34,819 nucleotides of DNA from an uncultured Quadrisphaera sp. GTDB taxonomy: Bacteria; Actinomycetota; Actinomycetes; Actinomycetales; Quadrisphaeraceae. The notes below the pieces were generated by a model. The model had not been told where the DNA came from and did no database searches. It saw only the letters and a list, made by a program, of their open reading frames with translations. A program made the translations under genes and the position numbers. Location: contig CADCUY010000575.1 of the NCBI GenBank assembly GCA_902806005.1, forward strand, positions 1 through 34,819. The letters are read 5' to 3'. Shown piece after piece: positions 1 to 34,819 of this stretch (position 1 is the stretch's first letter; each line of letters starts with the position of its first letter).

Positions 1-516
1 GTGCCGGGCCGGACCCAGCCGGTGCCCGCGCACGACGGGTGCGTGCCGGCGGCGCGGCCGGGGGCCGCGCGCTCGTCGGTGCTCCTGGCCGCGCTGGCGG
101 CGCTCGCGTTCGGGCTCTTCTTCGTCATCCTCGAGCGGGCGACCCGGGGCGCGGCGGTGCCCGGGGTCGGTCAGGGCGCGCTCGACGTCGCGGTGGTGGT
201 CGCGCTCGCCGTCCAGCTCGGGGCCCTGGTGGTCACGCTGCTCGCCGCCACCCGCCACACCCGCGCCTGCCTGCGGCCGGGCCGCTCGCTGCTCGGGCCC
301 GCCGTGGCCGTCGGGCTGCTCGACGTGGGCGCCGACCTGCTCGTCACCCTCGCGGTCGACCGGGGCCCGCTGGCCGTCGTCGGGCCGCTGGCCTCCCTCG
401 ACCCCGTCGTCGCGGTCCTCGTGGCCACCGTGGTGCTGCGGGAGCGCCTGCGACCGCTGGCCGCGCTCGGCGTCGTCGTCGCGATCGTCGGGATCGTGCT
501 CGTCGCGTCGGGCTGA
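1..516 (+). CDS. EamA/DMT-family transporter, C-terminal portion (5' end may lie outside the window)
   Basis: Hydrophobic multi-TM protein ending LDPVVAVLVATVVLRERLRPLAALGVVVAIVGIVLVASG, typical of the last two helices of EamA transporters; ORF begins at window edge. Confidence 0.75.
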   Translation: MPGRTQPVPAHDGCVPAARPGAARSSVLLAALAALAFGLFFVILERATRGAAVPGVGQGALDVAVVVALAVQLGALVVTLLAATRHTRACLRPGRSLLGPAVAVGLLDVGADLLVTLAVDRGPLAVVGPLASLDPVVAVLVATVVLRERLRPLAALGVVVAIVGIVLVASG

Positions 517-552
517 CCGGGCTGGGCTGACCGGGCTGGGCTGACCGCGCTG
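511..552 (+). repeat. 14-bp tandem repeat, 3 copies (GGCTGACCGGGCTG x2, GGCTGACCGCGCTG)
   Basis: Copies at 511-524, 525-538, 539-552; the first copy contains the stop codon of the EamA-like gene. Confidence 0.95.
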
Positions 553-591
553 GGCTTCCCGTGCGAGCGCGGCCCGTGGTGTCGTAGCCCC

Positions 592-1173
592 ATGGCCTGG
601 GAGGTCCACCCGGTGACGCCGGACCGCTTCGAGGACTTCGCCGACGTCGTCAACCGCACCCGCCGCCCCAGCCACTGCTGGTGCCTCTCGCACCGGCTGT
701 CGTCGGCGGAGATCGAGACGCTCGGCGGCGGCAGCCGGGAGCGGGCGGCCCGGCGGCTGTGCGAGCGCGAGGACCCCCCCGGGGTGGTGGCCTACCGGGA
801 CGGCGTGCCGGTGGGTTGGTGCAGCACCGGCCCCCGCGCCGAGATCACCCGGCTGGCCCGGTCGCGGCTGATCCGGCCCGTCGACGACCTCCCGGTGTGG
901 AGCATCGTGTGCGTCGTGGTCCGCGCCGGCCACCGCCGCCAGGGCGTCACGGCGCCCCTGATCGAGGGGGCGGTGCAGCACGCCGCCTCGCGCGGGGCGC
1001 CCGCCGTGGAGGCGCACCCGGTCGACCCGCCGGGGCGGATGGACCTGACGACGGCCTTCGTGGGCACCCGGGCGATGTTCGAGCGGGCCGGCTTCGCGGT
1101 GGTCGGGACGACGGACGCCGTCGCCGGCGGGCTGCCGCGCCTGGTGATGAGACGGGACCTCCGGGCGGGCTGA
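592..1173 (+). CDS. GNAT-family N-acetyltransferase
   Basis: VVRAGHRRQGVTAPLIEGAVQHAASRGAPAVEAHPVD...FVGTRAMFERAGFAVVGTTDA pattern (acetyl-CoA loop and C-terminal F-x-x-AGF). Confidence 0.8.
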   Translation: MAWEVHPVTPDRFEDFADVVNRTRRPSHCWCLSHRLSSAEIETLGGGSRERAARRLCEREDPPGVVAYRDGVPVGWCSTGPRAEITRLARSRLIRPVDDLPVWSIVCVVVRAGHRRQGVTAPLIEGAVQHAASRGAPAVEAHPVDPPGRMDLTTAFVGTRAMFERAGFAVVGTTDAVAGGLPRLVMRRDLRAG

Positions 1174-1197
1174 GGGCCCGCGCGTCGTGCGCCGCGC

Positions 1198-1893
1198 TCA
1201 CAGCCCGAGGACGAGGTCGCGGACGGCGGCCGGCCGGGAGAGGAACGGGTGGTGGCCGGCGTCCAGCTCCACGACGGCGCCGGCCCGGGCGGCGAACCCC
1301 CGCTGGCGGTCGGCGGAGGTGCCCCGGTCCTGGGCGCACACCAGGTAGGTCGACGGCACCTGGTGCCACGCCGCCGCCGCCACCGGTGCGCCGATCACCG
1401 TCACGCTCTGCCGGGCGAGGCGGCTCGGGGCCTGCGCGCGGACCTCGGTGTCGCAGTCCTGCAGGAACACCTGGGTCAGCAGCGCGGGGCGGACGCCGAA
1501 GGTGCCCCCCTCGGGGTCGACGTCGAGGAAGGGGGCCGGGGCCTCCTCGCCGAAGGAGGCCAGGCTCTGCCCGACCTCGGGCAGGTAGCTGGAGACCAGC
1601 AGCAGGTGGCGCACGCTCCCCACGCCGGCGGCGGCCTCGGCCGTGACGACGCCCCCGTAGCTGTGGGCGACCACGACGGTCGGCTCGTCGCTCGCGGTGA
1701 GCTCCCGCCGGACCGCCGCGACGTCCTCGGCCAGCCCCGGCCCGTGCGCGCCGACCGCAGCACCCGTCTCCCCGCAGCTGGGCAGGGCGGGCGCCCGGCT
1801 GGCGACGCCCCGCTCGGCCAGCAGCTCGCCGGTGCGGTGCCACCACCACGCGCCGTCCCGCACGCACGCCCCGTGCACGAACACGACCCTCAT
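1198..1893 (-). CDS. alpha/beta hydrolase
   Basis: VFVHGACVRDGAWWWHRTGELLAERG, VVVAHSYGGVVTAEAA (nucleophile elbow), DAGHHPFLSRP (catalytic His). Start chosen at MRVVFVHG. Confidence 0.85.
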   Translation of the reverse strand: MRVVFVHGACVRDGAWWWHRTGELLAERGVASRAPALPSCGETGAAVGAHGPGLAEDVAAVRRELTASDEPTVVVAHSYGGVVTAEAAAGVGSVRHLLLVSSYLPEVGQSLASFGEEAPAPFLDVDPEGGTFGVRPALLTQVFLQDCDTEVRAQAPSRLARQSVTVIGAPVAAAAWHQVPSTYLVCAQDRGTSADRQRGFAARAGAVVELDAGHHPFLSRPAAVRDLVLGL

Positions 1894-1942
1894 CGCGACC
1901 CTCCTCGTCCGGTCCCACCAGGTGCTCCTGGAACGGTAGACG

Positions 1943-1953
1943 AACGGGCCGTT
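1943..1953. promoter_or_regulatory. Candidate TetR operator AACGGGCCGTT
   Basis: Perfect 5-bp-arm dyad in the 79-bp divergent gap between the hydrolase and the TetR gene. Confidence 0.4.
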
Positions 1954-1972
1954 ACGGCTAAGACTGCGAGGC

Positions 1973-2518
1973 GTGGGACGGCGACCCCAACCGCAGATCC
2001 GGCAGCGCCTCCTCGACGCCTGCACCGACCACGCCCTCCAGCACGGGCTCCCGAGCCAGCTCGGGCCGCTGGCCGCTGCCGCCGGCACCTCGCCGCGGAT
2101 GCTGATCTACCACTTCGGCACCCGCGACGGGCTGCTCCGCGAGGTCCTCGGCCGCGCCCGGGCCCGGCAGGTGGAGGTGTTCACCGAGCTCCTGCGGGCC
2201 CGGCCGGACGAGGCCTACACGGCGACCCTGGACCGCGCGTGGTCGGCGATGACCGGGCCGCAGGGCCAGCCCTACCTGCGGATGTTCACCAGGCTGCACG
2301 ACAGCGCCGGGGAGCCGCTGTGGCCCGGCTTCCGGCGCGCCGCGACCACCGACTGGCTCGCCCCGCTCGAGGACGGCATGCGCACCCTCGGCCGCCCGGA
2401 GCTGGGCACCGTCGTGCTCGCCGTCATCCGCGGGCTGCTCGTGGACCTGGACGCCACCGGCGACGCCGACCGCACCTCGCGGGCCTTCCGCGCCTTCCTC
2501 GCCACCGTCCGCGGCTGA
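1973..2518 (+). CDS. TetR/AcrR-family transcriptional regulator
   Basis: RQRLLDACTDHALQHG...LAAAAGTSPRMLIYHFGTRDGLLREVL is a TetR HTH; GTG start. Confidence 0.88.
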   Translation: MGRRPQPQIRQRLLDACTDHALQHGLPSQLGPLAAAAGTSPRMLIYHFGTRDGLLREVLGRARARQVEVFTELLRARPDEAYTATLDRAWSAMTGPQGQPYLRMFTRLHDSAGEPLWPGFRRAATTDWLAPLEDGMRTLGRPELGTVVLAVIRGLLVDLDATGDADRTSRAFRAFLATVRG

Positions 2519-2538
2519 GCGCGACGCGCCGGGGTGTC

Positions 2539-2551
2539 GGGCGCCGCGCCC
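2539..2551. terminator. Short hairpin GGGCG-CCG-CGCCC between convergent genes
   Basis: 5-bp perfect arms, 3-nt loop, between stops at 2518(+) and 2556(-). Confidence 0.35.
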
Positions 2552-2555
2552 CTGC

Positions 2556-4067
2556 TCACGGCGACCGGGCTTCGAGGAAGGCGTAGACCTCGGCGTCGTC
2601 GACGCCGGGGAAGTCGCCGCGGGGGAGCGGCGCGAGGACGTGCGCGTGCAGGTGCGCGCTGGGCCACGCCCGCGGGCGCCACCGCTCGGTCAGCTCGACG
2701 GGTGGGCGGCGGCAGCAGCCCTCGTCGGGGCACCGTGAGGCGTTCCGGACGGTGGTGTCACGGCCGCGGAACCACTTGGCGTGGGCGTAGGGGACCCCCA
2801 CGGTGATGGAGAAGGCGCCGGTGGGCCCGCCGGCGCTGGTGGTGCCGGCGGCGGTCTGCGTGGAGCACCAGTAGGTGCCGGCGGGGGTGTCGGTGTACTG
2901 GTAGTTCTCGGTGGTGCGCGAGCGGGTGGTGAAGACGGCCCGGGCCTGCCAGCGGCGGCAGACCGGCTGACCCTCGATCGCCCCGGTGTCGTCCTGGGGC
3001 AGGGGTACCCCGTCGTTGCTGTACCCGCGGTACAGGGCCCCGTCCTCGCCGGTGCGCAGGAAGTGCAGGCGGATGCCGAGCGCGGTGGTGGCCAGGTTGG
3101 TCAGCCGGTGGGCGGCGGCCTCGTGGGTGACGCCGAAGGCGTCGCGGAAGTCCTCGACCGCCAGGTCCTTCGCCGCTCTGGCGGCGCTCAGGTGCTCGGT
3201 GGCCGCCGTCCTGGGCATCAGGCAGGCGGCGGCGAAGTAGTTGATCTCCAGGCGCTGGCGGAGGAAGTCCGCGTAGTCGACGGGGTGCTCGTGGTCGAGG
3301 ATCCGGTGGGCGAGGGCCTGCAGGGCCAGGGAGCGCAGCCCGTGCCCGCCGGGGATGGACGCCGGTGGCAGGTAGATGCGCCCGCCGGCCAGGTCGGTCA
3401 CCGACCGGGTCGAGTGCGGGAGGTCGTCGGCGTGGACGATGGTGAACCCGAGGTCGGCGGCCATCCTGGCCACGGCCCGGTGGGTCAGGGCACCACCGGT
3501 GTACCCCGCGGAGCGGACGGCGGACTCGGCGAGGTCCTCCAGCTCCGGCAGGTGGTTGTCGTGGGCCTGCATCAGCAGCCGCAGCTCGGTGTTGGCCCGC
3601 CGAGCCTCCTCCGGGGTGCTCGCCGAGGCGCGGTCGCGGCGGGCGAGCTCGGTGTGCAGGGCGACCAGGGACTCCAGCGCCTCGACCGGCATCCGCTTGC
3701 CCGGGCGCACCGGCGCCAGGCCGAGGGCGGCGAAGCCCGGACGGCGCTGGGCCCGCTCGAGGGCGATCTCCAGCGCCGCGCGCCGGGAGGGGGGCGGGTC
3801 GGCGGCCAGCAGGTCGGCCAGCGGCACCGACAGGGCCCGGGCCAGGCCCTGCAGCAGGGACAGGCGCGGTTCGCGGCGCCCGTTCTCGAGCAGGGACAGC
3901 GCGCTGGCGGTCGCGCCCACCTGCTCACCCAGGGCGGCGAGGGTCAGGCCTGCGGCGGTGCGGTAGTGCCGCACCCGCCGGCCGACGGTGATCGAGTCAC
4001 CGGACCGCACCTCCGACGGGGGAGCGGGGACGGCGTCGTCCAGGGCGGCGACGCGGACGCGGCTCAC
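2556..4067 (-). CDS. XRE/ImmA-IrrE (DUF955) short-chain-fatty-acyl regulator, ScfR/RamB-like
   Basis: N-terminal HTH ([48 protein letters not shown]), middle region with [29 protein letters not shown] (IrrE-like), C-terminal Cys-rich ScfR region. Start placed at GTG 4067. Confidence 0.82.
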
Positions 4068-4073
4068 CTTGTG

Positions 4074-4104
4074 ACTGTAGCGAAACAACGCCGGTTCTTG
4101 TCAC
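4074..4104 (-). promoter_or_regulatory. Candidate promoter of the ScfR/RamB-like gene (-35 GTGACA 4104-4099, -10 TACAGT 4079-4074)
   Basis: 19-nt spacer; -10 ends 7 nt before the GTG at 4067, implying a leaderless transcript. Confidence 0.4.
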
Positions 4105-4181
4105 CGTTGAGGGCTACCGACAGGGCCGTCCAGCGGCACATCGTGGTCAGGACCACCCGTCCTGCCCCGACGAGGAGCCCC

Positions 4182-6020
4182 GTGACCGTCACCGACCCCA
4201 CCACCACCCTGCCGACCACCACCGACCTGCAGGCGTGGGTCGAGCAGGTGGCTGCCCTGACCGAGCCGGAGGCGGTGGTGTGGTGCGACGGCTCGGAGGC
4301 CGAGCGGCAGCGGCTGACCGCCGTGGCCGTGCGCACCGGGACGCTGACCCCCCTGGACCCGTCCCTGCACTACGGCTCCCACCTGGCCCGCTCGTCCGAG
4401 GACGACGTCGCCCGGGTCGAGGACCGCACCTACATCTGCTCGCCGACGCCGGCCGGGGCCGGGCCGACGAACCACTGGCGCGAGCCGGTCGCGATGCGCG
4501 CGGAGCTGGCCGGGTGCTTCGCCGGGTCGATGCGCGGGCGGGTGATGTACGTGGTGCCGTTCGCGATGGGCCCGGTCGGCGGCCCGCTCTCGCGACTCGG
4601 CGTGGAGCTGACCGACTCCCCGTACGTCGTCCTCAGCATGCGCATCACCACCCGGATCGGCGCGGGGCCCGAGCTGCTCATCGCCGGAGGCGCGCCGTGG
4701 GTGCGGGCGGTGCACTCGGTCGGCGCGCCGCTGCTCGAGGGCGAGCAGGACGTGCCGTGGCCGAGCAACCCCGTCAAGCACATCGCCCACTTCCCCGACA
4801 GCAGGGAGGTGTGGTCGTACGGCTCGGGGTACGGCGGCAACGCCCTGCTGGGCAAGAAGGCCTTCGCGCTGCGCCTGGCCTCGGTCATGGGCCGCGACGA
4901 GGGGTGGCTGGCCGAGCACATGCTGCTGATCCGCCTGACCTCCCCGGCCGGGCGGCGCTACCACCTGGCCGCGGCCTTCCCCTCCGCGTGCGGCAAGACC
5001 AACCTGGCGATGATGCGCCCCAGCCTGCCCGGGTGGTCGGTGGAGACCCTCGGCGACGACATCGCCTGGATGCGACCCGGGCCCGACGGGCGCCTGTGGG
5101 CGATCAACCCCGAGGCGGGGCTGTTCGGGGTCGCGCCGGGCACGGGCGAGGCGACCAACCCGAACGCGATGGGCGCGCTGTGGGGGAACACCATCTACAC
5201 CAACGTGGCGCTCACCGACGACGGTGACGTGTGGTGGGAGGGCAGGACCGGGCGTCCGCCCGAGCACGCGACCGACTGGCGCGGCCAGGACTGGACCCCC
5301 GCCGACGGCGCGGCCGGCCGGCCGGCCGCGCACCCGAACGCCCGGTTCACCGTGCCGATGCACCAGGTGCCCTCCGCCGCCGCCGACTGGGACGACCCGG
5401 CCGGCGTCCCGCTCGACGCGATCATCGTCGGCGGGCGTCGCGCCGGCGTCGTGCCGCTGGTCGCCCAGGCCCGCGACTGGGCCCACGGGGTCTTCATGGG
5501 CGCGACGGTGGCCTCGGAGCAGACCGCCGCCGCCGAGGGCGCCGAGGTGGGGCGGCTCCGCCGGGACCCCTTCGCCATGCTCCCGTTCTGCGGGTACGAC
5601 ATGGGCGAGCACTGGGCCCACTGGCTGGCCGTCGGGGAGGCCCTCGGCGACGGTGCGCCGGCGTTCTTCGCCGTCAACTGGTTCCGCAAGGACGACGGCG
5701 GCGACTACCTGTGGCCGGGCTTCGGTGAGAACGCCCGCGTCCTGGCCTGGGTCGCAGCCCGCCTCGACGGGCTGGTCGGCGCCGTCGACACCCCCGCCGG
5801 CCTCGTGCCCGCCCCCGGCGCCCTCGACACCACCGGGCTCGACCTGCCCGACGGGGCCCTCGAGCAGCTGCTCAGCGTCGACCCCGCCGCCTACGCGGCG
5901 GAGGCCGACCTGACCGAGGAGTTCTTCGCCACCTTCGGCCCCACCCTGCCGGCGGCCATGACCCAGCAGCTCGCGGAGCTGCGGACGCGGGCCGGTGGGC
6001 CCCCCCGGCCCGCGTCCTGA
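4182..6020 (+). CDS. pckG: Phosphoenolpyruvate carboxykinase (GTP)
   Basis: Full-length GTP-PEPCK motifs: [92 protein letters not shown] start 4182. Confidence 0.96.
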
Positions 6021-6059
6021 GCCACGGGCGCGCGGCGCCCGGAGCCGGCCGCCACCCCC

Positions 6060-6074
6060 ATAGCGCCGCGCTAT
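6060..6074. promoter_or_regulatory. Perfect odd palindrome ATAGCGC-C-GCGCTAT (LysR-box-like T-N11-A)
   Basis: 7-bp arms around a single C, in the intergenic region upstream of the M24 gene. Confidence 0.45.
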
Positions 6075-6174
6075 CGCCGCATCGAGCACCGGTACTGGAC
6101 CCGCACCCGGTGCGACGCGTTCGATGGGCCCGCGGAGGGCCGTGACCCTGACGACCGCAGAGAAGGAGTGAGCC

Positions 6175-7353
6175 GTGCTGACCGACCGCACCCCCGTCGA
6201 GGAGTACCACGCGCGCTGGAGGCGCGCCCAGGCCGTGTGCCGCGAGAACGGCGTCGAGGCCCTGGTCGTCTGGTCGCGGGGTGGCGGGACCCTCGACACC
6301 TCCGACGACGTGGTCTACCTGGCCAACCACTACGCCGTCTTCCCGTACCTCAACGACCTGCCGGGCGAGTGGTCGGGCCTGTCCAGCACAGCCGTCGTCC
6401 TGCCCGTCGACGGCGAGCCCACCCTGTGCGTCGACACCCCGCCGATCCGCGCGGACTCGGTGCCCGTCGACGACGTGCGGGTCTCCGAGCTGCTGCCCGA
6501 CCTGGTCGGCAAGGTCCTCGCCGAGCGGGGCCTGAGCAGCGCCCGCGTGGGCCTGGTGGCCGGCAACGCGCTGCTCCTGGCCCCGTACCGGCGCCTGCTG
6601 GAGGCCTGCCCGAAGGTCGACTTCGTGCCCATGGACAACGCGGTCGACCAGCTGCGGGCCCGCAAGAGCCCCTACGAGTTCGAGCTGCTGCGCGAGGTCG
6701 CCGTCATCGGCAGCGAGGCGATGACCGCGATGATGACCTCGGCGACCCGACCCGGGTCCCGGGAGTCCGACGCCGTCCGGGCCGCCTACGACCACGTCAT
6801 CAGCAACGGCGGGGCGCCCTACGACGCCGCGGTCGCCTCCGGGCCCCACAGCGAGTACTTCGCCTACGGGCAGGTGCCGCAGTGGACGACGCGGGAGCTG
6901 GAGAGCGGCGACATCTTCCACTGCGACATGTACGGGGCCGCCGTCGAGGGCTACCGCTACGACCTCTCACGGACGACGTTCGTGGGCGGGCGTCCCACCT
7001 CCGCGCAGGAGGAGGTCCTCGACGGGGCGATCGCGTCCATCAGGGCCGGGATCGCGGTCCTGCGGCCCGGGGTGCTGGCCTCGGAGGTCTTCCGCGCCGT
7101 CCAGGGGGTGCTCGACGAGCGCGGGATCGACGTCGGCTACCCGATCCACGGGCACTCCTTCGGCCTCGGCTGGGAGGGCCCGTGGATCACCCCCGGCCAG
7201 GACGTGCCCATCGAGGCGGGCATGGCCATCGCCGTGGAGACGATGGCCGGTCGCCCGGGCGTGGGCAGCGTCAAGTTCGAGGAGAACGTGCTCGTGCACG
7301 AGGACCGCGTCGAGCTGCTGACGACCACGCCGGAGAAGCCCTGGCTGCTGTGA
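6175..7353 (+). CDS. M24-family metallopeptidase-like protein (Xaa-Pro aminopeptidase/creatinase fold)
   Basis: Candidate metal ligands in order: D/D in HCDMYGAAVEGYRYDLSRTT, H in HGHSFGLGWEGPW, E in VETMAG, E in KFEENVLV. Confidence 0.85.
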   Translation: MLTDRTPVEEYHARWRRAQAVCRENGVEALVVWSRGGGTLDTSDDVVYLANHYAVFPYLNDLPGEWSGLSSTAVVLPVDGEPTLCVDTPPIRADSVPVDDVRVSELLPDLVGKVLAERGLSSARVGLVAGNALLLAPYRRLLEACPKVDFVPMDNAVDQLRARKSPYEFELLREVAVIGSEAMTAMMTSATRPGSRESDAVRAAYDHVISNGGAPYDAAVASGPHSEYFAYGQVPQWTTRELESGDIFHCDMYGAAVEGYRYDLSRTTFVGGRPTSAQEEVLDGAIASIRAGIAVLRPGVLASEVFRAVQGVLDERGIDVGYPIHGHSFGLGWEGPWITPGQDVPIEAGMAIAVETMAGRPGVGSVKFEENVLVHEDRVELLTTTPEKPWLL

Positions 7354-7358
7354 CGCCG

Positions 7359-7396
7359 CGCCGGCGCCCGCCCCCGCGCGGGGGCGGGCGCCGGCG
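7359..7396. terminator. 38-bp perfect palindrome, candidate bidirectional terminator between convergent genes
   Basis: CGCCGGCGCCCGCCCCCGC (7359-7377) followed by its exact reverse complement (7378-7396), between stops at 7353(+) and 7397(-). Confidence 0.7.
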
Positions 7397-8371
7397 TCAG
7401 GACGGAACGGCCGCCAGGGTCGCCGGTGCCACGGCCTCCTGGCGCGCCGGGGAGGCCATCGGGACGACGTCGAGGGCGGCGAGCATCCGCGCCGTCTCCA
7501 CGAAGTCGGCGACCGGTTCCGAGTCGAGGTCGTTGCGCCAGGCGATCGCCAGCGGCGAGGACGGCAGCCCCGTGACGGGGATGAAGGCCAGGCCCGGCCG
7601 GTCGTAGTACCGCTGCGTGGAGGCCTGGGTGAAGGCGACCCCGCGCCCGGAGAGGATGGCCTCGAAGCACTCGTCGACCCCGGCGACCTCGGCGCCCACC
7701 CTCACCGCGTGCGACCCGCGGCTGGACGTGGCCAGCCAGAAGTCGCGCCAGGCGCTCGGGGCGCGCCGGGCCACGAAGGGCACGTCGAGGACGTCCTCGA
7801 CCGACACCTCGGAACGGGCGGCCAGCGGGGAGTCGGTGGAGGTGACCAGCACGCGGGGCTCGACGAACAGGGTCTCCACGTCCAGCCAGTCCTGCACCAG
7901 CAGCGGGGGGCGCACGAAGGCGACGTCGACGCTGCCGTTCGCCAGCCCGACGGTGGGGTCGGCGAAGTCGTGGGAGCGCATCTCGACCTGCACGCGCGGG
8001 TGGCGGGCCTGGAACGCCGTCAGCACCTTGGGCGTCAGCTCCGCGGCGGCGTTGCCCTGGAAGCCGACCACCAGCGTGCCGCGCAGCCCCCGGGCCGCCT
8101 CCCGGGTGGCCGCGACCAGCCGGTCCGCGCCGACCAGGAGCCGGGTCGCCTCCTCCAGCAGCACGGCACCGACGTCGGTGAGCTCGACGCTCCTGCTCGT
8201 GCGCTCGAACAGCCGCGTCCCCAGGGAGTGCTCGAGCTTGCGGATCTGCACCGACAGCGACGGCTGGGCGATGTGCAGCCGGGCCGCGGCCCGGCCGAAG
8301 TGCAGCTCCTCGGCGACGGCCACGAAGTAGCGCAGGGAGCGCAGCTCCGGGGGCTCAGGCACGGGCGACAC
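7397..8371 (-). CDS. LysR-family transcriptional regulator
   Basis: ELRSLRYFVAVAEELHFGRAAARLHIAQPSLSVQIRKLEHSLGTRLFERTSRSVELTDVG is a LysR HTH; substrate-binding domain follows. Confidence 0.95.
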   Translation of the reverse strand: MSPVPEPPELRSLRYFVAVAEELHFGRAAARLHIAQPSLSVQIRKLEHSLGTRLFERTSRSVELTDVGAVLLEEATRLLVGADRLVAATREAARGLRGTLVVGFQGNAAAELTPKVLTAFQARHPRVQVEMRSHDFADPTVGLANGSVDVAFVRPPLLVQDWLDVETLFVEPRVLVTSTDSPLAARSEVSVEDVLDVPFVARRAPSAWRDFWLATSSRGSHAVRVGAEVAGVDECFEAILSGRGVAFTQASTQRYYDRPGLAFIPVTGLPSSPLAIAWRNDLDSEPVADFVETARMLAALDVVPMASPARQEAVAPATLAAVPS

Positions 8372-8400
8372 GGTAGGACGGCGTCCCGGGCCGCACCAGT

Positions 8401-8423
8401 ACCGATCACCTATCGATCGGTGA
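8401..8423. promoter_or_regulatory. Candidate LysR operator: overlapping dyads ACCGATC-N7-GATCGGT and TCACC-N8-GGTGA
   Basis: ACCGATCACCTATCGATCGGTGA in the divergent region between LysR (8371) and the SCP2-like gene (8533). Confidence 0.5.
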
Positions 8424-8532
8424 GCAGGCGGTCTTGGACGCCGCGGGCGCGCGTCGGCTCTGATGGTCGAGACCCGCAGCCCCCGCAGACGAGGGCACCG
8501 GTCATCCCACCCGCTCAGAGAGGAGCTCCACG

Positions 8533-8940
8533 ATGACTGCGCTCACCAGCGCTCCACCGGCCCAGGCCTGGGCCGAGGCGTTCACCCGCGCCAGCAACAC
8601 CGACCCAGAGGTCCAGGCGCACGGCAAGTACTTCACCTGCTCGTACCTGCTCGACGCGACCGAGCGCACCTACGTCGTCCAGGTCGAGTCCGGGCGGGTC
8701 ACCCGCGTGACCGTCGACCCCGGGCCGCTGGACGTCGCCTACCAGTTCGCCATCCGCGCCAGCGCCCAGACCTGGCGCGAGTTCGGCCAGCCGGTGCCCG
8801 CCCCCATGTTCCACGGCATCTGGGCCGCCAGCTTCCAGCGCGACATGAGGCTCGAGGGCGACATCCTCGTGCTCATGCAGAACCTGCGCTGCATCACGCG
8901 CCAGGTCGAGCTCCTGCGCGTCGTCGGCTCCCCGGTCTAG
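8533..8940 (+). CDS. SCP2 sterol-transfer-like domain protein
   Basis: Small single-domain protein; YVVQVESGRVTRVTVDPGPLDVAYQFAIRASAQTWREFGQPVPAPMFHGIWAASFQRDMRLEGDILVLMQNLRC resembles SCP2 folds. Confidence 0.6.
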   Translation: MTALTSAPPAQAWAEAFTRASNTDPEVQAHGKYFTCSYLLDATERTYVVQVESGRVTRVTVDPGPLDVAYQFAIRASAQTWREFGQPVPAPMFHGIWAASFQRDMRLEGDILVLMQNLRCITRQVELLRVVGSPV

Positions 8941-8965
8941 GTCACGAGCAGAGAAGAGGACTCCC

Positions 8966-9850
8966 ATGAGCACCAGCAGGATCTCACCGGTCACCGGCCA
9001 CTACGTGACCGTCGACGTCGACGGTCTCCAGTACAAGGTCTTCTACCTCGAGAACGGCCCGGCGGACGGCCAGCCGCTGCTCTGCCAGCACACCGCCGGC
9101 GCCCACAACCACCAGTGGCGCGGGCTGCTGGAGGACGAGGAGGTCACCGCCGACTACCGGGTGATCGCCTACGACCTGCCCCGCCACGGCAAGTCCGACC
9201 CCCCGGAGAACACCGAGTGGTGGAAGGAGGAGTACAAGCTCTCCGCCGACCACTACGTGAACTTCATCATCGCCCTGGCCGACGCCCTGGAGCTGGAGGA
9301 CCCGATCTTCATGGGCTCCTCCTTCGGCGGCAACGTCGCCCTGCAGCTGGCGCACCGCCGCCCCGACCGCTTCGCCGGGGTCCTGTCGGTCGAGGGCGCG
9401 GACCACTCCCCGGGCTTCTACCTGGACTGGTGGCAGCACCCGCACGCCAACGCCGCCCAGGTGTGCGCCAGCGGGGTGTGGGACCTCATGGCCCCGCAGT
9501 CCCCCGACAAGGACCGCTGGAAGACGTGGTTCTACTACTCCCAGGGCTCCGAGGCGTTCAAGGGCGACCTGCACTTCTACTCCGTCGACCACGACCTCCG
9601 CGGCAAGCTCGGGGAGATCGACGGCGAGGCCTGCCCGGTGGTGATGATGACCGGGGAGTACGACTACCTCACCACCCCCGAGGACAGCCAGCGGACCGCC
9701 GACGCGATCACCGGTGGCACGTACATCGACATGCCCGGCATCGGGCACTTCCCGATGAGCGAGAACCACGCGGTGTTCCGCACCCACCTGCTCCGGGCGC
9801 TGCAGGTGCTGCGGGACAAGACCACCGCGAAGGTCCACGCCGGCGTCTGA
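8966..9850 (+). CDS. alpha/beta hydrolase
   Basis: QHTAGAHNHQWRGLL, IFMGSSFGGNVALQLAHRRPDRFAGVLSVEG, PGIGHFPMSEN. Confidence 0.88.
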   Translation: MSTSRISPVTGHYVTVDVDGLQYKVFYLENGPADGQPLLCQHTAGAHNHQWRGLLEDEEVTADYRVIAYDLPRHGKSDPPENTEWWKEEYKLSADHYVNFIIALADALELEDPIFMGSSFGGNVALQLAHRRPDRFAGVLSVEGADHSPGFYLDWWQHPHANAAQVCASGVWDLMAPQSPDKDRWKTWFYYSQGSEAFKGDLHFYSVDHDLRGKLGEIDGEACPVVMMTGEYDYLTTPEDSQRTADAITGGTYIDMPGIGHFPMSENHAVFRTHLLRALQVLRDKTTAKVHAGV

Positions 9851-9885
9851 GCCGGCTCGACCGGACGTCACCCGAGGAGGAGATC

Positions 9886-11325
9886 GTGAGAGGTACCCGG
9901 CCGATCCGCGTCGCCGGTCGCGAGGTGACCGGCACGAGCACCGCGGCGGTCACCCGGCCCGACGGCGGCCACGTCGCCGACGTCACCGTCGCCGACCCCA
10001 GCCACGTCGAGGCCGCGGTGCAGGCCGCCCACGACGTCGCCCGCAGCTTCGCCGACCTCCCCGCCCACCGGCGCGCGGAGCCCCTGGCCCACGTCGCGCG
10101 GCGCCTGGGCGAGCGCCGCGAGGAGGTCGCGCAGGTCATCGTCGCCGAGGGCGGCAAGCCCGTGCGGTGGGCGCGGGCCGAGGTCGACCGGGCGGCGGCG
10201 ACGTTCCGCCTGGCCGCCGAGGAGGCCCGCCGGTGGTCCGGGGACCTGCAGCGCCTGGACACCGACCCCGCCGGGGAGGGGCGCATCGCCCTGAACCGCC
10301 GGGTGCCGCGCGGGCCGGTGCTCGGCATCACCCCCTTCAACTTCCCCCTCAACCTCGTCGCGCACAAGGTGGCGCCCGCCCTCGCCGTCGGGGCCCCGAT
10401 CGTGCTCAAGCCCGCGCCGGCCACCCCGCTCACCGCGCTGCTGCTCGGCGACCTCCTGGCCGAGACCGACCTGCCGGCCGGGTCGTGGTCGGTGCTGACC
10501 GTCCCCGACGGGCGGATGGACGCGCTGGTGGCCGACCCGCGGCTGCCGGTGGTCTCCTTCACCGGGTCCGGGCCCGTCGGCTGGGGCGTCCGCGACCGGG
10601 TGCCCCGCAAGCACGTGACCCTCGAGCTCGGCGGCAACGCCGCCGCCGTCGTGTGCGCCGACTGGAGCAGCGAGGCCGACCTGGCCCGCGCCGCCGAGCG
10701 CATCGCCGTCTTCGGGACGGCCTCGGCCGGGCAGTCCTGCATCTCGGTGCAGCGCGTCGTCGCGGATGCCAGCGTGTACCCGCGCCTGGTCGAGCTGGTG
10801 GTCGAGCACGTGGACCGCCAGGTGCTCGGCGACCCCGAGGACGAGGCCACGACCGTCGGCCCCATGATCGACGAACGGGCCGCGCAGCGCGCGCACGCGT
10901 GGGTCGCCGAGGCCGCCGGGGCCGGCGCGCGCGTCCTCACCGGCGGGGGGCGCAGCGGGGCGCGGCTCGAGCCGACCGTGCTCGTCGACGTCCCCGCCGA
11001 CGCCCGCGTCGTCCGGGAGGAGGTCTTCGCCCCGGTCGTCGTGATCCGGGCCGTCGAGGGTCTGGACGAGGCGTTCGCCGCGGTGAACGACTCCGAGTTC
11101 GGCCTGCAGGTGGGCGTCTTCACCCACGACATCGCCGTGGCGTTCCGCGCGCACCGCGAGCTCGACGTCGGCGGCGTCATCGTCGGCGACGTGCCGAGCT
11201 ACCGCGCCGACCAGCTGCCCTACGGGGGCACCAAGGGGTCGGGGATCGGCCGGGAGGGCGTGCGCGCCGCCATGACCGACCTCACCGAGGACCGCACCCT
11301 CGTCCTGACCGGCGTCAGCGTGTGA
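9886..11325 (+). CDS. NAD(P)-dependent aldehyde dehydrogenase
   Basis: ITPFNFPLNLVAHKVAPALAVGAPIVLKPAPATP, VSFTGSGPVGW, VTLELGGNAAAVV, GTASAGQSCISVQRV (catalytic Cys), EVFAPVV. GTG start 9886. Confidence 0.92.
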   Translation: MRGTRPIRVAGREVTGTSTAAVTRPDGGHVADVTVADPSHVEAAVQAAHDVARSFADLPAHRRAEPLAHVARRLGERREEVAQVIVAEGGKPVRWARAEVDRAAATFRLAAEEARRWSGDLQRLDTDPAGEGRIALNRRVPRGPVLGITPFNFPLNLVAHKVAPALAVGAPIVLKPAPATPLTALLLGDLLAETDLPAGSWSVLTVPDGRMDALVADPRLPVVSFTGSGPVGWGVRDRVPRKHVTLELGGNAAAVVCADWSSEADLARAAERIAVFGTASAGQSCISVQRVVADASVYPRLVELVVEHVDRQVLGDPEDEATTVGPMIDERAAQRAHAWVAEAAGAGARVLTGGGRSGARLEPTVLVDVPADARVVREEVFAPVVVIRAVEGLDEAFAAVNDSEFGLQVGVFTHDIAVAFRAHRELDVGGVIVGDVPSYRADQLPYGGTKGSGIGREGVRAAMTDLTEDRTLVLTGVSV

Positions 11326-11339
11326 GCGCCCGCCCGCGG

Positions 11340-11364
11340 TGACCGGCCGGACGGAGACCGGTCA
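11340..11364. terminator. Inverted repeat TGACCGG-N11-CCGGTCA between convergent genes
   Basis: 7-bp perfect arms spanning the gap between stops at 11325(+) and 11362(-). Confidence 0.4.
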
Positions 11365-12477
11365 GGGGAGCAGGACGGGCTTGACGGCGTCACCGGCGAG
11401 CATGTCGCGGGCGGCCACCTCGACGTCCGCCAGGGGGTAGGTGCGGACGAGGCGGTGGACGGCCAGGGTCCCGTCGGCGACGCGGTCCGCCAACCACGGC
11501 AGCGTCGTCCGCGGCCTGGCGTCCCCCTCGACGGTGCCGCGGATGGTCAGGCTCCGGTTGACGACCGCGGCGACGTCGAGCGGGGTGGTGGTGCCGAACG
11601 GCGGTGCGCCGACGAGGACGCAGGTCCCCCCGGGCCGCAGGACGCCGAGCGCCTCGGGCAGGACGCGCGGTGACCCGCTGCACTCGACGAGGACGTCCGC
11701 GCCGCCGTCCCGGCGCAGCTCGTCGTAGGGGTCCGTCCCCGTGGCGTCGAGGACGTCCGTGGCGCCGAGGTCCGAGGCCACCTGCAGGCGCCGCGGGTCG
11801 AGGTCCACGGCGATGACGCGGGCGGCGGGGGAGCACCGCGCGGCGGCCATGACGGCGGACATGCCGACCGGCCCGAGGCCCACGACGACGACCGTCGAGC
11901 CGAGGGTCGGCCGCGCGACGGTGAGCACGGCGCCGGTGCCGGTCTGCACCGCGCACCCCAGCGGGGCGAGCAGCACCGGGTCCACGTCCTGCCGGACGGG
12001 GACGGCGTTGCGCGCGGTGGCGATGGCGAGGCTGGCGAAGGACGACTGCCCGAAGAAGCCGGTCCAGGCGCCGCTGTGCTGGCCGCGCAGGGCGTGGCGC
12101 GGTGGATCCGCCCCGTCAGCGCCGAAGTTCCGGTCCATGTAGTGGGCGCAGCGCGTCGGAGCGCCGGCGCCGCACTGCGCGCAGGACCCGCAGGCGTCGA
12201 AGGTGAGCACGACCCGGTCGCCGCGGCGCACGGTCTGCACCTGCGCACCGACGTCGAGGACGAGGCCGGTGCCCTCGTGACCCAGGACGGCGGGGAGGGG
12301 GACGGGGAAGTCCCCGTCGCGGGCGGCGAGGTCGGCGTGGCACATCCCCACGGCGTCGACCTCGACGAGCACCTCGTCACCCAGGGGAGCGCGGACCTCC
12401 ACGTCCTCCACGTCGAAGCGCGTCCCCCGGCCGCGGACGAGGGCGGCGCGGCCGCGGCGCGCGGGGGCCTCCCTCAC
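11362..12477 (-). CDS. Zinc-dependent (aryl-)alcohol dehydrogenase, MDR family
   Basis: GMCHADLAARDGDFPVPLPAVLGHEGTGLVLDVG, structural Zn cysteines CGSCAQCGAGAPTRC, VVVGLGPVGMSAVMAA. GTG start 12477. Confidence 0.9.
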   Translation of the reverse strand: MREAPARRGRAALVRGRGTRFDVEDVEVRAPLGDEVLVEVDAVGMCHADLAARDGDFPVPLPAVLGHEGTGLVLDVGAQVQTVRRGDRVVLTFDACGSCAQCGAGAPTRCAHYMDRNFGADGADPPRHALRGQHSGAWTGFFGQSSFASLAIATARNAVPVRQDVDPVLLAPLGCAVQTGTGAVLTVARPTLGSTVVVVGLGPVGMSAVMAAARCSPAARVIAVDLDPRRLQVASDLGATDVLDATGTDPYDELRRDGGADVLVECSGSPRVLPEALGVLRPGGTCVLVGAPPFGTTTPLDVAAVVNRSLTIRGTVEGDARPRTTLPWLADRVADGTLAVHRLVRTYPLADVEVAARDMLAGDAVKPVLLP

Positions 12478-13619
12478 CGGCGCACGAGCCGCTGGCGGGC
12501 GACCGTGGACACGGTGACGGCGATGACCAGGGCAGCGCCGTAGAAGACGTTGCTGACCCACCCGGAGAACCCCAGGAGCTGCAGGCCCACGATGCCCGTG
12601 ATGAGGAAGTACACGGTGATCAGGGTGCCCAGGGGGTTGAACTTGCCGGGCTGGACGACGGCCGTGCCGAGGAAGGTGGCGGCGAGGGCCGGCAGCAGGT
12701 AGGAGCCCGAGGTGCTGGAGTCGAAGCCACCGACGCTGGCCGCCAGGAGGATCCCGCCGATGCTGGAGCTGGTCCCGGAGAAGACGTAGGCCCCGAAGCG
12801 GATCCGCTGGACGCGGACGCCCGACAGGCGCGCCACCTCCCGGTTCGCGCCCACGAAGTTCATGTGCCGGCCCAGAGGGGTGTAGGCGAGGACGACGGCG
12901 AAGGCCACCGCGACGACGACGCCGTAGTAGAAGGAGATCGGCAGGCCGAACCCGCCCACGTTGTAGCTCGCGACGAGGGCGAGCTGGTCGCTGAGGCCCG
13001 ACGTCGTCACGAGGCCCGAGATCGCCTGGGCCACGCCCAGCAGCAGGACGCTCATCCCGAGCGTGGTGACGATGGGGTCGATGCCGAGCACGACGATGAT
13101 GAAGCCGTTCAGGGCCCCGCAGGCCACCCCTGCGGCGAAGGCCACGAGGACGGCCACGGGCTCCGGCAGGCCCGTGTTGACGGCGAGGACCCCGACCGTG
13201 GTGGCCGACAGGCCCATGATGGACGCGATGGACAGGTCGAACTCCCCGACGACGAAGACGGCCACGGCCGCCGTGCCGAGGAAGACCAGGGTCGCCTGCG
13301 AGCCGAAGATGGTCTGCGCCGTGCCGAGGGAGAGGAACGTGTCCGGGATGAGGACGGCGTACACGGCGGCCATGACCAGCCACACGACGACGAGCCCGTA
13401 GCGGCCCGCCAGGTCGCGCACCCGCGCCGAGGCCGGGGCGGCGGACCGGCGGGCGCCGGTGGCGGTCGTGGTCCCCGGCGGTGGCGCAGCGGGCGGGGTC
13501 GTCGGACTCGCGGCGGCGGGCGGTGCGTCGAGGTCGTGGCTCACGGGTGGTCTCCTGGGGACGTCGTCGGGAGAGTCGTGGGTGGTGGGCGTCGGTGCCC
13601 CGGTCGTGCGCCTCGTCAT
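12474..13619 (-). CDS. ABC transporter permease, RbsC/XylH-type
   Basis: IFGSQATLVFLGTAAVAVFVVGEFDLSIASIMGLSATTVGVLAVN, GIDPIVTTLGMSVLLLGV, RIRFGAYVFSGTSSSIGGILLAA; start overlaps the stop of the ATPase gene. Confidence 0.9.
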   Translation of the reverse strand: MTRRTTGAPTPTTHDSPDDVPRRPPVSHDLDAPPAAASPTTPPAAPPPGTTTATGARRSAAPASARVRDLAGRYGLVVVWLVMAAVYAVLIPDTFLSLGTAQTIFGSQATLVFLGTAAVAVFVVGEFDLSIASIMGLSATTVGVLAVNTGLPEPVAVLVAFAAGVACGALNGFIIVVLGIDPIVTTLGMSVLLLGVAQAISGLVTTSGLSDQLALVASYNVGGFGLPISFYYGVVVAVAFAVVLAYTPLGRHMNFVGANREVARLSGVRVQRIRFGAYVFSGTSSSIGGILLAASVGGFDSSTSGSYLLPALAATFLGTAVVQPGKFNPLGTLITVYFLITGIVGLQLLGFSGWVSNVFYGAALVIAVTVSTVARQRLVRR

Positions 13620-15172
13620 GTCGCGGCGAGGATGTCGTCGGCCGTCATCGGGGCGTGCAGCTCGCGGGCGATGCGCCCGTCGGCGAGGACCAGGACGCGG
13701 TCGCAGACCAGCGCGAGGTCCTGGGCCTCGATGCTGGAGAGCAGGACGGCGCTGCCCTCGTCCGCCGCCCGGCCCACCGCCCGCAGGATCTCCGCGCGGG
13801 CCCCGACGTCGACGGCCTGGGTCGGCTCGTGCAGCACCAGCAGCGCCGGGCGGGACAGGAGCCACTTGGCGAGGAGGAGCTTCTGCTGGTTGCCGCCGCT
13901 GAAGGCGCTCGCCTCCAGGTCGGGCTCCGGGGGCGTGACGGACAGGCGGGCGCAGGCGTCGTCGAACTCCCGCTGCTGCCAGCCCCGCCGCAGGAGCCCG
14001 CGCTGCGCGCGCCGCTTCACGCGGGGGAGGGTGACGTTCTCCAGCGCGGTCATCGTGACGGCGATGCCCTCGTTGGCGCGGTCGGACGGGACGAGGGCGA
14101 CGCCGATGGCCGTGGTGGCCGACACGCCCGCACCGGCGAGGTCCACGGTGCCGCCGCCGGCGACCTCCAGGTGCCCGTGGGCGACGGCCGGGCGCACCCC
14201 GGCGACGAGGTAGGGCAGCTCCTCGCTGCCCGAGTCGGTCGCCCCCGTCACGCCGACGACCTCGCCCGGGGCGATCTCCAGGTCCACCCCGGCGACGGTG
14301 GCGCCCCGGACGTCGCGCAGCCGGGCCGCCGGTGCCGGTGCGTCGCGCAGCTCGGCCGTGCGGCGGTGCGGCACGAAGCCGACGAGCTCGCGACCGAGGA
14401 TGACCCGTGCCAGCGCCGCCTCGCTCATCCCCGCCGTCGGTGCACCGGCCGCGGTGACCTCGCCGTCGCGGAGCACCGTGACGCGGCTGGCCAGCTGGAG
14501 CACCTCGTCGAGCCGGTGGCTGACGATGAGGATGCTCGTCCCCTGGGCCGCGAGCCGCCGCACGGTGGCGTAGAAGCCCGGCAGCACGTCGCGGGGCAGG
14601 GACTGGGTCGACTCGTCGAGCACGATGCAGCCGCGGCCGGGCACGATCCCCTGCATCGCCCGGGCGATGGCGACCGTGGCGCGCTGGCCCATCGGCAGCT
14701 GGTCGACCATCCGGTCGGGGTCGATGTCGGCGTGCAGGGCCGCCAGCGCTGCCACGGCCCGTTCGCGCTCGTGGGACCAGCGGATGAGCCGCGACCAGCC
14801 GCGGCCGCGCAGCTGGCCGAGGCGCACGTTCTCGGTGACCGTGTGGCCGGGGACGAGGCCGAGGCTCTGGTGGACGATCGTCAGGCCGCGGGCGCTGATC
14901 CCGGCCGGGGTGAGCGGCTGGGGGACCTCCGTGCCGTCGATCCGGACGACCGCGCCGGGGTCGGGGCGGTGCAGGCCCGACAGGACCTTGATGAGCGTGG
15001 ACTTGCCGCTGCCGTTCTGGCCGAGGAGGGCGTGGACCTCCCCGGGTGCCACGGCGATGGAGGCGTGCTTGAGGACCCTGCTGCGGCCGAAGGTCTTCGA
15101 CAGGTCCGACACCTCGAGGCGGGCGGTGGTGCTCGCCGCGGCGGCGTGGCCGGCCTCGTGCACGGCGGTCAT
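13616..15172 (-). CDS. ABC transporter ATP-binding protein, RbsA/MglA-type with two NBDs
   Basis: Walker A LLGQNGSGKSTLIKVLSG; second NBD FSGGNQQKLLLAKWLLSRPALLVLHEPTQAVDVGARAEI. Confidence 0.92.
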   Translation of the reverse strand: MTAVHEAGHAAAASTTARLEVSDLSKTFGRSRVLKHASIAVAPGEVHALLGQNGSGKSTLIKVLSGLHRPDPGAVVRIDGTEVPQPLTPAGISARGLTIVHQSLGLVPGHTVTENVRLGQLRGRGWSRLIRWSHERERAVAALAALHADIDPDRMVDQLPMGQRATVAIARAMQGIVPGRGCIVLDESTQSLPRDVLPGFYATVRRLAAQGTSILIVSHRLDEVLQLASRVTVLRDGEVTAAGAPTAGMSEAALARVILGRELVGFVPHRRTAELRDAPAPAARLRDVRGATVAGVDLEIAPGEVVGVTGATDSGSEELPYLVAGVRPAVAHGHLEVAGGGTVDLAGAGVSATTAIGVALVPSDRANEGIAVTMTALENVTLPRVKRRAQRGLLRRGWQQREFDDACARLSVTPPEPDLEASAFSGGNQQKLLLAKWLLSRPALLVLHEPTQAVDVGARAEILRAVGRAADEGSAVLLSSIEAQDLALVCDRVLVLADGRIARELHAPMTADDILAAT

Positions 15173-15200
15173 CCCGGGACCGCCGGTGCCGTGGGCCGGC

Positions 15201-16364
15201 TCACCCCTGCACGCCCCACAGCTCGCGGTACATGGCGCGGAAGTCCTCCTCGGTCTGCCACTGCCCGGACTGCCAGCCCTCCTGGCTGAGGTCCACCTCG
15301 CCGACGTTCGCGGCGGTGAAGGTCTTGACCGGGGTGAGGTGGGCGTCGACGAGGGGGTCCTGCCCGAGCATCATCCGGAGCAGGACGTCGGCGGAGTTCC
15401 AGCCGAGGACGGACAGGCTGTAGCCGGTGTCGGCCCACTGGTCGCCGTCGGCGACCCGCTGGAGCCCGTCGAGCTGCCCGAGGTGGGTCAGGAGCTTGAC
15501 CTCGCCCTGGCGGTTCTGCTGCCGGAGGGCCTGGACGACCGGGGCGGCGAAGGAGTCGTACTGGACGATGACGTACTCGGTGCCCGGCTGCGACACCAGC
15601 GCGGAGCTGACGAGGGAGCTCAGCTGGTTGATGGACGTCGACCCGGTGGGCACGGTGCTGATCGCGCAGTCGGGGCAGGCGGCCTCCAGCTGCCCGACGA
15701 TCCCGTTCTCGAAGAAGTCCACGGTCGTGCTGCTGTCGGTGACGCCGACGACGAGGACCTCGGCGTCGCCGCCGGAGTCCTCCACCAGCAGGTCGATGTT
15801 CAGCGCGGCCTGGTCCGCCCAGTTGTTGGGCAGGGCGGCGGCGAGCTCGCCCCACTCCGGTGGGGTGCTGTCGTCCAGGGTGTTCACGAACAGGGTGGGG
15901 ATCCCGGCCTCGACGGCGTCGCCGAAGGCCTGGCGGGAGAACTCCGGCGGGATCGAGGTCGCGATGATCCCGGCCGCGTCCGCGGCGATCGCCTGCCCGA
16001 CGCAGCGCCCGACGGCGTCAGGGGTCGCCTGCCCGTCGCAGACCTGCAGGTCCATCCCCACGGACTCGAAGGCCTCGGCGGCGGCGGTGCCCTCGATGGT
16101 GAACACCGGTGCCACGGAGGTGATGGGGATCCAGTAGACGGTCCGCCCCTGCAGGGAGGAGGTGTCCCCGAGCGGTGGGCCGGGCGCGGGCACGGTGGCG
16201 AGCTCCGGCGGCTGCGGTGGCGCGCTCGCGGCGTCCGAGGACGGTGCCTGGCCGACGACGGCTGGCGCGTCCCCGGCGCAGCCCGCGACGAGCAGCGCGA
16301 GGGCCGTGACGGCGCCAGCGGCTAGGAGGGTGCGGTGCCCGCGTGAGCGGGGGGTGCGGATCAT
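15201..16364 (-). CDS. ABC transporter substrate-binding lipoprotein, sugar-type periplasmic binding protein
   Basis: Signal peptide with lipobox ALLVAGC; IIATSIPPEFSRQAFGDAVEAGIPTLFVNT; C-terminal WNSADVLLRMMLGQDP. Confidence 0.88.
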   Translation of the reverse strand: MIRTPRSRGHRTLLAAGAVTALALLVAGCAGDAPAVVGQAPSSDAASAPPQPPELATVPAPGPPLGDTSSLQGRTVYWIPITSVAPVFTIEGTAAAEAFESVGMDLQVCDGQATPDAVGRCVGQAIAADAAGIIATSIPPEFSRQAFGDAVEAGIPTLFVNTLDDSTPPEWGELAAALPNNWADQAALNIDLLVEDSGGDAEVLVVGVTDSSTTVDFFENGIVGQLEAACPDCAISTVPTGSTSINQLSSLVSSALVSQPGTEYVIVQYDSFAAPVVQALRQQNRQGEVKLLTHLGQLDGLQRVADGDQWADTGYSLSVLGWNSADVLLRMMLGQDPLVDAHLTPVKTFTAANVGEVDLSQEGWQSGQWQTEEDFRAMYRELWGVQG

Positions 16365-16389
16365 GGGTCGTCCCCTTCGACGTCCTGGG

Positions 16390-16412
16390 CCGGCACCCGG
16401 GTCGGGTGCCGG
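16390..16412 (-). promoter_or_regulatory. Intercistronic hairpin CCGGCACCCG-GGT-CGGGTGCCGG between the SDR and PBP genes
   Basis: 10-bp perfect arms, 3-nt loop, 7 nt past the SDR stop and 26 nt before the PBP start. Confidence 0.65.
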
Positions 16413-16418
16413 TCGCGG

Positions 16419-17318
16419 CTAGTGGGCTCGAGCTGCCGGGGCCGGGTGCCCGGGCAGGAGGTCGGTCAGGCCGAGGCGGCGGAACATCTCCACGCGCATC
16501 CGGTCGGCCACCGCGGAGACGACCTCCGAGCCGTCGTCCGTGGGGTCGACGTGCACCCGGAAGGGGCGGTCGCCAGCGGGCCGGTCGACGACCTCGGCGA
16601 TCGCCGCGGCGACGGTCGCGACGTCCGCCCACGAGGGCTCGAGGGTGGCGAGCCGCGCCGGGACCTCCTCCTGGAGCCGCCCGTACAGGTCGTCGTAGGC
16701 GGCGGCGCGCTGCACGTCGGCGGCCCGACCGGCGTTGGGGAAGTGCTGCGTCCCCGAGGTGAAGGGCCCGGGGACGACGATGCAGGTGTCGACGCCGAAC
16801 CTGATGAGCTCGGCGGCGTAGCTGACGGCGAGGGCGTCCATCGCCGCCTTGGCCGCGAAGTAGGGCCCCAGGAAGGGCGGGGTGCCGCCCCGGGTCGAGG
16901 AGCTGCCCACCCACAGGAGCAGCGCCTCCCCGCGGGCGCGCAGGTGGGGGAGCAGCTCGCGGTTCAGCCGCTGCGTGCCGAGGACGTTGACGTCGAACAG
17001 GTGGCCCACCTCCTCGACGCTGAAGGCCTCCGCGGGCCCCAGGGCCATGTGCCCGGCGTTGTGCACGACCACGTCGAGGTCGGGGGTCTCGGTGAGGACC
17101 CTCAGCGCGGCGGCGCGGACGGACGCCGCGTCGGTGACGTCGAGCTCGAGCGGACGGATGCGCCCGCCGGGGTGGGCGGCAGCGTCCTGCGCCGCCGCGG
17201 CGTTGCGCCCCGCGGTCGCCCGCATGCCGGCCCACACGGTGTGGCCGGCGTCAGCGAGCGCGCGGCAGGTCAGGGCCCCGATGCCGCTCGAGGCGCCCGT
17301 GACGAGGATGGTGTGCAC
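16419..17318 (-). CDS. SDR-family oxidoreductase
   Basis: ILVTGASSGIGALTCRALADAGHTVWAGMR; DVVVHNAGHMALGP; YFAAKAAMDALAVSYAAEL (YxxxK). Confidence 0.92.
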   Translation of the reverse strand: MHTILVTGASSGIGALTCRALADAGHTVWAGMRATAGRNAAAAQDAAAHPGGRIRPLELDVTDAASVRAAALRVLTETPDLDVVVHNAGHMALGPAEAFSVEEVGHLFDVNVLGTQRLNRELLPHLRARGEALLLWVGSSSTRGGTPPFLGPYFAAKAAMDALAVSYAAELIRFGVDTCIVVPGPFTSGTQHFPNAGRAADVQRAAAYDDLYGRLQEEVPARLATLEPSWADVATVAAAIAEVVDRPAGDRPFRVHVDPTDDGSEVVSAVADRMRVEMFRRLGLTDLLPGHPAPAARAH

Positions 17319-17425
17319 CCAGCCACCGTGGTCGCTCCCGGCTGACGCCCTCTACGGCCTGCTGACCCGACCCGCCCGCCCCCTTGTCGCCCTCCCCGGC
17401 GCCGTCGCGGTCAGGGCGAGCGCGA

Positions 17426-17443
17426 CAGATGTCGCGGACCGTG
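17426..17443 (-). promoter_or_regulatory. Candidate response-regulator site S1 (minus strand CACGGTCCGCGACATCTG)
   Basis: 16/18 identical to 19758-19775(+); in the SDR/kinase divergent region, pointing at the SDR-ABC operon. Confidence 0.5.
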
Positions 17444-17478
17444 GGCGGGGGCTGCTCCGCGCGGGTGGGCGTGATCCA

Positions 17479-17496
17479 CACGGTCCGCGGACGTGG
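17479..17496 (+). promoter_or_regulatory. Candidate response-regulator site S2 (CACGGTCCGCGGACGTGG)
   Basis: First 11 bp (CACGGTCCGCG) identical to S1; contains the palindrome GTCCGCGGAC; forms an inverted repeat with S1 (17433-17443 / 17479-17489). Confidence 0.4.
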
Positions 17497-17520
17497 CAGG
17501 ATGCGAGCGAGGTGAGGCGC

Positions 17521-19104
17521 ATGGACGACGACGTCCGTACCGGACCGGACCGGCTGGGCCCTGTCGCCCTGGCGCGCGTGCTGGAGACCGCTCCGGACGG
17601 CCTGGCGGTGGCCGAGCGGGGGAGCGGCGAGCGCCTGTACGTCAACCCGGCCGGTCGTGGGCTGCTCGCGGACGCGGCGGACCGAGGCGGTGCCGGCCAC
17701 GCGGAGGGCGCGCCCTGCAGGTCCTGCGACGCGTTCGACGCCCGTGCCTCGGGCGAGGTGACGACCACCTCGCACCACGGCCGGCAGCTGGAGCGGATGA
17801 CCGTGCCCGTCGAGGACGGTTCCCGCGCCCTGGCCGTCACGTGGTTCCGCGACGTGACCGCGGTGCGCCAGCGCGAGCGCCACCTGGCGGCGTTCAGCCG
17901 GACCGCGGCCAGCGTCGCCTTCGCCGGGCCCCTGAGCACGGTGCTGGACCGGCTCGCCGCCGAGGTGCGCGACGCCACCGGCATGCTGGCCTGCACCTTC
18001 CTGCTCATGGACGAGGACGGGCGCCTGCGGCAGACGGGGATGACCGACCAGGGCTACCCCGGGGTCGAGGACTACGCCGACCGCATCGAGGCGTGCCGGC
18101 GTCTGGGCGCCCCTCTGCTGTCGGCGACCGCCTTCCGCGACCGGCGCCCCCTCGTCGCCCACGGGTGGCGCGAGCGGACCCTCGCCGACGCCCGCTTCCG
18201 GCCGGTCCACGCCATCGCCCTGCACGCCGGGTGGAGCGCGATGGCCACCGTGCCGGTCGTCTCCCGCGGCCAGGTGATCGGGGTCTTCAACGGCTTCTTC
18301 CGCACCGACGCGGACCCCGTCGACGAGGACCTCCCCTTCCTCAGCGCCATCGCCGACCAGGCGGCGGTCGCGATCGAGAACGCTCGCCTCCTCGGCGCGG
18401 TGGAGACGAAGGTGGCCCTGGAGGAGCGGCACCTGCTCGCCCGGGAGCTGCACGACTCCGTCAGCCAGGCGCTCTTCTCCCTGACGCTGCAGGCGCGCGC
18501 CCTGGAGATCGGGATGGCCTCGGGACGGCTGGACGAGCGGTCGGTCAACGACGGACTCGTGGAGGTCAGGAGGCTCACCGAGGGAGCCCTCGCCGAGATG
18601 CGCGCCCTGATCTTCCAGCTGCGCCCGGCGGCGCTGCGCGAGGAGGGCCTCTTCAGCGCGGTCCGCAAGCACGCCTCGGCCGTGGCCGCCCGGGAGGGGA
18701 TCGCTGTGGACGTCGTGGGTCCCCCGTCCGGTCCCGACCTGGACCCGGCGGTCGAGGAGCAGGTCCTGCGGGTGGTGCAGGAGGCCCTCGGCAACATCGT
18801 CAAGCACGCGGGGGCCGGGTGCGTGGAGGTGCAGCTCCGCCTCGACGCGGGTGCGGCGGACACCCTGGTGGTCGCCATCACGGACGACGGCGCGGGCTTC
18901 GACGTCGCCGCGGACCACCCGGGACACCTGGGGCTGCAGTGCATGGCCGAGCGCGTCGCCCAGGTCGGCGGGACCTTCGCCATCGACTCCGCACCGGGGC
19001 GGACGACGGTGCGAGCCCGGATCCCCGGCGCGGTGCAGGCGCCCGTGGCGACCGCCGTCGACGAGGCGCCGGCAGCGGCCCTGGCGGAGCCGGCCCGTGG
19101 GTGA
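17521..19104 (+). CDS. NarL/DegS-type sensor histidine kinase with PAS-like and GAF domains
   Basis: ETAPDGLAVAERGSGERLYVNPAGRGLL (PAS-like), GAF region ending FLSAIADQAAVAIENARL, LLARELHDSVSQALFSLTLQARAL (HisKA_3), VVQEALGNIVKHAGA and DDGAGFD (HATPase). Confidence 0.93.
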   Translation: MDDDVRTGPDRLGPVALARVLETAPDGLAVAERGSGERLYVNPAGRGLLADAADRGGAGHAEGAPCRSCDAFDARASGEVTTTSHHGRQLERMTVPVEDGSRALAVTWFRDVTAVRQRERHLAAFSRTAASVAFAGPLSTVLDRLAAEVRDATGMLACTFLLMDEDGRLRQTGMTDQGYPGVEDYADRIEACRRLGAPLLSATAFRDRRPLVAHGWRERTLADARFRPVHAIALHAGWSAMATVPVVSRGQVIGVFNGFFRTDADPVDEDLPFLSAIADQAAVAIENARLLGAVETKVALEERHLLARELHDSVSQALFSLTLQARALEIGMASGRLDERSVNDGLVEVRRLTEGALAEMRALIFQLRPAALREEGLFSAVRKHASAVAAREGIAVDVVGPPSGPDLDPAVEEQVLRVVQEALGNIVKHAGAGCVEVQLRLDAGAADTLVVAITDDGAGFDVAADHPGHLGLQCMAERVAQVGGTFAIDSAPGRTTVRARIPGAVQAPVATAVDEAPAAALAEPARG

Positions 19105-19753
19105 GCCGATCCGGGTCCTCCTCGTCGACGACCACGCCGTCGTGCGCCGGGGCCTCGCCGCCTTCTTCTCCGTCCTCGACGACATCGTCGTCGTCGCCGA
19201 GGCCTCCGACGGCCGTGGGGCGATCGCGGAGCTGACCGTGCTGTCCGCCGCCGGTGGGCTCCCCGACGTGGTGGTCATGGACCTGCTGATGCCCCGGATG
19301 GACGGGGTGGAGGGCATCCGCCGGGTGAAGCAGGCCTTCCCCGAGGTGCAGGTGGTGGCGCTGACGAGCTTCAGCGAGACCGAGCGGGTCCGCTCGGCCC
19401 TCGCCGCCGGCGCCTCCGGCTACCTCCTCAAGGACGCCGGCGCCGATGAGGTCGCTGCCGCCGTCCGGGCCGCGCACGCCGGCGAGCTCCACCTCGACCC
19501 CGCCGTGGCCCGCGCGCTGACCAGCGCCCTGGTCACCCCCCGGTCCGATCCCTCCGCGCTCACCCCGCGCGAGCGCGAGGTGGTGGTCTTCATCGCGCAG
19601 GGCCGCTCGAACCAGCAGATCGCCGACGCCCTGGGCATCAGCGAGCGCACCGCCCGCACCCACGTCAGCAACGTCCTGCTCAAGCGCGGCCTGTCCTCCC
19701 GGACCCAGGCCGCGCTGTGGGCCGTGCGCGAGGGCCTGGTCGCCGGGTCGTGA
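19097..19753 (+). CDS. LuxR/NarL-family response regulator
   Basis: IRVLLVDDHAVVRRGLAAFF, VVMDLLMPRMDGVEGIRRVK, YLLKDAGADE; C-terminal LTPREREVVVFIAQGRSNQQIADALGISERTARTHVSNVLLK. Overlaps the kinase stop. Confidence 0.95.
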   Translation: MGEPIRVLLVDDHAVVRRGLAAFFSVLDDIVVVAEASDGRGAIAELTVLSAAGGLPDVVVMDLLMPRMDGVEGIRRVKQAFPEVQVVALTSFSETERVRSALAAGASGYLLKDAGADEVAAAVRAAHAGELHLDPAVARALTSALVTPRSDPSALTPREREVVVFIAQGRSNQQIADALGISERTARTHVSNVLLKRGLSSRTQAALWAVREGLVAGS

Positions 19754-19757
19754 CCGT

Positions 19758-19775
19758 CGTGGTCCGCGACATCTG
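19758..19775 (+). promoter_or_regulatory. Candidate response-regulator site S3 (CGTGGTCCGCGACATCTG)
   Basis: 16/18 identical to S1; 130 bp upstream of the next gene (19905). Confidence 0.5.
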
Positions 19776-19904
19776 ACCCGGACCGGAGGGCGACCCTTGC
19801 GGGGGCCGGGGGCCGTCGCCTGACGATGGTGGCCGCGCGTCCACCCCGCTTGGCTCGAGGGCACTGCGCGGCAGCCCGCCGCGCTCGTCCTTCGAGGAGC
19901 GGCT

Positions 19905-20405
19905 GTGGCGGAGCTCGCGGTGCCGGCCCCGAGCGCAGCCCCCGCGCCGCCGCAGGTGCTGGTGGTCGCGGCCGACCGCCGGGTGCGGGCAGCGCTGGAG
20001 TCGCTGCTGCGCTCCGGATCCTCGGGGTGGGGCGTGGTCGGGGTCGCCACCTGGGCCGAGGCGGCCGTCGTGGCCGCCTCGGCGGGCCCGGGGGTCGTCC
20101 TCGTCGACGTGGCGCCACCGCTGGACGAGCAGCAGCGGGGCCTGCTGGAGGTCCTGAGCGCCGGTGGGCGGGCCGTCGTCGCGCTGTCGGCCTCCGACGC
20201 GGTCCGCCAGGAGGTCCTGGACGCCGGGGCCGCCGCCTTCGTCCCGCGCAGCAGCGGGGCCGACGCGGTCCTCGACGCCATCCACCAGGTGCTCGCGACG
20301 CCGGCGCTGCGCCCCGCCACGAGGGGCACCTCCCCGGTCGCGCCCCGCCGCACCGACGCCCACCCCGACCCGACCGCCCGACGCCTGATGGAGGAGACGC
20401 TGTGA
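19905..20405 (+). CDS. Stand-alone degenerate (pseudo-)receiver-domain protein
   Basis: Receiver-like layout VLVVAADRRVRAALESLL / VVLVDVAPP / VVALSASDAVRQEVLDAGAAAFVPRSSGADAVLDAIHQVL, with no HTH or other output domain. Confidence 0.7.
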   Translation: MAELAVPAPSAAPAPPQVLVVAADRRVRAALESLLRSGSSGWGVVGVATWAEAAVVAASAGPGVVLVDVAPPLDEQQRGLLEVLSAGGRAVVALSASDAVRQEVLDAGAAAFVPRSSGADAVLDAIHQVLATPALRPATRGTSPVAPRRTDAHPDPTARRLMEETL

Positions 20406-21388
20406 GCCACCACCCGCCGACCGACCGTCCCGACCCCTTCGCCCGGTTCCGCTTCGGGGGCTTCGAGTGCACCGTGGTCAGCGACGGGATCCTGCAGCTG
20501 GGACCCGCCCCCGTCACCTTCCCCGGGGCCGACCCGGCCGAGGTCGACGCGCTGCTCGCCGACCACCACCTGCCGCTGGACGCGGTGCGCCTGGACGAGA
20601 ACGTCCTCGTCGTCGACACCGGTGACGCTCTCGTGCAGTTCGACTCCGGTGTCGGGACCGACCCCGCGCTCGGCCGCGGGTTCTTCGGCCCCGGCACCGG
20701 GCACGTCGTCCCCGCCATGCGCTCCGCCGGCATCGACCCCGCGGACATCGACGTGCTGGCCATCACCCACACCCACCCCGACCACGTCTGGGGCCTCACC
20801 GACCCCGACGGCGCCCCCCTGTACCCCAACGCCACCGTCGCCGTCAGCCGAGCGGACTTCGACCACTGGACGGACCTCTCGAGGGTCGCCACCGCGCCCA
20901 ACCAGCACATGGCCGACCACTACACGGGGGCGCACAAGAACCTCCTGCCCTACCACGAGGCCGGGCGCCTGCGCTGGGTCGACGACGGCGACGAGGTCGT
21001 CCCGGGCGTCACGGCGATCGCGACGCCCGGGCACAGCCCGGGCCACCTGGTGTACCGGGTGTCCAGCGAGGGGGAGTCCATGCTCGTGTGGGGCGACCTC
21101 TGCCACCACCAGGTGCTGCTCCTGCAGCACCCCGAGTGGGCCTTCCAGTTCGACTGGGACGGGCCGGCCGCCACCGCGCAGCGCTGGCGGATCTACCAGC
21201 TGGCGCACGAAGGACGGGACGCCGTCCTCGCCTACCACTTCCCCTTCCCGGGGCTCGGGCACCTGCGCCGGGAGGGCGGGGGCTACGCCTGGGTGCCGCA
21301 GGAGCTGCCCCGGAGGCCGGTGGGCGCCGCGCGCGCCACCCCGGCGGTGCCGCACGACGGGCTCGCGGCCGCGGTGGGGCAGCGGTGA
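20402..21388 (+). CDS. MBL-fold metallo-hydrolase
   Basis: ITHTHPDHVWGL (HxHxDH), ATPGHSPGHLVY, VWGDLCHH, YHFPFPGLG; GTGA overlap with the upstream gene. Confidence 0.93.
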   Translation: MSHHPPTDRPDPFARFRFGGFECTVVSDGILQLGPAPVTFPGADPAEVDALLADHHLPLDAVRLDENVLVVDTGDALVQFDSGVGTDPALGRGFFGPGTGHVVPAMRSAGIDPADIDVLAITHTHPDHVWGLTDPDGAPLYPNATVAVSRADFDHWTDLSRVATAPNQHMADHYTGAHKNLLPYHEAGRLRWVDDGDEVVPGVTAIATPGHSPGHLVYRVSSEGESMLVWGDLCHHQVLLLQHPEWAFQFDWDGPAATAQRWRIYQLAHEGRDAVLAYHFPFPGLGHLRREGGGYAWVPQELPRRPVGAARATPAVPHDGLAAAVGQR

Positions 21389-22359
21389 ACCGCCGGCGGA
21401 TCGACGTCCACAGCCACTTCGTCACCGACTCCTACCGCGCTGCCCTGGACGCCGCCGGCATCGACCACCCGGACGGCATCAGGGCCACGCCGGCGTGGAG
21501 CGAGGCCGCGGCCCTGGAGGCCATGGACCGCCTCGACGTGGAGGTCGCCGTGCTGTCGGTCTCCACCCCGGGCGTGCACCTCGGGGACGACGCCGCGGCG
21601 GCCGCCCTGGCGAGGACGGTCAACGAGGAGGCCGCCGCCATCCGCGAGCGGCACCCCCACCGCTTCGGCTCCTTCGCGAGCCTGCCCCTGCCCGACGTCG
21701 ACGCCGCCCTCGTCGAGCTCACCCACGCCCTCGACGTGCTCGGTGCCGACGGGGTGGTGGTGCAGACGAACTCCGGGGGCGTCTACCTCGGCGACGAGCG
21801 CCTCGAGCCGCTGTACGCCGAGCTCGCCGCCCGCGGCGCCGTGCTCTTCCTGCACCCGACCACCGCGCACGCCGGCGAGCACCTGGGCCTCGGCTACCCC
21901 CGCCCGATGCTCGAGTTCATGTTCGACACCACCCGCTCGGTCGCGGACATGGTCCTCTCCGGCGTGCTCGAGCGGCACCCGGACCTGCAGGTGATCGTCC
22001 CGCACGCCGGAGCCGCGCTGTCCGTCCTGGCCGACCGCGTGGAGCTGCTGCTGCCCCTGCTCACCCCTCCGGGCGGGCGACCGGCACCGAGCCTGCGGGC
22101 GGCGCTGGGGCGCCTGCACTTCGACCTCGCCGGGGCTCCCGTCCCGGAGCTGCTGCGCGCACTGCTCGCCGTCGCCGACCCCTCGAAGCTGCACTACGGC
22201 AGCGACTTCCCGTTCACCCCGGCGGACGCCGCGGTCGCCCTCGCGGAGCGCCTGGACACCACCGACCTGCTCGACGACGAGCTGCGCGCGGGCGTCGACG
22301 CCGGGCACAGCCTCGACCTGCTGCCGCGGCTGCGCCGACCCGCGGCGGCCCCCGCATGA
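21385..22359 (+). CDS. Amidohydrolase, ACMSD / aromatic decarboxylase-like
   Basis: IDVHSHFVTDSYRAAL (HxH), LFLHPTTAHAG, MLEFMFDTTRSVADMVLSGVLERHPDLQVIVPHAGAAL, LHYGSDFPFTPA. Confidence 0.88.
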   Translation: MNRRRIDVHSHFVTDSYRAALDAAGIDHPDGIRATPAWSEAAALEAMDRLDVEVAVLSVSTPGVHLGDDAAAAALARTVNEEAAAIRERHPHRFGSFASLPLPDVDAALVELTHALDVLGADGVVVQTNSGGVYLGDERLEPLYAELAARGAVLFLHPTTAHAGEHLGLGYPRPMLEFMFDTTRSVADMVLSGVLERHPDLQVIVPHAGAALSVLADRVELLLPLLTPPGGRPAPSLRAALGRLHFDLAGAPVPELLRALLAVADPSKLHYGSDFPFTPADAAVALAERLDTTDLLDDELRAGVDAGHSLDLLPRLRRPAAAPA

Positions 22360-23471
22360 GCACCGCGACCGCCGCCGTCGTCCACGAGCCCGGCGGTCCG
22401 TTCACCCTGACCGAGGTGGAGCTCGGACCCCTGCGACCCGACGAGGTCCGCGTGCGCACCGTCGCCACCGGCGTGTGCCACACCGACCTGTCGGCGGCGA
22501 GCGGAGCGACGCCCTTCCCGCTGCCGGGGGTGCTCGGGCACGAGGGGGCCGGGGTCGTCGAGGAGGTGGGCGCCCAGGTGGGGCGCGCCGCCGTCGGTGA
22601 CCGGGTGCTGATGAGCTTCACGTCCTGCGGCCGGTGCCGGCGCTGCCGCCAGGGGCACCCGGCGTACTGCCGGGACCACCTCTCGCTCAACCTCCTCGGG
22701 GGGCGGCGGGCCGACGGCACCACCCCGGTCACGGTGCGCGGTCGGGAGCTCAACGCCCACTTCTTCGGGCAGTCCTCCTTCGCCACCCGGGTCGTCGCCG
22801 ACGAGCGGGGCCTCGTCGTCCTGCCCCCGGGGACGACCGACGAGGACCTCGTCGTCCTCGCCCCCCTCGGGTGCGGCCTGATGACCGGGGCGGGCGCCGT
22901 CCTCAACGAGCTGCGCCCCCGTCCCGACGACGTCCTCGCCATCACCGGCGCCGGGGCGGTCGGCCTCGCGGCCGTCATGGCCGCCCGGGCGACGTCCGTG
23001 GCGCGGGTCGTCGTCGTCGACCGGCTGCCCTCCCGCCTGGACCTCGCCCTCGAGCTGGGGGCGACCGACGTCGTCGACACCACCGCGGTGGACCTGGAGG
23101 ACGCGCTCGAGGAGCTCACGCAGGGACGGGGGGTCGACGCCGCCGTGGAGACGACCGGGGTCGTGCCCGTCCTCGACGCCCTCGTCGCCAGCCTCGCCGT
23201 GCGCGGGCGGTGCGCCGTCGTCGGCGCACCGCCCGCCGGCTCCCGGGGCTCCTTCGACGTCCAGGCCCTGCTGCCCGGGCGGAGCATCCGCGGGGTCACC
23301 CTCGGTGACGCGGAGGCGGAGTCCTTCGTCCCCGCGCTCCTCGGGCTGCACCGCCAGGGCCGCTTCCCCCTCGAGCGCCTGCAGGTCACCTACCCGTTCG
23401 CCGACATCGGCCGGGCCGTCGCGGACGCCGCCCGCGGCGACACCGTGAAGCCCGTGCTGGTCTTCGGCTGA
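22356..23471 (+). CDS. Zinc-dependent (aryl-)alcohol dehydrogenase, MDR family
   Basis: GVCHTDLSAASGATPFPLPGVLGHEGAGVVEEVG, CGRCRRCRQGHPAYC, HFFGQSSFATRVV, ITGAGAVGLAAVMAA; ATGA overlap with the amidohydrolase. Confidence 0.92.
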   Translation: MSTATAAVVHEPGGPFTLTEVELGPLRPDEVRVRTVATGVCHTDLSAASGATPFPLPGVLGHEGAGVVEEVGAQVGRAAVGDRVLMSFTSCGRCRRCRQGHPAYCRDHLSLNLLGGRRADGTTPVTVRGRELNAHFFGQSSFATRVVADERGLVVLPPGTTDEDLVVLAPLGCGLMTGAGAVLNELRPRPDDVLAITGAGAVGLAAVMAARATSVARVVVVDRLPSRLDLALELGATDVVDTTAVDLEDALEELTQGRGVDAAVETTGVVPVLDALVASLAVRGRCAVVGAPPAGSRGSFDVQALLPGRSIRGVTLGDAEAESFVPALLGLHRQGRFPLERLQVTYPFADIGRAVADAARGDTVKPVLVFG

Positions 23472-23511
23472 CCGTCCCCCGCGGGCCCGGGCACGACCGC
23501 GTCGTGGCCGG

Positions 23512-23535
23512 CGTCCGGGACGGATGACCCGGACC
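23512..23535 (+). promoter_or_regulatory. Candidate degenerate site S4 upstream of the P450 operon
   Basis: CGTCCGGGACGGATGACCCGGACC is 19/24 identical to 19761-19784, including the 11-mer TGACCCGGACC. Confidence 0.35.
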
Positions 23536-23646
23536 CGCCCCCCGGGAGCCCCCGGCCGCCACCGGCCGCAGCGCCGTGCCGCCGCGGCCGTCACCGTCCT
23601 TGACTGATCCCCCGACGCAGCACCGGACCCGAAGGAGGGCCCCGAC

Positions 23647-24825
23647 GTGGCAGTGCTCGCACCACCGTCGTCCGACATCGACCTGTGGGAGGACGCCTCG
23701 CTGGCCGACCCCTACCCGCTGTACCAGCAGCTGCGCGACCTGGGACCCGTGGTCCACCTGTCCGCGCAGGACGCCTTCGCCATCCCGCGCTACGACCCGC
23801 TGCGCGAGGCGCTGGCCGACTGGCACAGCTTCACCTCCGCGCGCGGGGTGATGATGAACGACCACGTGAACTCCGCGTTCACGGGGATCGTGCTGCACAC
23901 CGACCCCCCCGAGCACGACGTGATGCGCAAGGTCCTCGCAGCGCCCCTGCGCCCCGACCAGCTGCGCCTCATCACGCCCCGGGTGCGCGCCGAGGCGGAC
24001 GCCGTGGTCGACCGCCTCGTGCACCGGGGTCGCTTCGACGCGGCCACCGACCTGGCCCAGCACCTCCCGCTGACGATCGTGTCCACGCTCGTCGGGCTCG
24101 GCGACTTCGGCAAGGAGCGGATGCTGGAGTGGGCGGCGGCGACGTTCGACGCCCAGGGCCCGGTGGACCGGGCCCGCACGCGCGCTGCCTTCCCGAAGCT
24201 CGACGAGATGGTCGCCTACGCCACTCAGGAGGTCACCGCGGAGAAGGTCGACCCCGCGGGCTGGGTCGCGGCCCTGTACGCGGCCGCCGACCGAGGCGCC
24301 CTGCGGCCCGGGCAGCCCGAGGCCATGGTCATGGACTACACCGGGCCCGCCCTGGACACCACGATCTTCGCCACGTCCAGCGCGATCTGGCTGTTCGCCC
24401 AGCACCCCGACCAGTGGGACCTCGTCCGGGAGGACCCGCGGCTCATCCCGCACGCCATCAACGAGGTGGTGCGCCTGGAGAGCCCGATCCAGCGCTTCTC
24501 CCGGGTCGCCACCAGGGACGTCGAGGTCGGCGGTCACCTCGTCCCGGAGGGGGCGCGGGTGCTGATGCTGTTCGCGTCCGGCAACCGCGACGAGCGGCAC
24601 TACCCCGACCCCGAGCGCTTCGACGTGCGCCGCCGCCCCTCCGACCACCTCGCCTTCGGGCACGGGGTCCACGCCTGCGTCGGCATGAACCTCGCCCGGC
24701 TCGAGATCCGCCTGCTCCTGGAGGCCCTCGCCGCGAAGGTCGAGCGCTTCGAGCTCCTCGGAGTGGAGCGCGCCGTCAACAGCACCCTGCGCGGCATCGC
24801 CCACCTCGACGTCGCGGTGAGCTGA
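23647..24825 (+). CDS. Cytochrome P450 (bacterial class I)
   Basis: FGHGVHACVGMNLARLE heme loop, EVVR (ExxR), I-helix DYTGPALDTTIFA. Confidence 0.96.
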   Translation: MAVLAPPSSDIDLWEDASLADPYPLYQQLRDLGPVVHLSAQDAFAIPRYDPLREALADWHSFTSARGVMMNDHVNSAFTGIVLHTDPPEHDVMRKVLAAPLRPDQLRLITPRVRAEADAVVDRLVHRGRFDAATDLAQHLPLTIVSTLVGLGDFGKERMLEWAAATFDAQGPVDRARTRAAFPKLDEMVAYATQEVTAEKVDPAGWVAALYAAADRGALRPGQPEAMVMDYTGPALDTTIFATSSAIWLFAQHPDQWDLVREDPRLIPHAINEVVRLESPIQRFSRVATRDVEVGGHLVPEGARVLMLFASGNRDERHYPDPERFDVRRRPSDHLAFGHGVHACVGMNLARLEIRLLLEALAAKVERFELLGVERAVNSTLRGIAHLDVAVS

Positions 24826-24837
24826 GAGGAGCCGGTC

Positions 24838-25158
24838 GTGAAGCTCACCTTCCGCCGCCCCGACGGGTCCCACGGCGTCCACGACACCGACCCCGGCACC
24901 TCGGTCATGGAGGCCGCCGTCGCGCACGGGGAGGACGGCATCGTCGCCGAGTGCGGCGGGTCGCTGATGTGCGCGACCTGCCACGTCTACGTCGACCCCG
25001 CCTTCTCCGACCTCCTGGCCCCGCCCGCGGAGGACGAGGCGGAGATGCTCACCTGCACCGCGGCCGAGCGCCGACCCACCAGCCGGCTGTCCTGCCAGCT
25101 CGTCCTCACCGACGACCTCGACGGCCTCGTCGTCGAGATCCCCGAGGAGCAGGTGTGA
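24838..25158 (+). CDS. [2Fe-2S] ferredoxin (adrenodoxin/putidaredoxin type)
   Basis: ECGGSLMCATCHVYV...SRLSCQLVLTDDLDGLVVEIPEEQ; GTG start. Confidence 0.94.
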   Translation: MKLTFRRPDGSHGVHDTDPGTSVMEAAVAHGEDGIVAECGGSLMCATCHVYVDPAFSDLLAPPAEDEAEMLTCTAAERRPTSRLSCQLVLTDDLDGLVVEIPEEQV

Positions 25159-26393
25159 GCGCGGGGAGCGTGGTCGTCGTCGGCGGGGGACAGGCGGGGT
25201 TCCAGACCGCCGCGTCCCTGCGCCAGGAGGGCTACGCCGGGCGGGTCGTCCTCGTCGGCGACCGGCACCCGCCCTACCAGCGACCTCCGCTGTCCAAGGC
25301 CTACCTCACCGGGCGCGTGGACGTGGCCGAGCTCGCCTTCCGCCCCGGCGACTTCTACGCGCGCCACCGCATCGAGGTGGTGCCCGGACCGGTCACCGCC
25401 GTCGACCGGGCCGGCCGCACCGTCGCGCTGGCGACCGGTGAGCACCTGGCGTACGAGCACCTGGTCCTCGCCACCGGGTGCCGCGCCCGCCGGCTCGGCG
25501 TGCCCGGGCAGGACCTGCGCGGCGTCCACTACCTGCGGGACGTCGACGACGCGAGCGCGCTCGTGGAGCACCTCGGGAGGGCTGAGCGCCTCGTCGTCGT
25601 CGGGGCCGGCTTCATCGGGCTGGAGGTGGCCGCCGCCGCGCGCCAGCGCGGGGCCGAGGTCACCGTCCTGGAGTTCGCCCCCCGCGCCATGGGCCGGGCG
25701 GTCTCGGCCTGTGTCGGCGACTTCTTCATCGGCCGCCACCGCGCCGCCGGGACCAGGGTCGAGGTCTCCACCGGTGTGGAGGCGCTGCTCGACGACGGCG
25801 ACGGCCACGTCCGCGGGGTGCGCGCGAGCACCGGGGAGGTGCTGCCCGCCGACCTCGTCGTCGTCGGTGTCGGCGTCCTGCCGCGCACCGACCTCGCCGA
25901 GGCGGCCGGCCTCACCGTCGACGGGGGCGTCCTCGTCGACGACCACCTGCGGTCGGTCGACGACGCGGCCGTCTCGGCGGTCGGGGACTGCAGCCGCTTC
26001 GTGGACTCCCGCTCCGGGGCGCGCGTCCGCCTGGAGTCGGTCCAGAACGCCGTGGACCAGGGGCGGTGCGTCGCCGCCCGCATCGCCGGGAGACCGTTCC
26101 CCTACACCGCCCTGCCCTGGTTCTGGACGGACCAGCTGGGGTCCAAGCTCCAGATCGCCGGCCTGTCCGCCGGGCACGACCGCGCGGTGCTGGTCGGGGA
26201 CGGGGTCGGCGGCCCGTTCTCCGTGTACTGCTTCGCGGGCCAGCGCCTCCTGGCCGTGGAGTCGGTCGACCGACCCGCGGACCACATGGCGGCCCGCCGG
26301 GTGCTCGGCGCCGGTGGGGACGCGCTCGCCGCCGTCACCCCCGACACCGTGCGCCGCGAGGGCTTCCGGCTGCGTGACCTGGTGGCGGCGTGA
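25155..26393 (+). CDS. FAD-dependent ferredoxin reductase (putidaredoxin reductase-like)
   Basis: VVVVGGGQAGFQTAASLRQEGYAGRVVLVGDRHPPYQRPPLSKAYL; VVVGAGFIGLEVAAAARQRGAEVTVLE; VSAVGDCSRF; GTGA overlap with the ferredoxin. Confidence 0.95.
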   Translation: MSAGSVVVVGGGQAGFQTAASLRQEGYAGRVVLVGDRHPPYQRPPLSKAYLTGRVDVAELAFRPGDFYARHRIEVVPGPVTAVDRAGRTVALATGEHLAYEHLVLATGCRARRLGVPGQDLRGVHYLRDVDDASALVEHLGRAERLVVVGAGFIGLEVAAAARQRGAEVTVLEFAPRAMGRAVSACVGDFFIGRHRAAGTRVEVSTGVEALLDDGDGHVRGVRASTGEVLPADLVVVGVGVLPRTDLAEAAGLTVDGGVLVDDHLRSVDDAAVSAVGDCSRFVDSRSGARVRLESVQNAVDQGRCVAARIAGRPFPYTALPWFWTDQLGSKLQIAGLSAGHDRAVLVGDGVGGPFSVYCFAGQRLLAVESVDRPADHMAARRVLGAGGDALAAVTPDTVRREGFRLRDLVAA

Positions 26394-27847
26394 CCGCCGT
26401 CGCTGCGAGCCCCTTCACCGACCGCGCGGCGGCCCACTGGATCGGCGGGGCCCGGCTGGAGGAGGGACCCGTCCTCCTCTCCACCGACCCGGCGACCGAC
26501 CAGCCCCTGGGGGCCTTCCACGACGGGGGCCGGGACACCGCCGTCGCCGCCGTCGCGGCGGCGCGTGCGGCCTTCCGCGGCTCGTCGTGGCGCACTGACC
26601 GCGAGCTGCGCTCCCGTGCCCTGTGGGCGCTCGCGGACGCCGTCGAGGCGCAGCTGGAGCGGCTGGCGACCGCGATCACCCTGGAGAACGGCAAGCCGCT
26701 GGGGCAGGCCCGCTTCGAGCTGTCCATCGCCGCCCCGAAGCTGCGCTACTACGCCGGGCTCGCCCTGACCGACCTCGGGTCCGCGGCGACCAGCCGGACG
26801 GGCGCCGTCTCCATGCTGCTCAAGGAGCCGGTCGGCGTCGCCGGCATCATCGTCCCCTGGAACTCCCCGGTCGTCCTCGCCGTCCGCAGCCTGGCCCCCG
26901 CCCTGGCCGCCGGATGCACCGCCGTGGTGAAGATGCCGGCCCAGACCGCCCTGACCGCGGCGCTGCTCAGCGAGGTCCTGGCCGGCGTCCCCGCCCTGCC
27001 CGCGGGCGTCGTCAACGTCTTCACCGAGTCCGGCGACGCCGGCGCGAAGGAGCTCGTCGCCTCCCGGGACGTCGCGGTCGTCTCCTACACCGGCAGCAGC
27101 GCCGTCGGCAGCCGGATCATGGCCGCGGCCGCCCCGCAGCTCAAGCGGGTGTCCCTGGAGCTCGGCGGGAAGACCCCGATGATCGTCTTCGACGACGCGG
27201 ACCTCGAGGTGGCGCTCCCCGCGCTGACGGGCGCCGCGACGACCTTCGCCGGTCAGTTCTGCATGACCGGCAGCCGGGTGCTCGTGCAGAGGTCCGTCGC
27301 CGACCGCGTCAGGGACGGCCTGGTCCTCGCCCTGGGGTCGCTGCGGCTCGGGCCGGGCACCGAGGCTGCCACCCAGCTCGGGCCGCTCGTCGACCACGCA
27401 GCCGTCGACCGGGTGGAGGCGCTCGTCGCTGCGGCGGAAGCCACCGACGGTGTGGAGGTCCTGCTCCGCGGCGGGCCCACCGAGGGGCCGGGGGCGTTCT
27501 TCCGGCCCGCCGTGATCGCCGTCCAGGACGTCTCCTCGCCCCTCGTCCAGGAGGAGGTCTTCGGCCCCGTCGTGACCCTGGAGGTCTTCGACACCGAGGA
27601 CGAGGCCGTCGAACGGGCCAACGCCACCGACTACGGGCTGGCCGCCTCCGTGTGGACCCGGGACGGCGCCCGGTCCCTGCGGGTCTCCGCGGCCGTCGAG
27701 GCGGGGACGGTCTGGACCAACGACTGGGCGCAGATCCTCGACCAGTTCGAGGAGGGCGGGTACAAGCGCAGCGGCCTCGGCCGGTTGAACGGCCCTGGTG
27801 GGCTGGCCGAGTTCCAGGAGGTCAAGCACGTCTACCGCGCGGTCTGA
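26390..27847 (+). CDS. Aldehyde dehydrogenase
   Basis: GIIVPWNSPVVLAVRSLAPALAAGCTAVVKMPAQT, SYTGSSAVGSRIM, VSLELGGKTPMIVF, GQFCMTGSRVLV, EVFGPVVTLEVF. Confidence 0.94.
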   Translation: MTAVAASPFTDRAAAHWIGGARLEEGPVLLSTDPATDQPLGAFHDGGRDTAVAAVAAARAAFRGSSWRTDRELRSRALWALADAVEAQLERLATAITLENGKPLGQARFELSIAAPKLRYYAGLALTDLGSAATSRTGAVSMLLKEPVGVAGIIVPWNSPVVLAVRSLAPALAAGCTAVVKMPAQTALTAALLSEVLAGVPALPAGVVNVFTESGDAGAKELVASRDVAVVSYTGSSAVGSRIMAAAAPQLKRVSLELGGKTPMIVFDDADLEVALPALTGAATTFAGQFCMTGSRVLVQRSVADRVRDGLVLALGSLRLGPGTEAATQLGPLVDHAAVDRVEALVAAAEATDGVEVLLRGGPTEGPGAFFRPAVIAVQDVSSPLVQEEVFGPVVTLEVFDTEDEAVERANATDYGLAASVWTRDGARSLRVSAAVEAGTVWTNDWAQILDQFEEGGYKRSGLGRLNGPGGLAEFQEVKHVYRAV

Positions 27848-27893
27848 GGTCACGACGGATGCCGGGCGGCGGTCTCACCGCGAGCGCCGGTCC

Positions 27894-28355
27894 TCAGGCG
27901 CTGCGGCGGAGGCGCCGCACCTCCAGGGCGTAGCCGACGGCGAGCAGCGGAGCGAGCACGGCGGCGATGCCGGTGACCTGGTTCAGCTGGACGCCGGCCA
28001 CCGACGGCGCCCGCCACGGGTCCTCGGGGTCGGTCAGCGCGGCGCCGGGGTAGAAGGCGGCCGGTGCCTGCGTGAGCCAGAACAGGCTGGCGGACAGCAC
28101 GGCTCGACGCAGCCGCGGCCGGTCGGCCCGGCCCGGTCCCCACAGCTGCCACAGGGAGAGTCCCGAGGCGAGCACGGCGAGGTTCATCGTCTGGGCGTTG
28201 TGGAACTTCGCGTGCGGTGGCCACGTGGGGTTGTAGATGTGGGTCTCGTTCCAGTCGGCGGCGAAGGCGCCGGCTGCGGTGAACAGCGCGGCCGCGCTGA
28301 TCAGGACCTTGCCGGTGGGCAGCGACGTGGTGGGTGGGGCGGGCGTGCTGGTCAT
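27894..28355 (-). CDS. Uncharacterised small membrane protein
   Basis: MTSTPAPPTTSLPTGKVLISAAALFTAAGAFAADWNETHIYNPTWPPHAKFHNAQTMNLAVLASGLSLWQLWG... with several predicted hydrophobic helices. Confidence 0.7.
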   Translation of the reverse strand: MTSTPAPPTTSLPTGKVLISAAALFTAAGAFAADWNETHIYNPTWPPHAKFHNAQTMNLAVLASGLSLWQLWGPGRADRPRLRRAVLSASLFWLTQAPAAFYPGAALTDPEDPWRAPSVAGVQLNQVTGIAAVLAPLLAVGYALEVRRLRRSA

Positions 28356-28425
28356 GGCTCCTCCTGCAGGTGGATCGACCCGGTCCGTCCGGTGGGTCCG
28401 GCGCGACCGGCGGCGGCGACGACCG

Positions 28426-28585
28426 TCACCGCACCCGCCGCCCGGCGGTCCAGACCCCGAGGACGGCGCGGGTGGCGCTGATGTCCTGGGTCGGGTCGCC
28501 GCCGGCGAGCAGCGGGTCGGCGCTGCCCGGTCGTGACCGTGCCGCGGTCGGTCAGCCCGAGGGCAGCGGCCGCGTCGGGCGGCCC
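28426..28585 (-). pseudogene. C-terminal relic of an imidazolonepropionase-like amidohydrolase, frameshifted
   Basis: Minus strand reads GPPDAAAALGLTDRGTVTTG then, after a +/-1 shift near 28521-28528, SADPLLAGGDPTQDISATRAVLGVWTAGRRVR*. Confidence 0.65.
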
Positions 28586-28587
28586 CT

Positions 28588-29682
28588 CTACGACGACCGA
28601 CCGTCGAGGTGCGGCACGGCGGTGTGGGCCACCCGGTCGCCGGCCACCGAGCCGAGCCACAGGCGGTCGTCGACGATGAGCGCGGAGGTGAGGTCCGTGA
28701 ACGCCGCCTCCGGGGGGACCTCCAGCAGGGTCTCCAGGTCCATGGTCTGCGGATCCAGCGCCGCCACGACGGACGTCGAGGCGCAGTCCTCGGCCTCCGG
28801 TGCGCAGGAGGGGTCGGGCCGCGGCCCGGCGAGCAGGAGCCGACCATCGGGGGCGAAGCGGAGGTTGTCGGTGCGGAAGTCGGTGGTGATGACGACCGGC
28901 GGCTCCTCCGTGGCCGCGAGCCGGTAGCGCCGCACCGAGCTGCTCCCGCTCTCGGCGACGAGCAGGTAGCGCAGGTCGGGGGTGACCTCCACGCCGTTGG
29001 GCCCCGAGAGCTCCGTCCCGGGCAGCGGCTCGAACGCACCACCCGGCTCCCAGACGTACACCGCCCCCGTCGGTGCGCCGGTGAGGATGCCCTCGAAGGT
29101 CGCGGGCGCCTGGAGGAAGTCGGTGACCACGATGCGTCCGTCCGGGAGCCCCACGACGGAGTTGTTGAAGGCGCCGGCCACCGCTGGCACGCAGCCGACC
29201 CAGGTGAACGACGGCGCGCCGTCACCGGTGGAGTCCACGTCGAACACCTCCACCGACTCGCGGGCCCCGTGGGCGACCACGAACAGGGTCGACCTCCCGT
29301 CCCCGTCCTCCCGGATGTTCAGGCCGTGCGTGGAGAGGGTGTCGAACGCCGGGGGCTCGGTGCACCCGTCGTAGGGAGCGCGGGGGGCGACCTCGTCCGG
29401 GACGATCCGGGTGGCCGTGCGCTCCTCGGCGTCGATCAGGGACAGGCCGGCGCCGGCGCTGTCGGGGTCCGCGGGGTCGGCCAGGCTGCTGGCGACGATC
29501 CACCGCGAGTCGCCGACCTGCACCAGGTCCTCCGGCGCGGGCAGGCCGCAGACGTACTCCAGGGCCTCGCCCGGTGCGCACGCCTGCGTCGGTGCCGGAT
29601 GCGCCGTCGCGGCTGCCGGGGCGGTGAGACCGATGAGGGCCGTGGTGGTGAGCGCTGCGAGGGTCCTGCCTCGCGCGGTCAT
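28588..29682 (-). CDS. Secreted SMP-30/gluconolactonase-like beta-propeller protein
   Basis: Signal peptide LAALTTTALIGLTAPAAATAHP; VVGLPDGRIVVTDFLQAPATFEGIL, LSGPNGVEVTPDLRYLLVAESGSSSVRRY, TDNLRFAPDGRLLLAG. Confidence 0.75.
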   Translation of the reverse strand: MTARGRTLAALTTTALIGLTAPAAATAHPAPTQACAPGEALEYVCGLPAPEDLVQVGDSRWIVASSLADPADPDSAGAGLSLIDAEERTATRIVPDEVAPRAPYDGCTEPPAFDTLSTHGLNIREDGDGRSTLFVVAHGARESVEVFDVDSTGDGAPSFTWVGCVPAVAGAFNNSVVGLPDGRIVVTDFLQAPATFEGILTGAPTGAVYVWEPGGAFEPLPGTELSGPNGVEVTPDLRYLLVAESGSSSVRRYRLAATEEPPVVITTDFRTDNLRFAPDGRLLLAGPRPDPSCAPEAEDCASTSVVAALDPQTMDLETLLEVPPEAAFTDLTSALIVDDRLWLGSVAGDRVAHTAVPHLDGRSS

Positions 29683-30035
29683 GCCCCCACCAGCGAGGGG
29701 TCCGACGCGGGGCTGTAGTGCACTTCCTCGGTGTAGTCGTCCTGCGAGACCGTGACGCCCAGCTCCCGGAAGACCTGAGCGACCTCGACGCCCTCGTGGT
29801 GCAGCGCCCGCCCTGTGGCTCGGAGCCCGTCCTGGAGGGCTCGTGCGCTCTCCCAGCGGGCGACGTTGATGAACTGGTGGGGGCCGTCCTCGTCGATGCC
29901 GCGGTGGATGGTCCCGCCGATCAAGCCCGGCTGGACGGTCATCACGTGCAGGAAGGAGGCCTTCCAGAAGTCGAGGAACCGCTCGACGTTCTCGGCGGGG
30001 ACCTGGAAGTGGACGATCGTGGTGATCGGGGCCAT
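29679..30035 (-). CDS. Antibiotic biosynthesis monooxygenase (ABM) domain protein
   Basis: ITTIVHFQVPAENVERFLDFWKASFLHVMTVQPGLIGGTIHRGI...FINVARWESARALQDGL. Confidence 0.8.
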   Translation of the reverse strand: MAPITTIVHFQVPAENVERFLDFWKASFLHVMTVQPGLIGGTIHRGIDEDGPHQFINVARWESARALQDGLRATGRALHHEGVEVAQVFRELGVTVSQDDYTEEVHYSPASDPSLVGA

Positions 30036-30092
30036 GACTCTCCTCTGAGTGGTGGATCGTCCGACGACCGTAGGACCGCCCGTTCGCTAGGT

Positions 30093-30100
30093 TCCTAGGA
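30093..30100. promoter_or_regulatory. Candidate HxlR operator core TCCTAGGA
   Basis: Perfect 8-bp palindrome inside CTAGGTTCCTAGGAGAAACC, 58 bp upstream of the ABM gene start. Confidence 0.3.
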
Positions 30101-30299
30101 GAAACCGTGTGGGCAGAGCGTCGGTGTTCCCCTGCGCGACGACCGCGGGACGGGTCCTCGGTGAGGTCCTGGCGGTCCTCGGTGCCGGCGCTCCCCAGCC
30201 CGGAGGCACCGCCCGTGATGCCGACGACCTCGTCGGTGGACCTCGGCGCGGTGGCTCGGCTCGGGCCCGGTCACGGCGCTCGTCGGCGGGGACCGCTGG

Positions 30300-30701
30300 C
30301 TACGCCGGGCGTGGCCGTCCGGCCTCGTCGTAGCGCGCTCGGGCGGTGTGCACGTCGCCCATGTTGGCGTGGGTCCACGTGGCCAGCTCCCGGAAGGCCG
30401 GGCTGAGCGAGAGGCCGAGGTCGGTGATCGCGTAGTCGGCGCGTGGAGGCACCCCCCCGACCCAGGTGCGCTGCACCAGCCCGTCGCGCTCGAGCTGCCG
30501 CAACCGCGAGGTGAGCACCTTCGACGTCACCGGGCCCAGCTGCTTCCGGATCTCGCCGAAGCGCAGCGGGCCCTGGTGCTGCAGCGCCCACAGGACGGGG
30601 GTGGTCCACCGGCTGAAGACGAGCTCGATCAGAGGGCTGATGGGGCAGGCCTCCAGCGGGGAGGCATCGGCCGGGGAGGAGGTCGCGCCTGCTGCGGACA
30701 C
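30300..30701 (-). CDS. HxlR-family transcriptional regulator
   Basis: CPISPLIELVFSRWTTPVLWALQHQGPLRFGEIRKQLGPVTSKVLTSRLRQLERDGLVQRTWVGGVPPRADYAITDLG. Confidence 0.93.
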   Translation of the reverse strand: MSAAGATSSPADASPLEACPISPLIELVFSRWTTPVLWALQHQGPLRFGEIRKQLGPVTSKVLTSRLRQLERDGLVQRTWVGGVPPRADYAITDLGLSLSPAFRELATWTHANMGDVHTARARYDEAGRPRPA

Positions 30702-30832
30702 GCTGCGACGGTACGCCTGTCGGTCGGCCCGAGGAACCCGCGAGCGACCGTCCAGGCCGACGTCATCGCCCCCGGAGGAGTGCTGCCGACCAGGCGCTCG
30801 GTCTCGGAGCGACCGCCCCGGTCCCGCTCCCC

Positions 30833-31762
30833 TCACCCGGCCGGCGGCAGAAGCGAACGGGCGGTGTCCCGGAACTCGACGACCAGCGGGTGGCGCTCAC
30901 CGGACCGGGTGACGACCGCCACCCGGGAGGGCTCGACGCCGGTGACCGGGACGGTGGTGAGGCCCTCGCGCAGCACCGTGCGACGGTCACCGCGGGGCAG
31001 CAGGGCGACCGCGGTGCCCGCGGCGACGGTCTCCAGCTTGTCCTCGAAGGACTCGGCGGTCTCGGTCTCCACGGGGGCTCGTGAGCCGTCGGGCCGCGGC
31101 TCCAAGCGCCAGAACTCCTGCCAGGTGGTCGTGGCCCCGGAGCAGGCGGCGAAGGTCTCCTGCGCCAGGTCGTCCGCGGTGACCGACTCCTCGCCCGCGA
31201 GCCGGTGGGTCGTGGGGACGACGAGGACCCGCGGCTCGGCGTAGAGCACCGTCACGGCGAGGCCCTCGCCCGCGCGGGCCAGGGGGAGTCGGGCGACGAG
31301 GACGTCGATCCGGTGGTCGCTCAGCGCTGCGGCGTCGCCCCAGGCGACGTGCCTCGTGCGGATCTGGGCGTGGGGGTGCTGGTGGCGCAGCGCGCGCACG
31401 GCGGGGGTGACGACCAGGTCGTCGGCGTAGCCGATCGTGATCGTCGACGGCGTCGCGGCGGCACGGGCGGTGCGGGTGGCGCGGTCAGCCGCCTGGAGCA
31501 GGTCGCGGGCCTGGGGCAGGAACGCCGTCCCGGCGTCGCTCAGGCGGCTGCCGCGGGTGGTGCGCTCGAGCAGGCGCACCCCACCGAGCTGGTCCTCCAG
31601 CCGCTGGATCTGGCGGCTCAGCGCGGGCTGGGCGACGTGCAGCTCAGCCGCGGCCCGCGCGTAGTTCAGGTGAGCGGCCAGCACCACGAAGTAGCGCACC
31701 AGCCGCAGCTCGAGATCGGGCACGGTGTCGAGCTCGGGCAGGGACGGAGAGGGCGCTGGCAC
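30833..31762 (-). CDS. LysR-family transcriptional regulator
   Basis: LELRLVRYFVVLAAHLNYARAAAELHVAQPALSRQIQRLEDQLGGVRLLERTTRGSRLSDAG. Confidence 0.94.
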   Translation of the reverse strand: MPAPSPSLPELDTVPDLELRLVRYFVVLAAHLNYARAAAELHVAQPALSRQIQRLEDQLGGVRLLERTTRGSRLSDAGTAFLPQARDLLQAADRATRTARAAATPSTITIGYADDLVVTPAVRALRHQHPHAQIRTRHVAWGDAAALSDHRIDVLVARLPLARAGEGLAVTVLYAEPRVLVVPTTHRLAGEESVTADDLAQETFAACSGATTTWQEFWRLEPRPDGSRAPVETETAESFEDKLETVAAGTAVALLPRGDRRTVLREGLTTVPVTGVEPSRVAVVTRSGERHPLVVEFRDTARSLLPPAG

Positions 31763-31782
31763 CGCCCGAGCGTAGACGGGTG

Positions 31783-31809
31783 ATGCGCCTGCGGCATGAC
31801 TCCATGCCG
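31783..31809. promoter_or_regulatory. Candidate LysR operator: ATGC-N7-GCAT overlapping CGGCATG-ACTC-CATGCCG
   Basis: Two adjoining dyads in the LysR/SDR divergent region; the second has 7-bp perfect arms (31792-31798 / 31803-31809). Confidence 0.5.
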
Positions 31810-31929
31810 ACCAGGACGTGGACGGCCCAGGGCAGCGGCGATTGCCTGGGGGCACCGCACCGGACACGACCGGACGGCGGCGTCGAGCTCGCTCGGTGCC
31901 ACCCGCAGACGAGCACGGAGGTCCGGACC

Positions 31930-32673
31930 ATGGGCGACTACGACGGCAAGAAGGTCGTCATCACCGGCGGCAGCAGCGGCCTGGGGCTGGCGACCGCCCA
32001 GCTGGTGGCGCGCAGGGGGGCGCAGGTGGTGATCACGGGCCGGGACCAGGACGCGCTCGAGCGGGCCGTGGCCGGCCTCGGCGGCGGTGCCGTCGGCGTG
32101 GTGAGCGATGCCTCCTCCCTGGCCGACGTCGACGCGCTCGCCCGGCGCGTGGAGGCCGAGCTCGGCAGCGTCGACGCGCTGTTCGTGAACGCGGGCGTCA
32201 ACGGCTTCGCCCCGTTCGAGAGCACCACCGAGGAGGCCTACGACCAGCTCTTCGCCGTCAACGCGAAGGGGCCGTACTTCACCGTGCAGCGGCTGGCCCC
32301 CCTCATGCCCGCGGGCAGCGGCGTGGTGCTGACCACGTCGGTGGCGAACGTGCTCGGGATCCCGATGATCAGCGCCTACGCCGCGAGCAAGGCGGCGCTG
32401 CGGTCGATGACCCGCGGCATGGCCCGGGAGCTGCTGCCCCGCGGCATCCGCGTCAACGCCGTCAGCCCCGGGGCGATCAGCACCGGAGCGCTGTACAAGG
32501 CGATGCCCCGCGAGGCCGCCGACCAGACGATCCGCTCCATGACCGCGGACAACCCCATGGGTCGCTTCGGCGAGCCGAACGAGGTGGCCCGGGCCGTGGC
32601 CTTCCTGGCCTTCGACGCCACGTACACCACCGGGGCCGAGCTCCCGGTCGACGGCGGCGGCGCGCAGATGTAA
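31930..32673 (+). CDS. SDR-family oxidoreductase
   Basis: KKVVITGGSSGLGLATAQLVARRGAQVVITGRD, FVNAGVNGF, SAYAASKAALRSMTRGMARELLPRGIRVNAVSPGAI. Confidence 0.95.
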   Translation: MGDYDGKKVVITGGSSGLGLATAQLVARRGAQVVITGRDQDALERAVAGLGGGAVGVVSDASSLADVDALARRVEAELGSVDALFVNAGVNGFAPFESTTEEAYDQLFAVNAKGPYFTVQRLAPLMPAGSGVVLTTSVANVLGIPMISAYAASKAALRSMTRGMARELLPRGIRVNAVSPGAISTGALYKAMPREAADQTIRSMTADNPMGRFGEPNEVARAVAFLAFDATYTTGAELPVDGGGAQM

Positions 32674-32970
32674 GGGCGCGGCCGGGAGGCTGGCTCAGGC
32701 GCGATGCAGTTGCAGCGCGTGACGGCGCCGGCCTCCTCCGCACCTCCCCACCCGACGTCCGCTCGTCAGCAGCCGGCACGTGGTCCAGCCGGAGCCCGCC
32801 ACGCTCCGGACCACGGCCCAGCGCACGAGCAGGACGACCACCGCGACCAGGAAACGACGATGCCCGAGAGCCGGTCGCAGGCGGGTGCGCCGGTACCGCC
32901 CCACAGCCCTCCACCGGGGAAGCACCGGTCGTCACCGACGTCGGTGGTCTCGTCCAGCAGCGAGGGCTGA

Positions 32971-33444
32971 TCACGGTGGCTCGCTCTCCGGGCGGCTGCG
33001 GCGGGCGCTCACCTCCACGAAGGCCGTCATGAGCTGGTCGGTGAGGGCCCGTCGGTCCTGTGCCGGCAGGCCCCCGAAGAGGCGCTGGTCCACGGCGTCG
33101 ATGGCCGCCTCGGCGTCCGCGAGCATCCGCTCACCCGCGGGCGTCACCGCCAGCACCGCGGCACGACCGCGGCCGGGCGGGCTGCGGCGCTCGACCAGGT
33201 GCTCGGCCTCCAGCTGGGCGAGCGTGGCCTGCATGCTCTGCACGGTGATGCCGGCCCGGCGGGCGAGCTCGCTGTAGGACAGGCCCGGGTGCACTCGCAG
33301 GTGCCCCAGGGCACTCACCTGCCGCAGCGAGGTGCCCCGGGACCGCAGGCCCGCCTCGACCTCCTCGCGGACGATGCGCCCGGTGGCCTGGAGCAGGAAG
33401 GCTGCGCTCGGGGTGCGCGGGACGCCGCTCGGGAGGCTGCGCAC
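32971..33444 (-). CDS. MarR-family transcriptional regulator
   Basis: QVSALGHLRVHPGLSYSELARRAGITVQSMQATLAQLEAEHLVERRSPPGRGRAAVLAVTPAGERML. Confidence 0.92.
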   Translation of the reverse strand: MRSLPSGVPRTPSAAFLLQATGRIVREEVEAGLRSRGTSLRQVSALGHLRVHPGLSYSELARRAGITVQSMQATLAQLEAEHLVERRSPPGRGRAAVLAVTPAGERMLADAEAAIDAVDQRLFGGLPAQDRRALTDQLMTAFVEVSARRSRPESEPP

Positions 33445-33497
33445 GGTCGCATCCTCACACGCAGGGCTGCATCAACCGGGCCGTGCGCCCCGCGGGC

Positions 33498-34250
33498 TCA
33501 CGAGGCGAGGCGCCGCTGGTCGATCGCGTCCCGGACGGCCTGGTTCACCGGCTCGACACCCGCCCGGATCATCGCGACCAGGGCGGGGTCCGCCGTCGCC
33601 GGCGACCCGCTGGTGAACGGTGGCTGCGGGTCGTACTCCATCGCCAGCTGCGTCATCTCCGCGACGTGGCGCCCCTGCAGCACGTCGAGCAGGGTCAGGC
33701 CGAAGTCGATGCCGGCCGTCACCCCACCGCCGGTGATCCGGTTGCGGTCGATGACCACCCGCTCGGTGGCGATCTCGGCCCCGAAGAGGGGCAGGAGGTC
33801 CAGCGCGGTCCAGTGCGAGCTGGCGCGGTAGCCCTGCAGCAGGCCGACCGCCCCCAGGATGAGCGAGCCCGAGCACACGGAGGTCACGTACCGCGCCCGG
33901 GCCCCGCGGTCGGCGACGAAGGCGAGCAGCTCCTCGTCGGCCATCGCGCCGCCCGTGCCCGCGCCGCCCGGGACGAAGAGCACGTCCACGTCCGTCGGTG
34001 CGTCGGCGAAGGTCGTGCCAGGCCGGATCGCGGCGCCGCTGTCGGTGATGACGTCGTCGAGGGTCCCCGCCACCAGGTGGGCCTCCATCGTCGGGGCGAG
34101 CGTGGCGTGGGGTCCCACCAGGTCGAGCAGCGTCATCCCGGGGTACATGACCATCGCGACGACGGGACGGGGGCCGTCGAGGGCCGGGAGCGGTGACGCG
34201 ATCGACGGTGTGGCGGTGGGGTCGGTGGAGGGCTGGCTGGGTGCGCTCAC
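33498..34250 (-). CDS. DJ-1/PfpI (GATase1-like) family protein
   Basis: VVAMVMYPGMTLLDLVGPHATLA, LFVPGGAGTGGAM, RYVTSVCSGSLILGAVGLLQGYRASSHW, GGGVTAGIDFGLTLL. Confidence 0.92.
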   Translation of the reverse strand: MSAPSQPSTDPTATPSIASPLPALDGPRPVVAMVMYPGMTLLDLVGPHATLAPTMEAHLVAGTLDDVITDSGAAIRPGTTFADAPTDVDVLFVPGGAGTGGAMADEELLAFVADRGARARYVTSVCSGSLILGAVGLLQGYRASSHWTALDLLPLFGAEIATERVVIDRNRITGGGVTAGIDFGLTLLDVLQGRHVAEMTQLAMEYDPQPPFTSGSPATADPALVAMIRAGVEPVNQAVRDAIDQRRLAS

Positions 34251-34447
34251 GGGGGTCCTCTCGGCAGTGGCGGCGACGGTCGGGCAGGAGCACCCGCGTC
34301 ACGACCAAGTTACAGTCAAACTGAAACAGTGTCGACGCCGGTGAGGGCCGCCCCCACTGCCGAGGAGGTGCTCTCCACCTCGCACACCGCCGGCGAGCTC
34401 CAGCCCCCGCAGGCGGGACCGGGTCGGTCGCCCTCCGGGTCCGTCCG

Positions 34448-34699
34448 GTGGACCTGGCGGTGGCCGCTGCCCGCCACGTCCTCGACCTGCGAGCCATCGA
34501 CGCGGCGTGGCGCGCCGAGCGGCGCGCCACCGGTGAGCGCCCGATGCCGACCCTGTCCCTGGCCGACCGGTGCGTCCTGGAGCGCGCTCCGGCCGCCGGC
34601 CTGCCGGTGCCGACCGGGGACCGCCACCGGGCGACCCTGCGCCGGCGGGGACTCGAGGTCGACATCCACGATGCCCGCCCGCAGGCCTCAGCGCGCTGA
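34448..34699 (+). pseudogene. C-terminal half of a VapC-like PIN-domain protein (truncated relic)
   Basis: PTLSLADRCVLERAPAAGLPVPTGDRHRATLRRRGLEVDI matches the conserved PIN C-terminal pattern; in-frame TGA at 34322 and no PIN N-terminus upstream. Confidence 0.55.
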
Positions 34700-34819
34700 T
34701 CCCCTGACCCCGCCATCGTTCCTCGACACGGTGGGTGGAGGTCCTAGCGGGAGGTGGCGGTGCCTGCTGAGACGTCCTCGGTGGTCGGCGGGGTGGTTCA
34801 CGCGGACCATGCCGCGCGC

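Follow-up and report, generated by a model that had tools for sequence, protein, structure and literature searches.

A 24-bp Dyad as the Predicted Operator of a NarL-Type Response Regulator in a Catabolic Gene Cluster of an Uncultured Quadrisphaera sp.

Three copies of a 24-bp imperfect inverted repeat occur in a catabolic gene cluster of an uncultured Quadrisphaera sp., within the 34,819-nt stretch of contig CADCUY010000575.1 analyzed here (the window). With a probability of about 0.8, these dyads are operators for the response regulator of the same cluster (19097–19753), whose predicted binding would jointly control the genes of uptake, catabolism, and the regulatory system itself.

The putative binder (19097..19753, plus strand) is a NarL/VraR-type response regulator (RR) comprising a receiver domain and a GerE helix-turn-helix (HTH), as judged from Pfam, its translation, and its PDB relatives; it matches VraR, NarL, and DevR over the full length. 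It is preceded on the same strand by a sensor histidine kinase (HK) with GAF, HisKA_3, and HATPase_c domains (17521..19104; Pfam, translation), and the pair has the domain composition of a NarL/FixJ-type regulator with a HisKA_3 kinase, the Pfam matches being above gathering cut-offs. On the minus strand, the uptake operon starts with a short-chain dehydrogenase/reductase (SDR; 16419..17318, Pfam adh_short) followed by a sugar-type periplasmic binding protein (15201..16364, Peripla_BP_4), an RbsA/AraG-like ABC importer ATPase with two ABC domains (13616..15172; Pfam, with NCBIfam matches below cut-offs), a probable ABC permease (12474..13619, start approximate) recognized as a hydrophobic reading frame rather than by family search, and a zinc alcohol dehydrogenase (ADH; 11362..12450, start approximate; ADH_N and ADH_zinc_N).

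On the plus strand, downstream of the RR gene, lie a receiver-like protein (REC; 19905..20405), an MBL-fold hydrolase resembling AidB lactonase with a family match below the cut-off (20402..21388), an Amidohydro_2 hydrolase (21385..22359, Pfam), and a second zinc ADH (22356..23471; Pfam, NCBIfam below cut-offs). They are followed by a cytochrome P450 (23647..24825, Pfam), a 2Fe-2S ferredoxin (24838..25158, Fer2), a ferredoxin reductase (25155..26393, Pyr_redox_2 and Reductase_C), and an aldehyde dehydrogenase (26390..27847, Aldedh). The receiver-like protein (166 aa) had no Pfam match and was recognized by its weak similarity to receivers in the PDB (E 7e-6). By eye, the usual paired acidic residues near its N-terminus are missing, and it may be a degenerate receiver. 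Under the operon grouping suggested by gene order, three sites could serve four units, i.e., SDR/binding protein/ABC ATPase/permease/ADH, HK-RR, REC-MBL-amidohydrolase-ADH, and P450-ferredoxin-ferredoxin reductase-aldehyde dehydrogenase.

The initial annotation described a near-identical 18-bp motif flanking the two-component system, and the two copies do agree at 16 of 18 positions, sharing the identical 15-nt run GGTCCGCGACATCTG. The first copy (17426–17443) is located 108 nt from the SDR start at 17318, as reported, and, besides facing the SDR gene, it also stands upstream of the kinase gene, 80 bp from the ATG. The second copy (19758–19775) is 129 nt from the operon start at 19905, close to the 130 bp given before; it begins 4 nt, and not 5 nt, after the RR stop codon, which ends at 19753. 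Inverted-repeat analysis and inspection revealed that each 18-mer comprises one arm and the spacer of the longer dyad, with the consensus GGTCCGSGWCA-NN-TGWCSCGGACC. The copies were described as pointing toward their operons; they have no intrinsic direction, since each is half of a near-symmetric dyad, and the first site also lies in the kinase promoter region. Hence, the reading of the repeat as a directional motif was rejected.

Site A (17417..17440, no strand), CGAGCGCGACA-GA-TGTCGCGGACC, includes the first copy; its distance is 98 bp to the SDR start and, again, 80 bp to the kinase ATG. It has three mismatches to GGTCCGCGACANNTGTCGCGGACC and an exact core. Site B (19761..19784, no strand), GGTCCGCGACA-TC-TGACCCGGACC, takes in most of the second copy and is positioned 7 nt past the RR stop codon and 120 bp ahead of the receiver-like gene, with two mismatches to the dyad pattern and the core exact on the minus strand. 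Measured against GGTCCGCGACA-NN-TGTCGCGGACC, sites A and B have three and two mismatches, respectively. Site C (23512..23535, no strand), CGTCCGGGACG-GA-TGACCCGGACC, which was absent from the initial annotation along with the probable autoregulation, also has the exact core and lies between the ADH and P450 genes, 40 nt after the preceding stop codon, with the P450 start 111 bp further on. Sites B and C have an identical arm (11/11), and the other arm of B recurs in A; the three sites are therefore linked by shared half-sites. All of them fit an 11-2-11 arrangement with a 7-2-7 core, i.e., inverted half-sites with a 2-bp spacer, which is the operator geometry of NarL-type regulators, and the start codons of the transcription units are found 80–120 bp from their sites. 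Just upstream of the kinase start, CACGGTCCGCG (17479–17489) repeats the outer half of site A exactly over 11 nt in inverted orientation, with 35 nt between the arms; possibly, it is an extra half-site. Promoter hexamers from which an activation geometry could be judged were not recognized.

The element is confined to the cluster. In the 2.86-Mb draft genome (606 contigs, 76% complete), A and B are the only matches within three mismatches of the dyad (reversed control, 0), and the exact 15-mer GGTCCGCGACATCTG occurs only in these two places. The core SGWCRGATGWCSCGG has exactly three matches, A, B, and C; as this pattern was written from the same sites, the informative part is that the genome contains no other match, so the core is restricted to the cluster instead of being common across the genome. 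Further sites may exist outside the 76%-complete assembly. Among the other genomes of the order, dyad matches were detected in 8 of 296, one site each, and the 3-kb stretches around these stray matches (n = 8) encoded no relatives of the window kinase, regulator, or operon genes.

Loci encoding related kinase/regulator pairs conserve the core. Three genomes (G007, G009, and G025) and Saccharopolyspora (L023) encode relatives that match most of the kinase; the regulators of these loci are 57–63% identical to the window RR, and the same core is present. In L141 and L142, it is found upstream of a LigM-like gene and 17–31 nt past the point where the RR match ends, in L143 beside the RR and another gene, and in L023 just after the RR; a related form of the element is present at the corresponding regulator genes in about ten actinobacteria besides the window. 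Overall, the recurrent positions in relatives are upstream of the HK, just after the RR, and upstream of LigM O-demethylase or transport genes belonging to lignin-aromatic clusters.

A position weight matrix (PWM) built from the window and the sites of these relatives was applied to 11 further loci, obtained in a class-wide kinase search and unused in its construction. Over the 177 kb of these held-out loci, 8 sites reached 15 bits or more, whereas the background rate in Streptomyces loci (2 in 902 kb) predicts 0.4; the probability is still 1e-4 with the upper bound of the background. The Streptomyces regulators (L024 and others, 50–54% identity), which group apart, had no strong site beside the RR in the inspected cases and were used as this background. 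When the PWM was built from other genomes only, its top three sites in the window were A (23.2 bits), C (21.2), and B (14.3); in 20 simulated windows, the highest score ranged from 9.9 to 15.2, so A and C stand far above this range and B alone falls within it. Together with the positions of the element in the relatives, this blind recovery places the window in the HK-RR family of the LigM clusters as defined by a core adjoining the HK and/or the RR. In three related loci (L163, L166, and L167), the HK-RR genes had no strong site, and the tree joining the motif-carrying regulators has weak support (78/94). Synteny was also sought via the MBL protein, a route which was abandoned: its relatives in G583 and G428 show neither a common cluster nor a strong site. 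The closest of them (L182, 9376–10287, in G583) is 53–55% identical, and the rest of the window cluster is absent from its surroundings.

The ortholog-type core CGSGACRRATGACGTAG, a pattern written after the held-out loci had been seen and hence not fully independent of them, had exact matches in 5 of the 11 genomes with the HK (HK-positive) and in 4 of the 383 without it (HK-negative; p = 7e-7). Three of the four HK-negative matches (L188, L189, and L190) are an identical CGGGACAGATGACGTAG and are probably not promoter sites, since they reside inside a conserved coding gene which looks like pheS; such coding matches inflate the motif counts. Outside the HK-RR loci, the core also occurs in HK-positive genomes ahead of two transporter genes, one ABC-like (L186) and one of the MFS type (L187), both named by sequence appearance and not by family search.

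The bare 15-mer repeat, taken by itself, is weak evidence because a window of 75% GC offers many such exact pairs, of which 45 direct and 70 inverted ones were counted. Still, the longest word common to the two intergenic regions is 15 nt, a length reached by 0 of 394 random piece pairs of the same size. A chance match in GC-rich sequence is an explanation favored by the abundance of such pairs but contradicted by the dyad symmetry, the third site, the genome-wide occurrence of the core in this cluster only, and the recovery of A, C, and B by a motif from other genomes; in view of this restriction and blind recovery it was rejected, its probability being negligible. Scarcely more credible is that the dyads act at the RNA level, as hairpins which follow the RR and ADH genes and serve in termination or mRNA processing. 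The location of B and C, 7 and 40 nt past stop codons, would suit this, as would the RNA folding of site A, somewhat better than that of shuffled sequences (z −2.3), but A lies between divergent genes and the sequence itself, not the pairing alone, is conserved. With no gain in folding over shuffled sequences for B and C (z 0.08 and −0.47) and no terminator-like site with a T run in 16800–24000, the terminator or hairpin was discarded as well.

Less remote, though unlikely, is that another transcription factor controls the same cluster through the dyads, and that the two-component genes adjoin them merely as cluster members. Long GC-rich palindromes are typical of other regulator families too. 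Nevertheless, the element tracks the HK-RR pair across families with differing catabolic neighbors and is enriched in HK-positive genomes; moreover, family searches between 11362 and 27847 revealed no other regulator gene except the receiver-like protein, which has no HTH match. The initial annotation had proposed that the repeat is the DNA-binding site of the regulator encoded between its copies, through which uptake and catabolism would be co-activated. This idea gains from the confinement of the core in the genome and its conservation at related HK-RR loci, while the part concerning orientation has to be dropped.

Taking the dyads as operators of the window RR, one can envisage the following chain of events. 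The GAF-containing kinase (17521–19104) would sense a signal or ligand, conceivably an inducer of the aromatic type, and phosphorylate the RR; the phosphorylated RR dimer would then bind the 24-bp dyad with its 2-bp spacer in a geometry similar to the NarL 7-2-7 one. Site A would serve the HK-RR genes, making their autoregulation probable, as well as the divergent SDR/ABC-uptake/ADH operon; sites B and C would act on the REC-MBL-amidohydrolase-ADH operon and the P450-ferredoxin-ferredoxin reductase-aldehyde dehydrogenase operon, respectively. The RR would most likely operate as an activator of the uptake, catabolic, and regulatory genes together.

By sequence, the closest solved relative of the window RR is VraR of Staphylococcus (PDB 5hev, E 3e-49), a regulator of the cell-wall stress response. 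The system also resembles NarX/NarL of E. coli: the kinase NarX is likewise of the HisKA_3 type, the RRs are homologous over the full length (E 4e-37), and both operators consist of inverted half-sites 2 bp apart. At the same time, the window operator displays CGSGWCR arms instead of the NarL heptamer, its conserved arms reach 11 bp, and its cluster is catabolic, whereas NarX/NarL serves nitrate respiration. In the NarL sites, the 2-bp spacer separates inverted repeats in the 7-2-7 scheme (PMC7419079). The closest functional parallel seems to be MnoSR of Mycobacterium smegmatis, another two-component system, whose palindromic site is present once, 137 bp ahead of an alcohol dehydrogenase operon (PMC11303327); MnoSR thus has one site per genome and the window has three. 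A description of the regulator family considered here was not found in the open-access literature searched.

The neighbors of the relatives include a LigM vanillate/3-O-methylgallate O-demethylase (NF047885, above cut-off), a 4-oxalomesaconate tautomerase (NF033377, above cut-off), a LigB-type extradiol dioxygenase, and a muconolactone-isomerase-like protein. In L141–L143 and L157–L162, HK-RR pairs of the family are neighbors of LigM, LigB, and genes of related kinds, and the operator is located at the HK/RR and, in several of these loci, at LigM; the set of elements in these loci is a possible regulon for methoxyaromatic catabolism. Since LigM, LigB-type, and related genes adjoin its HK-RR pairs, the family appears to control the catabolism of lignin-derived aromatics. 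These pairs and that of the window are alike in HK architecture, RR sequence (57–63% identity), operator core, and site positions; however, the former border O-demethylase and 4,5-cleavage genes and the latter borders P450, MBL, amidohydrolase, and ABC uptake genes. No vanillate/3-O-methylgallate O-demethylase or LigAB families were found among the scanned window genes, so the window system works like a LigM-cluster regulator but is not filed as one; it has the P450/MBL/amidohydrolase set in place of LigM/LigAB genes. The chances are about even that an actinobacterial GAF-kinase/NarL-type family extends across the class, using one conserved 24-bp operator for the uptake and catabolism (LigM/LigAB) of methoxyaromatics derived from lignin, and that the window harbors a rewired member with a more symmetric operator variant serving the P450/MBL/amidohydrolase pathway and the ABC importer.

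Overall, the dyads are candidate operators of the known NarL type which delimit a credible regulon and would tie the regulator family to methoxyaromatic catabolism. If this is true, an uncharacterized regulator would receive a defined operator and a compact regulon of three sites and four transcription units, and the operator could help to find more members of the regulon and to assign a substrate to the P450/MBL/amidohydrolase cluster. The regulator family would thereby be linked to the control of genes for lignin-aromatic O-demethylation and 4,5-cleavage in actinobacteria.
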